This document shows positions 1 to 64,000 of a stretch of 64,000 bases of DNA, one piece after another. The notes below the pieces were generated by a model. The model worked only from the letters and a program-made list of their open reading frames with translations. It searched no databases and was not told the origin of the DNA. The position numbers and the translations under genes are program-made. The first letter of the stretch is position 1. Every line of letters begins with the position of its first letter. This DNA comes from Microbulbifer guangxiensis (lineage in GTDB: Bacteria; Pseudomonadota; Gammaproteobacteria; Pseudomonadales; Cellvibrionaceae): the NCBI RefSeq assembly GCF_021729075.1, contig NZ_JAJSAQ010000003.1:62001-126000 (forward strand). Direction: 5' to 3'.

Positions 1-483
1 GAGGCATCGGCGGTGGAAGCGGCACGGCCGGTACTGTCGGCCATGGGCGCCAACATCTTCCATGCCGGGCCGGCCGGCTGCGGCCAGGTGGCCAAGATCT
101 GCAACAACATGTTGCTGGCGATCCACATGATCGGCACCGCCGAGGCGCTGCAGTTGGGGGTGGACAATGGCCTGGACCCGAAAGTGCTGTCGGACATCAT
201 GAAAGCCAGTTCCGGTGACAACTGGTCGCTGGATAAATACAACCCCTTCCCGGGTGTCATGGAGGGGGTGCCCGCCTCCCGTGGCTACAGCGGCGGCTTC
301 TCCGTGGCGTTGATGCTGAAGGACTTGGGCCTGGCCATGGACACCGCCGCCGGCAGCGCCACATCCACGCCCTTGGGAGCCCTGGCCAAGAACCTCTACC
401 AGCTGCACGGGGGTGACGATGCCAACCGCCGGCTGGATTTCTCCAGTATCCAGAACCTGTTCCGGCGCCCCGCCGGCGACTGA
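1..483 (+). CDS. mmsB: 3-hydroxyisobutyrate dehydrogenase, C-terminal part (cut by window edge)
   Basis: The frame is open from base 1, so the gene begins before the window; about 160 residues remain. They match the all-helical C-terminal half of NAD-dependent 3-hydroxyisobutyrate dehydrogenases. The motif GQVAKICNNMLLA carries the catalytic lysine of the family, and the KDLGLAMDTA segment follows. The enzyme oxidises 3-hydroxyisobutyrate to methylmalonate semialdehyde in valine breakdown. The N-terminal Rossmann domain is not visible, so a related beta-hydroxyacid dehydrogenase cannot be fully excluded. The stop is followed directly by the FNR-box palindrome of the hemN promoter. Confidence 0.85.
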   Translation, partial: EASAVEAARPVLSAMGANIFHAGPAGCGQVAKICNNMLLAIHMIGTAEALQLGVDNGLDPKVLSDIMKASSGDNWSLDKYNPFPGVMEGVPASRGYSGGFSVALMLKDLGLAMDTAAGSATSTPLGALAKNLYQLHGGDDANRRLDFSSIQNLFRRPAGD

Positions 484-490
484 CTCCGGG

Positions 491-510
491 GGCGGCTTGA
501 TGTGCATCAA
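491..510. promoter_or_regulatory. FNR/Anr box upstream of hemN
   Basis: TTGATGTGCATCAA at 497-510 is a perfect match to the FNR/Anr consensus TTGAT-N4-ATCAA. Its centre (503.5) would lie near -41.5 if transcription starts around 545, the class II activator position; a weak TAGGCT at 533-538 could be the -10. The box sits in a longer imperfect inverted repeat with flanking GGCGGC and GCCGCC, so the same DNA could also form a hairpin after the preceding gene. Anaerobic activation of hemN by FNR-type regulators is known, and an fnr/anr gene lies just downstream. Confidence 0.8.
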
Positions 511-569
511 GAGCCGCCCGGTTCCGTCCCCTTAGGCTTGCACCATCGATTTTCCACAGGTGTAAACCA

Positions 570-1937
570 ATGGTGCATGCCGATTCCGTACCCAGTGCGG
601 CGCTCCTCAACCGCTACGGCTCTTCCTGTCCGCGCTACACGTCCTATCCCACCGCAGACCGCTTTGGCGATCTGGGCGGGGCCGAGCCCTGGGCCGCGCT
701 GCAAGACATCCGCACGCTGTCGCTCTATGTGCATATCCCGTTCTGCCGGTCCCTGTGTTACTTCTGTGCCTGCAACAAGGTGGTGACCCAGCAGTATGGG
801 CTGGCCTCGGGCTACCTGGAGCAGCTGCTGGCGGAAGCGCGCAGCTACCGAGAGCGGGTAGCCGATGTGCCGGTGGTGCAGCTGCACCTGGGCGGTGGTA
901 CCCCAACTTTTCTCAATGACGGCGACCTGCGACGCCTGGTCGAAGGGCTGGGCGAGACGTTCAACCTCGGCGGCGTGGGGCGGGAATACGGCATCGAGGC
1001 GGATCCCCGCACCCTGGAGCTGGAGAGCCTCGCCACCCTGCGCGATCTGGGTTTCAACCGCCTGAGCCTCGGAATCCAGGATTTCGATCTGACCGTGCAG
1101 CGGGCGATCAATCGAATCTGTACCTCCGGGCAGGTACGGGAGTTGACTGAAGAGGCGCGCCGGCAGGATTTTGAATCCATCTCCTACGATCTGATCTACG
1201 GCCTGCCGCACCAGAGCCTGGAAACACTGCGGGATACCATCGGCCAGGTCGTGGAGCTGGCCCCAGACCGCATCGCCCTCTATCACTACGCGCACCTGCC
1301 TCAACGTTTCAGGGCCCAACGCCTGATCGATACCGACGCGGTGCCGGACGCGCGGGAAAAAGTGGAGATGCAGCTGGCCGCGGTTCAGGCACTGGAGGAG
1401 GCCGGATACGACTATCTGGGCATGGATCACTTCGCCCGCCGCGACGACACCATGGCCCGAGCCGCCCGCGCCGGTGAACTGCAGCGCAACTTCCAGGGTT
1501 ATACCCTGATGCCCGCCGATGCGCTGGTGGGGCTCGGAGCCTCGGCGATCAGCTACAGCGCCGACGGTTACTGGCAGAACCATCACCGCCTCAAGGACTA
1601 CAACGGGGCGATCGCTGAGCGCGGCTCGGCGGTCTTCCGCGGCTGGCAGCTCTCTGCCGACGACCGCCTGCGCCAGTACGTGATCATGGAGCTGATGTGC
1701 CGGCTCAGCCTGGACAAGGCTGAGGTCTCCCGCCGAGCGGGAGCGGCCTTTGATGTTTACTTTGCCCCGGAACTGGCGCGACTGGCGCCGCTGCGGGCGG
1801 ATGGCCTGATCGGAGAGAATGACCAGCGGCTGTGGATCACGCCGCTGGGGCGCTGGTTCGTGCGACATGTGGCCGCAGCCTTCGATGCCTATTTGGCCCA
1901 TCGTGCGGAGACTCCGCGCTACTCGAAGGTGATCTGA
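570..1937 (+). CDS. hemN: Oxygen-independent coproporphyrinogen III oxidase
   Basis: Radical-SAM enzyme of 455 residues that decarboxylates coproporphyrinogen III to protoporphyrinogen IX in anaerobic haem synthesis. The cluster motif is visible as HIPFCRSLCYFC (CX3CX2C), preceded by the family signature PRYTSYPTA and followed by GGGTPTFL. The length equals the usual HemN length, which separates it from the shorter HemW-like proteins. The ATG at 570 fits the family N-terminus, but no clear Shine-Dalgarno is seen. The start codon lies in a possible hairpin (540-546 with 570-576). The perfect FNR box upstream and fnr downstream point to induction under low oxygen. Confidence 0.95.
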   Translation: MVHADSVPSAALLNRYGSSCPRYTSYPTADRFGDLGGAEPWAALQDIRTLSLYVHIPFCRSLCYFCACNKVVTQQYGLASGYLEQLLAEARSYRERVADVPVVQLHLGGGTPTFLNDGDLRRLVEGLGETFNLGGVGREYGIEADPRTLELESLATLRDLGFNRLSLGIQDFDLTVQRAINRICTSGQVRELTEEARRQDFESISYDLIYGLPHQSLETLRDTIGQVVELAPDRIALYHYAHLPQRFRAQRLIDTDAVPDAREKVEMQLAAVQALEEAGYDYLGMDHFARRDDTMARAARAGELQRNFQGYTLMPADALVGLGASAISYSADGYWQNHHRLKDYNGAIAERGSAVFRGWQLSADDRLRQYVIMELMCRLSLDKAEVSRRAGAAFDVYFAPELARLAPLRADGLIGENDQRLWITPLGRWFVRHVAAAFDAYLAHRAETPRYSKVI

Positions 1938-1943
1938 TGGGGT

Positions 1944-1972
1944 GCGACAGCCCTGCGCCGAGGCGTTACAAT
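1944..1972 (+). promoter_or_regulatory. Candidate sigma-70 promoter for fnr/anr
   Basis: GCGACA at 1944-1949 and TACAAT at 1967-1972 are separated by 17 bases, a good spacing for a housekeeping promoter. It lies between the hemN stop and the fnr start, giving a predicted transcript start near 1979. This is inferred from sequence only. Confidence 0.45.
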
Positions 1973-2005
1973 GGCGTTTTGCCACCTTCTGTCGATCGCC
2001 CGCCC

Positions 2006-2740
2006 ATGAAAGACACTCTCTCCGCGGTAAATTGTGGAAACTGCTCGGTCAGGCGCCTGTGCCTGCCCGCGGGCCTGTCAGGGGAGGAGATCGACCGGCT
2101 GGAAAAGATTACCGGCAAGCGCCGCATGCTGCGGGCTGGTGAAGCCCTGTACCGGGCCGGCGATCCGTTCACCAATCTGTTTGCAATCCGCTCCGGTAGT
2201 TTCAAGTCGACTGTCATCGCCGCCGATGGCGATACCCAGGTGACGCACTTCGCCCTGCCCGGCGAGCTGCTGGGTCTCGATGCCTATAGCGGCCGCATGC
2301 ACTCCAGTTTCGCCGAGGCGCTGGAGGACAGTTCCGTATGTGTGCTGCCCTTCGCCCAGCTTGAGGGGCTCGCTCAGGAAGTGCCCGCCCTGCAGCACCA
2401 GATCTACAACATCTTCTCGGAAGAGCTGAAAAAGGAAAACGAGACGCTGTTGCTGCTCGGCAAGCGCTCCGCGGAGACGCGTATGGCTGCGCTGTTGATG
2501 AATATTTCCAGCCGCTATTCCCGCCGCGGCTATTCGGCCACTGCCTTCGTGCTGTCGATGCCGCGCACGGATATTGCCAACTACCTGGGGCTGACGGCCG
2601 AGACCGTCAGCCGCCTGCTGACCAAGTTCCAGCGCGAGAAGATGATCGCCGTGCGCGGTCGCGAGGTGGAAATTCTCGATCTGATTGCGCTCAGCGAGCT
2701 CGCCGGCACCCACTGTAGCTACGAAGACGCCGGTGCCTAG
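2006..2740 (+). CDS. fnr: FNR/Anr-family oxygen-sensing transcription regulator
   Basis: Crp/Fnr-family regulator of 244 residues. Residues C10, C13 and C19 (NCGNCSVRRLC), plus a cysteine in the SSVCVLPF segment, match the four ligands of the oxygen-sensitive [4Fe-4S] cluster of FNR and Anr. A cyclic-nucleotide-like beta domain follows. The C-terminal helix-turn-helix contains LTAETVSRLLTKF, with the E..SR recognition residues typical of FNR-type TTGAT binding. ATG 2006 places the cysteines at the normal distance from the N-terminus; the frame upstream lacks family features. The protein probably controls the boxes found before hemN and the hemerythrin gene. The stop overlaps the stop of the convergent STAS-like gene. 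Confidence 0.93.
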   Translation: MKDTLSAVNCGNCSVRRLCLPAGLSGEEIDRLEKITGKRRMLRAGEALYRAGDPFTNLFAIRSGSFKSTVIAADGDTQVTHFALPGELLGLDAYSGRMHSSFAEALEDSSVCVLPFAQLEGLAQEVPALQHQIYNIFSEELKKENETLLLLGKRSAETRMAALLMNISSRYSRRGYSATAFVLSMPRTDIANYLGLTAETVSRLLTKFQREKMIAVRGREVEILDLIALSELAGTHCSYEDAGA

Positions 2741-3165
2741 GCACCGGTGTTTTCTTCGATTTTGCCATCGTCGGTTTTTTCAGCTTCCGCCAGCCACTCC
2801 AGCGCATCACAGCGATCTTCAAAATAACGGGTGCTGGCGGCGGTGAACCAGCCGGCGACCTTGGTGGCCAGCTCCTGCCAGCCCTCTTCACCAATCACGG
2901 CGATATGGGAAAACTCGCTTCCGTGGCGCAGGCCCAGTTTCAGATCGTCCCAGGCCGCGCGCAATTCCCAGCCATGTAACTCGGTGATGTCCACCAGTGC
3001 CTTGACGCGGGGGTGGGCCACGGCACTCAGGGCGCTTTCCAGCATCGGTGTGATGATCTCATAGTCATCGTGGGTCAGCTTGCCCACGACTCTGATGTAG
3101 AGAAAGAACTCGCGGCCAATCCTTTCGATGCCGAGAGACAGGCCGTGCTTGTCGGGTTTGCGCAT
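2737..3165 (-). CDS. SpoIIAA/STAS-like protein
   Basis: A 142-residue soluble protein resembling the SpoIIAA-like family (DUF3478). It begins with a beta strand region (FFLYIRVVGKLTHDDYE) and has the family-typical segment VKALVDITELHGWELRAAWDDL, then IAVIGEEGWQ and FEDRCDALEWL. These proteins adopt a STAS-type fold; in vivo roles are poorly known, with links to stress and envelope function. ATG 3165 is preceded by a GGAAG ribosome site. The gene follows the hemerythrin gene by 53 bases on the same strand, so the two are probably co-transcribed from the FNR-controlled promoter. Confidence 0.75.
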   Translation of the reverse strand: MRKPDKHGLSLGIERIGREFFLYIRVVGKLTHDDYEIITPMLESALSAVAHPRVKALVDITELHGWELRAAWDDLKLGLRHGSEFSHIAVIGEEGWQELATKVAGWFTAASTRYFEDRCDALEWLAEAEKTDDGKIEENTGA

Positions 3166-3218
3166 TCCAGCTTCCTTTTCTCTGTTTTTCCTGTGTCCCC
3201 CGCTTCCCGGCCAGTGGC

Positions 3219-3791
3219 TCAGGCGGTGACGCGTTCCGGTTCGTAGATATCGACGATGTAATGGTGCAGTGATTCGTACAGTCGCCTCAGGTCTGAACTG
3301 AACAACGGGTCCCGTTGATGTCGCAGTTTCTCTTCCACCTGTGCCCAGTCGTCCGCAGTGAGCATGGCGGCAAACTGCGGGAAGATACGTGTGTTCTCCC
3401 GTTGCATGTGTGCTCGCTGCAGCTGCAGATAGTCGCGGCTGGCGCGCATCAGCCGACTGCGTTCCACCGCAGCATCGTTGGCGACCGCATAAAACAGCGC
3501 ATTCATACGCCGGGTCGCGGCGGTGATCTTCCGGTGCTCCTGTTGCGTGGTCTCGATCGCCTCGCAATCGGCGCCGTCCTTTGCCAGTAGTTTCTGCATG
3601 GCCAGGTCCTCGACCGGATGGTGCCAGCGATCGGGGTAGATGCTGATGTAATCCAGTGCGTCGAGAATCAGGCTCAGGGTTTCCGGATCACGGTCCCTGC
3701 GGGTCAGGTCGCGCAGCAGCCGGTCAAAGGCGTCGAGTAGCTTCTGCATGTTGTGATGGTCATCGCACAGTTGGCGGTAAAGGTAATGCAT
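3219..3791 (-). CDS. Hemerythrin HHE-domain protein
   Basis: A 190-residue helical protein with the HHE cation-binding pattern. Histidines and glutamates that could bind a di-iron centre occur in LCDDHHNMQKLL, DRWHHPVEDLAMQ, QQEHRKIT and QRAHMQRENTRIFP. Such proteins bind oxygen or NO, or serve in iron-cluster protection; which role applies cannot be read here. ATG 3791 has a GGGAGA ribosome site. The upstream FNR-type box at 3858-3871 and the co-directional STAS-like gene suggest a microaerobic or nitrosative-stress function. Anything further upstream in the frame looks non-coding. Confidence 0.85.
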   Translation of the reverse strand: MHYLYRQLCDDHHNMQKLLDAFDRLLRDLTRRDRDPETLSLILDALDYISIYPDRWHHPVEDLAMQKLLAKDGADCEAIETTQQEHRKITAATRRMNALFYAVANDAAVERSRLMRASRDYLQLQRAHMQRENTRIFPQFAAMLTADDWAQVEEKLRHQRDPLFSSDLRRLYESLHHYIVDIYEPERVTA

Positions 3792-3830
3792 GGCGATCTC
3801 CCGTGGCGGCCGCGCTGAAGGTTTACCGTC

Positions 3831-3871
3831 ATTCTGGGAGAGTGGGATAGTGGACACTTGACCTGGATCAA
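3831..3871 (-). promoter_or_regulatory. FNR/Anr-type promoter of the hemerythrin gene
   Basis: TTGACCTGGATCAA at 3858-3871 differs from the FNR/Anr consensus by one base (TTGAC for TTGAT). On the minus strand a CAGAAT -10 sequence lies at 3836-3831, giving a start near 3824 with the box centred about 40-41 bases upstream, the class II arrangement. The same geometry is seen at hemN. Confidence 0.65.
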
Positions 3872-4306
3872 ACACTGCGGTGATCGGCGCCTGTGTCTTC
3901 TTGGGTGGCAGCTGCCCCTGCGCTCCTGCCAGACGATAGAGCAGGGCCGGGATCGGTAGTTGGCAGTTAGTATGGAACAGGGACCCCGCGGTAAACTTGC
4001 GGCGGGAGTCCCGATACCACGGTGAATGTGCCGGGTACCGTCGCCGCCAAGGTGGAATTAGATCAATTGATCTGTATTGCTGTCCCGGTTGTTGATTCTG
4101 ATTCGCCAGTGTCCATTGAGGCGGAATAGTGTTCCATAGGCCGGCTAAATGGAAATAGATCAGTGGAACCAATCGTCCCGGCGGGCAGTCAGAGAGTGCC
4201 CTGCGGCGTTTACTGCGTACGACTGTGACTCCGGTAACTGTTCTGCGGGATAAAACGCGGCTAGAATCCGCGCAAATTTCTGAACAACAAGTATTGGGGA
4301 AATCCT
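3872..4306. other. Intergenic region with a perfect palindrome and a possible promoter
   Basis: No gene is supported here. AGATCAATTGATCT at 4060-4073 is a perfect 14-base palindrome of unknown function. A TAGAAT at 4262-4267, inside a small CGCGG/CCGCG repeat, may be the -10 of the outer-membrane protein gene at 4307, but no convincing -35 is seen. Confidence 0.4.
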
Positions 4307-4804
4307 ATGCGTAAGATTGCTACCGGCGCCGCTGCGCTGTTGCTGGCCTGTTCTGCTGGCGTCAACGCCCAGAGCCAGGGAACTGCCTACTGGGGCGCGA
4401 CTGCTGGCCTGATGGACATCGACTTCCGTAACGCCGACAGCCCGATCAACGTCGGCCTGCGTGGCGGCTACACCCTGCCGTCCGGCTGGGGCTTAGAGGC
4501 GGAGTACACCAACTCCCTGATCAGCGGTGAGGCGGATGTATTCCAGAACGACGTCGACGTCGACGTGCAGACCCTGGCCGGTTACGGCACCTACCGCTCC
4601 TACGGCGACATCTACTTCAAGGGTCGCTTTGGCCTGCTGTATGAAGATGTGAGCGTTGGCAGTGCCAGCAGCGATGACACCGGCATCTCCCTGGGCGGCG
4701 GTATCGGCTTCGATATGAGCCCGAACACCAATGTCGAACTCGAGTACACCATGATCGAGGAAGACATCGGTTTCTGGTCCGGCACCATGACCCTGACCTT
4801 CTAA
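4307..4804 (+). CDS. Small outer-membrane beta-barrel protein
   Basis: A 165-residue protein with a classical signal peptide (MRKIATGAAALLLACSAGVNA, cleaved after about residue 21). It is followed by alternating aromatic and hydrophilic strands such as YWGATAGLMDIDF, VGLRGGYTLPSGWGLEAEY, YFKGRFGLLYEDV and NVELEYTMIEED, ending in a terminal phenylalanine (GTMTLTF) as expected for BAM-inserted barrels. The size and strand pattern fit an eight-stranded OmpA/OmpX-like barrel. The substrate or role is unknown. A GGGGAAAT stretch precedes the start and a GC-rich hairpin follows the stop, so it is likely monocistronic. Confidence 0.8.
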   Translation: MRKIATGAAALLLACSAGVNAQSQGTAYWGATAGLMDIDFRNADSPINVGLRGGYTLPSGWGLEAEYTNSLISGEADVFQNDVDVDVQTLAGYGTYRSYGDIYFKGRFGLLYEDVSVGSASSDDTGISLGGGIGFDMSPNTNVELEYTMIEEDIGFWSGTMTLTF

Positions 4805-4816
4805 GACCCTGTCTCC

Positions 4817-4840
4817 ACGCGGCCTCCGGGCCGCGTCTTC
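4817..4840 (+). terminator. Hairpin terminator after the barrel gene
   Basis: ACGCGGCC and GGCCGCGT form an 8-bp stem at 4817-4836, followed by the short pyrimidine run TTCGTTCT. The T tract is imperfect. Confidence 0.6.
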
Positions 4841-4869
4841 GTTCTGGCGCATTGGCTCCCGCCTTGGTG

Positions 4870-4875
4870 TACAAT
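4870..4875 (+). promoter_or_regulatory. Possible -10 element of the glyA promoter
   Basis: TACAAT lies 160 bases before glyA in a region without genes. No good -35 at 16-18 bases was found, so the call rests on one hexamer. The roughly 160-base leader this implies shows no recognised riboswitch. Confidence 0.3.
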
Positions 4876-5034
4876 GCGCGCCTTTCTAGAATACCCAGGC
4901 TTTCGGTGACGGCCCCGGCTCGCACTTTTCGCGCTATCCCGCAGGGTGGGTAATAGCCCGCGACCCCGGCCCCGTAGTACGGCCGCTGCCGATAGACCCA
5001 GTCAGTCATCAGCTCGCTTTACCGAGGGAAAACC

Positions 5035-6303
<1,269 letters not shown>

Positions 6304-6318
6304 TTTTCCCTCCCCGAG

Positions 6319-6347
6319 AAAGCGGCTCACTGAGCCGCTTTTTTTTG
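6319..6347 (+). terminator. Intrinsic terminator of glyA
   Basis: AAAGCGGCTCA pairs with TGAGCCGCTTT around a one-base centre, followed by an unbroken T tract to 6346. A textbook rho-independent terminator 15 bases after the stop. Confidence 0.93.
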
Positions 6348-6672
6348 CCTGCTCGTTGTCCGACGCCTGCCCCGTGCCCGTAGTCCGCGCTCTGGCGCCT
6401 CCCTGTGCGGATGTTCTCTTCTGCCGCTGGATTATTTTTCTAGTTTTGTGACTTTTTTCGAATCATTGTTCGATTTTTTCGGGCAGGTATGTAGAATAGC
6501 GCGCAACATATTTCTAATCAGAATAAAAAAACAGCCTGCTATCGCTAGAGTGCCGGGAATTTTGGAAAGCAGTTCCGCCACCCGGGCCGTTTGTGCTGAC
6601 AGCTAAGGATCGGATTCACCAGCGGCCCTGCGGTTCGGGGGCCGGAAACTTACTGGCTTTAGGAAGAAGAAG
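6348..6672. other. AT-rich leader of the amine oxidase gene
   Basis: No gene is supported. The stretch 6430-6540 is clearly more AT-rich than its surroundings and probably carries the promoter of the next gene. It contains the inverted repeat TCGAA-N6-TTCGA at 6458-6473, flanked by T runs, which could be an operator. No convincing -35/-10 pair could be chosen. Confidence 0.35.
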
Positions 6673-8343
6673 ATGAAGAGCCGAAAGTCCCTCTCCCCTA
6701 TCGCGGGTCTCCTGCGCCGCCTGCGCGCTGCCGAAGAACTCTCCGACAAGACCGGTATCTCCGCCGACGAGAGCCTCGATATCATCAACGAAGGCTCCAG
6801 GTTCGCGGGCAAGAATGCCTCTGAAGAGGGACGCCGCCAGTTCCTCAAGCAGCTGGGCCTGGGCGCTGCGGTGCTGGGCACCGCCGGTGCCGCCAGCACC
6901 GTCTCGCGTCCGGCGCAGGCGATTGCGGGCGGAGCCACTGATCCCGGCCGCGTCGCCATTATCGGTGGCGGTATTGCCGGCATTCGCTGCGCTCACCGCC
7001 TGTACCAGTACAACGGCGCTACCTCCAAGGTGTTCGAAGGCAACACCCGGATCGGTGGCCGCGTCAGCACCAACCGCAGCATCTTCGGTCGCCCGGTAGA
7101 GCGGGGCGGTGAGCTCATCTCCACCGAGCATACCTATGCCCGTAACCTGGCCAGCCAGCTGGGCCTGGATGTTGAGGATGTGAATGGCAATGCGGTGCCC
7201 GGCGGCAACGAGCTGTACTACGTCAATGGCCAGCACTACACCGAGCACCAGCTGAACGCTGAGTGGCGCGAAGTTTACAAGATCTTCAAGCGTGCCCAGC
7301 AGGATGCTCCCTGGGTTCCCACCTACGAGTGGAACAATGCCTTCCACCGCGAGCTGGATTACATCGACGTGAACAGCTGGCTGGACCATGTCGGCATTGG
7401 TGCCAACTCCAATATGGGACAGGTGTTCCAGGCGGATATCGTCGCCGAATACGGCATCCAGCCCGAGCACACCACAGCGCTGAACCTGATCTACCTGCTG
7501 GCCTGGAACCCGGTGAACACCGCGCTGCCGCTGGCGGGCACCGATGAGCGCTTCCGTATCGCCGGCGGCAACGACCAGCTGGTAACCCGCATGGTCGACG
7601 AGTTGCCGGAAGGCACTGTGGAAACCGGTCGCAAACTGGTGGCTGTCCAGGGTTCTCTCAACGGCCCCTACAACCTGGTGTTCGAGGACGGCTACGAACA
7701 CGCCTGCGACCGTCTGGTGCTGGCAATCCCATTCTCCATGCTGAAGGATGTGGATATCGATCCCCGCATCTATGGCGGTTTCCGCCCGCAGAAGCGCATG
7801 GCGATCGAGCGCATGGCCTTTGGTTCCAACGGCAAGCTGGCGGTGCACGGCGCGACCCGCCCATGGACCCAGCCGACCGTCATCAACGGCGAGCAGTTCA
7901 CTCCGAACGGTGTAACCTATGTCGGCCGACCGGAGCTGTTCGATACCTGGGATTCCACCTCTGTCACTGGCAGCACTGATGGCATTCTGGTGAATTTCTT
8001 CGGAGGGGATTACGGCAAGCAGATTGGCAGCGACAAGCCGTTTGCTGCGCCCTCCAGTAAGGATCTCAATCACTTCTTCGGTATCGTGGATAATGTGTTC
8101 CCTGGCACCAGCGCCGCCTTTACCGGCAAGGCCATGCTGTCCAAGTGGGCGGCCAACCCCTGGTCCAAAGGCTCCTATTCCACGCAGACCTTCGGCGACT
8201 ACACCGAGTGGTGGGGGGCAGCAGGCCTGAAAGAAGGCAACATTCATTTCTGTGGTGAGCACACCGCCTTGGAAATGTTCGGCTACATCGATGGTGCCAT
8301 CAGCACCGGCGAGCGTGCCGCCCAGGAAATTCACCAGGGCTGA
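6673..8343 (+). CDS. Tat-exported flavin-dependent amine oxidase
   Basis: A 556-residue flavoprotein of the monoamine/polyamine oxidase superfamily. A twin-arginine signal is visible at RRQFLKQLGLGAAVLG (RR at 54-55), unusually preceded by about 50 polar residues. The FAD-binding Rossmann motif VAIIGGGIAG is at about 94-103, followed by the second dinucleotide motif RIGGRV. The C-terminal flavin-contact motif is GNIHFCGEHTAL...GYIDGAISTGERAA. The family oxidises amines to aldehyde, ammonia and hydrogen peroxide; the substrate is not known. The next gene encodes a polyamine-type binding protein, hinting at periplasmic polyamine oxidation. An AGGAAG site precedes ATG 6673. Confidence 0.85.
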   Translation: MKSRKSLSPIAGLLRRLRAAEELSDKTGISADESLDIINEGSRFAGKNASEEGRRQFLKQLGLGAAVLGTAGAASTVSRPAQAIAGGATDPGRVAIIGGGIAGIRCAHRLYQYNGATSKVFEGNTRIGGRVSTNRSIFGRPVERGGELISTEHTYARNLASQLGLDVEDVNGNAVPGGNELYYVNGQHYTEHQLNAEWREVYKIFKRAQQDAPWVPTYEWNNAFHRELDYIDVNSWLDHVGIGANSNMGQVFQADIVAEYGIQPEHTTALNLIYLLAWNPVNTALPLAGTDERFRIAGGNDQLVTRMVDELPEGTVETGRKLVAVQGSLNGPYNLVFEDGYEHACDRLVLAIPFSMLKDVDIDPRIYGGFRPQKRMAIERMAFGSNGKLAVHGATRPWTQPTVINGEQFTPNGVTYVGRPELFDTWDSTSVTGSTDGILVNFFGGDYGKQIGSDKPFAAPSSKDLNHFFGIVDNVFPGTSAAFTGKAMLSKWAANPWSKGSYSTQTFGDYTEWWGAAGLKEGNIHFCGEHTALEMFGYIDGAISTGERAAQEIHQG

Positions 8344-8357
8344 GTGGCTGAAAGTGT

Positions 8358-8388
8358 CCCCCCGGGTCGCTGCCAGGTGGCCCGGGGG
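8358..8388 (+). terminator. GC-rich hairpin after the amine oxidase gene
   Basis: CCCCCGGG and CCCGGGGG form a strong stem, but no T tract follows. It may slow RNA polymerase or protect the transcript end rather than terminate on its own. Confidence 0.4.
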
Positions 8389-8581
8389 AGGTGTGATTGA
8401 GCGGCGGCTGGGGTAGAGTCTCCTTTCAGTTGTCGTGGGTCTGACCGGCTTGCGCGAGGTAGCCCGCATCCGGTTGCTTTTCGGGAGTGGTCGATTCGCA
8501 CGGGACTGCTTTCCCGGAGTGACATGTCTGTAACAGGAACAGTGGCTGTCCGCGGGGGCGGCATGCCAACTGGAGGTCAAT

Positions 8582-9673
8582 GTGAGAGCAAGGAATCTGC
8601 TGTTGTGCGCATTTTCGCTACTGCTGGTCCCGCTGGCGGAGGCCCGGGAGCTGCACGTCGCCAACTGGTCCGACTACATCGGCGAAAATACCCTGGCCCG
8701 GTTCGAGGCCGAGACCGGTATCAAGGTGCACTATTACGAGTTCGACGATATCGAAGAGCTCGAACAGACCTGGATCAGCCGGGGGCGCCAGTTCGACATC
8801 ATTATTCCCGGTTCTGAAAGCCTCTCCAGTTACATCAAGGCCGGTCTTCTTGCTCCGCTGGATCGCAGTCGCCTGCCGCGCTGGTCTGCCAATGACCCCC
8901 GCTTCCTGGAGCGCCTTCAGGTTTATGATCCCCAGAACCGATACGCCTTCCCGTTTCTCTGGGGTACGGTCGGTATCGGCTACAACGTGGCCGCCGTGCG
9001 TGAAGCCTTTGGAGGGCGGTTGCCCGAGGACAGCTGGGACCTGCTGTTTGACCCGGAGCGGCTGGCCAAACTCGATCACTGCGGTGTGACCCTGCTGCGC
9101 TCGCCGGAGGAAATCTTCGATGTGGGCCTCAAGTACATTGGCAAGGATCCCAGCAGCATGAGCACGGCGCACCAGCTGATGGTGGCCAACCTGCTGGCGA
9201 AGGTGCGCCTTCATGTGACCGACTTCGACTCCGGCAACTATGTGGAGAACCTGTCCAGTGGCAAGCACTGCCTGGTACACGGATGGAGTGGCGATATCCT
9301 GCAGGCACAGGCCGACGCCCGCGAGCAGGGCAATGACTTCGAGATCCGCTATATCACGCCGCGGGAGGGCTTCCCGCTGTGGATCGATGTGGTGGCCCTG
9401 ACGGCAGCGGCGCCCAATGTCGACGAGGCGTATGCGTTCATGAACTACCTGCTGCGGCCCCAGGTGATTGCCGAGATCAGCAACGAGCTGCAGTATGCCA
9501 ATGCCAACCTGGAGGCCCGGGAACTGGTGGATGATGCCCTGCTGGCGAATCCGATCGTCTACCCGGACACAGACAATATGGGCAATGCCTGGCTGGCCCC
9601 TCCCACCGACGGGGATATCCTCGCCCTGCGCCAGCGCCTCTGGCAGCGCATCATCGAACGCGAAACCCTCTAG
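8582..9673 (+). CDS. Periplasmic polyamine-type binding protein (PotF/SpuD-like)
   Basis: A 363-residue secreted solute-binding protein. A signal peptide ending near LAEA (residues 1-21) is followed by the family start LHVANWSDYIGENTLARFE. Further family segments are FDIIIPGSESLSSYIKAGLLAPLD, FLWGTVGIGYN and the closing-lobe EGFPLWIDVVAL. Relatives bind putrescine or spermidine for ABC import or for sensing. No permease or ATPase gene is beside it, so it may serve a distant transporter or the neighbouring amine oxidase. The start is GTG 8582 with TGGAGGT upstream. Exact ligand unknown. Confidence 0.87.
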   Translation: MRARNLLLCAFSLLLVPLAEARELHVANWSDYIGENTLARFEAETGIKVHYYEFDDIEELEQTWISRGRQFDIIIPGSESLSSYIKAGLLAPLDRSRLPRWSANDPRFLERLQVYDPQNRYAFPFLWGTVGIGYNVAAVREAFGGRLPEDSWDLLFDPERLAKLDHCGVTLLRSPEEIFDVGLKYIGKDPSSMSTAHQLMVANLLAKVRLHVTDFDSGNYVENLSSGKHCLVHGWSGDILQAQADAREQGNDFEIRYITPREGFPLWIDVVALTAAAPNVDEAYAFMNYLLRPQVIAEISNELQYANANLEARELVDDALLANPIVYPDTDNMGNAWLAPPTDGDILALRQRLWQRIIERETL

Positions 9674-9697
9674 CCCTGCGGCGGTCCCGCGCTGACT

Positions 9698-9715
9698 GGC
9701 GCCCTGTCGGGCGCC
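9698..9715 (+). other. Palindromic hairpin upstream of nrdR
   Basis: GGCGCCC-TGTC-GGGCGCC is a perfect 7-bp stem 24 bases after the previous stop and 45 bases before nrdR, without a T tract. It may end the previous transcript or sit in the nrdR promoter region. Confidence 0.35.
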
Positions 9716-9760
9716 GGCTATGGTAAACTGCGGCCCATTTTCCGATAGGGCCAAACTCCC

Positions 9761-10231
9761 ATGCACTGTCCTTTCTGCAGCGCAGAAGAAACCAAGGTAG
9801 TGGATTCCCGGCTCGTGGCTGAGGGCGACCAGGTTCGCCGGCGGCGCGAGTGCCTCGAGTGCCACGAGCGCTTTACCACCTTCGAGACCGCCGAACTGCT
9901 TCTGCCCCGCGTGGTAAAGGAAAACGGCCAGCGCGAGCCCTTCAACGAGGAGAAGCTCCGCGCCGGTATCCAGCGGGCGGTGGAAAAGCGCCCGGTCAGC
10001 ACCGAACGGGTGGAGTCCGCCGTGGCGCAGATCAAGCATGCCCTGCAGGCCACTGGCGAGCGCGAACTGCCGGCCCGCACCATCGGCGAGCTGGTGATGG
10101 AGCAGCTGCGGGAACTGGACCAGGTGGCCTATGTCCGCTTCGCCTCGGTATACCGCCGCTTTGAGGACGTGAGTGAGTTTGCCGAGGAGATCGACCGCCT
10201 GACCACCAAGAAGCGTGCGGAGAGTCCATGA
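9761..10231 (+). CDS. nrdR: Transcriptional repressor NrdR
   Basis: A 156-residue ATP/dATP-sensing repressor of ribonucleotide reductase genes. The zinc ribbon cysteines are C3, C6, C31 and C34 (MHCPFC...CLECHERF), and the ATP-cone domain runs from about residue 50 ([18 protein letters not shown]) to 140 ([16 protein letters not shown]). Its position before ribD is the common proteobacterial arrangement. The stop overlaps the ribD start as ATGA, indicating translational coupling. Confidence 0.97.
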
Positions 10232-11361
10232 GTTTTACTCCCAGGGAGCTGATGGCGCGGGCCATACAGCTGGCTGAATACGGCCTCTACACCACCATGC
10301 CCAATCCGCGGGTCGGCAGTGTCATCGCCGATGCCGCCGGCAATATTCTCGGCGAAGGCTGGCACCGCCGCGCCGGGCTGCCCCATGCCGAGATCGAGGC
10401 GCTGAAGGATGCCGGCGAGCGGGCCCGCGGCGCGATCGTTTACGTCACGCTGGAACCCTGCAGCCATACCGGCAAGACCGGTCCCTGCGCCGACGCCCTC
10501 ATCGAGGCCGGCGTAGCGAAGGTGGTCTTCGGCATGGAAGACCCAAATCCGGCGGTGGCCGGCAGCGGCCTGCAGAAACTGAAAGACGCCGGCATCGAAG
10601 TGGAGGGGCCGCTGCTCGAGGAGCAGTGCCGGGCCCTGAACCCGGGCTTTATCAAGCGTATGACCCTGGGCCTGCCCCTGGTGCGGAGCAAGTCCGCCAT
10701 GAGCCTGGATGGACGCACGGCCATGGCCAGTGGCGAGTCCAAGTGGGTCACGGGACCGGCGGCACGGGCCGATGTGCAGCGCCTGCGCGCCCGCAGCTGT
10801 GCCATCATCACCGGCGTCGAGACTGTCCGTTTCGACAACCCGAACCTGAATGTGCGCGCCGACGAGATGGCGCTCGAATTGCTCGCGGCCGAATCCGCCG
10901 CCGAGGTGCAGCCACTGCGGGTGATCGTCGACAGCCGCCTGCGCACCCCGTCGCGGGCCTTTATATTGCAGGGTGATGCCCCCACATTGGTGGTCACGAC
11001 GCCAGGTGCCGATGCCGAGCGGCGTCAGCGCCTGGAAAAGGCCGGCGCCGAAGTCATCGAGCTGCCCGCAGACAGCAACGGTCGTGTGGATCTGCTGGCG
11101 CTGTTGCAGGAACTGGCCCGGCGCCAGTGCAACGAGGTACTGGTGGAGAGTGGCGCGACCCTGTCCGGCGAGTTCCTGTACCGCGGCCATGTGGATGAGC
11201 TGATCGTCTATATGGCCCCCAAGCTGCTCGGCAGCACCGGGCGGCCCCTGTTTGAGCTGGCCATTGACCGGATGGGATCGGTGTTGCCGATTACCATTAC
11301 AGAGATGCGTGCCGTCGGGCACGACTGGCGCATCATTGCCACCACCGATATCGAGCGCTAG
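10228..11361 (+). CDS. ribD: Riboflavin deaminase/reductase RibD
   Basis: Bifunctional enzyme of 377 residues for the second and third steps of riboflavin synthesis. The N-terminal deaminase domain has the zinc ligands H53 and E55 (PHAEIEAL) and C78/C87 ([13 protein letters not shown]). The NADPH-dependent reductase domain starts near residue 150 ([14 protein letters not shown]) and includes [12 protein letters not shown]. The ATG overlaps the nrdR stop. ribE follows after 34 bases. Confidence 0.96.
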
Positions 11362-11395
11362 CGCCGCAAACCGAACAACCCTGAAGGTGCCCGCG

Positions 11396-12058
11396 ATGTT
11401 TACCGGCATAATCGAGGCCGTCGGCCGAATTACCGAGCTCAAGCCCCAGGGGGGTGACCTGCGCGTGCGGGTGGAGAGCGGCAAGCTGGACCTTTCCGAT
11501 GTGCAGCTCGGTGACAGTATTGCCACCAACGGTGTGTGCCTGACGGTGGTCGACCTGCCCGGCGACGGTTACTGGGCGGATGTCTCCGCCGAGACGCTGG
11601 CGGTGACCACGGTGGGCGACTGGCAGCGCGGCGACCGGGTCAACCTGGAGAAGGCGCTGACCCCGCAGACCCGTCTCGGCGGCCACATCGTCAGCGGCCA
11701 CGTGGATGGCATCGGCGAGGTGGCGTGGCGCAAACGCGAGGCCCGCGCGGAGCGATTCCGCCTGCGGGCACCGCAGGGGCTGGCAAAATACATTGCCCAC
11801 AAGGGCTCCATTACCGTCGATGGCACCAGCCTGACGGTGAATGCGGTGGAGGGTGCCGAGTTCGAACTGACCATCGTGCCCCACACGCTGCAGGAGACCA
11901 TCATGGGCGGCTACCAGGCCGGCACCCGGGTAAACCTGGAGGTGGACCTGATTGCCCGTTACCTGGAGCGACTGCTGCTGGGTGATAAAGCCGCGGAGCC
12001 CCAGAGCGAAGGACTGACGATGGAATTCCTGGCCCAGCACGGGTTTTACAAACCCTGA
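11396..12058 (+). CDS. ribE: Riboflavin synthase alpha chain
   Basis: A 220-residue enzyme that dismutates two molecules of 6,7-dimethyl-8-ribityllumazine to riboflavin. The two lumazine-binding repeats are visible: residues 1-95 start MFTGIIEAVGRI and contain GVCLTVVDL, and the second repeat contains GHIVSGHVDG and DGTSLTVNAV. ATG 11396 gives the canonical N-terminus with AAGGTG upstream; the longer open frame overlaps ribD and is not needed. Also called ribC in some organisms. Confidence 0.96.
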   Translation: MFTGIIEAVGRITELKPQGGDLRVRVESGKLDLSDVQLGDSIATNGVCLTVVDLPGDGYWADVSAETLAVTTVGDWQRGDRVNLEKALTPQTRLGGHIVSGHVDGIGEVAWRKREARAERFRLRAPQGLAKYIAHKGSITVDGTSLTVNAVEGAEFELTIVPHTLQETIMGGYQAGTRVNLEVDLIARYLERLLLGDKAAEPQSEGLTMEFLAQHGFYKP

Positions 12059-12175
12059 ACGAATACTTGCAGGTGATGCGAAGGCGCTGATGCCGGCGTG
12101 TCCCGCAAGCACACACCGGTAGCAGCGCCGCCAGTGCCTGTGCTGCAGGCAGAAAGTCACAGACTAGAGAGTTTT

Positions 12176-13291
12176 ATGGAACTGAATACGGTTGAAGAAC
12201 TGATCGACGACATCCGCCAGGGCAAGATGGTGATCCTGATGGATGACGAGGACCGTGAGAACGAGGGTGACCTCGTGATGGCGGCGGAGCAGGTACGCGC
12301 CGAAGACATCAACTTCATGGCCACCCACGCCCGCGGCCTGATCTGCATGCCCATGAGCCGCGAGCGCTGCGAGCAGCTGGACCTGCCGCTCATGTCCCGC
12401 GATAACGGCGCCCAGTTCAGCACCAATTTCACCGTGTCCATCGAGGCAGCAGAAGGGGTGACTACCGGTATCTCCGCCGCCGACCGCGCCCGTACCATTC
12501 GCGCCGCCGTGGCCCGCAACGCCAAGCCCAGCGACATCGTGCAGCCGGGCCATATCTTCCCGATCATGGCCCAGCCCGGCGGCGTGCTGAGCCGCGCCGG
12601 CCACACCGAGGCGGGCTGTGACCTGGCGCGCCTGGCGGGCTTCGAGGCCTCAGCGGTCATCGTCGAGATCATGAACGAGGACGGCACCATGGCGCGCCGC
12701 CCGGATCTCGAGACCTTCGCCAACAAGCACAATCTGAAGATCGGTACCATCGCCGACCTGATCAACTATCGCGCTCTCAACGAGAAGACCGTCGAGTGCA
12801 CCAACGAGCGTCAGGTACACACCGAGTTCGGTGAGTTCAAGCTGCGCACCTACCTCGACAAGGCCCGCCGTGAGCGCCACTTCGCGTTCATCCTCGGCCA
12901 GCCGACGCCGGAGGAGCCGACCCTGGTGCGGGTACACGTGGCCAACACCCTGCGCGACGTTCTGACCATCCGCCGCGGCGATGAAAAATTCGAGCCCTGG
13001 ACCTTCCGCCGCGCTATGGAACGCGTCGCCAGAGAGGGCAAGGGCGTGGTGGTAGTGATCTGCCACAACGAGACCACTGAAGAGATCGAAGAGAGTATCG
13101 ACTGGCTGATCAGCGGCAAGCAGCAGCGCCCCAGTTCCGACCTGGTGTACAAGCAGGTGGGGACCGGCTCGCAGATCCTGCGCGACCTCAAGGTGCGCAA
13201 GATGCGCCTGATGAGCGCGCCCTTCAAGTTCAATGCCATTTCCGGTTTCGACCTGGAAGTGGAGGAAATCATCAACGTCGGGGAAGAGTGA
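12176..13291 (+). CDS. ribBA: RibBA: DHBP synthase with a degenerate GTP cyclohydrolase II domain
   Basis: A 371-residue fusion. The N-terminal domain is an intact 3,4-dihydroxy-2-butanone-4-phosphate synthase: DDEDRENEGDLVMAAE binds the metal and substrate phosphate, with FMATHARGLICMP and AGHTEAGCDLARLAG following. The C-terminal domain (from about residue 205) aligns with GTP cyclohydrolase II, but where active enzymes have HSECLTGD...CDCG it reads VHVANTLRDVLTIRRGD, with no zinc cysteines. It is therefore expected to lack cyclohydrolase activity; the separate ribA at 16656 has the motif. Start ATG 12176 fits the family. No FMN riboswitch was recognised in the 117 bases before it. Confidence 0.92.
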   Translation: MELNTVEELIDDIRQGKMVILMDDEDRENEGDLVMAAEQVRAEDINFMATHARGLICMPMSRERCEQLDLPLMSRDNGAQFSTNFTVSIEAAEGVTTGISAADRARTIRAAVARNAKPSDIVQPGHIFPIMAQPGGVLSRAGHTEAGCDLARLAGFEASAVIVEIMNEDGTMARRPDLETFANKHNLKIGTIADLINYRALNEKTVECTNERQVHTEFGEFKLRTYLDKARRERHFAFILGQPTPEEPTLVRVHVANTLRDVLTIRRGDEKFEPWTFRRAMERVAREGKGVVVVICHNETTEEIEESIDWLISGKQQRPSSDLVYKQVGTGSQILRDLKVRKMRLMSAPFKFNAISGFDLEVEEIINVGEE

Positions 13292-13359
13292 TCTCCGCGC
13301 CAGAAGCAGGTGGACATCGGTAACCACCGGTGAGCCCGCCGGGAAATGGAAAGCAGACC

Positions 13360-13830
13360 ATGAGCAATATTCAAACCATCGAAGGCGATTTCGTGAACTG
13401 CGGCGGCAAGTATGCGCTGCTGGTGAGCCGCTGGAACAGCTTTGTGGTGGAAAGCCTGAAAGACGGTGCCCTGGATACCCTGCGCCGCAAGGGCATCAAG
13501 GACGAAGACATCACCATCTACTATGCCCCGGGGGCGTTCGAGTTCCCGCTGGCAGCCAAGAAACTGGCGGCCACCGGCAAGTTCGATGCCATCATCGCCC
13601 TGGGCGCCGTGATCCGCGGCGGTACCCCACACTTTGAATACGTGGCCGGTGAGTGCACCAAGGGCCTGGCCCAGGTATCCCTGGACGCCGGTGTGCCGGT
13701 CACTTTTGGCGTGCTGACCGTGGACTCTATCGAGCAGGCCATCGAGCGCTCCGGCACCAAGGCAGGTAACAAGGGCTGCGAGGCCGCTGAGACTGCGCTG
13801 GAGATGGTGTCCCTGCTGGGCAAAATCTAG
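13360..13830 (+). CDS. ribH: 6,7-dimethyl-8-ribityllumazine synthase
   Basis: A 156-residue lumazine synthase, the penultimate enzyme of riboflavin synthesis, forming icosahedral or pentameric shells. Visible motifs are [43 protein letters not shown] and [26 protein letters not shown] 13360 gives the family N-terminus and has GGAAA upstream. The gene belongs to the rib run but is separated from nusB by a 204-base spacer holding a long imperfect inverted repeat. Confidence 0.97.
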
Positions 13831-13831
13831 G

Positions 13832-13970
13832 GAACTCTGAAAGCTACTGCGCGTATGCCTGGCGGCGGCCGGCGGTGCTCGGAATGCTCATGTACTAGCT
13901 GTACACTCCGCTTCCTCCGCTCCGGCGGTCACCACCAGGCACGCGCTCGCTACGCTTTACAGAGTCCCCT
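13832..13970. repeat. Long imperfect inverted repeat between ribH and nusB
   Basis: The left arm from 13832 and the right arm ending near 13970 are imperfect reverse complements over about 60 bases each. Shared blocks are ACTCTG, AAAGC, TGCCTGG and CCG.CGG, and the arms close on TGTAC-TAGCT-GTACA at 13891-13905. The whole could fold into one long hairpin. It resembles the extended palindromic repeats scattered in gammaproteobacterial intergenic spaces; no other copy was found in this window. Confidence 0.7.
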
Positions 13971-14034
13971 CTCGTGACTTTTCAATTTAGAGAACGGCAT
14001 GGCCGCTCGAACTAGGTAATTATCGGAATTGACA

Positions 14035-14475
14035 ATGACCGTTACCGCATCTGCGCGCCGCAAGGCGCGCCACTACGCCATGCAGGCGCTCTATCAATGG
14101 CAGATGGCTGGCGCCAGCCTCAATGCCATCGAGGCCGAGTTTCACGCCGACAACGACCTGAGCAAGACGGACGTGGAGTACTTCCGCGACCTGTTCTACG
14201 GCGTGGCAAAGAACCTCGATGAAGTCGAAGGTGCCTTCGCGCCGCATCTGGACCGCAAGATCGAAGACCTGGACCCGGTTTCGCGGGCGCTGCTGCGCAT
14301 GTCGACCTATGAGCTGAAAAACCGTATCGACGTGCCTTACAAGGTGGTGATCAACGAGGCGGTGGCGCTGGCGAAGAAGTTCGGTCCGACGGACGCCTTC
14401 AAGTTCATCAACGGCATCCTCGACAAGACCGCCGCCGACCTGCGCGCGGCAGAAGTGAAAGCGGACAAGCAGTAA
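14035..14475 (+). CDS. nusB: Transcription antitermination protein NusB
   Basis: A 146-residue all-helical RNA-binding protein that joins NusE/S10 at boxA of rRNA operons. The arginine-rich start [25 protein letters not shown] and the C-terminal [25 protein letters not shown] are all family-typical. ATG 14035 is chosen because GGA lies about 8 bases before it; an in-frame TTG two codons earlier is possible. thiL follows by 6 bases, the common ribH-nusB-thiL order. Confidence 0.97.
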
Positions 14476-14481
14476 GCGCCC

Positions 14482-15432
14482 ATGGCCCGCGTCGGTGAGT
14501 TCGATATCATTCGCGATTATTTCGCCGGCGCCCCCACGGGTGACAGCGTGATCCTCGGTATCGGCGATGACTGTGCCCTGCTGCAACCGCCGGCGGGATC
14601 TGTGCTTGCCACCAGTGTCGATACCCTGGTGGCCGGTCGGCACTTTCCCGAGGCTGCCGATCCCGCCAAAATCGCCAGTCGCGCGCTGCGGGTGAATCTC
14701 AGTGATCTTGCGGCAATGGGCGCCAAGCCGCTGTGGTTTACTCTGGCACTGACGCTGCCCACGGCCAGCCGCAAGTGGCTGCAGGGCTTCTCCCGGGGCC
14801 TGCTGGAAACTGCGCGGGAATATGGCATTTCCCTGGTGGGTGGTGATACCACCGCCGGTCCCCTTTCCATCACCGTCCAGGTGACCGGCTGCGCGCAGAA
14901 GCCGCTGCGCCGTGACGGCGCCTCTGTCGGCGATGCGGTTTACGTCTCCGGGCCTCTGGGTGCCGCAGCGGCGGCATTGCGGGTGGTGCTGGGCAAAGAA
15001 CAGGTGGACAGCGAATTGTCCCAGGCGGCTGACGCCGCCTTTTACTGGCCGGAACCGCAGCTGGCGTTGGCGGAATCCATCGCGCCACTGGCCAGTGCCG
15101 CCATCGATATCTCCGATGGCCTGCTGGCGGACCTTGGCCATATCTGCCGGGCCAGCGGTGTTTCCGCAGAAGTGGAACTCGAGGCGCTGCCCGTCGCACC
15201 ACTGGCGCGGGAACTTGCTGGAACGCAGGCACGGGAACTGGCGGCAACCGGCGGTGACGATTACCAGCTCTGTTTCACCGTGCCCGCTGCGAGGGTGGCC
15301 GAACTGGAGCAGATGGATACCGGTGCCGTGCGCATCGGCACCCTGGTGGATGCCGCGGGTGAACCCCGGGTGCTGGCGCGCCGTCATGGCCAGAGCTGGG
15401 CCCCGAAGCATGCGGGCTACCAGCACTTTTGA
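14482..15432 (+). CDS. thiL: Thiamine-monophosphate kinase
   Basis: A 316-residue enzyme phosphorylating thiamine monophosphate to thiamine diphosphate. Motifs of the AIR-synthase-like fold are visible: VILGIGDDCALL for metal-ATP, SVDTLVAGRHF, NLSDLAAMGAKP, GGDTTAGPLSITV and SAAIDISDGLLADLGHI. The start is ATG 14482, six bases after nusB. pgpA follows after 48 bases. Confidence 0.96.
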   Translation: MARVGEFDIIRDYFAGAPTGDSVILGIGDDCALLQPPAGSVLATSVDTLVAGRHFPEAADPAKIASRALRVNLSDLAAMGAKPLWFTLALTLPTASRKWLQGFSRGLLETAREYGISLVGGDTTAGPLSITVQVTGCAQKPLRRDGASVGDAVYVSGPLGAAAAALRVVLGKEQVDSELSQAADAAFYWPEPQLALAESIAPLASAAIDISDGLLADLGHICRASGVSAEVELEALPVAPLARELAGTQARELAATGGDDYQLCFTVPAARVAELEQMDTGAVRIGTLVDAAGEPRVLARRHGQSWAPKHAGYQHF

Positions 15433-15480
15433 TCAACCGGGACCGCGCGGCGGACACCGGGCACGGAACAGCAGGACTCG

Positions 15481-15960
15481 ATGAACCAGCCAACCTTTTC
15501 CCAGTTGCTGCGCAGCCCCACCATGCTGCTGGCTTTCGGTTTCGGCTCCGGCCTGGCCCCGAAAGCGCCCGGTACCTTCGGCACCCTGGCCGCCATACCC
15601 CTCTGGTGGCCGCTGCAGCATCTTTCACCAGCGCTGTATCTGGGGGTGGTGGTCGCCACGGGCCTGCTGGGCTGTTACCTGTGCGGTGCGGCGTCGCGCA
15701 GGATGGGCGTGCACGATCACGGTGGTATCGTCTGGGATGAAATGGTGGGTTACTGGCTGACCATGTTCATGGCCCCGGCCGGCTGGGGCTGGGCCCTGTA
15801 TGGATTCGTGCTGTTCCGCATTTTTGATATCGCCAAGCCGCAGCCCATCGGCTGGGTGGACCGGCGGGTGCACGGTGGTGTGGGTATCATGCTGGACGAT
15901 ATACTGGCGGCCGTTTACGCAGCGCTGGTCCTGCAGCTGACCGCACTGATCATTGGTTAG
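15481..15960 (+). CDS. pgpA: Phosphatidylglycerophosphatase A
   Basis: A 159-residue inner-membrane phosphatase producing phosphatidylglycerol from its phosphate. The family motif GFGSGLAPKAPGTFGTL is at residues 20-36 and DEMVGYWLTM follows in the middle; several hydrophobic segments are evident. The catalytic-type aspartates near HDHGGIVWDEMVG and DIAKPQPIGWVDR are present. The thiL-pgpA order is common in gammaproteobacteria. Confidence 0.95.
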   Translation: MNQPTFSQLLRSPTMLLAFGFGSGLAPKAPGTFGTLAAIPLWWPLQHLSPALYLGVVVATGLLGCYLCGAASRRMGVHDHGGIVWDEMVGYWLTMFMAPAGWGWALYGFVLFRIFDIAKPQPIGWVDRRVHGGVGIMLDDILAAVYAALVLQLTALIIG

Positions 15961-15969
15961 GAAAGACCG

Positions 15970-16605
15970 ATGCAGAAAATTGCCTCTCTCTTGTTGTCTG
16001 TCTTGCTCGCCCCGGCGGCCCTCGCCCAGGATGTGCAGCTGAAGGCGCTGTTTGGCACCAGTGCCATGCTGGAAGTGGACGGCAAGCAGCGCGTGCTGAG
16101 GGCAGGGCAGACTTCTCCTGAGGGCGTGCAGCTGGTGGAAGCCAGCGCCGGTTACGCCCTCATCCGCGTCGGCGGGCGGCAGCAGCGGCTGACGCTCGAG
16201 GCGCCGGTGGCGGCGCGCTACGAACAGGCCTCCCGTGCCGAGGTCCGTCTGATGCCGGACAGCCGCGGGCACTACAGCACCAGTGGCTGGGTCAACGGGC
16301 GCAGGGTCAATATGATGGTGGATACCGGAGCCACCAGTATCGCCTTCAATTATCCGACCGCACGGCGCCTGGGGCTGAACCTGGAGCGGGCCCAGCCGAT
16401 ACGTGTATCCACCGCCAGTGGCATCGCCAGTGCCTATCGCCTGACCCTCGACAGTGTGACCATCGGCGGCATCAAGTTGCACAACGTGGATGCCACAGTG
16501 CATGGCGGTGACTTCCCGGAAATTACCCTGCTCGGCAACAGCTTTCTCAGCCGGGTGGATATGCAGCAGCAACGTGGTGTACTGATCCTGCGTGCACGCA
16601 ACTGA
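15970..16605 (+). CDS. Exported retropepsin-like aspartic protease
   Basis: A 211-residue protein with a signal peptide (MQKIASLLLSVLLAPAALA). A small N-terminal beta domain (ALFGTSAMLEVDGKQRVLRAG) precedes a single-domain retropepsin-like region with the active-site motif MMVDTGATSIAFN, plus LTLDSVTIGGIKLHNVDATV and LLGNSFLSRVDM. It matches the TIGR02281-type clan AA aspartic protease family, which must dimerise to make an active site. Substrates are unknown. It starts 9 bases after pgpA and probably belongs to that transcript. Confidence 0.85.
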   Translation: MQKIASLLLSVLLAPAALAQDVQLKALFGTSAMLEVDGKQRVLRAGQTSPEGVQLVEASAGYALIRVGGRQQRLTLEAPVAARYEQASRAEVRLMPDSRGHYSTSGWVNGRRVNMMVDTGATSIAFNYPTARRLGLNLERAQPIRVSTASGIASAYRLTLDSVTIGGIKLHNVDATVHGGDFPEITLLGNSFLSRVDMQQQRGVLILRARN

Positions 16606-16655
16606 CTTTTTGACGGTGCACTGTGTTCGCCGTCATGGATTAATGAGGTAAGAGT

Positions 16656-17270
16656 TTGACCATTCGTTTCGTGGAGTCCTCGAAGTTGCCCACTCCCTGG
16701 GGCATGTTCGAAATGCACGGTTTCGAGGATACGGAATCGGGCAAGGAGCATGTCGTCCTCACCATGGGTGATACGGATACCGATGAGCCGCTGCTGGCCC
16801 GTATCCATTCCGAATGCCTCACCGGGGATGCACTGTTTTCCCTCCGCTGCGACTGCGGTGCGCAACTGCAGCATGCCATGCACCGCATTGCCATGGAGGG
16901 TCGCGGAGCCATCTTTTACCTGCGCCAGGAAGGCCGGGGCATCGGCCTGCTGAACAAGATCCGCGCCTACCATTTGCAGGACTCCGGAGCCGATACGGTG
17001 GAAGCCAATGAGCAGCTGGGCTTTGGTGCCGATATGCGGGACTATTCCATCCTCAAGGAAATGCTCAAGCACCTGGGGGCGAAATCCATCCGCCTGATGA
17101 CCAATAACCCCCGCAAAGTGAAAGCGCTGGAGGAACTCGGCATCAAAGTCACCGAGCGCCTGCCACACCAGACCGGCCGCAATCCCCACAATGTGAAATA
17201 CCTGTCCACCAAGAAGGGCAAGCTGGGGCATCTGTTCGAGGATGAGGACGAGGCCGGCGAGAAAGAGTAA
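16656..17270 (+). CDS. ribA: GTP cyclohydrolase II
   Basis: A 204-residue enzyme opening GTP for the first step of riboflavin synthesis. The zinc cysteines C54, C65 and C67 are intact ([18 protein letters not shown]), and [18 protein letters not shown] binds GTP. The start is TTG 16656 behind GAGGT; it yields the family N-terminus [16 protein letters not shown], and no ATG gives a better start. This gene supplies the activity missing from the RibBA fusion at 12176. Confidence 0.96.
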
Positions 17271-17296
17271 GGCCTTCAGGCCTTGCTTGATGAGAC

Positions 17297-17325
17297 AAAA
17301 GGACGGCAATGGCCGTCCTTTTTGG
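17297..17325 (+). terminator. Intrinsic terminator of the rib/ribA unit
   Basis: AAAAGGACGGC and GCCGTCCTTTTT form an 11-bp stem with an AATG loop; the symmetry gives U-runs on both strands, so it could also work for the convergent pullulanase gene. Confidence 0.88.
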
Positions 17326-17386
17326 TTTTGCGGTGACTACATTGAAAGATCAAGAGCGCAGAGCTGGCTCGGAAACCTGAACTGAA

Positions 17387-17496
17387 GGCAAAGGGCCGGG
17401 GCGGGTATTTTGAACCGTCGGCGACAGGGACGTCGCCGACGGAGCGTACAGGGATGTATTCACAGCGTTTCAAAATGCCCGCCCCGGTGCTTTGCC
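17387..17496. repeat. Nested-hairpin intergenic repeat, copy A
   Basis: The outer arms (17387-17414 and 17468-17496) contain GGGGCGGGTATTTTGAA and TTCAAAATGCCCGCCCC. The inner hairpin at 17416-17441 pairs CGTCGGCGAC with GTCGCCGACG. Between them lies the conserved segment TACAGGGATGTATTCACAG. Related copies are at 41431-41534 (inverted), 56800-56903 (diverged) and 56983-57093. This copy lies between convergent ribA and the pullulanase gene. Confidence 0.85.
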
Positions 17497-17586
17497 GCCC
17501 TCATATCGATTAGTGGGGCAGGAGTCGCCTTAACAAAAAGGGCGGCCGATTGGCCGCCCCTGGACTTTTCCCGTTACCGGGAAATG

Positions 17587-20500
17587 TTACTTCGCCAGCA
17601 TTTTCTCCGTCCGCTCGTTGCGTCCCAGCACGAATACCGCCGTTGTGCGGCCCGGCAGGGTGAAAGTGCCGCTGTCACGGTCGAAGGCCACATCGGCCAG
17701 GCGCGGGTCGGCGCTGTCCTGCTGCAGGGGATGCAGGCGGTAGGGCAGGCCGGCCACGTCTTCGTGGTGGAACTGCACCGTATCGTTGTCACCGTTGAAC
17801 AGCACCAGGATACGACGATTCTTTTCATCGTATTCGGCTTGCGCATCGTCCAGCTGCATGGCGATCAGTCCCGGAACCTGCGCCGGGCCGGTATTCAGGA
17901 AACTGACGTGGTCGATCACAGCCATCCCTGTCGGCAGGCGGAACAGCGGTGAGCTGTTGCGGATCGCCAGCTGCTCGCGGAACATCGCGCTGGTCCACAG
18001 GCGGTGGGATTTCTGCGGCGCGATATCCGGGTTCGCCAGCAGCGGCGCCATCAACGGCCACTTGTCCTCATTCTTGTCCGCGATCGGCAGGCCCGCGCCC
18101 CAGTTGCCGGTTTCGAAACTCCAGTCCAGCGCATTGAACCAGTCGCCGGAATTGTAGCTGTCGCGGTCCATGGATTTGGAGCGCAGGAATTCCTGCCCGG
18201 CGTGGATGAACGGAATGCCCTGGGCAAACAGCACCAGCGAGTTGCTGAATACCTGCATGCGCACCCGCTCTTCCAGCGAGGCCGTGCGGTTGGCTTTCAG
18301 CTGCACGCCGTCGAACAGGGTCTCGTTGTCGTGGGCGGCGATGTAGTTGATGGATTCCTGCGGATCATCGACGTAGCCGGTAGGCTGGCCGTTATAGACC
18401 AGCTGCTCACCGGTGATCACATTGCCCGAGGAATCCAGCAGTGGATAGTCGCGCAGGTTACCGGCCAGCGAGACTCGGACCTTGTCCGCCAGGGTGAGCA
18501 GCGTTGCACGTTCATTCCAACCTCCAAACTTGCCATTGGAGTCGGTGTACAGACCAGTGCCGAAGCCCTGCTCCTCAAAGCCGCCGAAGGGGTTGCCACC
18601 GCGCACACTGTCACGGAGGCGATCATTGAAGGTGCCCACGCCGGTGCCGGCCATATTGGACTGGCGGGCCTGCACAAAGCGGGCATCGTTGGCGACCTCG
18701 CCAAAATTCCAGCCCTCGCCGTACAAATACAGGCTGTTGCCGTCCACACCGTCCTTTTCCAGCGTCAGTGACTGCAGTGCGGTCAGGGTATTGAGGATGT
18801 TATCGCGGCTGTGGTGGCCCATCAGGTCGAAACGGAAACCATCCACTTTGTAGGCCCGGGCCCAGGTCAGCATGGAATCGACCATGAGTTTTTCCATCAT
18901 GGTGTGCTCACTGGCGGTATTGGCGCAGCAGCTGCTCATCTCCACGCCGCCTTCCAGATTACGGCGGTGATAGTAGCCGGGCACGATCTTGTCGAGGACG
19001 GAATTGTCGTACTGGCCGAAGGAGCTGGTGTGGTTGTAAACCACGTCCATGACTACGCGCAGGCCGGAACGGCTCAGGGACTGCACCATCTCGCGGAACT
19101 CTCGGATGCGCGCTACACCGTCGGGATCGGTGCTGTAGCTGCCCTCCGGCACAGTAAAGTGCAGCGGATCGTAGCCCCAGTTGAAACCGTCCGCATCGCG
19201 GATGGCGGTGACCGCCGCCTGTTGTTCGGTGCTGTCTGAAGCGAACGCGGTGAGGTCAGGGGCTTCCGCCTGTTGAGCGCGGTTCTCGTTCACGGTAGCG
19301 AAGTCGAATGCCGGCAGCAGGTGCACGTGGGTAAGGCCGGCACGGGCCAGGCTGCCAAGGTGCTCCATGCCGCGGCTTTCACGCTCGGCGAAGGCTGCGA
19401 AGGTGCCGCGGGCTTTTTCGGAAACCGAGTTATCCTCGATACTGAAATCACGCGCGTGCAATTCGTAAACGCTGATGTCTTCGGCATTGTGGAGCGCGGG
19501 TTTTTTCACCTGCTCCCAGCCGGCCGGTTTCAGGTCGGCGTCGTCCAGGTTCACCACCTGGCTCTTACCGCTGTTCATGGACAGACTGAGAGAGTAGGGG
19601 TCCGTGACCAGGTTGGTTTCCACCTGGCGGCTGAAGTAGGAGTAAACCTCCACCTCGTACAGGTAAAACTTGCGGTCCCAGCCCTTGTCGACGCTGGCAG
19701 ACCAGGTGCCGCTGTTTTCGTTGCGGGTCATCGGCACGACGGTATCGGCACTTTCCTGACCGGCGTCACTGAACAGATACAGCTTTACCGAGCGGGCGGT
19801 GGGCGCCCAGAGCTTGAAGGCGACATCCGTTTCACCGACGATCGCCCCCAGTTCACCGTCATAGGCGAAGCGGTCGTCCAGTGCGCCGGCCATCTGCACA
19901 CCTGTCGCATCGCGCAGTTCGCCGTCGGCGGAGTAGACCGCGAGCGCCAGCTGCTGTGTCGCCAGGTCTTCTGCTGACGGGGCGCCTGTGGGCAAGCTAA
20001 AGCGGTTGAAGCCCGACAGGTGCGGGAATTTCTCGGCGGCTTCGCCCTGCAGACTGTCTGCACGATAATGCAGGACCACGGCACCATCACCGGCGACGCC
20101 GTCGGCAGTCAGCTGTAGCTCGGCATCGGCACTGTAATGCAGTTTGACGGTGTCGCCCTCCTGCAGGCTGATGTTCCAGGCAAAGGTATCGCCATCGACC
20201 CAGTGTGCCTTGTCGAGGCTGAGGTCGCCGCGGGGGACGCCGTCAGTACTGACCGTGACCTGTTTGCTGGCGCTGTCGAAGGCGAAATAGATTTCATCGT
20301 TGTCATTGGCCACGGTGAACGGCACGTTGCCGCCATTGTTGCCGTAGCTTTCACCCCAGTTTTCGTTCAGCGCCACCTTGAACTCGTAGTTGCCGGCTTT
20401 TAATCCATTGGTGATGAAGGTGTAGATGCCGTCGCCGTCGGCATCCTGCATCCAGCTCTGCAGGCAGTCCGGCTGCCAGTCGCCGGGACAGCCCAGTTGG

Positions 20501-20940
20501 TACTGGAAATTGCCCGCCACTGTGGCGATGGTGCTGTTGACGTTATCGGTGATCCAGTGGGTTTCGTGGTCGTAGATGAATTTCACCTCGCCGCCTGCAT
20601 CCAGGTTTAGCGAGATGTTCGCGCCGTTGCGGTTGGCGCCCTGGCCGTAGTTCTCGTGCCAGCTGCCATTCAAAGCGGCCTTGTACTCCCAGTAGCCGGC
20701 GGGGATGAAAAAGCTCCCCTGCCACTTGTCGTCGTAGCTGTCGTAGCTGAGCATGCTGGCGGCGCATTCCGGCTGCCAGTCACCGGGGCAGCCGATCTGA
20801 ATCTGGATGGTGCCGGGAATATTCACCGAGGTCGGGTCGGGGGTGTCGGCGGTATGGCCGTTTTGCTGGAAAGCGAGGATCAGCGCGCCCAGTGCAAAGG
20901 GAAGGCGGCCACCTGCTGGTGTGTTCTTCATCAGTCGCAT
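17587..20940 (-). CDS. pulA: Exported pullulanase-type alpha-1,6-glucosidase
   Basis: A 1117-residue secreted debranching enzyme. After an N-terminal signal (to about residue 31) come two copies of a roughly 95-residue starch-binding-like X25 module, each with the signature IGCPGDWQP or LGCPGDWQP. Pullulanase N-terminal and CBM48-like domains follow (KLWAPTARSVKLYLF near 370). The GH13 barrel has VDGFRFDLMGHH with the nucleophile Asp near 704, YLYGEGWNFGEV with the acid/base Glu near 742, and AAHDNETLFD near 870. It cleaves alpha-1,6 branches in pullulan, glycogen or starch. No lipobox is seen, so it is probably periplasmic or released. A second in-frame ATG lies at 20931; GGAA favours 20940. 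Confidence 0.92.
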   Translation of the reverse strand: MRLMKNTPAGGRLPFALGALILAFQQNGHTADTPDPTSVNIPGTIQIQIGCPGDWQPECAASMLSYDSYDDKWQGSFFIPAGYWEYKAALNGSWHENYGQGANRNGANISLNLDAGGEVKFIYDHETHWITDNVNSTIATVAGNFQYQLGCPGDWQPDCLQSWMQDADGDGIYTFITNGLKAGNYEFKVALNENWGESYGNNGGNVPFTVANDNDEIYFAFDSASKQVTVSTDGVPRGDLSLDKAHWVDGDTFAWNISLQEGDTVKLHYSADAELQLTADGVAGDGAVVLHYRADSLQGEAAEKFPHLSGFNRFSLPTGAPSAEDLATQQLALAVYSADGELRDATGVQMAGALDDRFAYDGELGAIVGETDVAFKLWAPTARSVKLYLFSDAGQESADTVVPMTRNENSGTWSASVDKGWDRKFYLYEVEVYSYFSRQVETNLVTDPYSLSLSMNSGKSQVVNLDDADLKPAGWEQVKKPALHNAEDISVYELHARDFSIEDNSVSEKARGTFAAFAERESRGMEHLGSLARAGLTHVHLLPAFDFATVNENRAQQAEAPDLTAFASDSTEQQAAVTAIRDADGFNWGYDPLHFTVPEGSYSTDPDGVARIREFREMVQSLSRSGLRVVMDVVYNHTSSFGQYDNSVLDKIVPGYYHRRNLEGGVEMSSCCANTASEHTMMEKLMVDSMLTWARAYKVDGFRFDLMGHHSRDNILNTLTALQSLTLEKDGVDGNSLYLYGEGWNFGEVANDARFVQARQSNMAGTGVGTFNDRLRDSVRGGNPFGGFEEQGFGTGLYTDSNGKFGGWNERATLLTLADKVRVSLAGNLRDYPLLDSSGNVITGEQLVYNGQPTGYVDDPQESINYIAAHDNETLFDGVQLKANRTASLEERVRMQVFSNSLVLFAQGIPFIHAGQEFLRSKSMDRDSYNSGDWFNALDWSFETGNWGAGLPIADKNEDKWPLMAPLLANPDIAPQKSHRLWTSAMFREQLAIRNSSPLFRLPTGMAVIDHVSFLNTGPAQVPGLIAMQLDDAQAEYDEKNRRILVLFNGDNDTVQFHHEDVAGLPYRLHPLQQDSADPRLADVAFDRDSGTFTLPGRTTAVFVLGRNERTEKMLAK

Positions 20941-21534
20941 AATGGTTCCGGGGTTCTTGTTATCTTCGGTTCGGGTATTGGGGGTACCACAGACTTCTCC
21001 CCATCAGTTCATTGAAACCCGGGGGGCAAGACGGGGCCTCCCACCCCGGGGGGAGGGAGATGGTAAGTTGACTGGGGTCTAGAGAAAGGTTTGAGAAGTG
21101 TCACAAATTTTTTATAAAAACGTCACGGCACAGCAATCTGCCTGAGTGATCCTCACTCTCGAGTAAAACGCGTGCGGAACTTCTCCCAGCGTCTACACTC
21201 AAAACCATCAGATTTTCGTGGGTCGAGAAAGGTGATGCACCTGCGAGAATTTGGTACGAAAGCCGGCAATTGCCGGCTTTTCGCTTTTCTGGGGAATTGT
21301 CCGGCGCCGAGGGTGGTGCTACATTCTCCCCCCGAATTCATTACCAGCGGAGGACGACCAGTGATTGTGTGTTCCCTTCGCCGGGTTCCCCGCTGAATCG
21401 CGTCTGAGCCCGGCTTGACGGTTTTTCCTGACGTCGGGTTTCCCTCTCCGGAAGCCTTCCATCCTCTTTGTCCGATGCCGTGGCGAACAACACCGCGGCA
21501 GTAGTGCGCCACGTGCGCAATGAGGTCTTGTACC
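20941..21534. other. Intergenic region between divergent pullulanase and rsgA genes
   Basis: No protein gene is supported. An AT-rich stretch at 21100-21125 with repeated GTCAC units probably holds the pullulanase promoter on the minus strand. A perfect terminator palindrome at 21259-21280 faces rsgA although no gene ends before it, so a short non-coding transcript or leader may end there. C and G runs at 21024-21058 form a strong hairpin. Confidence 0.4.
21259..21290 (+). terminator. Orphan intrinsic terminator upstream of rsgA
   Basis: AAAGCCGGCAATTGCCGGCTTT is, apart from its length, identical in design to the terminator at 57233-57258, and is followed by TTCGCTTTTCT. It is a perfect palindrome and could act on either strand. 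No coding gene ends here. Confidence 0.65.
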
Positions 21535-22671
21535 GTGAGTCGATCGTTGATTTCCCGCCGCCCCCCCTTCGGACGCGGCAATAGCGGCCCCGGCCGCCTA
21601 TCCCCGGAGCGGGTGCAGTCCCCGCTGGAAAAACTGGGCTGGAAACCTTTCTTCCAGCAACAGTTGAGCCTCGAAGAGTATGAGCTGTGCGAGCCGCTGC
21701 GGGTGATGGCGGTGCACCGCAACCGTCTGGAAGTGGCCGGCGAAACCGGTGAACATTCCTTTTCCCTCGGTGGAGTTCACCTGCCGGCTGCCGTGGAGCA
21801 GCGTCCCACCGTGGGGGACTGGCTGTTGCTGGAGCGCGGCACCGGTGGCTACCGGCGCCTGCTGGAGCGCAGCAGCCTGTTCCGGCGTATGGCGCCGGGC
21901 GCGGAGCGGGTGCAGCTGATCGCTGCCAATGTGGACAGCGTGTTGATCGTGGCCTCCTGCAATCAGGACTTTAATCTCTCGCGAATAGAGCGCTATCTGG
22001 CCCTGACCCGGGCCGCGGGCAGCCGCGCCTACCTGGTGCTGACCAAAGCCGACCTCTGCGCCGAAACCGGCGACTACCTGGAGGCCGTGAAGGGGCTGCG
22101 GGACCTGCCGGTGCTGGCGGTCAATGCCCTGGAACCCGATAGTGTCGCGGCCCTGCGTGCCTGGTTTGGTCCGGGAGAAACCATCGCGATGCTGGGCTCC
22201 TCCGGTGTGGGTAAGTCCTCACTACTGAATACCCTGTCCGGCATGCAGCTGGCGGCGACTGCCGGAATCCGTGAGGACGACAGCAAGGGCAGGCATACCA
22301 CGCGCCACCGCGCGCTCTACCCACTGCCGGATGGCTGCCTGCTGCTGGACAGTCCCGGCATGCGCGAACTGGGCCTGGCCGGTGGCGAGGAGGGCATCAC
22401 CGCAGCATTTGACGATATCGATGCCCTGGCCCGGCAATGCCGTTTCAAGGACTGTGTCCACGAAGCGGAGCCCGGTTGTGCGGTGCAGGCGGCGCTGGAG
22501 CTGGGGACTTTGGATGAACGGCGGCTGCGTAACTGGCGCAAGCTGGTACGGGAAATCAGCCGCAACCAGCGCACCCTGGCGGAGCAGAGGGCCGAGGACC
22601 GGGCTTTGGGGCAGTTTTACCGCGAGGTGCAGGGCCATGCCCGCACGCGCAAACAGCGCGGTGACGAGTAA
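21535..22671 (+). CDS. rsgA: Small ribosomal subunit biogenesis GTPase RsgA
   Basis: A circularly permuted GTPase of 378 residues acting late in 30S assembly. An N-terminal OB domain (to about 110) is followed by the G domain in permuted order: LTKAD (G4), GSSGVGKSSLLNTL (G1) and LLDSPGMRELGL (G3). The zinc-binding tail has CRFKDCVHEAEPGC. GTG 21535 has GAGGT seven bases upstream and is preferred to ATG 21520. Residues 1-25 are basic and poorly conserved, as usual. It is larger than E. coli RsgA mainly at this N-terminus. Confidence 0.93.
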   Translation: MSRSLISRRPPFGRGNSGPGRLSPERVQSPLEKLGWKPFFQQQLSLEEYELCEPLRVMAVHRNRLEVAGETGEHSFSLGGVHLPAAVEQRPTVGDWLLLERGTGGYRRLLERSSLFRRMAPGAERVQLIAANVDSVLIVASCNQDFNLSRIERYLALTRAAGSRAYLVLTKADLCAETGDYLEAVKGLRDLPVLAVNALEPDSVAALRAWFGPGETIAMLGSSGVGKSSLLNTLSGMQLAATAGIREDDSKGRHTTRHRALYPLPDGCLLLDSPGMRELGLAGGEEGITAAFDDIDALARQCRFKDCVHEAEPGCAVQAALELGTLDERRLRNWRKLVREISRNQRTLAEQRAEDRALGQFYREVQGHARTRKQRGDE

Positions 22672-22762
22672 GCCTAGGGGGTGAGTAAGACGGGGGCTGT
22701 AGCGGCCGCCTACACTGAGCGGGTGTCACCATCGCTTGCGCCCGTTCGCCCAGGAGGCCGTC

Positions 22763-23234
22763 TTGCCGCAGACATTCCCCCCCCGCGCCGGAGATCACGG
22801 CCAGCAGCTGGCTCAATACGGAAGAGCCACTCAGGCTCGAGGTTCTGCGCGGTAAGGTCGTCATGCTCCATGCCTTCCAGATGCTGTGCCCGGCCTGTGT
22901 CACCCGCGCCACGCCCCAGGCGTCGGCCGTTGCTGAGTGCTTTGCAGCGGACGACTTCCAGTTGATCGGCCTGCACACGGTGTTTGAGCATCACCGGGTG
23001 ATGGACGTCGATGCCCTGCGCGTCTACGTCGCCGAATTCCGCGTGCCGTTTCCCATTGCCATCGACCAGCCTGCAGAGAACGGCCCGGTGCCGGTGACCA
23101 TGGCCAAACTGGGCCTGCAGGGCACACCTTCCACGGTGCTGGTGGATCGCGCCGGCAATATCAGCCTCAGCCATTTCGGCGTCCTCAGCGACATGCAGCT
23201 GGGCGCGATGGTGGGGCAGTTGCTGGCGATGTAG
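22763..23234 (+). pseudogene. TlpA/redoxin-like protein with a frameshift in a C8 tract
   Basis: The thioredoxin-fold coding frame ends at 23234 and carries the CXXC active site MLCPACV, GTPSTVLVDRAGN and a typical C-terminal helix. Its family-like N-terminus (ITASSWLNTEEPLRLEVLRGKVVMLHAFQ, given here only as 22794-22880) has no start codon in that frame. A TTG at 22763 behind AGGAGG opens in another frame as MPQTFPP and runs into eight Cs at 22777-22784. Removing one C joins the two into an intact protein of about 156 residues. Either the tract is a sequencing error, the gene is inactive, or it varies by slippage. An internal ATG at 22863 would lack the first strand. Confidence 0.7.
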
Positions 23235-23236
23235 GG

Positions 23237-23260
23237 GCGAACCCTGTGTTCGCCTTTTCT
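23237..23260 (+). terminator. Terminator after the redoxin gene
   Basis: GGCGAAC and GTTCGCC form a stem followed by TTTTCT, immediately after the stop. A near copy in inverted orientation lies at 23355-23384. Confidence 0.7.
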
Positions 23261-23354
23261 ACTCTGGCTCCGGGGCATGCGGCTATTTAATAAGGCACTG
23301 CTAGCGATCGACACCAGCGTCTTCGCATCACCACGCCCGCGCGAGGGCTCGCCA

Positions 23355-23384
23355 ACGAAAAAGGGCGAACACGAGGTTCGCCCT
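23355..23384 (-). terminator. Terminator of the DUF885 gene
   Basis: AAGGGCGAAC and GTTCGCCCTT form a 10-bp stem, and on the minus strand a TTTTCGTT tract follows. Its sequence repeats the 23237 terminator in reverse orientation, with the shared pattern GGGCGAACC.GTGTTCGCC. Confidence 0.75.
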
Positions 23385-23407
23385 TACGTAGAAAAGACGG
23401 GAGAGGG

Positions 23408-25267
23408 TCAGCTGCTCGGGGTCACTTCGCCCGCCTGGGTCGGCTCACCGGGCGCGGCAGCGGCCTGGCCGCCCTGGGCCACGATCCAGTCGTTCATGCG
23501 GCTTTCCAGCACATTCAGCGGCAGGGCACCGGCACCCAGCAGCTCGTCGTGGAAGCTGCGGATATCGAAATTATTACCCAGCTGCTGCTCGGCATTGGCG
23601 CGCAGGTCCTTGATCTTCAGCTGGCCCAGCTTGTAGGCCAGGGCCTGGCCCGGCCACACCAGGTAGCGGTCGATCTCCACGGTGATGTCGTGGCGCGGCT
23701 TGGCGCTGTTATTCATGAAGTACTCGATGGCCTGCTCGCGGCTCCAGCCCAGCTGGTGCATGCCGGTATCCACGACCAGACGCACCGCGCGCCACATATC
23801 GTAGGTGAGGGCGCCGAACTCGCTGTAGGGGTCGGTGTACAGGCCGAGGTCATAGCCGAGGCTCTCGGAGTAGAGACCCCAGCCCTCGACGAAGGCGGTG
23901 TAGCGACTCACGCGACGCAGCGGGTGTACACCCTCGATTTCCTGTGCCAGGGCGATCTGCAGGTGGTGGCCCGGCATGGCCTCATGCACGGTCAGCGCTT
24001 CCATCTCCCACTTGGGTCGGCTGTCCAGGTTGTAAGTGTTGGCGAAGAACACTCCCGCGCGGCCGGCTTCCATGGAGCCTGGCTGGTAATAGGCGGTGGT
24101 CTGCGACTTCTCCGAGTAGCTGGGGATGCGTTTCACACCATAGGGGAGGCGCGGCAGGGTACGGAACAGCTTCGGCAGCTCACCATCGATGCGCTTGGCG
24201 ATGTCGCGGTAATCGCGCATCAGGTCTTCGCGGCTGGTGTGGTAGAACTGCGGGTCGTTGCGCAGAAAGTCGGTGAAGGCGGCGAAGTCGCCGTCAAAAC
24301 CGGTTTTGGCGATGACCTTCTCCATCTCCCCACGGATACGCTTCACTTCTTCCAGGCCGATGCGATGGATCTCTTCCGGGCTCAGCGCGGTGGTGGTGTT
24401 GTCGCGGACCTTGTGGGCATACCAGCGGGCGCCGTCCGGCAGGCTGGTAAAGGCAGTATCCACCCGCGCACCGGGGATGTATTCGCGCTCGACGAATTCC
24501 GCCAGGTCGCGCCAGGCCGGCACCAGCTCCCGGTGGTAGAGCGCAAGGGCGCGATTGCGCAGGCGCTTCTGCTGGGCGGCGGGAATACTGTCCGGCATTT
24601 CCGCGAACGCCTTCATCAGCGGGCTCTCACTCGGGTCTTCCGGGATCAGGGCGCGGATCTGCGCCGGCAGGTCGCGCAGGGTGATCTGCGGCGGGGTGAT
24701 CTGCTTTTCCAGTCCCTCCACCATCAGCGCGCGGGTCTGCTGGATCAGCAGGGGCAGGCTATCGAGGCGGATGATGATGTCGTCGTAGTCGGCCGCGTTG
24801 CGCTTGGGCATGGCCGCCAGCACACCCGGCACGTTGCGCTGGATGCCGCTCATATGGGTCACTGGCAGCAGGTGCTGCGGGAACTGGAAGCCTTTCACCT
24901 CGCTAAGCAGGTCCTGGTACAGCAGCTGCTGGTCCAGCTGGCGCTCATCCGGCAGTTTGGCCGCATCGATATGGCGGCTGGCGGCCAGCATGCGGCGGGT
25001 CTGCTCGCGGCGGCGCTTGATGCCCTCCAGGGATTCGTCCGTCCAGCGGTCGTTGACCCCGGGGTAGCCCTGGTAGGTGGCCCAGCTCGGGAAGCTTTCC
25101 ATTAGCCACTGGTAGCGGAGGTCCTGCAGGGCCTCGAGTTTCGCCTCGGCCCCTTTCTTGGGCATGGCGTCAAAGGCCTTGTCGAAGGCTTCCTGCTCCA
25201 TGGCGGAAGCGCCGGCGGCGGCAAACAGTGCCGCCGCGGCCAGTGCGGTTTTACGCATCAAGGACAT
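23408..25267 (-). CDS. Exported DUF885 zinc-metallopeptidase-like protein
   Basis: A 619-residue protein with a signal peptide (residues 1-22, ending GASA). The DUF885 region is helical and includes HEAMPGHHLQIALAQE at about 428-443, an HEXXXHH zinc motif, with a downstream glutamate in EGWGLYSESLGYDLG. This resembles M32/M3-like gluzincin folds, so a peptidase role outside the cytoplasm is likely but unproven. The start is ATG 25267 behind an AGGGGG site. It lies 88 bases after dxs on the same strand and may be co-transcribed with it; a terminator follows the stop. Confidence 0.85.
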   Translation of the reverse strand: MSLMRKTALAAAALFAAAGASAMEQEAFDKAFDAMPKKGAEAKLEALQDLRYQWLMESFPSWATYQGYPGVNDRWTDESLEGIKRRREQTRRMLAASRHIDAAKLPDERQLDQQLLYQDLLSEVKGFQFPQHLLPVTHMSGIQRNVPGVLAAMPKRNAADYDDIIIRLDSLPLLIQQTRALMVEGLEKQITPPQITLRDLPAQIRALIPEDPSESPLMKAFAEMPDSIPAAQQKRLRNRALALYHRELVPAWRDLAEFVEREYIPGARVDTAFTSLPDGARWYAHKVRDNTTTALSPEEIHRIGLEEVKRIRGEMEKVIAKTGFDGDFAAFTDFLRNDPQFYHTSREDLMRDYRDIAKRIDGELPKLFRTLPRLPYGVKRIPSYSEKSQTTAYYQPGSMEAGRAGVFFANTYNLDSRPKWEMEALTVHEAMPGHHLQIALAQEIEGVHPLRRVSRYTAFVEGWGLYSESLGYDLGLYTDPYSEFGALTYDMWRAVRLVVDTGMHQLGWSREQAIEYFMNNSAKPRHDITVEIDRYLVWPGQALAYKLGQLKIKDLRANAEQQLGNNFDIRSFHDELLGAGALPLNVLESRMNDWIVAQGGQAAAAPGEPTQAGEVTPSS

Positions 25268-25355
25268 AGTCCCCCCTTAAATCTGGTCAGGCGCGCTCTG
25301 GTCGTAGCCAGCTTGCGCGAAAGCGGTTCTTTATTGATGTGCGGTGCCGCAGGCC

Positions 25356-27272
25356 CTAGAGGGCCGCGGCCTGGCCGCGAAAGTGCTTGTCGTCAAGTTG
25401 TTGCAGGCGCCGGTGGATGCTGTGCTCGATACCGGTCGCATCGAGTCCGATCCCGGCCAGAAGGTCGGGGTGTTTGCCATGCTCGATGATCCTGTCCGGC
25501 AGGCCCAGCTGCAGCAGCGGAATCAGCGTACCGGTGCTGTTGAGGTATTCCATCACCGCGCTGCCGGCGCCGCCGGCAATAGTGTTTTCCTCCAGGGTCA
25601 CCAGCAGCTGGTGACTGGCGGCCAGCTGGTCGATCAGCACTTCGTCCAGTGGCTTCACCCAGCGCATATCCACCACGGTGGCACCGAGTTTCTCCGCCGC
25701 TGCCATGGCGGGCTCCAGCAGGGTGCCGAAGTTGAGGATCGCCACCTGGTTGCCTTCCCGCATCATGCGCGCCTTGCCGATGGGCAGCGCCGTCATTTCG
25801 CGCTGGATCTCCACGCCCGGACCGGTGCCGCGAGGGTAGCGTACCGCGGCGGGCCCTTCATGCTGGTAGGCCGTGAAGAGCAGCTGCCGGCATTCGTTCT
25901 CGTCGCTGGGCGCAGCGATCACCAGGTTGGGCAGACAGCGCATGAAAGTGAGGTCGAAACTTCCTGCATGGGTGGGGCCGTCTTCGCCCACCAGGCCCGC
26001 GCGGTCGATGGCGAAGGTAACATCCAGGTCCTGGATGGCCACATCGTGCACCATCTGGTCATAGCCGCGCTGCAGGAAGGTGGAGTAAATGGCCACGACC
26101 GGTTTCTGGCCCTCGCAGGCCAGGCCCGCCGCCAGGGTCACGGCGTGCTGTTCGGCGATGGCCACGTCGTGGAAGCGCTCCGGGAAGCGCTCGGCAAAGT
26201 CCACCATGCCCGAACCCTCGCACATGGCGGGGGTGATGCCGATCAGGCGCTCATCCTGCTCGGCGGTATCGCACAGCCACTGGCCGAAGATGTCCTGGTA
26301 CTTGGGCAGCTTGCGCTTGCTGCTGGAGACGGCCACCTGCACCTTGGGCTCCGGCTCCAGCTTGTTCAGTGCGTGGTAGCCCACCGGATCTTCCTCGGCG
26401 GGGCCGAAGCCCTTGCCCTTGGTGGTGACGATATGCAGCAGTTGCGGGCCGCGCTGGCCGCGCAGGTTACGCAGGGTGTGCACCATGTCGTGGAGGTTGT
26501 GACCGTCCACCGGGCCCACGTAGTTGAAGCCCAGTTCCTCGAACAGGGTCCCGGGGGTGATCATCCCCTTCACGTGTTCCTCGGTGCGGCGCGCCAGCTG
26601 CCACGCCTTGGGGATCTTGGACAGGATGCGGCGGCTGCCCTCGCGCATGGACAGGTAGGTCTTGCTGGCGAGGATCTTGGCAAAGTAGGTGGCGAGGCCG
26701 CCCACATTCTTGGAGATCGACATGCGGTTGTCATTCAGCACCACCAGCATGTCCCTGCCGGTATGGGCGGCGTGGTTCAGCGCCTCGAAGGCCATGCCCG
26801 CGGTCATGGCGCCATCGCCGATCACCGCCACCACCTTGCGCTCGTCTGGCGAGCCAAGGGCCATCCCCAGGGCGGCACTGATAGAGGTACTGGAATGCCC
26901 GACGCCAAACGTATCGTAGGGGCTTTCGCTGCGCTTAGGGAAACCGGACAGACCGCCCTGCTGGCGGATCGTCAGCATCTCCTCACGACGTCCGGTCAGG
27001 ATCTTGTGCGGGTAGGTCTGGTGGCCCACATCCCACACCAGACGGTCATCCGGGGTGTTGTAGATGTAGTGCAGGGCAATGGTCAGCTCCACCACGCCGA
27101 GACCGGCACCGAAGTGGCCGCCGGTCTGGCCGACACAGTAAAGCAGGTACTCGCGCAGCTGGCTGGCCAGCTCGGGCAACTGGCGCTCGTCGAGGGCGCG
27201 CAGCTGGGCCGGGCTGTCGATGCGATCGAGCAGCGGTGTCTGCGGTCGAGTACGGGGGATTTCGTCGAACAT
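25356..27272 (-). CDS. dxs: 1-deoxy-D-xylulose-5-phosphate synthase
   Basis: A thiamine-diphosphate enzyme of about 638 residues making DXP from pyruvate and glyceraldehyde-3-phosphate, the entry step of the MEP isoprenoid pathway. [51 protein letters not shown] (thiamine/metal) and [15 protein letters not shown] are visible. ATG 27272 gives the family N-terminus [10 protein letters not shown]; a TTG at 27293 is an alternative, and neither has a strong ribosome site. The xseB-ispA-dxs order is widely conserved. Confidence 0.97.
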
Positions 27273-27403
27273 CGAACGTATCAATTGCAACAAAAGTGTG
27301 AAAAGGGATTGTATGCCCGCGGGGGGGAGATTGCATCCTGAACGGCCCCCGGGGCGCGCTCCGCCACAGTAGTCGGGGTGTTCCGCGCACCGGATCGCGG
27401 CAG

Positions 27404-28309
27404 TCAGTGACTGCGATGGGCGATATAGTCCGCGAGTTGTTCCAGCAGGCCTGTGTCGCCGCGCACGGTTTCCAGCGCCTCGCGGGCATCCCGGTGCAGG
27501 CCCTCCAGCTTCTGGCGCGCGCCCTCGAGCCCCAGCAGCGAGACATAGGTGGGCTTGTTGCGTGCGGCATCGGCGCCCTGGGTCTTGCCCAGGGTGGCGG
27601 TGTCGGCCGTCACATCGAGGATGTCATCCTGCACCTGGAATGCCAGCCCGATCGCCTCGGCGTAGCGGGTGACGGCGGCCAGCTGCACTTCATCGGCGCC
27701 GCCGAGGAGGGCGCCGATGCGGGCGCTGGTGCGGATCAGGGCGCCGGTCTTCAGGCGGTGCATGGCTTCCAGCTGGGCCAGGTCCAGTGTGCGGTTGACC
27801 GAAGCCAGGTCGATGGCCTGCCCGGAAACCATACCGCGGGCGCCGGCGCCCGCGGTCAGCTCTTCCAATATGCGCACCTTCAGGCGGGGCTCGGCTTCGG
27901 AGTGCAGTACCAGTTCGAAGGCCAGGGTCTGCAGCGCATCGCCGGCGAGGATCGCAGTGGCCTCGTCATAGGCGATATGGCACGTGGGGCGCCCCCGTCG
28001 CAGGTCGTCATCGTCCATGGCCGGCAGGTCGTCGTGAATCAGGGAGTAGGCGTGGATGCACTCCAGTGCTGCCGCAGCACCGTCGCAGCGGGCGGGGTCA
28101 AAGTGCTCGCCCTGTACGATACGGGCACAGGCGTAGACCAGCGCGGGCCGCAGCCGCTTGCCAGGGCCGAGGGCGCTGTAGTGCATGGCGGCAAACAGGT
28201 TGTCTGCGGCGGGGACCGAAGGGGCCAGCGCCGCCTGCAACCGGGCCTCCACCCGCTCCGACGACGCTTCGAGGAAAGCCGAAAGGCTCACCGCGTTGGA
28301 AGCCGGCAC
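27404..28309 (-). CDS. ispA: Farnesyl diphosphate synthase (geranyltranstransferase)
   Basis: A 301-residue prenyltransferase condensing IPP with DMAPP and GPP. The first aspartate-rich motif is [15 protein letters not shown], the second is [11 protein letters not shown], and KRLRPALVY and KTGALI are also family-typical. The start is GTG 28309, three bases after the xseB stop, which suggests coupled translation. The product feeds ubiquinone and undecaprenyl phosphate synthesis. Confidence 0.96.
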
Positions 28310-28312
28310 GCG

Positions 28313-28594
28313 TCAGAAACCCTGCCCGGGGTTGTTGTCGTTTTCGCCTGTCTCACTGTTGTCACCGCTGTCGAAAGGCGCTTCCTGCACAGTGCCATTC
28401 TGCTCCATCAGCACCTTGACCTTCTGTTCGGCGCTGGCCAGCTTCTGCTGGCACTCGCGAGTGAGTTTCACGCCGCGCTCGAAGTCTGCCAGGGCCTCCT
28501 CCAGGGGCAGGTCGCCCGCCTCGAGCCGCTCCACCAGCTGCTCCAGTTCCTCAAGGGCCTGCTCAAAGGTTGCTGCTTGCTTCTTCGCCGCCAT
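28313..28594 (-). CDS. xseB: Exodeoxyribonuclease VII small subunit
   Basis: A 93-residue helical protein with the family core FEQALEELEQLVERLEAGDLPLEEALADFERGVKL. It binds XseA, which is not in this window. AGGAA lies before ATG 28594. First gene of the xseB-ispA-dxs run. Confidence 0.95.
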   Translation of the reverse strand: MAAKKQAATFEQALEELEQLVERLEAGDLPLEEALADFERGVKLTRECQQKLASAEQKVKVLMEQNGTVQEAPFDSGDNSETGENDNNPGQGF

Positions 28595-28694
28595 TCCGTT
28601 CCTGCCTGTCTCTGCTCTGGCATCGGGCTGTTGAGGGTACTCGTGGGCCCGGGTCTCGTCGTGCGCGCAACCTTAGCGGCTGGCGCACAGGTGG

Positions 28695-30200
28695 TCAATT
28701 GAGAGGCGCTGTGCTTTCGATTCTGTGCTCCAGCGACATCAGGTAATGGGCCAGGGCCCGCTTCTGGGTTGCACTGAAATCATACTTCGGCATCGGTGGG
28801 GTGGGGGTGTCAAAGTAGTCCGCCAGTTGCTGCAGGGAATATTTCCTCGCCAGGTTGCGCAGAGGCATCTGCTCAGCGTGGCAACGCGCACAGTCGAAGC
28901 GCTGATAGATCTCCTCACCCCGCTGGGCCGCACCACTGTCAATGGGTTGTGGCTTTGGCGGCGCCTGGATGGGCGGCCGGTTGCCAGGAATGGTGCCGCC
29001 CCTGGGATTCTTGCCCGCCCTGACGCGGTAAACCGCACCGGCATAATCATCGGAGATATAGATGTTGCCATTGGCGTCCTCGGCAAAAGCCACCGGCCGA
29101 CCGAAAACCGTCTCGCCGTCGTCTGAGAGGAAGCCCTGCAGGAAGTCGCGCTCGCGGATATTGCCACTGGCGTCCCAGTGTAGTGACACCACCTTGTAGC
29201 CGTCCTTTTCACTGCGGTTCCAGCTGCCGTGCAGCGCCACCAGGGCGGAATCCCAATAACCTCTGGGCTGCAATGGACTCTCGAGGAAATGGATGCCAAG
29301 CGGGGCGTTGTGGGCGCGGAAGCCGTGCACCGGCGGAGTGGATTTGTCGATTTTCTGCTCGATTTCCGCGCTGGCATCGACGCCAAAATCCGGGTCTGGT
29401 ACCCGGTTGCCGTTGGCGTAGGGCCATCCGTAGAAGGCGCCTTTCTTAACCCGGTTCAGTTCATCCGGCGGGAAGTCGTCGCCGAGCCAGTCGCGGCCGT
29501 TGTCGGTGGCGTAGAGCTCACCGCTCACCGGCGACCAGTCGAAGCCAACGCTGTTGCGCAGGCCTGTAGCGAAGATTTCCGGCTCACCGCCCTCGGGCTT
29601 GAAGCGCATGATGGTGGCGCGGCGCGGGTTTTCTTCCTCGCATACGTTGCAGCTGGAGCCGCTGCTCAGGTAGACCCAGCCGTCCGGCCCCAGATCGATG
29701 GTCTTGGTCCAGTGATTGCCGCTGTCATCGAGCCCCTTGACGATGCGCTGGTAGCTGCCGGCTAGGCGCCGGTCCGAGTGGTCGAACGGCACCCGGCCCA
29801 CTGCATCGCTCTCGGCGATATACAACCAGTCCTCGTGCAGGAACAGGCCATGGGGGCGGCGCAGACCATCGATCAGTACCCGTTGGCCGTCGGCGCGCCC
29901 ATCTTCATTGGCATCCGCGCGCAGCAGGCTTACCTGACCACGCCGGGGTTGCGACACCAGAACATCGCCGTTACGGGTGACCGCCAGCCAGCGGGCATTG
30001 GGGACATCATCGGCAAAGAGTGTGACGCTGAAACCATCCGCGACCACAAGTTCACGCTCCACGGTTTCTTCGTCGGTATCCGCCGTGCCGGTGAGTTGCT
30101 GCCAGGGCACATTGACTCCGGGAATGAGCGCCACAAGGAGGAATGCGCCGAAGATGACTAGTGCGATAAAAATGAGCGCGTATTTCAACAGGTTGTTCAC
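28695..30200 (-). CDS. PQQ-type sugar dehydrogenase fused to cytochrome c
   Basis: A 501-residue protein with one N-terminal membrane anchor (YALIFIALVIFGAFLLVALI). A beta-propeller of the soluble glucose/sorbosone dehydrogenase type follows, with LAVTRNGDVLVSQP, GLRRPHGLFLHEDWLYIAES, GWVYLSSGSSCNVC and TGLRNSVGFDWSP. A C-terminal cytochrome c domain carries the haem motif CARCH at about 437-441, with a later methionine-rich region (TPPMPKYDF). It would oxidise a periplasmic sugar or alcohol and pass electrons to its own haem. PQQ use is inferred from the family. The start is GTG 30200; the ribosome site is weak. Confidence 0.82.
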   Translation of the reverse strand: MNNLLKYALIFIALVIFGAFLLVALIPGVNVPWQQLTGTADTDEETVERELVVADGFSVTLFADDVPNARWLAVTRNGDVLVSQPRRGQVSLLRADANEDGRADGQRVLIDGLRRPHGLFLHEDWLYIAESDAVGRVPFDHSDRRLAGSYQRIVKGLDDSGNHWTKTIDLGPDGWVYLSSGSSCNVCEEENPRRATIMRFKPEGGEPEIFATGLRNSVGFDWSPVSGELYATDNGRDWLGDDFPPDELNRVKKGAFYGWPYANGNRVPDPDFGVDASAEIEQKIDKSTPPVHGFRAHNAPLGIHFLESPLQPRGYWDSALVALHGSWNRSEKDGYKVVSLHWDASGNIRERDFLQGFLSDDGETVFGRPVAFAEDANGNIYISDDYAGAVYRVRAGKNPRGGTIPGNRPPIQAPPKPQPIDSGAAQRGEEIYQRFDCARCHAEQMPLRNLARKYSLQQLADYFDTPTPPMPKYDFSATQKRALAHYLMSLEHRIESTAPLN

Positions 30201-30304
30201 GGTAAAGGTTGATCCGGTAATTATTGCGCCTATAGTAAAGGCCGTTCGCTATTTGATTCTTTTGTACCACATGGGGTGTCGCCCCGTCCTTCCCGCCCGG
30301 TCCG

Positions 30305-30391
30305 TGTGAGATATGTCTCCGTCTTGTGAGATATATCGCACAACAAATTCAGCCGATTTCCCCTACTTTTTTTTGCCGCAATGTCCATAAT
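30305..30391 (+). promoter_or_regulatory. GacA/UvrY-like upstream sites and promoter of small RNA 1
   Basis: TGTGAGATATATCGCACA at 30325-30342 is an imperfect palindrome resembling the GacA/UvrY site TGTAAG-N6-CTTACA. A half-like copy TGTGAGATATGTCT begins at 30305. A CATAAT -10 is at 30386-30391. The palindrome centre lies about 64 bases before the predicted start near 30398, as in front of rsmY/rsmZ genes. Confidence 0.65.
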
Positions 30392-30397
30392 GAGAGT

Positions 30398-30523
30398 GCA
30401 AGGATGCTTAAGGGACTGCAAAAACCGCGGCAAGGGATAAAGGGACTGCGCCGCAGCTCAAGGGAACTGAGCACCATCCTGTGAGACGCACCGTCCGGGC
30501 CGGATTGCCTGGGCGGTGTTTTA
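30398..30523 (+). ncRNA. CsrB/RsmY-type small RNA 1 (short copy)
   Basis: Predicted transcript of about 125 nt with no protein frame. It contains five AGGA/AGGGA motifs (GGA at 30402, 30413, 30435, 30443 and 30463) in short spacing, plus one in the terminator loop. The fifth is in a hairpin: GCTCA-AGGGAAC-TGAGC at 30456-30472. A strong intrinsic terminator at 30489-30522 (stem CACCGTCCGGGC/GCCTGGGCGGTG, then TTTT) ends it. GGA in hairpin loops is the binding signal of CsrA/RsmA, and RNAs of this kind sequester that protein. Family assignment is by architecture, since no covariance search could be run. Confidence 0.72.
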
Positions 30524-30593
30524 CATTTTACCCTTCGGATTCTCTCCTCTACTCCCCCTGCGCGCTTCGATACCCGGGCCGATGTCTTCAGGC

Positions 30594-30660
30594 TGTGTGA
30601 CATATCGCACAATAAATTCAGCTTTTTCCCTCTGGCAGCTTCTGGCCGGCGGACGATAAT
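30594..30660 (+). promoter_or_regulatory. GacA/UvrY-like site and promoter of small RNA 2
   Basis: TGTGTGACATATCGCACA at 30594-30611 repeats the palindrome of the first unit, followed by the shared AAATTCAGC block. GATAAT at 30655-30660 is the -10. The site-to-start distance (about 64 bases) is the same as in unit 1. Confidence 0.65.
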
Positions 30661-30666
30661 GGTATT

Positions 30667-30971
30667 GCAAGGACGCAGAAGGGCATGGAAGCCTGAAAGC
30701 AGGGACGCAGAAAGGCAAGGATGCCAGGCTGCAGGGACGCGGAAAAGCACGGAAGCACAAGGAAGAAAAAGGGACTACAAAAAGGATTTTTAGAGGGACG
30801 ACAGCAAGGCGGCGAAGGAAAAAAGGACTGTGCCGCAACGCTCGAGGGAAGCGGGCAGAGGGCTCAAGGGAATCGAGCCCACGGTTCAACGGAGTGAACC
30901 ACACGCCCAAGGGAAATGGGCACCATCCTGTGAGACGCACCGCCCGGGCCGGATTGCCTGGGCGGTGTTTT
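30667..30971 (+). ncRNA. CsrB-type small RNA 2 (long copy)
   Basis: Predicted transcript of about 305 nt with about 17 GGA motifs plus one in the terminator loop. The 5' part has three tandem 32-base units starting at 30671, 30703 and 30735, each opening GGACGC and carrying further GGA sites. The 3' part has clear hairpins displaying the motif: GGCTC...GAGCC (30861-30879, loop AAGGGAATC), GGTTCA-ACGGAG-TGAACC (30883-30900) and GCCCA-AGGGAAA-TGGGC (30905-30921). The terminator at 30938-30970 is nearly identical to that of unit 1. Size and motif number are close to CsrB of enterobacteria. It likely titrates CsrA/RsmA under GacS/GacA-type control; csrA and gacA are not in the window. Confidence 0.78.
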
Positions 30972-31356
30972 ACGTTCAGGGGGGGGGCAGAATCGGTCTT
31001 CCAGTGGCTCAACATGAATTTGACGCCGTGTTGGGCGCCATCATCCCGTCTGCTGTCTGGAAACTGAAATAATTATCCGCTTTAATCAAACGGAGCCGGC
31101 CAGTAATTTCCCCGCGGCCGGCGGAGGGTGAAGCGTTCAGTGACTCAGTGCTGACACATTTCCTGCTCTTCTCGCGCATAGCGCTTACGCGAGTGGCAGA
31201 CTTTTCTACCCCGAATTCCTTCCAGGGCCCCGCCGGCAGACCGACGGGGCCCTGTTGCTTTCCGGGCGCAGCCATTGCCGTGCGCCCGCGACCGGGCCGT
31301 TCGTGCCGGTCCGGCAAACAGTCATTGTTGAGCAGGGAAACCGGGGAGTAGCGCCT
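30972..31356. other. Intergenic region between the small RNA genes and the HNH gene
   Basis: No gene is supported. A run of nine Gs is at 30979-30987. Hairpins are GCCGGCC/GGCCGGC at 31095-31122, CTCGCG/CGCGAG at 31171-31193 and AGGGCCCCG/CGGGGCCCT at 31224-31253. The last is followed by GTTGCTTT and may be a terminator. A further short transcript here is possible but not shown. Confidence 0.4.
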
Positions 31357-31932
31357 ATGCAAGCGAGAGAAGCGAGAATCTTGCGCCTGAACCTGGCGGG
31401 GCAGCCACTGGAGTGGCTCAACTGGCAGGAGGCGGCCTGCCTCTACGTGCGCGAACTGGTGACCTGGTCACTGGGTGGGGTAGTGCAGACGGTGCACGGC
31501 GGTATCAACCGCATGGGTGAGCGCTCGACTCTGGACCTGGCGGCAATCATCGCCTGTGGCGGCGAGCGCATGGCGCGTCCACGGCGCCGCCCACCGCTCA
31601 CCAACCGCGCCCTGTTTTTCCGCGATGCCCAGACCTGCCTCTATTGTGGCAAGGATTTCACGCTTTCAGAGCTCACCCGCGACCATGTACAGCCGGTGTC
31701 TCGGGGCGGCAAGGATGTCTGGGAAAACGTGGTCACCGCCTGTCGCCGCTGCAACCAGCACAAGGGCAACCGGTTGCTGCAGGATATCGATATGGAGCTG
31801 CTGGCCCTGCCGTTCTGTCCCAACCCCGCGGAGTACCTGGCGCTGATCAACAGTGACCGGATCCGCGGGGACCAGATGGAATTCCTGCGCGGGCAATTTT
31901 CGAATATGCGCCAGGAGGGCTGGCTGGTCTGA
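31357..31932 (+). CDS. HNH endonuclease domain protein
   Basis: A 191-residue protein. Residues 1-80 form an N-terminal segment (LRLNLAGQPLEWLNWQEAA) typical of the HNH proteins often found singly in gammaproteobacterial chromosomes. The HNH region has zinc cysteines C94/C97 (CLYCGKDF) and C129/C132 (CRRCNQHKG), and the active-site TRDHVQPVSRGG with H110 and N124. It probably cuts DNA, but the biological role is unknown and no restriction or phage partner is adjacent. ATG 31357 follows GGGGAG and gives the family-like N-terminus; the frame upstream runs through hairpins. Confidence 0.85.
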   Translation: MQAREARILRLNLAGQPLEWLNWQEAACLYVRELVTWSLGGVVQTVHGGINRMGERSTLDLAAIIACGGERMARPRRRPPLTNRALFFRDAQTCLYCGKDFTLSELTRDHVQPVSRGGKDVWENVVTACRRCNQHKGNRLLQDIDMELLALPFCPNPAEYLALINSDRIRGDQMEFLRGQFSNMRQEGWLV

Positions 31933-31956
31933 AGACCGGCCAAGAGCCCAGTTGCC

Positions 31957-32516
31957 TCGTCACCCCGGCGCAGGCCGGGGCCATGTGCTCGTGTGTTGCG
32001 ACTCTGTATCGAGTCTGTGCCACTTCGCTACCTCCTCTGGATACCGGCCTGCGCCGGTATGACGACATGGGGTGCGGTCACTCTCTCCGTCACCCCGGCG
32101 AAGGCCGGGGTCCATATTCTCGAGTGTTTTGACCCTGCACTGAGCGTTGGCTATTTCTCTCTGGATTCGGCCTGCGCCGGTATGACGACAGGGGGTGGGC
32201 GGCCACTCTCTCCGTCACTCCCCCGTCACTCCGGCGCAGGCGGGAGCCATGTGCTCGTGTGTTTCGACCCTGAATTAAGTCTGTGCCACTTCACCGCTCC
32301 CTCTGGATACCGGCCTTCGCCGGTATGACGACATGGGTGGGCGGTCACTCTCTCTGTCACTCCCCCGTCACCCCGGCGCAGGCCGGGGTCCATATGCTCG
32401 AGTGTTTTGACCCTAGACTGAGCGTTGGCTACTTCTCTCTGGATTCGGCCTGTGCCGGTATGACGAGAGTTGGGGGCATTCCTTGTGTCGTCACCCCGGC
32501 GAAGGCCGGGGTCCAG
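31957..32516. repeat. Palindromic repeat array 1 (about 123-142 bp period)
   Basis: Cores of the form CACCCCGGCGCAGGCCGGGG start at 31961, 32091, 32227, 32369 and 32492. They alternate with inverted partners of the form GGATACCGGCC...GCCGGTATGACGA. Spacers share CTCTCTC-rich and GTGTTTTGACCCTG-like segments but differ in length, so the array is older or more eroded than array 2. It fills the whole space between the converging HNH and ddl genes. The core CCGGCG(C/A)AGGCCGG is shared with array 2. Confidence 0.85.
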
Positions 32517-32556
32517 TCCTGGAGGTGAGAGAATCGCATTACGTGGGATGGATACC

Positions 32557-33573
32557 TCAGCCGTTGACGGCCTCGCGGATGAGGCTGGAAAGGTAGTGGC
32601 TGAAATCGTGCCCGGCGTTGGCGAGCATCTTCGGGAACATGGAGATTGGCGTCATGCCGGGAAAGGTGTTCACTTCGTTGAGATAGATATCGCCATTGGC
32701 GGTCAGGAAGAAGTCGATCCGCGACAGATCCTCCAGTTGCAGGCCGGTAAAGGCGCGCTTGGAGGCTTCGTGTATCCAGCCCAGTTGCGCCTCACTCAGG
32801 CCTTCTGCCTCCACAAAGGTTCTGGCGCGACTGCCCTCGGCATATTTTTCCTCGTAACTGTAGAAAGTATCTTCCGGCGCACAGACTTCTCCGGGCGGGG
32901 TAATGACCAGCTCGCCCTCGTAGGTGTAGGCGGCTACCTCCAGCTCGCGCACCTTCAGGCACTTTTCCACCAGCACATAGGGTGACAGGGCAAAGGCCTG
33001 CTCCAGTGCCTCCGCCATCTGCTCTTCTTCGGTCACCTTGAAGCAGCCCACCGAGGAGCCCTGACTCGAAGCCTTGACGAATACTGCGCCCCACTCCTGC
33101 AGGGCCATGGTGGCCTTGGCGGTCTCCTCGCCGTCGTTGCTGCACAGGAACTGATAGGGGGTGTTGTCGATCCCTAGGGCGGACAGCCACAGCTTGGTGG
33201 TGATCTTGTTGAAACAGACTTTGCTGGCCTCGGGGCCGCAGCCGAAATAGGGGATGCCAAACAGTTCCAGCTGGCTCTGCAGGTCACCGGTTTCGCCGGG
33301 ATAGCCGTGGATGGAGGGAATGACATAGTGCACATCCCACCCGCTGCCATCCTCACCTACCAGCTGGCGCTGCTGACTCAGGTAGTGCACGCCGCCATCG
33401 CGGTCTGTCAGGCGGCCGTTGCCGTCCATTTCCACCCGTGTGAGGGTGATGTCACCGATGCCCTGCAACTGCTTCTCGATGAAGTCCGCCGTGCGCAGGG
33501 ACACCTCGTGTTCACTGCTGCCGCCGCCGCAGATCAGCAAGACCTGGATCGGGTTGGGGGATGGCTGGCTCAT
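32557..33573 (-). CDS. ddl: D-alanine--D-alanine ligase
   Basis: A 338-residue ATP-grasp ligase making the D-Ala-D-Ala dipeptide for peptidoglycan. Visible are the N-terminal GGGSSEHEVSLRTA, the central VFVKASSQGSSVGCFKV (ATP/omega loop) and the metal site RIDFFLTANGDIYLNEVNTFPGMT. The start is ATG 33573 with GGGAA upstream; the open frame beyond it lacks family sequence. It stands alone, away from the mur cluster, and its 3' end abuts repeat array 1. Confidence 0.95.
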   Translation of the reverse strand: MSQPSPNPIQVLLICGGGSSEHEVSLRTADFIEKQLQGIGDITLTRVEMDGNGRLTDRDGGVHYLSQQRQLVGEDGSGWDVHYVIPSIHGYPGETGDLQSQLELFGIPYFGCGPEASKVCFNKITTKLWLSALGIDNTPYQFLCSNDGEETAKATMALQEWGAVFVKASSQGSSVGCFKVTEEEQMAEALEQAFALSPYVLVEKCLKVRELEVAAYTYEGELVITPPGEVCAPEDTFYSYEEKYAEGSRARTFVEAEGLSEAQLGWIHEASKRAFTGLQLEDLSRIDFFLTANGDIYLNEVNTFPGMTPISMFPKMLANAGHDFSHYLSSLIREAVNG

Positions 33574-33691
33574 GGAATTCCCTTTTATCGTGCTTCTCTC
33601 TTCGGCCTTCAGGCAGGGCCTTAAACGACAGCTTCCCACTGCGGTCTGGCCGGCATGGTTCAGCTTAGTCGGAGTTTTCGCTCCCGGAATA

Positions 33692-34570
33692 TCAGGGGGC
33701 GATCAGCACCTGCTGGCACTGTTTCGGCAACGGTTTGGGCTCGGGCCGCTCTGGTGTCGGCGTCTCGCCGCGCAGCATGGCGTAGAACTCATCGCTGAAC
33801 CACCAGTCCAGATCCGGGCCGCAGGGATCACCACGGGGCGGGCGCTGGGGCTTGCAGGTGCGATCACCCTCGGGACAGGTGAGGCGCACATGGAAATGGT
33901 AGTTGTGTCCCCACCAGGGGCGCACCTTGCGCAGCCACTCGTTGTCGTCACCGGCCAGCTCGCACATTTTCCGCTTGATGGTCGGGTGTACGAAGATGCG
34001 TTCCACCCGCTCGTCCTCAGAGGCGATGCGCAGGATTTTCGGCACGCGCGGGTCCCAGTTCTCCTCCAGCATGCGGTGCTCCTGCTCGTCCGCCAGCGGC
34101 ACCGGGGAAACGTTGTCCCGCTCCCACTCTGTCAGCGGGCGCTCCTGCGCGCGCCAGTCCTGGCTGTACCAGATATCGATATCCAGCCCCATCTGGTGGC
34201 TGCGGTGGCCGGAATTAAACGGGCCGCCGCGGGGCATGGACATATCGCCGATCTGGATGCGGCCAAGGTCATTGCGGGCCACCCGGCGGGAGAACTCCTC
34301 CAGGAAACGGATAGTGTCCGGGTGTCCGAAGTGGCGGTTACGGCCGGTGCGCACCAGCTGGAAGCCTTCGCCCCGCATCGGCATCTCCGCGGCCCCGGCG
34401 AGGCAGCCGTTGGTGTAGGTACCGATACTGGCAGATTGCTGTGACGACGGGCGCTGCACTTTGGCCCAGGGGTTCTCCTCCTGCTGGGCCAGGGCCGGCG
34501 CGGCGAGTGAGAGCGCCAGAAGCGTGGCGAGCAGAGTTTTCAGACGATCAAAAACCATAGGCTGCGACAA
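33692..34570 (-). CDS. mepA: Penicillin-insensitive murein endopeptidase
   Basis: A 292-residue periplasmic LAS-family zinc endopeptidase that cuts D-Ala-meso-DAP cross-links. A signal peptide is followed by FQLVRTGRNRHFGHP, the metal motif SGHRSHQMGLDIDIWY and the second histidine pair WWGHNYHFHVRL. Cysteines in the C-terminal third suggest disulfides. The start may be TTG 34570, behind AAGGAAA, or ATG 34558; either leaves a signal peptide. The 3' region is proline-rich. Gene and function fit the neighbouring ddl. Confidence 0.93.
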   Translation of the reverse strand: MSQPMVFDRLKTLLATLLALSLAAPALAQQEENPWAKVQRPSSQQSASIGTYTNGCLAGAAEMPMRGEGFQLVRTGRNRHFGHPDTIRFLEEFSRRVARNDLGRIQIGDMSMPRGGPFNSGHRSHQMGLDIDIWYSQDWRAQERPLTEWERDNVSPVPLADEQEHRMLEENWDPRVPKILRIASEDERVERIFVHPTIKRKMCELAGDDNEWLRKVRPWWGHNYHFHVRLTCPEGDRTCKPQRPPRGDPCGPDLDWWFSDEFYAMLRGETPTPERPEPKPLPKQCQQVLIAP

Positions 34571-34629
34571 AATTTCCTTCGGTTAGGGCGGTGGACGCGC
34601 CAATGTAAAATTGCACGCCGGTGCCGCCC

Positions 34630-34635
34630 ATTATA
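34630..34635 (-). promoter_or_regulatory. Perfect -10 hexamer for mepA
   Basis: TATAAT on the minus strand in the 75-base hisC-mepA spacer. A matching -35 would fall inside the end of hisC and is weak. Confidence 0.4.
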
Positions 34636-34645
34636 GGGAAAGACC

Positions 34646-35734
34646 TCAGCGGCCCCGCGAAGTGCCCGCTGCCGGCAGGATTTTCCGCAGCGCATCCAGC
34701 AGCGCGTCCATTTCCTCATCGGTGCCGATGGAGATGCGCAGGTACTCGCTGATGCGCGGTTTGTTGAAATACCGAACCAGAATGCCGTATTCCCGCAGGG
34801 CACCGTAGACCTTCTCTGCGCTCATCCCGCGCGGGCGGGCCAGCACGAAATTGGCCATGGATGGCACCACCTCGAAGTCCAGCTCGTGCAGGGCCTCGGC
34901 CACGCGGCTGCGGGTCGCCATCACTTTGCTGCTGGTTTCCTCCAGCCACGTCTCGTCGCTGATGGCGGCGGCGCCCAGCTGCTGGGCCACGCTGTCGATG
35001 GGATAGGAATTGAAGGAGTTCTTGGTGCGCTGCAGCCCTTCGATCAAATGCGGCTGGCCCAGGGCATAACCGAGGCGCAGGCCCGCGAGCGCGTGGGACT
35101 TGGACAGGGTGCGGATCACCAGCAGGTTCGGGTAACGGTCGATCAGCGCTGCAGCGCTGTCGCCGCCGAAATCGATATAGGCTTCGTCCACTGCCACAAC
35201 CCGGGCCGGATGCAGCTGCAGCAGTCGCTCGATTTCGTCCAGCGGCAGGATGCGGCCAGTGGGCGCATTCGGGTTGGGCAGGATCACACCGGCCGCGGGG
35301 CCGGCATAGTCATCCACGTCCACGGTGAAATCGTCGCGCAGTGTCGGAGTGGCGAACTCGATCCCGTACAGCTGGCAGTAGACGGGGTAGAAACTGTAAG
35401 TGATATCCGGGAACAGCAGCGGTTCCTCACGGCGGAAAAAACTGTAGAACGCGTGCGCAAGCACCTCGTCGGAGCCATTGCCGACGAACACCTGTTCCGG
35501 CCTCACGCCGCAGTGAGTGGCGATGGCCGCACACAGGTCCACCGACTCGGGGTCCGGGTAGCGACGCAGTGCCTCCGGCAGCGCCGGGTCGGCCAGGGTG
35601 GCCATAGCGCGCTTTGACGGCGGGTAGGGGTTCTCGTTGGTATTCAGTTTGATGAGCTTGCGCCCGCGGGGCTGTTCGCCCGGCACATAGGGCTGCAGTT
35701 CCGCCAGGGCGGGACTCCAGAATGGATTGGTCAC
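34646..35734 (-). CDS. hisC: Histidinol-phosphate aminotransferase-type enzyme
   Basis: A 362-residue class I/II PLP aminotransferase. Family features are LIKLNTNENPYPPS, FVGNGSDEVL, the PLP-lysine motif TLSKSHALAGLRLGYALG and the C-terminal RISIGTDEEMDALLDAL. It would transfer the amino group in histidine synthesis; broader aromatic transaminase activity is possible. The start is GTG 35734 with GAGGAGG upstream and overlaps the stop of the FHA gene by four bases (GTGA), so it is translated with an unrelated membrane protein. No other his gene is nearby. Confidence 0.9.
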   Translation of the reverse strand: MTNPFWSPALAELQPYVPGEQPRGRKLIKLNTNENPYPPSKRAMATLADPALPEALRRYPDPESVDLCAAIATHCGVRPEQVFVGNGSDEVLAHAFYSFFRREEPLLFPDITYSFYPVYCQLYGIEFATPTLRDDFTVDVDDYAGPAAGVILPNPNAPTGRILPLDEIERLLQLHPARVVAVDEAYIDFGGDSAAALIDRYPNLLVIRTLSKSHALAGLRLGYALGQPHLIEGLQRTKNSFNSYPIDSVAQQLGAAAISDETWLEETSSKVMATRSRVAEALHELDFEVVPSMANFVLARPRGMSAEKVYGALREYGILVRYFNKPRISEYLRISIGTDEEMDALLDALRKILPAAGTSRGR

Positions 35735-36816
35735 GCAGCTGCCTCCTCTCGACTACCGGCAGTGTGGTTATGAGTGCTGTCATCGCCGTTGGCGGCCTTG
35801 GCTTCCGGCTCACTCTCGGTTGCGGCTTCATCTGCGGCCTTGTCTTCCTGTTCGATGGGGATATCGAACAGCGACGGGGTCTTGGCCACGAATTCGTCCA
35901 GCGGCACCGGCGAGCGGACCAGCATGTCCTTGTGTTTGATCTCGGTGCTGATCTGCGGAATGCCGTCGAACTCCGCCATGTTGCCTACCTGCTCCAGCAG
36001 TGTCAGGCCGAGGAACCCCCAGGGCAGGATCACTGCGGCGGCCAGGCGCCACTTGGGGGTGATGTTCGTCGCCAGATAGATGGCGGACCACAGCATGGCC
36101 GGCAGTAACATGGCCAGGATGGCCACATTGATGATCTCCACCAGGTTGCCCATGGCGAAGTTGTAGTCCAGGAAGGTACTGAACCATTCCCAGCCGGCAA
36201 AGATCAGCGCACCCAGCGCGGCGATCGCCAGCTGGGTGAAAAACATGGATTCGTGGTGTACCACCCGCCCGATCAGCGCCCAGGCGCCGGCGTACACCAG
36301 CAGGCCGAAGATGCTGCCGAAGAATATATTGATGGCGCCGGTCCAGCGGAACTCTTCCGCCGTGCCCAGGTAGGCGATCAACAGGGTCAGCAGCCCTGCC
36401 AGCACCAGCAGGGAGACGGCCTTGACCGGGCTCGCCAGCCGCGAAAACAGGTTTTCCAGCGAGTGCAGCGGCACTGCTTCGTCCATGGGCTCCTCGGTAT
36501 CCACGAGGCGGAAATGGGTGCGACCCAGCTGGATCTCGTCGCCGGACACGATACGGCGCTCGCTAACCTCGCCGGCCTCCACCCCGGTCTCGCGCTGGTT
36601 GCGCATCAGCTGGGTGCCGTTGACCGAATTCCTGTCCCGCAGCAGGTAACCGCCATCCTCGCTGCGGACGATCTCCACATGGTGGGCATCCGCGTGCACG
36701 TCTTCGAGAATGGCGTCGTTGTCGTAGCCGCGGCCGATGGTGAAGCGGTCGCCGTCCATGCGATAGCGGGTCTGTACCCGCTGGGCGCGGTTCAGCTCTT
36801 CGATGATCAGTGCCAT
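35731..36816 (-). CDS. FHA-domain membrane protein
   Basis: A 361-residue protein. The FHA domain occupies about residues 20-105, with FTIGRGYDND, HHVEIVRS and LRDRNSVNGTQL, which bind phosphothreonine. After it come about five or six hydrophobic segments between residues 128 and 285 (AVSLLVLAGLLTLLIAYLG, INIFFGSIFGLLVYAGAWAL, QLAIAALGALIFAGWEW and others). The acidic, alanine-rich tail is probably cytoplasmic. It overlaps the upstream protease gene by 10 bases and hisC by 4, so the three are one operon. A partner kinase could be one of those at 42.6-47.9 kb; that is inference. Confidence 0.8.
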   Translation of the reverse strand: MALIIEELNRAQRVQTRYRMDGDRFTIGRGYDNDAILEDVHADAHHVEIVRSEDGGYLLRDRNSVNGTQLMRNQRETGVEAGEVSERRIVSGDEIQLGRTHFRLVDTEEPMDEAVPLHSLENLFSRLASPVKAVSLLVLAGLLTLLIAYLGTAEEFRWTGAINIFFGSIFGLLVYAGAWALIGRVVHHESMFFTQLAIAALGALIFAGWEWFSTFLDYNFAMGNLVEIINVAILAMLLPAMLWSAIYLATNITPKWRLAAAVILPWGFLGLTLLEQVGNMAEFDGIPQISTEIKHKDMLVRSPVPLDEFVAKTPSLFDIPIEQEDKAADEAATESEPEAKAANGDDSTHNHTAGSREEAAA

Positions 36817-38096
36817 TGGATCTCGCTCGTGAACTTCTCAGAGAATGCGGCGGCGGATTCCTTGGTGAACCCGGACAGCGTGAAATGGCTCACCAGTGCC
36901 CGGTCTTCCTTGTCGACACTGAGGCTCAGGTAGAACACGTCGTACAGGTCCGGGAATTCCTTGTAGCGGCGCACGCAGTAGCTGGTGCGGGCGACGATGG
37001 GGGTGCTCTTTTCGCCGTTCTCGCCGGCCGTGCGCGGTTGTTCTGTGAAGGCCTGGCGGCACTTGAATTCGGTGACGTCATCCTCGCCCGCGTCGTTGCC
37101 TGGGGCGAAGCGGCTCATCTGGTCTTCGTAATAGTTGTAGAAGCGGGCCGGCAGCAGGTCTTCCTCCGCCTCCAGCCAGAAAAATTCATACTCGATGCGG
37201 CCGGTGTTGAAGGTCTCGGAGAGGTACACCACATCCTGGCCGGTGCAGCCTTTGTCGATACGGGTCACCGGGTTGTCGTCACCCTCCTGGGTATTGCCCC
37301 AGCACTGGATGGCGGGGACGATCTCGCCCACCACTTCGGCGTCTCCCAGCGGGCGCAGTTTCCACTCCGCTTTCAGGACCTGGTCGATGATCTCCTGCTG
37401 GTTCTGCAGCAGCTGCTCGTGGGTCACCTGTTGCAGGTTCTTGGCCTTGCCCTCGATGCCCAGGTGCTGGCGCAGTTTCGCCAGCTTTTCCACCGGCACC
37501 AGGAAACTCACCTGGTTTCCGGCCGTGGCCACATTGATGCCCACTACGTTGCCGGCAGAATTGATTACCGGGCCGCCGCTCATGCCGGGGTTGATGGAGC
37601 CGGCGAAATGGATGCGGTCGTAAAAGCTGCCACTGGCAATACCGTTGTAGGTGCCGGGGATCAGGGTCATGCCCAGGTCCAGCGGGTTGCCCAGGGCGAA
37701 GATGGTCTCGCCCTTGCGCGGGGTTTCTTCAGCGAGGATCAGGTACTGGTTGCCGGGCTTGTCCATGCGCAGGATGGCCAGATCGTTGATGACGTCGATA
37801 TCCAGCAGGCTCAGGCTGCCTTCGACCCCATCCACGGACAGGTATTCCAGCCGGTATTTTTCCGGTTCGCTCACGGCGTCCGCGACCACGTGGTAATTGG
37901 TGGCCACGAGACCATCGGCGGAAATCTGGAAACCGGAGCCGAGGCCGGCCTTGGAATTGGAGGATTTTTCGATCAGGCGGATCTGGTAGAGGGCGCCGCG
38001 GTAATCGCTATAGAGCTGTTCGTAGCTCTGCGCCATGGCGAAGCCGGGAATACAACACAACAACAGGGCCAGCAGGCGGGCGCGAAGGTTCGGCAT
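36807..38096 (-). CDS. Exported S1C (HtrA-like) serine protease
   Basis: A 429-residue protein with a signal peptide (to about residue 22). The trypsin-like domain has H69 in ATNYHVV, D105 in INDLAILR and S173 in NPGMSGGPVIN, a complete catalytic triad of the DegP/HtrA type. No PDZ domain is recognised. The C-terminal 220 residues instead are an uncharacterised region with several cysteines (QCWGNTQ, KGCTGQD, EFKCRQAF, SYCVRRY), possibly disulfide-bonded. The stop overlaps the FHA gene start by 10 bases. The pairing of exported protease and cytoplasmic FHA sensor suggests an envelope-signalling unit. Confidence 0.82.
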   Translation of the reverse strand: MPNLRARLLALLLCCIPGFAMAQSYEQLYSDYRGALYQIRLIEKSSNSKAGLGSGFQISADGLVATNYHVVADAVSEPEKYRLEYLSVDGVEGSLSLLDIDVINDLAILRMDKPGNQYLILAEETPRKGETIFALGNPLDLGMTLIPGTYNGIASGSFYDRIHFAGSINPGMSGGPVINSAGNVVGINVATAGNQVSFLVPVEKLAKLRQHLGIEGKAKNLQQVTHEQLLQNQQEIIDQVLKAEWKLRPLGDAEVVGEIVPAIQCWGNTQEGDDNPVTRIDKGCTGQDVVYLSETFNTGRIEYEFFWLEAEEDLLPARFYNYYEDQMSRFAPGNDAGEDDVTEFKCRQAFTEQPRTAGENGEKSTPIVARTSYCVRRYKEFPDLYDVFYLSLSVDKEDRALVSHFTLSGFTKESAAAFSEKFTSEIQWH

Positions 38097-38405
38097 TGGC
38101 TTTGTTTAAATTATGGGCAGAAAGGCTTTGATCTTACGGGATAAGGGCAGGCGCAACAAGCTTCGCCCCGGCGCCCGCGCGAGACCATTTTATCTTTGCT
38201 TTGTGCTCCGCCAGACCGCACTGACTGCGTGCGGCGGCGGTAATGCGTGCACAAGTAAGTTAGTCCAGAGTGGGCCGGCTTGCCTGTCAATTGTACCTGG
38301 TCGCCGACGAGTGGCAGCGATTGCCACCGGGGTGGTGAGTGAGTCTTTGCTGTGGGTATATCCGGAAAGCGACTTAACGATGCAGGCGTGAGAATCATCC
38401 AGCAT
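38097..38405. other. Spacer upstream of the S1C protease gene
   Basis: No gene is supported; a plus-strand frame of about 90 codons here has no recognisable features. The promoter of the protease operon is probably within this stretch, though no confident hexamers were found. Confidence 0.35.
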
Positions 38406-39479
38406 CGTCATACCGGCGAAGGCCGGTGTCCAGTAAGTTTCGCACAGGACCCGGAGCAGAATCGAACCGCCGCAGCATCTGGACCCCGGCCTGCGCCGGG
38501 GTGACGACGGACTCAATAAACCACCTCACTCGTCATACTGGCGGAGGCCGGTATCCAGAGGGTGTGGCACAGGACCCGGCGTAGAGTTGAACCGCCGCAG
38601 TCAATGGACCCCGGCCTGTAACAGGTTGACGACGGACTCAATAAACCACCTCACTCGTCATACCGGCGCAGGCCGGTATCCAGAGGGTGTGGCACAGGGT
38701 CCGGTGCAGAGTCGAACCTTCGCAGCACCTAGACCCCTGCCTGCGCCGGGGTGACGACGGTCTCAATAAACCACCTCACTCGTCATACCGGCGAAGGCCG
38801 GTATCCAGAGGGTGTGGCACAGGGTCCGGTGCAGCGTCGAACCTTCGCAGCACCTGGACCCCTGCCTGCGCCGGGGTGACGACGGTCTCAATAAACCACC
38901 TCACTCGTCATACCGGCTGAGGCCGGTATCCAGAGGGTGTGGCACAGGACCCGGTGCAGAGTTGAACCTTCGCAGCACCTGGACCCCGGCCTGCGCCGGG
39001 GTGACGACGGTCTCAATAGACGACCTCACTCGTCATACCGGCGCAGGCCGGTATCCAGCGGGAGTGGCACAAGGCCCGGTGCAGCGTCGAACCGCCGTGG
39101 CACCTGGACCCCGGCCTGCGCCGGGGTGACGAAGGAGAGGCAGTGCACTTTGTCGTGCAAGTGATTATTTACTTATGCCGTCATACCGGCGCAGGCCGGT
39201 ATCCAGAGGTTGTGGCACAGGACCTGGTGCCAAGTCGAACCTTCGCAGCACCTGGACCCCGGCCTGCGCCGGGGTGACGAAGGAGAGGCAGTGCCCTTTG
39301 TCGTGCAAGTGATTATTTACTTATGCCGTCATGCCGGCGCAGGCCGGTATCCAGTGGGTGTGGCACAGGAGCCGGTGCAGCGTCGAACCGCCGTGGCAAC
39401 TGGACCCCGGCCTGCGCCGGGGTGACGACGGACTCAATAAACCACCTCACTCATCATGCCGGCGAAGGCCGGTATCCAG
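38406..39479. repeat. Palindromic repeat array 2 (125- and 148-bp units)
   Basis: Nine core palindromes of the form CATACCGGCG.AGGCCGGTAT start at 38409, 38534, 38659, 38784, 38909, 39034, 39182, 39330 and 39455. Six spacings are exactly 125 bp and two exactly 148 bp. Each unit also holds the inverse partner CTGGACCCCGGCCTGCGCCG and a conserved GGTGTGGCACAGG.CC segment. The two unit sizes differ in the linker: GGTCTCAATAAACCACCTCA in the short units, and a longer GAGAGGCAGTGC...TTATTTAC linker in the long units. Units are nearly identical, indicating recent tandem duplication. Confidence 0.92.
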
Positions 39480-39510
39480 TGAGCAGGGCGCTGCGCCTGC
39501 AAGTAAGCAC

Positions 39511-41295
39511 TCACAAATAATCCGCCACCCGCGGAAAATGCCGCGCCACGCGCTCGTGCACTTCCAGATAAAAACGCGCAAAAATTTCGTCCGCCTCCCG
39601 CGGCCCCATAAAGCCGCTGCTGAAATGTGGGCTCACCGGGTCCAGGTGCAGCTTGGCGCAGCTGATCAGGTGCGCTACCAGCTGCGCCATGTCCTCGTCA
39701 CCGACAGAAATGCGCAGCGTGGTGGGGTAGATATCCGCTGCGCGCTGGTCCTCAGGCGAGAGTTCCGAGTGGGAGGTCAGCGCCGGACAAAGCACCATGG
39801 TGTTGGTCTGCCCCAGACTCACCATCTGGCCGAAGGCCGGCTCCAGTGCATCGAAAAAGCGCTTAAAGGCATCGGTGGGAATCTGCGCCGCCTCCATGTC
39901 GATGGTGAACAGCGGCACCGGCAATTTGAACCGCAGCAGTTTTTCCCGCAGTGGCGCATTGGTGTCGGTCTCCAGCGCGTGGCTGTTGACACGGATCTTG
40001 CTGTGGCTGGCGAGGAAGTGGCTCAGGCACAGGGTGTTGATGCACTTCTTCAGCATACGCATTTCCAGCGTGCGCATGCCTTCATGCACCTGCCAGGCCT
40101 TGTCCGCGTCCAGAAACGCGCCCTTGATGTAATACACATCCCAGAACAGGCACTGGCTCCAATCGAGCCCCTGCACGGTATCGCCCTTGGGGATAAACAT
40201 GCGGTGCACCGGGCCGATTACCACGCCGGCAGTAGCGGTGCCGCCACCGTCGATATCCTTGGTGTAGGAGTGCACGACAAAGTCCGGCCGTCGGTTGCGG
40301 TCGGTGCGTCGCAGTGGCTGGTGCAGGTAGGGGGTGGCGAGGGTGGAGTCCAGCATCACCAGCAGTTCGTGGTCGTGGGCGATGGTGCAGATGTCGGGCA
40401 CATCCAGCATGGTGCCGTGGGGGTTGCAGGGGGACTCGATATACACGTGCATGCGCGCGCCATTGGCCAGCGTATCCCGGTGCATGTGGCGGGCGGCGTC
40501 CAGGCACTGCTGGAAGTCCTCGCCGGTGATGCCGTCGAACCAGACGAGGGTAATCCCCAGTTTGTCAGAGCGGGCATAGTGGTCGCACAGCAGCTGGTGC
40601 ACGCCGCCATAGATATGGCGGGAGACGATCAGGATATCGCCCCGGCACAGCTGGTTGGCCAGCAGGGCGTCGATGGCGGCCATGCCGGAATTGAAATTCC
40701 ACGCCAGGTATTCCCCCGCATACGGGCCGCACTCCAGCGTGACCATGGCGTTGGCCAGCGCAATGGAAGTGGGGTTCAGCAGGCGCGAGTAGATATCGTG
40801 GCTGGGTTCGCGGCCGCGGAAGGCGTCGTCGATCCATTCGGTGCAGGCATAGATATAGGTGGCGGTGCGGGCGATCACCGGGGTGGCGGCAAAGATCGCG
40901 GGGATATTGTCGAACAGCGGGTAGCCGCCCCGTGTCGTTGCGTTGAAATCCTCTTCGCCCTGTAGCGCGCGGAAGCTCGCTCGCAATGGCCCCTGCAGGT
41001 CGTGCAGCATCTTCGCCAGCTGGAAGCTCATAAAGCGCTTGGCGTTGAAATAGGCGATGCGGTCGTTGCAATCGAGGCCTTTCAGCAGTTCGGCGCTGCG
41101 GACGCAGAGTTCCGCCAGGCTGCCCTGGGCGCGGTACAGCTGTTGCGCCGCGTCCTGCAACAGGGCGCCGTGGTCGCTTTCCGGCGCGATGCCGAAGTGG
41201 CGCAGCTGCTCATAGGCGAGCTCGGCCATGCTGGTGGCCTGGGAGCTGTTGCGTCTTGGGGAGAGGCGTTTGGCGTCGTCGATGGGATCGGTCAT
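39511..41295 (-). CDS. Long Cys/Met-metabolism-type PLP enzyme
   Basis: A 594-residue protein whose central and C-terminal parts resemble the gamma-family PLP enzymes (cystathionine synthase/lyase group). Features are WNFNSGMAAIDALLANQLCRGD, a substrate/PLP-contact region YIESPCNPHGTMLDVPDI, and the lysine motif VVHSYTKDIDGGGTATAGVVIG with K near 346. Ordinary members have about 400 residues; here about 150 extra N-terminal residues contain a helical region (YEQLRHFGIAPESDHGALL). The reaction cannot be assigned. ATG 41295 follows GCGAGG; the frame further upstream runs into repeat copy B and is not coding. The neighbouring genes give no pathway clue. Confidence 0.75.
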   Translation of the reverse strand: MTDPIDDAKRLSPRRNSSQATSMAELAYEQLRHFGIAPESDHGALLQDAAQQLYRAQGSLAELCVRSAELLKGLDCNDRIAYFNAKRFMSFQLAKMLHDLQGPLRASFRALQGEEDFNATTRGGYPLFDNIPAIFAATPVIARTATYIYACTEWIDDAFRGREPSHDIYSRLLNPTSIALANAMVTLECGPYAGEYLAWNFNSGMAAIDALLANQLCRGDILIVSRHIYGGVHQLLCDHYARSDKLGITLVWFDGITGEDFQQCLDAARHMHRDTLANGARMHVYIESPCNPHGTMLDVPDICTIAHDHELLVMLDSTLATPYLHQPLRRTDRNRRPDFVVHSYTKDIDGGGTATAGVVIGPVHRMFIPKGDTVQGLDWSQCLFWDVYYIKGAFLDADKAWQVHEGMRTLEMRMLKKCINTLCLSHFLASHSKIRVNSHALETDTNAPLREKLLRFKLPVPLFTIDMEAAQIPTDAFKRFFDALEPAFGQMVSLGQTNTMVLCPALTSHSELSPEDQRAADIYPTTLRISVGDEDMAQLVAHLISCAKLHLDPVSPHFSSGFMGPREADEIFARFYLEVHERVARHFPRVADYL

Positions 41296-41430
41296 GGCCT
41301 CGCTGTCCGTGCTGCTTGGGATCAGGCAGTGAATGTCCTTCCTTTTGTTATAGCTGGCTGAGTTCCTTTCGCGGGTGTCTCTTGGTTCTGAATTACTTGA
41401 GGAGCGGCATTTGTTTGGAGATGAGGGGCG

Positions 41431-41534
41431 GCAGGGCGCAGGGGCGGGTATTTCGAAACGCTGTGAATACATCCCTGTACGCTCCGGCGGCGACGTCCTG
41501 TCGCCGACGGTTCGAAATACCCGCCCCAGCGCCC
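41431..41534. repeat. Nested-hairpin intergenic repeat, copy B (inverted)
   Basis: The outer arms hold GGGGCGGGTATTTCGAA and TTCGAAATACCCGCCCC. The interior carries, in reverse orientation to copy A, CTGTGAATACATCCCTGTAC, and the inner hairpin is GGCGGCGAC/GTCGCCGAC at 41485-41510. It lies just upstream of the PLP enzyme gene. Confidence 0.85.
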
Positions 41535-42113
41535 GGCCTTCGCATTGGGCGCTGTGGCTTTATGCGTGCTGCATTGGATGAGAGCGGTTGTGTGTAATGG
41601 CGTGTAATGGCGTGTGATCGACCTGTAATGGCTCCATCCGTAAAGTACACATCGAGGTTGAGGAGCGGGCAGCGTAGGGGGTTTACGCGGTGCCCCGGCA
41701 GGATGCCACTCCTCAACGTTTTTCCGAAGGACCGGAATCCTGTGCACCCAGTGGCACAGCTCGGTAAAGGAAAAAGGATTCAGCGCAAGCTGGATCGCCA
41801 GGCCGGCCCGGCAACCACAGAGCCCAAGCTGCCGGCGTTATGGGGAAGGGCCTGGCGGGGGCAAGGAGGCTCCATTTCGCTCTTGATAGTGTTGTTGTAA
41901 CCGTCGATGGCTGGGACCATCATTTACGGCCGGCAGTCAGGCTACTGACTGCCGGTTTTTTTATGAATTTGTGATGGAGTTCCGGTCACGGTTGGCATTA
42001 TCCTATCCAGCGCGCATTTCCACCGGGGTCTTGGGGGCGCCGGTAAATGAGAACAACAATGCCCTGCGCGGTATTCAGGGAAACAATGACCAGAAGATTT
42101 CCAGGAGTGGAAT
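41535..42113. other. Long leader region before the 154-residue protein gene
   Basis: No protein gene is convincing; a plus-strand frame at 41607-41900 has no family features. A complete terminator at 41930-41962 implies a transcript that ends before the next gene, so a small RNA or regulatory leader may occupy about 41650-41960. A G-rich region at 42030-42060 and TATCCT near 42001 could be promoter parts for the gene at 42114. Confidence 0.35.
41930..41962 (+). terminator. Strong orphan terminator
   Basis: CCGGCAGTCAG-GCTA-CTGACTGCCGG is an 11-bp perfect stem followed by seven Ts. No coding gene ends upstream on this strand. Confidence 0.88.
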
Positions 42114-42578
42114 ATGACAGACGTAGCAACCGCTTACACCGTACCGGAACAGCAGGATGTAACCTTCAACTTCACCCTCAAGCCCACCGGCGCTGACCAG
42201 CAGTGGGAGTTCAAGGATAAGAACAGCGGTGAGGCCATCGAGACCATCCACATCATTTTCGAAGGCGCCAAGGCAAATCCAGAAAATTCCGGCAAGGCCA
42301 CGCTGGTCGTTGAGCTGATCGGTACCGAGCTGGTCTTTGCGGATCACCAGAAGATCGGCGGCAATGACGATGGCATGGAGACCTATGACGAAGTGAATGG
42401 TGGTCTGGGTGCGATCAAGAAAGCCAAGAAGATGAACGGCAGTCCGCAGTTCCTCGAGATTGACCTGAAGGCCAATAAGCAGACCGCCAATGGCTTCTCA
42501 TTCAAGTGGGCCGCTCAAGATGCTACTGGAGCTGTCGTGTTGTCGGCAGACCCTACCATGGCCGTGAGGCCAGTCTAA
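42114..42578 (+). CDS. Small acidic protein of unknown function (possibly DP-EP-like)
   Basis: A 154-residue soluble protein with no signal peptide or membrane segment and an alternating beta-strand look (VTFNFTLKPTGADQQWEF, KATLVVELIGTELVFADH, FLEIDLKANKQT). The ribosome site AGGAGTGGA before ATG 42114 is good and codon use is like the genome's. The C-terminal ADPTMAVRPV has an Asp-Pro pair reminiscent of the DP-EP (DUF1888) family, in which self-cleavage at Asp-Pro is described; this is a tentative resemblance. It ends exactly where the convergent kinase gene ends, with no spacer. Function unknown. Confidence 0.6.
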   Translation: MTDVATAYTVPEQQDVTFNFTLKPTGADQQWEFKDKNSGEAIETIHIIFEGAKANPENSGKATLVVELIGTELVFADHQKIGGNDDGMETYDEVNGGLGAIKKAKKMNGSPQFLEIDLKANKQTANGFSFKWAAQDATGAVVLSADPTMAVRPV

Positions 42579-45131
42579 TTACTGGCATAGCGCAGCCTTT
42601 ACGGCTGCGCTCGCGCTTACACAGACTTGGCTAAATACTGGCAGTGAGAACCACTCTCTGTCCATGCCTTGGGCTATCAGATCCTCGATGTAATAAGATG
42701 CTGAGCGGTTTTCTCCCGCAAGAGCATATATTTGCGCCGCCATGTACTTTATGTTTGTGTTGTTTGGATATTCTTGGATTAGAGCATGTGTGAGCTTGAT
42801 AGCGGGGTCAATTTCTCCGAGATATGCCAACGATAACGCAAAGAACTTTTTCCCTTCTGCGTCGCTGGCGCTCGCGGTAACGTTTTTCAACTTCAGAAAT
42901 GTTTCTTTTGCCGCTTCATGGTCACCTAGCGACAAATAAGTGTCCGCTATGTTTCCGAGGGTTGTCGCGTTGTCAGGCGATATGATTAGCGCTTGATTGT
43001 ATGATTGGAGTGCTTTTTTGTACTTTTTCTGGAAAAAATAAATGGTGCCAAAATTTGTATGCTCATACCATGTTAGTTGCTCAGCTGGTATTTTAAGTAG
43101 AACTTGCTCTCCCTTGAAGTAATCACCTTGCTCAACAAAAATGCTTGCCAGTAGCGACTGCGAACTCCAGTGCTGTGGGTTAAGTGTTATGCATCTCATT
43201 AGTGTATTTATGGACTTTTCGTACTCCCCCTGAATGTACTGGTTTATACCCAATAAGTAGAGGCTTTCGGGAGTAGGGTTAATTACGGAAGCATCTTTCG
43301 CAATTTGAAGGCTTTCCTTGTGGTCTCCCTTTCTGTACAAAAGCCGAGCGTATTCTGTCAGTAAGGATGCAGATGGAAAGTCTAGAGCCTGAAGGTCTGC
43401 AATCATTCTGTCTAGACCTTCTGGGTTTTCTTGCTGGCTTTTTAGCAGGAACTCTAGCTCTAGAATCAGTGCTTGATCGACGTTGTGTGCTTTCGCCCTT
43501 TCAAGGTTTACCAAGCCTTTAGTAATAAAGTCTAGGTTGTTATTCGCGATATATAGGTTGATGGCAAGCCACGTAACTGCTCTGTAGAGGTTTGGGTGGG
43601 TTGGGTACTTATTGAGTAGTCTTACAAGGCTGGCCTCATCCGATGCGAACGAATTTTTATTCTCTATTCGAGAAGCAATAGCAAGGTAGGTATCGTAATC
43701 GTCTTTCTGCATAGGAGGGGGGAGCGTTTCTTTACGGTATTTCTCAGTAAAAAGCTCCCGCGCAGCGCTTGATATTCGATAGGACGATTCCGGTCTCTTG
43801 AGTGGGAGAATAGTGAATCCGACTTGATTGATTATTTTTTCATTAGTTGGGTTTATCAATTCTATGTTGATGTCACAGCGTTGCTGTGCGCAATCAAGTT
43901 TCGCGGAAATAGCACCAGTAGCCCCTTTATCCCTGAGGGCGCTGAGCTGTGTTTCGAGGGGTGAAGCTTTCTCTGGTTCATAAGCAACAAGTGCTGAGGT
44001 CTTTAAATTCAATGTTGAACCGATTAGTGCCTGCTTAACCATTGTTTTCGTAAGAGATTTGAGTTCCTGGCCTCCCCGGATCTCACCTTCGATCTGTACC
44101 GGTAGCACAGCGATATATTGCGGCTCTAATTTTGTAATTTCCTTCCAACCCCAGTAGCCGGCGCTGCCGAGTACGGCCAGGCCGGCCAGTGTGGCCAGCA
44201 GACGCTTGCGTTTGTTGGGTGGTTTGCGCAGCAGGCGGGTGACGGTTTCGGAGTAGTCGCCGGTGATGGTGTTGGAGCCTTCGGTGCGCAAAAAGCCCAG
44301 GGCTTCGGCCACCTGTTCGGCGGTTTCCGGGCGCTGCTCCGGGTTCTTGGCCAGTAACCGGTCCAGCAGGGCGGCGAAGGGTTCCGGTAGTTCCGGGTTG
44401 GCCTGTTGCGGCGGCATATGTGGGTCATGCACCACGCGCTGGGCCAGGGCCATGGGGCCGTTTTCGCCCTTGTCGCCTTGATCAAACGGGCGGCTGCCGC
44501 ACAGCAGTTCGTAGGCGATGGTGCCGAGGCTGAACAGGTCGCTGCGCGGGCACAGTGGGTAGCCCTGCAGCTGCTCCGGCGACATGACCTCGACGGTGCC
44601 GGCGACGTGATCCTCGCGGGTGATGCTCTCGCTGGCCTGCAGGGATTTGGCGATGCCGAAGTCGGTGATCTTGGCAGTAAAGCCGTCGGCGCCGCCGCGG
44701 GCGATGAGGATATTGTCCGGCTTCAGGTCGCGGTGGATGATGCCAAGCGAGTGCGCCTCGGTGAGGCCGTGGCAGAGCTGGATCAGCAGGCTGAGCTTGT
44801 CCCGTAGGGTGGGGCTGGCCTCGCGCATCCACTGCTTGAGAGTGGTGCCCTCGACGTATTCCATCACCAGGGCGATGCCGTCGCGCTCTTCCAGCACATC
44901 GTACAGCTGCACGATATTGGAGTGGTTCAGGCGGGCGAGCAGCTGCGCCTCGGACTGGATGCGCGCGCGGGCGGTGGCGCTGGTGGCGTCGTCGCGCAGC
45001 TTCTTGATGGCCACCGGGCGGTGCAGTTTGGTGTCATTGGCCAGGTAAACCACGCCCATACCGCCTGCGCCCAGCGTGCGCTCGATGCGGTAGCGGCCAA
45101 GCTGTTTTTGTTCGGGTTCGGCGATTTCCAT
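42579..45131 (-). CDS. Transmembrane Ser/Thr protein kinase with TPR region
   Basis: An 850-residue PknB-type kinase. The kinase domain (about 12-275) has the glycine loop LGAGGMGVVYL, K43 (AIKKL), HRDLKPDN with D135 and DFG at 157-159, so it should be active. One membrane helix is at about 311-329 (LLATLAGLAVLGSAGYWGW). The rest is extracytoplasmic, with a small alpha/beta domain (IAVLPVQIEGEI) and TPR-like repeats (SLYLLGINQYIQGEYEKSINTLMRC, NFGTIYFFQKKYKKALQSYNQAL). The DNA for residues beyond about 330 (below about 44140) is far more AT-rich than the kinase half, suggesting a recombined or acquired C-terminus. A paralogue follows upstream. Confidence 0.9.
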   Translation of the reverse strand: MEIAEPEQKQLGRYRIERTLGAGGMGVVYLANDTKLHRPVAIKKLRDDATSATARARIQSEAQLLARLNHSNIVQLYDVLEERDGIALVMEYVEGTTLKQWMREASPTLRDKLSLLIQLCHGLTEAHSLGIIHRDLKPDNILIARGGADGFTAKITDFGIAKSLQASESITREDHVAGTVEVMSPEQLQGYPLCPRSDLFSLGTIAYELLCGSRPFDQGDKGENGPMALAQRVVHDPHMPPQQANPELPEPFAALLDRLLAKNPEQRPETAEQVAEALGFLRTEGSNTITGDYSETVTRLLRKPPNKRKRLLATLAGLAVLGSAGYWGWKEITKLEPQYIAVLPVQIEGEIRGGQELKSLTKTMVKQALIGSTLNLKTSALVAYEPEKASPLETQLSALRDKGATGAISAKLDCAQQRCDINIELINPTNEKIINQVGFTILPLKRPESSYRISSAARELFTEKYRKETLPPPMQKDDYDTYLAIASRIENKNSFASDEASLVRLLNKYPTHPNLYRAVTWLAINLYIANNNLDFITKGLVNLERAKAHNVDQALILELEFLLKSQQENPEGLDRMIADLQALDFPSASLLTEYARLLYRKGDHKESLQIAKDASVINPTPESLYLLGINQYIQGEYEKSINTLMRCITLNPQHWSSQSLLASIFVEQGDYFKGEQVLLKIPAEQLTWYEHTNFGTIYFFQKKYKKALQSYNQALIISPDNATTLGNIADTYLSLGDHEAAKETFLKLKNVTASASDAEGKKFFALSLAYLGEIDPAIKLTHALIQEYPNNTNIKYMAAQIYALAGENRSASYYIEDLIAQGMDREWFSLPVFSQVCVSASAAVKAALCQ

Positions 45132-45258
45132 GACGGTTTATTCTTGTGGCCAGCCTGTATTCGGGTGCTCCCGTCTTCCCTGAGAGAGCAGGCGCCAGTT
45201 TACCGGTTTTGCGCCGCGGCGACTAATTCCGCGCAGTGATGCCCGGTATAAGTGAGCC

Positions 45259-47877
45259 TCAGCCCTCGCCGGTGCCGGCCGCTGCAGTACGTGCCACCCG
45301 GTTACCACTGCACAGATCCGGGTAATCGCGGCGCAGGTCGGCGAACTGCTCCTGCTCGCACACCGGTGCAAAAGGCGCGGTCCCGAACCAGATTGGCGAT
45401 AGCCCCAGGTCCAGTGTCTTGCGCAGGTGCGCCTTGGCCGAGTACAGGTCGCCGGTGGTGACGTACACCTGCGCGCGGGCGAAGTTCACGTAGATATCGT
45501 CCGGGGCATCGCGGCCGATGCGGATCAGTTTTTCGATTGCCGGCGCGGACTCACCCAGTTCGGCATGGGCGCGGGCCTGCATCAGCAGTCCTTCCCAGTC
45601 GTCGCGCCCGTCCACCACGGACAGAGCCTGTTCGGCAAACTTTCGCGCGCGCTCAGGTTTCTGCTGTGCGTTTGCGATTTCGGCGCGGTAGAGCAGGGTT
45701 TCCGCATCTCCCGGCGACCACTGTGATTGTTTGGCGAAGCACTGGTCTGCGCGCTCGAACTGGCGCTCGATGTAGTGGGCCAGGCAGAGGTTGTACAGAT
45801 CCATCGGCCCCATGTTGTCGAGGCCCAGGCTACCCAGCAGCCGCAGGGTTTCCTGTGGGTTGCCCGAGTCCAGTTCGTTGGCGGCCAGCAGGGAGAGGGC
45901 GTCGATATTGTTTTCGCTCATGGTCAGGGCCTGCAGCAGCAGCGGCCTGGCGGCCTCCATCTGACCGCCGGCACTGAGCGCCATGGCTTTCTGCACCATA
46001 TGGGTGTAGCTGCGGCGCAGAGTCAGTGCGCGGTCGGCGTTGGCCAGCGCCTCTTCGTAATCCCCCAGGTGCTGGTGGGCGGCGGCCTTGAGGAAGTGGT
46101 AGTTGGCCCGATCCGGCAGGATCAGCTTCAGGCGTTCCAGCAGTTGCTCCGCTGTGGCCCGGTCTTCGCGGTAGACGGCGAGGCGCAAGCGTGCGCTGAG
46201 CAGGTCCGGGTGGTCGGTGATTGTTGGTGGCGCGCGGTCGATAAATTTTTCCAGCCGCTCGGTGGCCGCCAGGTCGCGGCTGTTGTAACGCTGGTCGATA
46301 GCCAGCTCGGCGAACATCCGGTACAGCGGGGTGAAAGCGGGTGCGCGCTGCTGCAGTTGCTCCAGTTCGTCCAGGTATTGCGGCACATGGGCGTCGTCAT
46401 CACGCAGCTCGAACACGCGCAGGTAGCGCTCGTAATCGGCGTCGCTCAGGTCAAATGCCACAGTGCTGGAGCGCGTCGCGTGGGCCGGCAGCAGCTTGTT
46501 CATCTGCTGCAGTATGCGCGCGCGGCTCTCGGTGCTCTCGTCCACGGCCAGGAGAGTGCTGCGGCTGGCGACCACCGCCAGGCTGTCGGCATCGATCAGT
46601 TCCAGCGCGGTTTCGCACTGCTCGATATTACAGCTCAGGGAAGGGTGCAGCAGCAGGTCGGCGTTCAGCGCCTCGGCCTGGTCCCGCAGTGATTTGCCGG
46701 CCAGCTGCTGGGATTCGGAATAGGGCACCAGCAGCAGGCCCTCGCGGTTGGAGAGATCCTGCTTCAGTGCGCTCAGGACGTTGTTGCCTAGCTGCCGTGT
46801 CTCGCGGCTTTTCAGGCTGTTTTCTGCCGGGGCAACGATGGCGATGTACTGCCCGGATGTTTCCGGTTTGGCCTGGCTGAGCAGCAGTGTGCCTGCCACG
46901 ATTGAGCTCGCCACCGCGGCGATGCCGCCCCCCGCGAGCCATCGGCGCAGGCTGCCAAAGCGTTGCCGCCGCTGGTGAAAGGCTTCAGCGGTGACGGTCG
47001 CGGTCAGGCTGGCGGTGCTCTCACCGACATCCCCGGCCAGCTGTTGCAGGATATTACCCAGCTCTTCGGCCACGGCGCTGGCATGCAGCGGGCGTTTATC
47101 CGGTTCCTTGGCCAAGAGCCGGTCGAGCAAATGGCTCAGCGCCGGCGGCAGGTCCGGGTTCAGTTTGCAGGCGGATGGGTGCTCGCTGTTGACGATACGA
47201 TCGACAATCACGAACGGGCTTTCATGGTCGCCAAACGGGTTCTGGCCACACAGCAGGCGGTAGGCGAGTACCCCCAGGGCAAACAGGTCGCAGCGGTTGT
47301 CCAGCGGCTTGCCCAGTGCCTGCTCTGGTGACATGGCGCCCCAGCTGCCGGCGATATGCTGCTCGCGGGTCAGGTCGCTGTGTTGGCGCCAGTTTTTGGC
47401 AATGCCGAAGTCAGTGATCTTGGCGGTGCCGTTCTCGTCCACCAGGATGTTGTCTGCCTTCAGGTCGCGGTGGATGATGCCGGCGCTGTGGGCGCGGGCG
47501 AGGCCGTGGCAGATCTGTTTTAACAGCGCCACGCGCTGGCGCAGGCTGGGGGTGCGTTCACGCTGCCACTGGTTCAGGGTGCAGCCGTCGACGAACTCCA
47601 TCACCAGCGCCAGGTTGTCCCCGTCTTCCGTCTCTTCTTCGACGACGTCATAGATCTGGACGATGTTCGGGTGGTTGAGCTGGGCCAGTAACAGCGCTTC
47701 CTGGCGGATGCGCTGTGGAGCGTTAGCGCTGGTGGGGTTTTCCTGCAGGCACTTGACGGCCACCTGGCGATGCAGGCGCTCGTCGGTGGCCAGGTAGACC
47801 ACGCCCATGCCGCCAGCGCCGAGGCGCGCGGTGACCCTGTAACGGCCGATGTAAAACGGTTGTTGCTCTGACGTCAT
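45259..47877 (-). CDS. Transmembrane Ser/Thr protein kinase with TPR region (paralogue)
   Basis: An 872-residue paralogue with the same layout. The kinase domain has GRYRVTARLGAGGMGVVYLA, K42 (VAVKCL), HRDLKADN with D138 and DFG at 156-158. A membrane helix is near residue 320 (LAGGGIAAVASSIVAGTLLL), followed by an alpha/beta domain (YIAIVAPAENSLKSRE) and many TPR-like helices (NYHFLKAAAHQHLGDYEEALANADRAL). Composition is GC-rich throughout, unlike its neighbour. The extracytoplasmic TPRs probably sense or bind a protein or envelope component; the ligand is unknown. The FHA regulator 92 bases upstream is a likely partner. Confidence 0.9.
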   Translation of the reverse strand: MTSEQQPFYIGRYRVTARLGAGGMGVVYLATDERLHRQVAVKCLQENPTSANAPQRIRQEALLLAQLNHPNIVQIYDVVEEETEDGDNLALVMEFVDGCTLNQWQRERTPSLRQRVALLKQICHGLARAHSAGIIHRDLKADNILVDENGTAKITDFGIAKNWRQHSDLTREQHIAGSWGAMSPEQALGKPLDNRCDLFALGVLAYRLLCGQNPFGDHESPFVIVDRIVNSEHPSACKLNPDLPPALSHLLDRLLAKEPDKRPLHASAVAEELGNILQQLAGDVGESTASLTATVTAEAFHQRRQRFGSLRRWLAGGGIAAVASSIVAGTLLLSQAKPETSGQYIAIVAPAENSLKSRETRQLGNNVLSALKQDLSNREGLLLVPYSESQQLAGKSLRDQAEALNADLLLHPSLSCNIEQCETALELIDADSLAVVASRSTLLAVDESTESRARILQQMNKLLPAHATRSSTVAFDLSDADYERYLRVFELRDDDAHVPQYLDELEQLQQRAPAFTPLYRMFAELAIDQRYNSRDLAATERLEKFIDRAPPTITDHPDLLSARLRLAVYREDRATAEQLLERLKLILPDRANYHFLKAAAHQHLGDYEEALANADRALTLRRSYTHMVQKAMALSAGGQMEAARPLLLQALTMSENNIDALSLLAANELDSGNPQETLRLLGSLGLDNMGPMDLYNLCLAHYIERQFERADQCFAKQSQWSPGDAETLLYRAEIANAQQKPERARKFAEQALSVVDGRDDWEGLLMQARAHAELGESAPAIEKLIRIGRDAPDDIYVNFARAQVYVTTGDLYSAKAHLRKTLDLGLSPIWFGTAPFAPVCEQEQFADLRRDYPDLCSGNRVARTAAAGTGEG

Positions 47878-47969
47878 GGTCTGGCTGAGTAGCCCTTAAT
47901 TTTGCTCTGCCATCCCTGGCCATGATGTTGTTCTTTTTCCGGATCCCCGCTGCCGGATGCTTCCGCGTT

Positions 47970-48953
47970 TTATATGGCGGGCTCGTTGATCTCTGCTGTA
48001 CTCGCCTCGAGGTTGGACCCTTTGTAGATTTCCAGCTGTCTGCAGCCGAGACGCATTTCCCAGGTGCGCCGCTCCACCAGATTGGAGGTGTCGATGGAAT
48101 CCGGCAGTGCCTCACCGATCTGCTTGCGTGCCCGGAACAGCTGTGTGTTCAGGTGATTGACGGTGATCCCCAGCTCGCGGGTGGCGACCTGGATGGGCAC
48201 CCAGCCCTGGGCATCCGGATCTGCGCCGCTTTCCATGTCGCGGATGCGCGCCCGTGCGAGGTACAGCAGCAGGTAGTTATGGCTGCGTGCCGGCAGGTCG
48301 ACATCAATGTCTTCGCGGGCGACCCTCAGCTGTACGTGTTCCTCGTGGTGGCTGACGGCGAAGCGCAGGTTGAACGCAGCGATGGTGAGCTGCTGCAGGG
48401 CCACTTCACTGGTGGCCCCCTCGTTGTCGGCCAGGAACAGCTGCCAGCTGTGGGGGCCGCAGTCGAGCCGCTGGCCATGCTTGACGGGGCGGGCGTGCTC
48501 CCCGGTGCCGTCGTGGCCGGTAAGCTCGAACAACCACTGGCCTGAGACCGGGTTGAAGTGCAGGCTGGCGACGGGGTCCTCCTCATCCGGCAGCAGGTGG
48601 TATTGCTCCAGTTCCTGGGCGTCGCCGGTATTGAGGTCGATCAGCAGGTTGGTCGGTGCATCGAGGTTTTCCACCACCCAGGCCGGGTTGGTGGCGCGGC
48701 CAAAAGCCAGTTTGTCGCCGAGCTGCAATTGGTAGTTGCGTGCGGGGATGAGGGGCTGGCCATTCAGCCAGGTGCCGTTGCGGCTCAGGTCGCGGACATT
48801 CCAGTGGGTGCCGGTCCATTGGATGGCGGCGTGAATACCGGAAATCTCCGCGCTGGCAATGCGGGTGTCGGCAGCGCCCTGACGGCGGCCGATGGTGTGA
48901 TGTGCCAGCAGGTAGACGGACTGCTCCGTGTCCGGATGCTGTAAACAGGCCAT
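47970..48953 (-). CDS. FHA-domain protein with C-terminal winged-helix-like region
   Basis: A 327-residue soluble protein. The FHA domain (about 15-90) has YLLAHHTIGRRQG, SGIHAAIQW and VRDLSRNGTWLNGQPL, matching the phosphothreonine-binding loops. The C-terminal part (about 205-310) contains NYLLLYLARARIRD and GWVPIQVATRELGITVNHLNTQLFRARKQIGEAL, like the DNA-binding domain of FHA-linked regulators. It is the first gene of a minus-strand run with the two kinases and may be their substrate, turning kinase signals into transcription; this is inference. Confidence 0.8.
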   Translation of the reverse strand: MACLQHPDTEQSVYLLAHHTIGRRQGAADTRIASAEISGIHAAIQWTGTHWNVRDLSRNGTWLNGQPLIPARNYQLQLGDKLAFGRATNPAWVVENLDAPTNLLIDLNTGDAQELEQYHLLPDEEDPVASLHFNPVSGQWLFELTGHDGTGEHARPVKHGQRLDCGPHSWQLFLADNEGATSEVALQQLTIAAFNLRFAVSHHEEHVQLRVAREDIDVDLPARSHNYLLLYLARARIRDMESGADPDAQGWVPIQVATRELGITVNHLNTQLFRARKQIGEALPDSIDTSNLVERRTWEMRLGCRQLEIYKGSNLEASTAEINEPAI

Positions 48954-49418
48954 GTGGTGATCCCCTCGCCCTGCCTTCTTCTTAAACCTTGCCAGCCATG
49001 CGGCAGGTTCTTGTTGTTGGCGAATTCCATGCTCACTGGGCAGCGCAGGGGTGCCGGTTCCGGGCCATGAAACGGCGGGAACCCTAATAGCCGGAGTGCG
49101 TCGGAAGCGCCAGGGCGCTGGCCGGCCTGTTTGTCTGCGCGCTCGGTTCCCTTACTGGCTGATGCCGGGAACTCTTCCACTTATTGTGTTTTTAATTTTT
49201 TTCTTGTTGTGTGTGGTGCGCGTCTGTTGCCCTGATTGGCGGTCGCGGTTTACGACCGGAAACCGCCCAGTGTTGTTGGCCCTTTTATACCGGACTCTAA
49301 GGGGAATGCAACGATTGCATAAATTATTCGGCCAGATCGCCGGAAGCTTGCACCAAGTGGCAAATTATCCCGGGAATTATTCGGCTGTGTCGCGAGAGGG
49401 CAAGGGAATCTGCGCCGC
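48954..49418. other. Intergenic region between FHA and ectR genes
   Basis: No gene is supported; a plus-strand frame at 49051-49449 has a hydrophobic stretch but no family features and runs into ectR. A T-rich run lies at 49185-49210 and the inverted repeat GCGGTTT/AAACCGC at 49245-49266. The FHA promoter is presumably here. Confidence 0.35.
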
Positions 49419-50147
49419 TCAGCGCCCGCCCTCTTCGTGGTCGTCATGATCCCCGCGGTCTTCATGGCCCTCATGTGCTTCCGGATGTTGCCGGCTCACC
49501 TTCCTGGTCAGGTCTCCCACGTCGAGCACCGGCGAGGCATCGATGTGCTCGGCATCCATCATCAGTGCCACACGCTGCAGGGAGGAAATGATCATGGACT
49601 GCTCCCAGTCGCGCAGGTCGCGGAATTGACGCACGAAGTGCTCCTGCAGGGGGGTCGGGGCGTCCCGGATAAAGTCCATGCCTTTTTCAGTGAGATAGGC
49701 GTGCACCTTGCGCTTGTCCTCGGAGGAGCGCTCCCGATAGACGAGGCCGCGTTTCTCCAGGCGGTCGAGGATGGTGGTGACTGTCGCCTGGCTGAGACTG
49801 ATCTCTTTCGCCAGGGCACCGATGGTGACCTGGCCCTTTTCACGGATCGCCTGCAGCAGCAACAGCTGTGGCGCGGTGAGGCCGGCTGTCTTGACCAGCT
49901 GCTTGGAGTGCAGGTCGGTGGCCCGGATCAGGCGCCGGAGGGTGATCAGTACTTCTTCAATCTTGTCCATCAGTAGCAGGCTCTGCAGTTCGCGGCGGGA
50001 GAGGTGCCTGTGCGCGACTTTATGTCCTGCCCGGTGATTGTCAAATGTTGTTTGCGCGGCTGATTCCCTTCGGCGCGCAACACCGCTGGCGGCGCCCGGG
50101 GCGTCCGTCTCAGTGCGGGGTTTGCGTGCTTTTTGATCAACTTGCAT
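49419..50147 (-). CDS. ectR: MarR-family regulator of the ectoine operon (EctR-like)
   Basis: A winged-helix regulator, 242 residues from ATG 50147; a start at ATG 49970 (MDKIEEVL) would give the conserved core only. The MarR domain has APQLLLLQAI, the recognition helix region ALAKEISLSQATVTTILDRLEKRGLV and the wing RSSEDKRKVHAYLTEKG. It is divergent from ectABC, the place of EctR1 in other halophiles, where it represses ect transcription. The C-terminus is unusual: HPEAHEGHEDRGDHDDHEE is rich in His and Asp and could bind metal. An inverted repeat fitting a MarR operator lies in the shared promoter region. Confidence 0.82.
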   Translation of the reverse strand: MQVDQKARKPRTETDAPGAASGVARRRESAAQTTFDNHRAGHKVAHRHLSRRELQSLLLMDKIEEVLITLRRLIRATDLHSKQLVKTAGLTAPQLLLLQAIREKGQVTIGALAKEISLSQATVTTILDRLEKRGLVYRERSSEDKRKVHAYLTEKGMDFIRDAPTPLQEHFVRQFRDLRDWEQSMIISSLQRVALMMDAEHIDASPVLDVGDLTRKVSRQHPEAHEGHEDRGDHDDHEEGGR

Positions 50148-50194
50148 GGGGTTTGGCCTTGCGTCGTGGCGTTTGTTTAGAGTACTATGCAAAA

Positions 50195-50247
50195 AATTGT
50201 TTAGAGCAGTAAACAATTATCTTCATTAAAGGTCAAATTTGACCTTT
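50195..50247. promoter_or_regulatory. Candidate EctR operator and second palindrome in the ect promoter region
   Basis: AATTGTTTA-GAGCAG-TAAACAATT at 50195-50218 is a perfect 9-bp inverted repeat of the size and AT content of MarR operators. AAAGGTCAAATTTGACCTTT at 50228-50247 is a perfect 20-base palindrome followed by Ts. A third, CGTTTAAACG, is at 50276-50285. All lie between divergent ectR and ectA; binding by EctR is inferred. Confidence 0.6.
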
Positions 50248-50318
50248 TTTGTTTAAGGTGAGGTGCGAAAGCCCTCGTTTAAACGCACTCTAACCATTTG
50301 ACGACTAAAGGTATTGAT

Positions 50319-50921
50319 TTGAGCGCCACAAGCGTTGCCAATCCGCAGAGCGGAAGCTCGGACAGCAAGACTGACGAGTCTCCCGAAGAAAAGGTCACCG
50401 CGCGGCAGGGTTCCGCCGGCAAGAAGGAAGCCCTGCTGCGCCAACCGGTCAGTGAGGACGGTGCCGACGTGCATCGCCTGATCAACCGTTGCCCGCCCCT
50501 GGATGAGAACTCCATCTACTGCAACCTGTTGCAGGCCAGCCATTTCGCCGATACCAGCGTCGCCGCTGAAGTGGACGGCAAGCTCGGCGGTTTCGTCTCC
50601 GGTTACCTGGTCCCACAGCGCCCTGACACCCTGTTCGTATGGCAGGTGGCGGTGGCAGAGGAAGGCCGCGGCATGGGCCTCGCCGGTCGCATGATCCGCG
50701 ACATCCTCTCCCGCCCGGGCTGTGCGCAGGTGCGCTACCTGGAGACGACGATCACGCCCGACAACGAAGCCTCCTGGGCCCTGTTCCGCGGTCTCGCCCG
50801 CAAGCTGGGCACCGAATGCAAGGAATCGGTGATGTTCGACCGCGAGCGTCACTTCAAGGGTGCCCACGACAGCGAGATGCTGCTGCGTATCGGCCCCTTC
50901 GATGTAGAGGCCCAGTGCTGA
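50319..50921 (+). CDS. ectA: L-2,4-diaminobutyrate acetyltransferase
   Basis: A GNAT-fold enzyme of about 200 residues acetylating diaminobutyrate, the second step of ectoine synthesis. PVSEDGADVHRLINRCPPLDENSIYCNLLQASHFADT and the acetyl-CoA motif VAVAEEGRGMGLAGRM are typical (shown in part; see 50450-50700). TTG 50319 is chosen because AAAGGT lies upstream; another TTG at 50298 lacks a ribosome site. The first 45 residues are polar and poorly conserved. ectB follows after 69 bases. Confidence 0.94.
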   Translation: MSATSVANPQSGSSDSKTDESPEEKVTARQGSAGKKEALLRQPVSEDGADVHRLINRCPPLDENSIYCNLLQASHFADTSVAAEVDGKLGGFVSGYLVPQRPDTLFVWQVAVAEEGRGMGLAGRMIRDILSRPGCAQVRYLETTITPDNEASWALFRGLARKLGTECKESVMFDRERHFKGAHDSEMLLRIGPFDVEAQC

Positions 50922-50990
50922 GGCGATTGACGCACTCCCCATTTCTTAACTTTTTGCGAACTGACAATTAACCAACCAAAGGTTGCCAAC

Positions 50991-52325
50991 ATGAAAGTTT
51001 TTGACGAGATCGAATCAGAAGTACAAAGCTACGCCCGCGCTTTCCCCCGCATTTTCAACAAGGCCCAGGCTGAATACCTGTACGACGAGGAAGGCAACCA
51101 GTACCTGGACTTCCTCGGTGGCGCCGGCACCCTGAACTACGGTCACAACAACCCGGTCTTCAAGGAAGCCCTGCTGGAGTACATCCAGGCGGACGGCATC
51201 ACCCACGGTCTGGACCTGCACACCAAGGCCAAGGGTGAGTTCCTGGAGGCCTTCTCCGAGAAGATCCTCAAGCCGCGCAACATGGAATACGTGATGCAGT
51301 TCACCGGCCCCACCGGCACCAATGCGGTGGAAGCGGCGCTGAAGATCGCGCGCAAGTACAAGGGTCGCGAGAACATCATCTCCTTCACCAACGGTTTCCA
51401 CGGCTGCAGCATGGGCGCCCTGGCTGCCACCGGTAACTCCCACCACCGCGGTGCGGCCGGCGTGAGCATGAGCGGCATCACCCGTATGCCTTACGAGGGT
51501 TACCTGGGTGACGACATCGACACCACTGCCTACCTGGACAAGGTCCTGTCCGACTCCTCTTCCGGTGTCGACCATCCGGCAGCTGTGATGGTGGAAACCG
51601 TACAGGGTGAAGGTGGTATCAACGCGTGCAGCATCGAGTGGCTGCGCAACCTGGAAGCGGTGTGCCGCAAGCATGACGTACTGCTGATCGTCGATGACAT
51701 CCAGGCGGGTTGTGGCCGTACCGGTTCTTTCTTCAGCTTCGAGGAAGCGGGCATCAAGCCGGATATCGTCACCCTGTCCAAGTCCCTGAGTGGCTACGGC
51801 CTGCCGTTCGCGGTGGTACTGATGAGCCCGGAACTGGACCAGTGGAAGCCGGGTGAGCACAACGGCACTTTCCGCGGGAACAACCTGGCATTTGTCACTG
51901 CCAAGGCTGCTATCGACCACTACTGGAGCGATGACAAGTTTGCCAAGGAAGTACAGCGCAAGGGCGAGTACATCGAACAGCGCATGAGCGCCATCGTCGA
52001 GAAGTACGGTGAGGGCAACATGACCACCCGCGGACGCGGCATGATGCGCGGCCTGAACTGCATCAGCGGTGATCTGGCCGGTCAGATCACCAAAGAAGCG
52101 TTCAAGCACGGCCTGGTGATTGAGACCAGTGGTGCCGACGACCAGGTAGTGAAGACCCTGTGCCCGCTGACCATCAGCGATGAGAACCTGAAGCGCGGCC
52201 TGGATATCGTCGAGGCGGCGGTACAGAAAGTGCTGAAGAGCAACGACGTGCCGGAAGAGCACGATTTCTTCGCCGATGACAGCGGTAGCGAGACCAGCAA
52301 AGAAGCACTCGCGGGTGCCGCCTGA
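50991..52325 (+). CDS. ectB: Diaminobutyrate--2-oxoglutarate transaminase
   Basis: A 444-residue class III PLP aminotransferase converting aspartate semialdehyde to diaminobutyrate. Features are [51 protein letters not shown] and the PLP lysine in [14 protein letters not shown]. It is slightly longer than usual because of an acidic C-terminal tail ([17 protein letters not shown]). A GGTTGCC stretch precedes ATG 50991. Confidence 0.97.
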
Positions 52326-52382
52326 TCCGCGGCCCCTTTGAACGAGCTTGCCGAATTAACAGGATTGGATGAGAGAACAGAG

Positions 52383-52787
52383 ATGATTGTTAGAAACCTT
52401 CAAGAAGCCGAAAAAAGTGACCGTCGCATTGTTTCCGAAGGCTGGGAAAGCACCCGCCTGCTGCTGAAAAACGACAACATGGGCTTCTCATTCCACATCA
52501 CCACCATTTACGAGGGCGCAAACCTGCACCTGCACTACCAGAACCACCTGGAGTCTGTGTACTGCATCTCCGGTGAGGGTGAAGTGGAAACCATCGAGGA
52601 CGGCAAGGTGTACCCGATCCAGCCGGGCACCATCTACATCCTCGACAAGCACGACAAGCATATCCTGCGTGCGAAGAAAGAAATGAAGATGGCGTGTGTG
52701 TTCAACCCGCCGCTGCATGGCAAGGAAGTCCATAACGCGGAAGGCGCCTACGAACTGGAAGCTGAAGAGGTTTCCGACAAGAAATAA
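52383..52787 (+). CDS. ectC: Ectoine synthase
   Basis: A 134-residue cupin closing N-acetyl-diaminobutyrate to ectoine. The start [16 protein letters not shown] is canonical, and the metal-binding cupin strand [20 protein letters not shown] and the [21 protein letters not shown] segment are present. ATG 52383 is preferred over a longer open frame. A hairpin terminator separates it from ask. Confidence 0.97.
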
Positions 52788-52803
52788 AGGTGTTGTGTCC
52801 TGA

Positions 52804-52829
52804 AGCGGCGCCTGCGGGCGCCGCTTTTT
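52804..52829 (+). terminator. Terminator or attenuator between ectC and ask
   Basis: AGCGGCGCC-TGCG-GGCGCCGCT is a 9-bp GC stem followed by TTTTTC. It lies inside the presumed operon, so it likely lowers ask expression relative to ectABC. Confidence 0.82.
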
Positions 52830-52863
52830 CACCCGAGCTCACGACAAACCTTACAGGAAGACC

Positions 52864-54312
52864 ATGAACCTCCATACGGTAGAAAAAATCGGCGGCACGT
52901 CAATGAGTGACTATGCCGCAGTTCGCGACAACATCATTTACAAGAACGGCAAGGCCGGCAACGATGGGCTGTACCAGCGCGTATTTGTGGTTTCCGCCTA
53001 CGGCGGCATCACCGACATGCTGCTGGAGCATAAGAAATCCGGCCGCCCGGGGATTTTTGCCCTGTTTGCCGATGCGAACGAAGATCGCAGCTGGAACGAT
53101 GCGATCGAAGCTGTGCGTAACCGCGTGCACGAGATCAATGCCGAGCTGTTCACCGATGCCGAGCAGCTGGCCCGCGCCAACGATTTCATCGGTGAGCGCC
53201 TCGAAGACGCCGAGCGCTGCCTCGCGGACCTGGAGCGTGTCTGCCAGCACGGCCACTTTGCCCTCGAGGGGCACCTCAACGTCGTCTGTGAAATGCTGGC
53301 GAGTATCGGTGAGGCCCACAGTGCCTGGAACACTGCCGAGCTGCTGCGCCAGCAGGAAGGCATCAATGCCCGTTTCGTCGACCTGACCGGATGGCGCGAC
53401 GGTGAGCACCTGACCCTGGACGAGCGCATCGAGCGCGCCTTCAAGGATATCGACCTGGCCAAAGAGCTGCCGATTGCTACCGGCTACGCCCACACCCGCG
53501 AGGGCCTGATGGGCACCTTCGCACGCGGTTACAGCGAGATGACCTTCAGCCGTATTGCGGTGGTCACCGGTGCCCGCGAAGCGATCATTCACAAGGAATA
53601 CCACCTGAGCAGCGCCGACCCGCGCCTGGTGGGCGAAGCGGAAGCCGTGCCCATCGGTCGTACCAACTACGACGTTGCCGATCAGCTGGCCAACCTGGGT
53701 ATGGAGGCGATCCACCCCCGTGCAGCCAAGGGCCTGCGCCAGCAGGAAATCCCGCTGCGAGTGATGAACACCTTCGAGCCGGAGCACGCCGGTACCCTGG
53801 TGACTGGCGACTATGTCAGTGAAACCCCCTGTGTCGAGATCATCGCCGGCCGCAAGAACATCTATGCGGTGGAGTGTTTCGACCAGGACATGATGGGCCT
53901 GATGACCACTTACGACCGCACCATCAACGACATCATCCGTCGTTTCAAGGGCAGCGTCGTCACCAAGGACATCAATGCCAATACCATTACCCACTTCCTG
54001 GCCTGCAACCTGAAGACGGTAAAGCGCATCCGCGCTGCCATCTGCGAGGAGTACCCGGATTGTGATATCCAGGTGCGCAAGGTTGCCGTCGTCTCCGCCA
54101 TTGGCAGTGACATGAAGGTGCCGGGTATGCTGTCCCGTGCAGTGGCCGCACTGGCCCGTTCCGGTATCAGTGTACTGGCGGTGCACCAGTCGATGCGCCA
54201 GGTGGATATGCAATTCGTAGTGAACGAAAACGACTACGAAGAGGCTGTGAAGAGCCTTCACCACGCACTGGTGGAAGTCTACGATCATGGCGAAGCGATA
54301 TGCGCAGCCTGA
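52864..54312 (+). CDS. ask: Ectoine-type aspartate kinase
   Basis: A 482-residue aspartokinase of the Ask_ect type, commonly found after ectABC and thought to be less feedback-inhibited than housekeeping forms. The N-terminal KIGGTSMSDYAAVRDN binds ATP, FARGYSEMTFSRIAVVTGAREAIIHKEY is typical of this subgroup, and two ACT-like domains end the protein (VAVVSAIGSDMKVPGMLSRA, DMQFVVNENDYEEAV). The supply of aspartyl phosphate feeds EctB. AGGAAG precedes ATG 52864. Its end overlaps the next gene by 13 bases. Confidence 0.95.
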   Translation: MNLHTVEKIGGTSMSDYAAVRDNIIYKNGKAGNDGLYQRVFVVSAYGGITDMLLEHKKSGRPGIFALFADANEDRSWNDAIEAVRNRVHEINAELFTDAEQLARANDFIGERLEDAERCLADLERVCQHGHFALEGHLNVVCEMLASIGEAHSAWNTAELLRQQEGINARFVDLTGWRDGEHLTLDERIERAFKDIDLAKELPIATGYAHTREGLMGTFARGYSEMTFSRIAVVTGAREAIIHKEYHLSSADPRLVGEAEAVPIGRTNYDVADQLANLGMEAIHPRAAKGLRQQEIPLRVMNTFEPEHAGTLVTGDYVSETPCVEIIAGRKNIYAVECFDQDMMGLMTTYDRTINDIIRRFKGSVVTKDINANTITHFLACNLKTVKRIRAAICEEYPDCDIQVRKVAVVSAIGSDMKVPGMLSRAVAALARSGISVLAVHQSMRQVDMQFVVNENDYEEAVKSLHHALVEVYDHGEAICAA

Positions 54313-55259
54313 TTGCAGTTATGATGTTCGCAGTGGCAGCCTCCTGGCTGCCACTGTCCGTTTCTGCCCAGCCACAGACGGAGCAGCAGGAAGCAAAGGC
54401 GAACGCGCAACAGCAGGCAGCAGAGGAGCGCGTCGAGAGCCTGAACGAGCCGCTCTATAACCCGTTCGTCGAACGCTATGTGCTGGACGAGCTTAAACAG
54501 CTGCGCTCGGACATGGCCGCGCAGCGGGTGAATCTCACCGAACAGTTCGTGGATCGCCAGATCAACGTGGCCGACAAGGCCATCAGTTATGCCACCGATA
54601 CCGTCACCTACTTTTTCTACCTGATCGCTGGCGTCAGCTCCCTGCTGGTGCTGGTGGGCTGGACTTCGATCCGGGACATCAAGGAGAAAGTACATGGCCT
54701 CGCCAATGAGGAAATCACCAAGCTGGTGAGCCAGTACGAGGAGCGCCTGCGCGGCATCGAGGAGCAGCTGAGCGAGAAGACGCGTCACATCGAGCACAAC
54801 CGCGATGAGATCGAGCTGACCAAGGAGATCCAGTCACTGTGGCTGCGCGCCGGTCGTGAACACACGGCAGCGGGCAAGATTGCGATCTACGACCAGATCC
54901 TGACCCTGCGCGCCCACGACGGCGAGGCACTGACCTACAAAGCCGACGCCGTACTGGAACTGGGCGAGCCCCAGTGGGCCATCCACCTGTGTCAGCGGGC
55001 GCTGGAAGTCGACCCCGAAAACGGCAACGCCTATTACCAGTTGGCCTGCGCCCATGCGAGCCAGGAGCACTGGGAAGAGGCCGTGGAGTATCTGTCCAAG
55101 GCGCTGGATATTTCAGCGGCCTACCGGGACGAGGCGATGGAGGACGAGGCCCTCGATGCTTTGCATGAGTATCCGCCCTTTGCGCGCCTGATGGGCATCG
55201 GGCCGACCGGGATGGAAGAGAGTTCCAGTGAAAATGCTGAACAGCCTCAGGCTTCCTGA
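54300..55259 (+). CDS. Membrane-anchored TPR protein downstream of ask
   Basis: A 319-residue protein. A signal peptide or anchor (to about residue 23) is followed by a Gln/Glu-rich linker, a membrane helix at about 102-122 (YFFYLIAGVSSLLVLVGW), a predicted coiled coil (about 135-180, EERLRGIEEQLSEKTRHIEHN) and TPR-like repeats (about 185-290, ALEVDPENGNAYYQLACAHAS). It overlaps ask by 13 bases and so belongs to the ect transcript. It is not a known ectoine gene. A role in membrane-complex assembly or osmosensing would be a guess. Confidence 0.72.
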   Translation: MRSLIAVMMFAVAASWLPLSVSAQPQTEQQEAKANAQQQAAEERVESLNEPLYNPFVERYVLDELKQLRSDMAAQRVNLTEQFVDRQINVADKAISYATDTVTYFFYLIAGVSSLLVLVGWTSIRDIKEKVHGLANEEITKLVSQYEERLRGIEEQLSEKTRHIEHNRDEIELTKEIQSLWLRAGREHTAAGKIAIYDQILTLRAHDGEALTYKADAVLELGEPQWAIHLCQRALEVDPENGNAYYQLACAHASQEHWEEAVEYLSKALDISAAYRDEAMEDEALDALHEYPPFARLMGIGPTGMEESSSENAEQPQAS

Positions 55260-55305
55260 AGTGGGAGCCCGGCCAATACACAATAACGACAAATAGGAGA
55301 GACCC

Positions 55306-56724
55306 GTGCTCGCCAGTTTTCTGTTTTTCCTCGCCATGTTCGCCGCCATCGGTGTCAGTTCCTATCTGAAAAGTCGCGGCACCAAACAGGATTACTACCT
55401 GGCCAGCCGGGATGTCTCGCCGTTCCTGGTCGGACTCTCTGCCGTTGCTACCAACAACAGCGGCTATATGTTTATCGGCGTGATCGGTTACACCTACGCC
55501 ACCGGACTGGCTTCGGTGTGGCTGATGGTGGGCTGGATTCTCGGTGACTTCCTGGGCTCGCTGTGGGTGCACAAGTCACTGTGCCGCGCCACCCACAAGA
55601 CCGGCGAATCCAGTTATGCGGGCGTGATCAGCTGTTGGACCGGATCACGGTTTGTCTATTGGCAGCGCCTGGCCGGCCTCCTCTCGCTGATGTTCCTGCT
55701 GGCCTACGCCAGTGCCCAGCTGGTGGCGGGCAGTAAGGCGCTGTATGTGCTGCTGGATCTGCCCATCTGGAGCGGCGCGGTCATCGGCGGCGTGATCGTG
55801 GCAGCCTACTGCCTGGCGGGGGGCATCCGCGCATCAATCTGGACCGATGCGGCCCAGTCCATCGTAATGATCGTGGCCATGGGCACGCTGCTGTATGTTG
55901 CCACCCAGTCCGTCGGTGGCGTGGGTGCTGCCATCCAGTCGATGGGTGAGGTGGATGGCTTCCTCAACTGGTACCCGGACAATATGCTGCTGCCGGGTCT
56001 CGCCGGTGGTGTGCTGTTTGCTGTGGGCTGGCTGTTTGCCGGTCTGTCTGTGATTGGCCAGCCCCATGTCATGGTGCGGTTTATGGCGCTGGAGTCCGAG
56101 CACCGCATGATCCATGCACGTTTGTGGTATTACCTCTGGTTCACGGCCTTCTATGCCATGGCCACCGGCGTGGGGATGCTGGCGCGCATCCTGCTCAGCG
56201 ATGCGGGCAGCTTCGACGCGGAGCTGGCGCTGCCAATGATGGCAATGGACCTGTTGCCGCCGGTGATGGTGGGGCTGATCCTGGCCGGTGTGTTTGCGGC
56301 CACCATGTCCACGGCGGATTCCCTGGTGCTGAGCTGTTCCGCGGCTATCACTCACGATATCCATCCCCAGCGCACGGAAAAGACCTGGGTGCTGAAACTG
56401 ACAACGGTGGCCATCACCGTCGGTGCTGTGGGTTGGGCATTGCTGAACCAGCAGAGTGTATTCAGCCTGGTGGTGATGTCGTGGTCGTCGCTGGCCTCCG
56501 CTTTCGCGCCGGTCCTGATCGTACTGGCACTGGGTGCGCGTCCATCGCAGGCGGTTTACATCACCATGAGCCTGGTCGGCCTCGCCACTGCGCTGACCTG
56601 GCGCTGGCTGGGCTGGCACAGTCATATCTACGAGGGGATGCCGGGCATTCTGGCGGGGCTGGCCGTGTATGGGGTGGCGCGCTTTGCGGTGGGCGTACCG
56701 GAGCCGAGTCGCGCGAGCGCGTAA
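55306..56724 (+). CDS. Sodium:solute symporter (SSS family)
   Basis: A 472-residue protein with about 13 membrane helices, including FLFFLAMFAAIGVSSYL and VIGGVIVAAYCLAGGIRASIWTD. The latter is the SSS sodium-site region, and STADSLVLSCSAAITHDI is the TM8-type motif with the sodium-binding serines. The best relatives are PutP-type proline/compatible-solute symporters. The place after ectABC-ask suggests uptake of an osmoprotectant, but the substrate is unproven. GTG 55306 follows AGGAGA. Confidence 0.88.
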   Translation: MLASFLFFLAMFAAIGVSSYLKSRGTKQDYYLASRDVSPFLVGLSAVATNNSGYMFIGVIGYTYATGLASVWLMVGWILGDFLGSLWVHKSLCRATHKTGESSYAGVISCWTGSRFVYWQRLAGLLSLMFLLAYASAQLVAGSKALYVLLDLPIWSGAVIGGVIVAAYCLAGGIRASIWTDAAQSIVMIVAMGTLLYVATQSVGGVGAAIQSMGEVDGFLNWYPDNMLLPGLAGGVLFAVGWLFAGLSVIGQPHVMVRFMALESEHRMIHARLWYYLWFTAFYAMATGVGMLARILLSDAGSFDAELALPMMAMDLLPPVMVGLILAGVFAATMSTADSLVLSCSAAITHDIHPQRTEKTWVLKLTTVAITVGAVGWALLNQQSVFSLVVMSWSSLASAFAPVLIVLALGARPSQAVYITMSLVGLATALTWRWLGWHSHIYEGMPGILAGLAVYGVARFAVGVPEPSRASA

Positions 56725-56799
56725 GCTGGTTTCCGACACATCCTCTAAAGATGGTTCAGTGCCAGACTGCGTTCGGGGCCGGGCTGGACCTGTGGCGGC

Positions 56800-56903
56800 G
56801 GAGTATCAGGGCGGTCTTTCCGAAACCGCACGAGTACGTCCCTGTAGCTCTGTCGGCGCCCTCCCTGGCGCCGACAGTTTCTGAAAGACCGCCCTGACAC
56901 TCC
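56800..56903. repeat. Nested-hairpin intergenic repeat, copy D (diverged)
   Basis: The outer arms hold CAGGGCGGTCTTTC and GAAAGACCGCCCTG; the inner hairpin CTGTCGGCGCC/GGCGCCGACAG is at 56850-56877. The interior TACGTCCCTGTAGCTC corresponds to the conserved segment of the other copies. The arms differ in sequence but keep the fold, evidence of compensatory change. Confidence 0.75.
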
Positions 56904-56982
56904 ACCTTAACCCCTGGCTTCATTCCTCCGCAGACCATATCCATCTAGTTTGCTCTGCAAGGGGACCAGGCCAGATCTTAAG

Positions 56983-57093
56983 GGAAAGTGCCGGGCGCGA
57001 GCATCTCGAACCGTCGGCGACAGGGACGTCGCCGACGGAGCGTACAGGGATGTATTTACAGCGTTTCGAGATGCTCGCGCCCGGTGCTTTTCC
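56983..57093. repeat. Nested-hairpin intergenic repeat, copy C
   Basis: The outer arms hold GGGCGCGAGCATCTCGAA and TTCGAGATGCTCGCGCCC; the inner hairpin CGTCGGCGAC/GTCGCCGACG matches copy A exactly, as does the segment CGGAGCGTACAGGGATGTAT. It lies 80 bases from copy D, between the convergent symporter and yceI genes. Confidence 0.87.
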
Positions 57094-57232
57094 GCCTCTC
57101 AGTAAGATCGGAGCCCTTACCAAAACTGGCATTGGCTGCCGGAATTCGGGTATACAACAAAACTCCCTGTCCATTACTGCACATACCATATCCTGCGTTT
57201 GCACTACCTTTTTACGAGACATGCGAAAACAA

Positions 57233-57258
57233 AAAAGCCCGGCAATTGCCGGGCTTTT
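57233..57258 (-). terminator. Bidirectional terminator of yceI-cytochrome b561
   Basis: The perfect palindrome pairs AAAAGCCCGGCAA with TTGCCGGGCTTTT. On the minus strand a T tract (TTTTTTGTTTT) follows. Confidence 0.9.
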
Positions 57259-57286
57259 CCATCCTGTAGGGGATGTGAGAAAGGTA

Positions 57287-57853
57287 TTACTTACGAATAC
57301 CTTCCACGTCCAGGATCATCTCCACGCTCTGTGAAGCCGGGCCTAGGTCGTAGTCGATGCCGAAGTCCTTCAGCTTGAACTCGGTGGAACCGGTGAAGCC
57401 CTGACGGTAGCCGCCCCAGGGATCCTTGCCGCCGCCGACGTGGCTGACGTCGATGGTAATCGGCTTGGTCACGCCGCGCAGGGTCAGGTCACCGGTCAGT
57501 TTGCCCTTGCCGTTGCCCAGAGGCTTGTAGCTGGTGCTCTTGAAAGTGGCGGTGGGGTATTTTTCGACGAACAGGAAGTCCTCTCCCCGCAGGTGCTTGT
57601 CGCGCTCGGCGTGGTTACTGTCGAGGCTGTTTACATCGATGTTTACATTGATGGACGAAGCCTCCGGCTTGCTCTCGTCGTACTGGAAAGTGCCGTTGAA
57701 ATCATCGAAACGGCCATACAGCCAGCTGTAGCCCAGGTGCTTGATGCGGAACTGGATGAAGGCGTGGGCGCCTTCGGTGTCAATCACGTACTCGGCTGCC
57801 TGGGCGGTGGCGCCCAGCAGTGAGGCAAAGAGGAAAATAGCCAGTTTCTTCAT
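57287..57853 (-). CDS. yceI: YceI-family periplasmic lipid-binding protein
   Basis: A 188-residue lipocalin-like protein with a signal peptide ([19 protein letters not shown]). The YceI domain begins [33 protein letters not shown] and has [22 protein letters not shown] and [14 protein letters not shown] (parts shown). Relatives bind polyisoprenoids such as ubiquinone-8. It follows the cytochrome b561 gene by 13 bases, a conserved pair. Confidence 0.95.
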
Positions 57854-57866
57854 GGACAGTGCTCCT

Positions 57867-58478
57867 TTATTTTGAGGTGCTCAGATTTTCGGTCGGTTGG
57901 TGTTTACTATCGCGTGACCCGTCTGGATTACCAGGCTTGCCCAGCATGCGCAGCAAGGTGGCGTCGCGATCGATAAAGTGGTGTTTCATCGCCGCCAGGG
58001 CATGCAGGGCGACCAGGCCCATCAGTGTCCAGGCAAGGATTTCATGAATCTCGCCGGCGATATCTTCCTGGTTGGGCAGCCCCTGCAGGGTGGCCGGCAC
58101 GCTGAACAGGTCGAACACAGAGATGGCGCGGCCGTCGGCAGTGGAGATCAGATAGCCGGAGGTCATGATGGCGAGCAGCAGCAGGTAGATGCCGCCGTGG
58201 GCGAACCGGGCCGCCACTGTTTGCCAGCGCGGAGTGCCGGGGACGGCTGCGGGGGAGACATTCAAGAATTTCCAGGCCAGTCGCACCAGCAGGGCGATCA
58301 ACAGCAGTATGCCGATGGCCTTGTGGATCTCGGGGCCCTGCCGGTACCAGGGGTCGTAATAGGAGAGCTGTCGCATCCACCAGCCGAGGGCAAACAGGCC
58401 GATCACCACTGGCGCCATCAACCAGTGGAACACAATGGCCACCCAGCCGTAAGCGGATTCGCTGTTCTTTGCTGCCAC
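57867..58478 (-). CDS. cybB: Cytochrome b561
   Basis: A 203-residue inner-membrane di-haem protein of four helices. The haem histidines are in [53 protein letters not shown] and [25 protein letters not shown]. It passes electrons with quinones in the membrane. The start is GTG 58478 behind GGAA. The yceI partner follows directly. Confidence 0.92.
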
Positions 58479-58663
58479 GGTTCAATTCCGTTTAAAACTT
58501 ATGCGTTCTGGACCCGGCAGGGTTGCCGGAGAGGCGTTGATTATAAAAATTCTTCGATCCGGTAACAGCGAAAAAAGCCGAATGAACCTGTCGATAATTT
58601 CGCAGCTTGCCAGGCTGCAGGTCCGTTTAACGTGCGGCCTTGCCAGGGGGCGATTGGTGAACG

Positions 58664-59332
58664 TCAGTGGGGAGTGCCGCGGGTACCCTCGCGCTCGGCG
58701 GCGATCAGGATTCGTTCGAGGGCCTGTCGGTCCAGGTTACCGGAACGCCGGGCGATCTGTTCCGCCAGCCAGTCGGTGGAGTGGTGCTCGCCATCCAGGG
58801 CCAGCTTTTCCAGCTCCCAGATAACATTGAGGAGTTGCTGCCGCTCCAGGGCGTGTTCTTCACCGCTGGATGACGAGAACAGGCTCGGTTCCAGTTGCTC
58901 GATTTCGCTGCGCCTGACCACCAGCTCGGCCAGGCTCGGGTACCAGCGGCCGCTGAACGGCTCAGGGCGCCGGCGGTGGTCGAATGTGATGCGCAGGCGA
59001 TTGCCGTCTTCATCCTCCAGCAGCGGTGTGTCCTGCTCATAGGCGGGCAGGGCCGGGCGCTGACGCAGGATACCGCTGATCGCTTTCCAGTCACTGGGGT
59101 TCTCTGCGCACAGGCGCAATGGCGTGCTCAGTTCCAGCACCGCCGGCCGATCCAGGTAGGCCACCTGCTGGCCGGGCCGGTACCAGTAGAGGTTGAGCTG
59201 ATGTTCCTCGGCGAGGTCCGCCAGATCCGCGCTGGTGAATGGCTCTTCCGCCACGGCACTCAGGTGATTCACGGCCTGCTGCACACTGAGCCATTGTCTG
59301 AGATGAAAGGGTTTGTTGACGGCAGTGCCCAT
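58664..59332 (-). CDS. Protein of unknown function
   Basis: A 222-residue soluble protein without signal peptide or membrane segment. It starts MGTAVNKPFHLRQWLSVQQA, with a helix-turn-helix-like region (VQQAVNHLSAVAEEPFTSADLADLAEEH, positions about 17-44), then a middle region LYWYRPGQQVAYLDRPAVLEL and a helical C-terminus (WLAEQIARRSGNLDRQALERILIAAER). This layout could be a DNA-binding or phage-like helix-turn-helix adaptor, but no family was recognised. It lies alone between cytochrome b561 and corA. Codon use is ordinary, so it is likely real. Confidence 0.6.
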   Translation of the reverse strand: MGTAVNKPFHLRQWLSVQQAVNHLSAVAEEPFTSADLADLAEEHQLNLYWYRPGQQVAYLDRPAVLELSTPLRLCAENPSDWKAISGILRQRPALPAYEQDTPLLEDEDGNRLRITFDHRRRPEPFSGRWYPSLAELVVRRSEIEQLEPSLFSSSSGEEHALERQQLLNVIWELEKLALDGEHHSTDWLAEQIARRSGNLDRQALERILIAAEREGTRGTPH

Positions 59333-59431
59333 GCAAGCGCTCCACTGCGGCGAAACCGGCGGCGAGAATTTATCTGTCTGCGTCTCTCCATATTAGCAGT
59401 TCGCGGAAGGCTGCCGCGTGGCGGGGTGGAC

Positions 59432-60385
59432 TCAGAGCCAGCCTTTCTTCTTGAAGTAGGCGTAGGGTGCGATACCTGACAGTAGCATCAGGAACAGGGC
59501 GAAGGGGTAGCCGCCGATCCATTTCAGCTCCGGCATGAAGTCGAAATTCATGCCATAGATGCTGGCCACCATGGTCGGTGGCAGGAAGACTACCGCGGCG
59601 ATGGAGAAAATCTTGATGATCTGGTTCTGCTCGATGTTGATAAAGCCCTGGGTGGAGTCCATCAGGAAGTTGATCTTGTTGAACACGAACCCGGTGTGGG
59701 CCATCAGGGTGTCGATATCGCGGGTAATGTCGCGGAAACTCTCCTGCAGTTCCCCATCGATATGGATATGGCGTTGCAGGAAGGTGATCGAACGCCGGGT
59801 GTCCATCAGACAGAGCTGTACTTTACCGGTGCTGTCCTCGAGCTTGGCCAGATAGTCGATGGCGTCCTCCAGTTCGGCGGATTCATCTTCCAGCACCAGG
59901 TAGCTCACCTCGCTCAGCTTCACGTGAATGTCTTCCAGGGCGTCGGCCAGGTTCTCCACCTTCTGCTCAAACACCAGTACAGTCAGCTCCTGCGCGCTAT
60001 GGGCATCCACTTGCTGGCGGCGGGCGCGCATGCGCAACAGGCGGAAATCGGCCAGCTCGGTGTCGCGAACCGTGATCAGGCGCTGGGGCTGGAGAATGAA
60101 CGCCACCGTAGTGGTGTCATGGCGGCCCTCACTCTGGGACAGAAACAGCGAGTGAATGTGCACGCCGGCAGAATCGATGAAGTAGCGGGCCGAGGCCTCG
60201 ATCTCATCCACATCCTCGGACTCTGGCAGCTCCGTGCGCAGCAACTGCTCCAACAGATCCCGCTCATCCTCCTCGGGCTCCTGGAGGTCGATCCACACCG
60301 CCTCGGACAGCTGTTGCCTGCTCATGGTCTCTTCGATGGTCTGCTCGCGGAGTGTCCCCCGGTTGATTTCGAAGAGTCGCAGCAT
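59432..60385 (-). CDS. corA: Magnesium/cobalt transporter CorA
   Basis: A 317-residue divalent cation channel subunit. The long cytoplasmic funnel domain is followed by two C-terminal helices with the selectivity motif YGMNFDFMPEL between them, ending in a basic tail (YFKKKGWL). GFINIEQNQIIKIFSIAAVVFLPPTMVAS matches the pore helix region (in part). ATG 60385 gives the family start MLRLFEINRG with AGGGAA upstream; the longer frame is not needed. Confidence 0.96.
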   Translation of the reverse strand: MLRLFEINRGTLREQTIEETMSRQQLSEAVWIDLQEPEEDERDLLEQLLRTELPESEDVDEIEASARYFIDSAGVHIHSLFLSQSEGRHDTTTVAFILQPQRLITVRDTELADFRLLRMRARRQQVDAHSAQELTVLVFEQKVENLADALEDIHVKLSEVSYLVLEDESAELEDAIDYLAKLEDSTGKVQLCLMDTRRSITFLQRHIHIDGELQESFRDITRDIDTLMAHTGFVFNKINFLMDSTQGFINIEQNQIIKIFSIAAVVFLPPTMVASIYGMNFDFMPELKWIGGYPFALFLMLLSGIAPYAYFKKKGWL

Positions 60386-60485
60386 TGCCTGTTCCCTAGC
60401 CTGAATGTGACCCAATGGTATCGGATAAGCCCGATGTGCCCAAGAGCTGAGTGGTGTGGGGAATTTGTCGTTGTCGGTGGGAAAC

Positions 60486-60511
60486 GGAAACCGGCCGCAA
60501 TGCGGCCGGTA
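60486..60511 (-). terminator. Terminator of the host-attachment-type gene
   Basis: ACCGGCCGC and GCGGCCGGT form a 9-bp stem with a short loop; on the minus strand TTTCCGTTT follows. Confidence 0.7.
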
Positions 60512-60543
60512 TCGGAGGAGCTGAATGGACTCGAGATCGAAAC

Positions 60544-60981
60544 TCAGAGGAAATCCGGTAATTGCTTGCGGATCTCATCGGGGTTGTTGTGGATCATGTT
60601 CTTGCCGGTTTCCCCCACGATCGCGGCACGGGTGGTCGGCGAAAGGGCATGGCGCAAGGGCCCTACCATTTGCGGTTCGGCGACGATGTACAAATTCTCG
60701 TACTTACCCTCTTCGTGGGCACGTTCCAGCGCGTGGGCGATTTCCCGCGCAAATTTTTCCCCGCCGTCGCGTCTCAGGTCACTCATGTTGCCCATGGAGC
60801 GGGAGGCGTGGCCGTAACGGTCGAAAACGCGCCCCGGGGCGTCGGCGAGCAGATCCCGTCCTTTCATGCGCCCTTCCGGATAGTGCAGTACTTCCAGTTC
60901 CTTGAGCGCGCTGGCGCGGTGTTCAGCCTCGAACATGCGCGCATCGGTGTGATTGGCGACTAAAACCCAGGCTTTGGCCAT
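60544..60981 (-). CDS. Host-attachment-family protein
   Basis: A 145-residue soluble protein of the family annotated 'required for attachment to host cells' (PF10116). It begins AWVLVANHTDARMFEAEHRA and contains DAPGRVFDRYGHASRSM, EKFAREIAHALERA and NLYIVAEPQMVGPLRHAL. The fold resembles release-factor eRF1 domain 2. The name comes from a plant-associated bacterium, and most members have no proven role. The gene appears monocistronic. Confidence 0.85.
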   Translation of the reverse strand: MAKAWVLVANHTDARMFEAEHRASALKELEVLHYPEGRMKGRDLLADAPGRVFDRYGHASRSMGNMSDLRRDGGEKFAREIAHALERAHEEGKYENLYIVAEPQMVGPLRHALSPTTRAAIVGETGKNMIHNNPDEIRKQLPDFL

Positions 60982-61303
60982 GGTGAAACCTCCTCAATGT
61001 TACAGATTCATTCTAGTGCGATCGCGGGACTCTCACCGGAGAACTGTGCTCACGCTCCTGAGACAGGATGACGTTTTCCAGTCTGATGGTCAGGATTCCA
61101 ATACCCGGGGGGCGCTCACCCGGCTGGCCGCGCTTTTAAAAAACTGCCTGTTATGAAACAGACATCCCTATGGAAAGGATTGGCGCTTCGATTGCTGGTA
61201 TGGCGCATTAGAATCAGGGATGAATAAAAGTCCGGTGCGCCATTGGCTCACTGGACAGCACCTGCGAAATACCGGCAGGAGAAGCAAGAGCGAGGTAACC
61301 ACC
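60982..61303. other. Intergenic region between divergent genes, before hsp20
   Basis: No gene is supported. It must hold the promoters of the host-attachment-type gene and hsp20. TAGAAT near 61208 may be a -10, and CTTCGA near 61186 weakly recalls a heat-shock -35, but neither is compelling. Confidence 0.3.
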
Positions 61304-61732
61304 ATGAGCCTGATACCGAGGGGATCACTTTTCGATCTCGACAACATGTTTGAGCAGATGCTCTCCCCCTCGCGCCTGGGCAGTGAGTCCAAAGAGGGGT
61401 TTTTCTCACCGAGAATCGACGTGCGGGAGACAAAGGACAGCTACGAAATCAGCGCTGAACTTCCGGGCGTGGAGAGGGATGATATCAACGTGACCCTGGA
61501 AGACGGGGTGCTGACGCTGGAGGCCGAGGTACACCGGGAAGAGAAAGAGGAGAAAGAGGGCCGCGTGATCCGGCAGGAACGCCGTTACGGGAAATACATG
61601 CGCAGCTTCAACCTGGGTGCGGATGTCAGCGAGAGCGACATCGACGCGAGCTTCAAGGACGGGGTGCTGACCCTGAAGGCCCCGAAGCGGGAAGTCACCC
61701 AGCCGCGGACGCAGCGCATCGAAATTCACTGA
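61304..61732 (+). CDS. Hsp20/alpha-crystallin small heat-shock protein
   Basis: A 142-residue ATP-independent chaperone. The alpha-crystallin domain spans about 40-130: IDVRETKDSYEISAELPGVERDDI, ISAELPGV and RSFNLGADVSESDIDASFKDGVLTLKAPK (parts). The C-terminal tail is short. ATG 61304 has GAGGT upstream; 28 extra codons in the longer frame lack homology. The CBS-domain gene follows after 81 bases. Confidence 0.93.
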   Translation: MSLIPRGSLFDLDNMFEQMLSPSRLGSESKEGFFSPRIDVRETKDSYEISAELPGVERDDINVTLEDGVLTLEAEVHREEKEEKEGRVIRQERRYGKYMRSFNLGADVSESDIDASFKDGVLTLKAPKREVTQPRTQRIEIH

Positions 61733-61813
61733 GAAACAGGGTGCAGTCGCGGGCGTGCTCCCTCCACCTTAGAGTGCCTTCAAGGCACCAGTGATTGTCA
61801 GAGGAGGTCCGCC

Positions 61814-62230
61814 ATGAGAGTAGGGGAAGCAATGCACCAGGGGTGCACCTGGGTCAGCCCGGATACGCCCCTGACGGAGGTTGCGCAGATACTGCGGGAT
61901 GAAGACATCGGCTCGGTGCCGGTGGGCGAGGACGATCGCCTGATCGGCATGGTCACCGATCGTGACATCACCATACGCGGGGTGGCTGAGGACAGCGACC
62001 TGTCTTCGATGTGCGCCCGCGATGTGATGACCGAAGGTATTGAGTGGGTGTGGGAAGACGATGACATGGAAGCCGCCCTGAGCAAGATGGAACAGCAACA
62101 GCTCCGGCGTATGCCGGTTATGAACACCGACAAGCGGATGGTCGGCATCCTGAGTATGGGGGATATCTCCCACTCATTGAATCACGACCTGTCCGGTGAA
62201 TTTGCGTCGGCCGTTTCCGCGCACCACTGA
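61814..62230 (+). CDS. CBS-domain protein
   Basis: A 138-residue protein made of a CBS pair (about 1-60 and 68-125). Visible are GCTWVSPDTPLTEVAQILRDEDIGSVPV, RLIGMVTDRDITIRG, DVMTEGIEWVWEDDDMEAALSKM and RRMPVMNTDKRMVGILSMGDIS (in part). Such stand-alone proteins bind adenosine ligands and regulate partners; the partner is unknown. AGGAGG precedes ATG 61814. It is followed by a strong terminator and may share the hsp20 transcript. Confidence 0.92.
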   Translation: MRVGEAMHQGCTWVSPDTPLTEVAQILRDEDIGSVPVGEDDRLIGMVTDRDITIRGVAEDSDLSSMCARDVMTEGIEWVWEDDDMEAALSKMEQQQLRRMPVMNTDKRMVGILSMGDISHSLNHDLSGEFASAVSAHH

Positions 62231-62244
62231 AACCATGAATGAAG

Positions 62245-62280
62245 GGCACCGCGCCGAGGGTATCGGCCCGGTGCTTTTTT
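62245..62280 (+). terminator. Intrinsic terminator after the CBS gene
   Basis: GCACCGcGCCGA pairs with TCGGCcCGGTGC (one internal mismatch pair), then TTTTTT. Confidence 0.88.
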
Positions 62281-62305
62281 GTGGGCAGCGGTCACTGACT
62301 GGGTT

Positions 62306-63859
62306 CTACAGCAGATGTTCGATCGGTAGCCAACTGCTCAATTTCGAGCCCACTCTCTGCAGGGCACTGGCTCCGGGATCACGCTCATGGGTGACACCGT
62401 CTGGCCCCTGCCACAGGAGAATCCCATCGCGAAGAGCCAGCGTATAGGCGTTTTGGCGGATATTGGCGGTGAAATTTTTCGTGACCTTGCCCGCGAGGCC
62501 CGGTACGTCGATCAATAACCCGAGCTCCGTATTCAGGTAAAGGGAGCGCTGGTCAAAATTGAAGGAACCGGCATAGATAAGCCGGTCGTCGACAGCGAAC
62601 AATTTGGCGTGCAGCAGCGAGCGGGAGTCCTCATGCCAGTGGTTGTTGTCGAAATCCAGGCTGCCTGACATCTCATAAAGATGGATGCCCGCACGGAGCA
62701 TCGGCTCGCGGTATTTGCGATAGGGTCCATGCACCAGTACCAGGTCAGTGGAGGCCAGTGAATTGGTCAGCAGGTGAATCTCCACCCCGCGCGCTGCTGC
62801 GGCGAGCAGAGCTTCGAAATAATAGGGGCCGGGCAGCACATAGGGCGAGATGATGATCAGTCGCCGCTGTGCACCGGTAATGGCCTGCATCAGCTGGTCG
62901 CTGGCATAGAGGGCGCGCCCGCCGGCGGGGGCGGCCACTTTTTGCGGCGGGTCGACCAGAACCTCCGCCTCGCCCCAGTACCAGAGGTGATCATCGCGGC
63001 TCAGTGCGTCTACCACCGGTGACTGCTGCAGTCTCTGCCCATAATCACTGGAGAGCAACCGGTGCGACGATGCCTGCAGATCTGAATACAGCGCCGCGCG
63101 ATGGTTGCGGTAGAGGCTGCCGGACACCACGGCCTGCAGGGGGAAGCTGTAACCGCTGTTCCAGTAGAGATCGAACTGGCGGTTGATGGGTGGCAGCGCG
63201 GCGCCGATGGTGATGATGTCCAGGTCGTGAAAAACCATCTGGTTGTCGATGCCGAAATATTTGTCCCCGAGGTTGCGCCCACCGATAAACGTCACCCGCC
63301 CATCCACGGTGAATGCCTTGTTGTGCATACGCCGCTGCAACTGGCAGAAATCTGCCAGCAGTTCGATTGCCCGGGTGCTGCGCTTCGGAAAGGGGTTGAA
63401 CAGCCGCACCTCGATACCGGGGTGCTGGTCGAGGGCGGCCAGCAGGGTGACGCTGTCGCCGGTGGTAAAGTCATCGAGAAGGAAGCGGACCCGCACACCG
63501 CGATCGGCGGCATCGATCAGTTCGTGGGTCAGCAGGCGGCCGCTCTCATCGCGGCGGAATATGAAATACTGGATGTCGATCGAGCGCTGCGCTGCACGGA
63601 TGGCTGCCAGGCGCACGGCAAGGGCGTCCTGTGCTGTGGTCACCGGGTAGACGCCGGTCTGCCCCGGGTGGGCAGCGGTGAGCCCATCTACCACTCGCGC
63701 CAGCGCCGAGTCCGGCGGGCCCAGCTGGTGCAGGCTCTCTGTTCGCGTTGGCGGTTCAGGAAAGTATGCCGGTCCCAGGCAGCCGCACAGCAACAGGGTC
63801 AATACTGGTAACAGCAACAGTGGGCGTGGCACCTTTTGGCGGCGCGGGAATGCTTCCAT
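62306..63859 (-). CDS. Phospholipase D-family lipoprotein (cardiolipin synthase-like)
   Basis: A 517-residue protein with two PLD motifs: HNKAFTVDGRVTFIGGRN in the first half and HAKLFAVDDRLIYAGSFNFD in the second, the two halves of one HKD active site. A lipoprotein signal is likely (LLLLPVLTLLLCGC, lipid on C27), placing it in the periplasm, unlike membrane-helix cardiolipin synthases such as ClsA. It resembles ClsC-like proteins. The donor lipid cannot be predicted. ATG 63859 begins the signal; upstream codons in the frame are unneeded. Confidence 0.88.
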   Translation of the reverse strand: MEAFPRRQKVPRPLLLLPVLTLLLCGCLGPAYFPEPPTRTESLHQLGPPDSALARVVDGLTAAHPGQTGVYPVTTAQDALAVRLAAIRAAQRSIDIQYFIFRRDESGRLLTHELIDAADRGVRVRFLLDDFTTGDSVTLLAALDQHPGIEVRLFNPFPKRSTRAIELLADFCQLQRRMHNKAFTVDGRVTFIGGRNLGDKYFGIDNQMVFHDLDIITIGAALPPINRQFDLYWNSGYSFPLQAVVSGSLYRNHRAALYSDLQASSHRLLSSDYGQRLQQSPVVDALSRDDHLWYWGEAEVLVDPPQKVAAPAGGRALYASDQLMQAITGAQRRLIIISPYVLPGPYYFEALLAAAARGVEIHLLTNSLASTDLVLVHGPYRKYREPMLRAGIHLYEMSGSLDFDNNHWHEDSRSLLHAKLFAVDDRLIYAGSFNFDQRSLYLNTELGLLIDVPGLAGKVTKNFTANIRQNAYTLALRDGILLWQGPDGVTHERDPGASALQRVGSKLSSWLPIEHLL

Positions 63860-63944
63860 GCGGTCTCGCTGATGGGTAGGGTCTGGCGAAGAACGCCACG
63901 GGCAGTATAGCCGCCAGGGCGGGTGTGGCGCGTGGGGTCGCATT

Positions 63945-63995
63945 GGCAGGCCCGTTGGGCAGGCCCGTTGGGCAGGCGCATAATGCGCGGTTTTT
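63945..63995. other. Short direct repeats and a hairpin or -10-like element at the window edge
   Basis: GGCAGGCCCGTTG is repeated at 63945-63957 and 63958-63970, with a third partial copy. Then GCGCA-TAA-TGCGC with a following TTTTT (63976-63995) may be a short terminator, or its CATAAT may be a -10 of a gene beyond the window. Confidence 0.4.
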
Positions 63996-64000
63996 GGACC

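Follow-up and report, generated by a model that had tools for sequence, protein, structure and literature searches.

Two tandem genes in Microbulbifer guangxiensis very probably encode GacA-activated small RNAs that titrate CsrA

Which genes occupy the stretch that separates a divergent PQQ-dehydrogenase-like gene on its left (28695-30200, minus strand) from an HNH endonuclease gene on its right (about 31357-31932, plus strand)? It lies in a window of 64,000 nucleotides, the whole stretch of DNA analysed here, which belongs to a Microbulbifer genome of 3.65 Mb. Past the PQQ-dehydrogenase-like gene, away from the stretch in question, lies ispA, along with genes that, by their translations, we take to be xseB and dxs.

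The stretch contains two consecutive units, one short and one long, with the same order of parts: a palindrome, a -10 hexamer, a GGA-rich non-coding stretch and a terminator of 13 pairs (Table 1). These are very probably two tandem genes for small RNAs of the CsrB/RsmY/RsmZ type, activated by GacA and titrating CsrA. The layout proposed in a preliminary description of this DNA (two units with palindromes, -10 boxes and near-identical terminators) holds up, the elements standing where it had placed them. Its distance of about 64 bp from palindrome to start was kept, and the distance from the centre of the palindrome to the -10 hexamer is 52 bp in both units. The transcript ends of both units are predicted. 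A simple sigma-70 scan reported the second promoter (9/12) and did not pick up the first, that of the short gene.

Table 1. Features of the two putative small RNA genes (positions in the window)
Feature	Position	Strand	Remarks
Degenerate second palindrome TGTGAGATATGTCTCCGT	30305..30322	+	Ends of box 1 and this palindrome 20 bp apart in register; may be a weak second GacA site
GacA/UvrY-type box of the short RNA gene, TGTGAGATATATCGCACA	30325..30342	+	Exact pattern match; TGTAAGACATCTCTTACA at the equivalent place in 18 sister species
-10 hexamer CATAAT, short gene	30386..30391	+	52 bp from box centre; equal spacing in 46/47 genus loci
Short putative CsrA-sponge RNA gene, RsmY-like, about 125 nt, 6 GGA, 5 ANGGA	30398..30522	+	5' end predicted
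Hairpin GCTC-AAGGGAACT-GAGC with AGGGA in the loop	30456..30472	+	Compensatory changes in 2/4 counted pairs
Invariant 3' element CATCCTGTGAGA of the short RNA	30475..30486	+	Predicted pairing with 5' GCAAGGA; also exact csrA-leader complement
Intrinsic terminator, short RNA	30488..30522	+	Stem 30488-30519, 13 pairs
GacA/UvrY-type box of the long RNA gene, TGTGTGACATATCGCACA	30594..30611	+	Exact pattern match
-10 hexamer GATAAT, long gene	30655..30660	+	52 bp from box centre
Long putative CsrA-sponge RNA gene, CsrB-like size, about 305 nt, 18 GGA, 16 ANGGA	30667..30971	+	Enlarged tandem copy of the short gene; 5' end predicted
5' array of 16/32-nt repeats on GCANGGANGC mini-hairpins, long RNA	30667..30762	+	
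3' array of four stem-loops with loop GGA (three AGGGA, one ACGGA), long RNA	30840..30921	+	
Second copy of the CATCCTGTGAGA element, in the long RNA	30924..30935	+	
Intrinsic terminator, long RNA	30937..30971	+	Stem 30937-30968, 13 pairs

The upstream palindrome is specific to these genes. The pattern TGTNNGANATNTCNNACA matches the 3.65-Mb genome at these two sites only, and its reversed control matches nowhere. Because the exact palindrome occurs only there in the genome, GacA output would be addressable through these two genes. When the box was searched together with TTCAG, allowing one mismatch, it was retrieved in 47 of 48 genomes of the genus. The window's own two boxes deviate from the textbook GacA box TGTAAG-N6-CTTACA, which is present in sister species at the equal place and distance. 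This canonical box was found in 20 of the 47 loci compared, as TGTAAGACATCTCTTACA in 18 and differing from it by a single change in L056 and in L063, while the remaining 27 carry variant boxes such as TGTGAGATATCTCGCACA. Spacing is nearly constant, with 52 bp between box centre and CATAAT in 46 loci and 55 in one. The published UvrY binding sequence is TGTAAGNNNNNNCTTACA, with TGTGAGAGATCTCTTACA at E. coli csrB (PMC4682653), and, as far as sequence goes, the Microbulbifer box matches this site. A wider box search in 22 genomes (21 of other genera and one of the genus) retrieved 44 sites in 20 genomes, against 2 for the reversed control. ANGGA/GGA-rich stretches followed 22 of the 44 sites at a loose threshold set without a background run, and the stretches after the other 22 fell below it. 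Two of the latter, in G048 and G079, nonetheless resemble such RNAs.

A second palindrome was observed in part of the genus. At 20 bp before the GacA box of L030-L032 and L048-L064, all 20 canonical-box species contain TGTGA-N6-TCACA with at most one mismatch. Nine of these palindromes are exact, their inner six bases vary, and only one of the 27 variant-box species has one. We take this motif to be the CRP/Vfr consensus, which suggests a cAMP-CRP input to the short RNA in part of the genus. The CRP-type palindrome of the canonical-box species occupies the place of the window's degenerate palindrome at 30305.

The preliminary description had also noted dense GGA and AGGGA motifs in both units. 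ANGGA occurs 5 times in 125 nt and 16 times in 305 nt, whereas the highest counts among the 2526 and 2518 equally long windows in the rest of the 64 kb are 4 and 5, respectively. Plain GGA is exceptional in the long unit, whose count is reached by none of the 2518 windows, and not extreme in the short unit, where 43 of 2526 windows reach 6. Simple hairpins with GGA in the loop were mildly above mononucleotide shuffles (34/500 shuffles reach the count for the short unit and 25/500 for the long one), and folding-energy z-scores were -2.8 and -3.3, respectively.

Open reading frames in the window's list do cross the RNA stretch. Of the 47 short-RNA copies in the genus, 26 have an open best forward frame and 35 an open best reverse frame; their lengths range from 123 to 137 nt following no triplet rule. 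With frames interrupted in many copies and lengths free of any triplet rule, a protein-coding reading was rejected, in agreement with the earlier statement that credible protein frames are missing.

Comparison across the genus places the short RNA on firmer ground. A DNA search detected the element in 48/48 genus genomes and in 2/97 others (50/145 in total). A covariance model built from 20 of the 47 short copies also retrieved the short RNA in 48/48 Microbulbifer genomes, and gave weaker matches in 8/96 genomes of other genera of the family; all eight have an upstream palindrome on the same strand with 4-5 mismatches to TGTAAGACATCTCTTACA. In 244 genomes of the order the search gave seven matches, of which six belong to the genus and the seventh to the family, and this model therefore does not reach further. 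Pairing in the alignment is nearly complete (99.5% of cells), and 8 of 28 pairs show two-sided changes. Shuffles reached the observed pairing in 0/500 cases on four of five measures and in 1/500 on the fifth, and slid versions scored far lower. The closing helix says little, as it hardly varies. As for conservation beside the same genes, to which the preliminary description had pointed, the HNH neighbour is kept at some loci.

No Rfam 15 family matched the window at the gathering score. Up to E=10, no Csr/Rsm family, including CsrB (RF00018), was retrieved in the window, the best match being SorX at 19.5 bits, and a scan of 20 loci gave no Csr/Rsm match either (one tRNA). The positive control, E. 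coli csrB, was found at 380 bits, which bears out the suspicion that standard models miss these RNAs. No report of them was found in the open-access literature on Microbulbifer with CsrA or in Csr-RNA prediction surveys; one csrB/rsmZ prediction survey reportedly appeared in 2006. GacA and CsrA of Teredinibacter are discussed in PMC2699552.

The putative protein partners are encoded as well. A single CsrA is encoded in the window's genome, together with one clear regulator of the GacA/UvrY type, whose scores of 278.6-279.8 bits lie 0.2-1.4 bits under the curated equivalog cut-off of 280. CsrA was not matched in 6 of 47 genus genomes, and GacA at E<=1e-70 was not matched in one of 48 (G001), in both cases possibly a matter of search sensitivity. 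Taken together, the canonical box in sister species, the presence in all 48 genomes, the compensatory changes and the encoded CsrA and GacA support the proposed reading as a pair of CsrA sponges. Phosphorylated GacA would bind the 18-bp palindrome, some 64 bp ahead of the start, and switch on transcription of both RNAs. These would bind CsrA dimers through numerous A(N)GGA motifs placed in their hairpin loops and linkers. CsrA titrated in this way would be kept off mRNA leaders, and we propose that GacS/GacA signalling would therefore relieve CsrA control, with any phenotype that this may bring. The label 'master regulators', used in the preliminary description, we infer by analogy from the known role of such RNAs.

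Two further observations concern these proteins. Eleven species have 5 to 27 CsrA-family matches each (G044 with 27, G010, G042, G029, G003, G043, G006, G009, G036, G014 and G004), and they are those with the box TGTGAG...(T/C)(T/C)ACA or TGTGAG...CTCACA. The other 30 genus genomes with a CsrA match have one in 29 cases and two in G020. In a tree of 30 species, GacA divides along the same line as the box type, into two groups (100/100). Residue 192 of GacA (alignment numbering), in the HTH region SPKTVN[S/T]YRYRIF, is T in 15/15 canonical-box species and S in 15/15 others examined. This may represent a change in specificity; as the tree contains a single split, the pattern is not independent evidence.

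The long unit is best explained as an enlarged copy of its neighbour. The two units share 93% identity over their 72-nt 3' ends and 75% over their 52-nt box regions, as expected of the 'duplicated pair' put forward earlier. Such a pair is the exception in the genus, since two boxes were found in only 4/48 genomes. A long second gene is present in three (the window's genome, G012 and G035), with lengths of 309, 293 and 363 nt when cut 4 nt past the T run, and with 18, 18 and 24 GGA, respectively. Its 5' part is an array on the GCANGGANGC theme, and its 3' part an array of stem-loops whose loops contain GGA. Considering that the GacA proteins of the three carriers form one clade (100/100), the long copy probably arose once. 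The fourth genome, G034, is absent from the GacA tree; both of its copies are short, and its duplicate looks independent. The short RNA is probably the ancestral, genus-wide sponge, and the long RNA looks like a recent enlarged duplicate of it. It would have arisen when the short gene was duplicated in tandem, probably in a common ancestor of the three sister species, and grown as GGA mini-hairpins were amplified, so that the sites per molecule roughly tripled. Tandem rsmX copies (PMC7911923) and csrB duplications, including adjacent copies (PMC6262261), have been published, and duplication itself is therefore not new.

Alternatively, only the short unit would be a working sponge, the long one being a decaying duplicate without function whose GGA repeats stem from replication slippage. 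Its restriction to 3 of 48 genomes and its repetitive, length-variable 5' half would fit such decay, as would the one mismatch to the box pattern in two of the three species and the interrupted T run (TTGT) behind the terminator stem in G035. However, all three species have kept the box, a -10-like hexamer and the terminator stem, several of the 3' GGA stem-loops have changed and yet still paired stems, and the number of GGA stays at 18-24. We therefore regard decay as unlikely and retain two working sponge genes as the preferred reading.

The part of the short RNA just before its terminator raises a separate question. The sequence CATCCTGTGAGACGCACCG is identical in 47/47 genus copies, and CATCCTGTGAGA within the window is perfectly complementary, over 12 nt, to the csrA leader at 19-30 nt ahead of the start codon. 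It is conceivable, though improbable, that these are dual-function RNAs, which sequester CsrA and also base-pair: the antisense 3' element CAUCCUGUGAGA, through CATCCTGTGAGA, would pair with the CsrA-like site of the csrA leader, TCTCACAGGATG, just 5' of the Shine-Dalgarno sequence, and directly change csrA translation. If true, one GacA-driven RNA would act on the CsrA protein and the csrA message alike. The leaders of the 98 window ORFs reach at most 9 nt of complement to the RNA, and the 11-mer CTCACAGGATG occurs three times in the genome, in the csrA leader and in antisense in both RNAs. Moreover, the window's element ranks its own csrA leader 1/22, and both motifs, in RNA and leader, persist in many genera. 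In 13 of the 15 genera with both parts, the variable base matches between the two, an RNA G facing a leader C or an RNA A facing a leader T; these include g2, g20 and g25, where leader and RNA are both in the changed T/A state.

Nevertheless, several results weigh against such pairing. The SELEX-derived CsrA site is RUACARGGAUGU (PMC7652899), which the csrA leader motif, ACAGGAUG, resembles; it is thus probably CsrA's own autoregulatory site, whose conservation is expected anyway. The variable base disagrees in g4 and g23, and a permutation of leaders among the 15 genera gave no co-variation (p=0.30; G030 as genus representative, own rank 16/22). In the rest of the 64 kb, 11 of 6314 overlapping windows of 60 nt also have a 12-13-nt complement somewhere in the short RNA. 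RNAduplex energies of the entire molecule told little, with 14 of 98 leaders doing as well as csrA; only the 20-nt element was telling, being equalled by 5 of 3196 windows, a count that includes the RNA loci themselves. In four genomes (G052, G056, G061 and G065), box-linked GGA-rich stretches had no element in the part read. When folded with assumed 5' ends, 12 of 14 relatives pair at least 5 bases of the element with the 5' part of the same RNA, and this intramolecular fold would be a simpler reason for its conservation.

In a third reading the units would belong to the HNH endonuclease gene as its leader or attenuator and would not be free small RNAs. It would draw on the HNH gene lying 3' in the same orientation at this locus and in G069, G072, G077 and G198 (among loci with ORFs listed), but is highly improbable given that both units end in terminators, that about 390 nt separate them from the HNH start and that in G048 and G079 the RNA adjoins instead what we take to be an xseB-like gene.

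Read as free CsrA sponges, the two RNAs combine traits of known systems. Like Pseudomonas RsmY, RsmX and RsmZ, the short one is a putative GacA-activated RNA with few exposed GGA and a palindromic upstream activating sequence. Unlike these, it has no Rfam match, and its 3' element CATCCTGTGAG and neighbours (the ispA side and the HNH gene) appear to be its own. The long RNA recalls enteric CsrB/CsrC and Vibrio CsrB1-4 in its CsrB-like size, its 18 GGA and its UvrY-type box. In contrast to CsrB/CsrC, it looks built by enlarging a short neighbour and has no RF00018 match; the box is also placed differently, at about -64 in Microbulbifer and about -183 at E. coli csrB (PMC4682653). Among marine gammaproteobacteria, the recently described Csr RNAs Pf2 and Pf3 of Pseudoalteromonas fuliginea (PMC11882849) come from a different genus and are likened here by description. 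Judging by the sequence comparisons, the Microbulbifer RNAs are a database-missed addition to the known class of CsrA sponges and not a new kind of system. They would take the place of the Csr/Rsm antagonist RNA that had been missing in Microbulbifer and some other genera of the family, and the covariance model and synteny can now serve their annotation. Pseudoalteromonas belongs to another order than Microbulbifer. The long copy of three species may be a young example of a CsrB-type array derived from an RsmY-type RNA through tandem duplication and amplification of GGA mini-hairpins.

Beyond the genus, box-linked stretches with 10-14 GGA in 200 nt were observed in other genera of the family: L257 (G081), L280 (G050), L260 (G056), L261 (G061) and L284 (G074). 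These are likely to be further long Csr RNAs; L257, L260, L261 and L284, scanned with Rfam, gave no Csr match. The HNH gene, which adjoins the RNA in several genera, is small and shows local likeness to the HNH part of Cas9/IscB models, at 49 and 43 bits, far below the cut-offs. Just beyond it, at 31990-32530, short ORFs cluster on both strands with recurring similar translations (...PACAGMTT.. and ..PAKAGVH..), looking like dispersed palindromic repeats.
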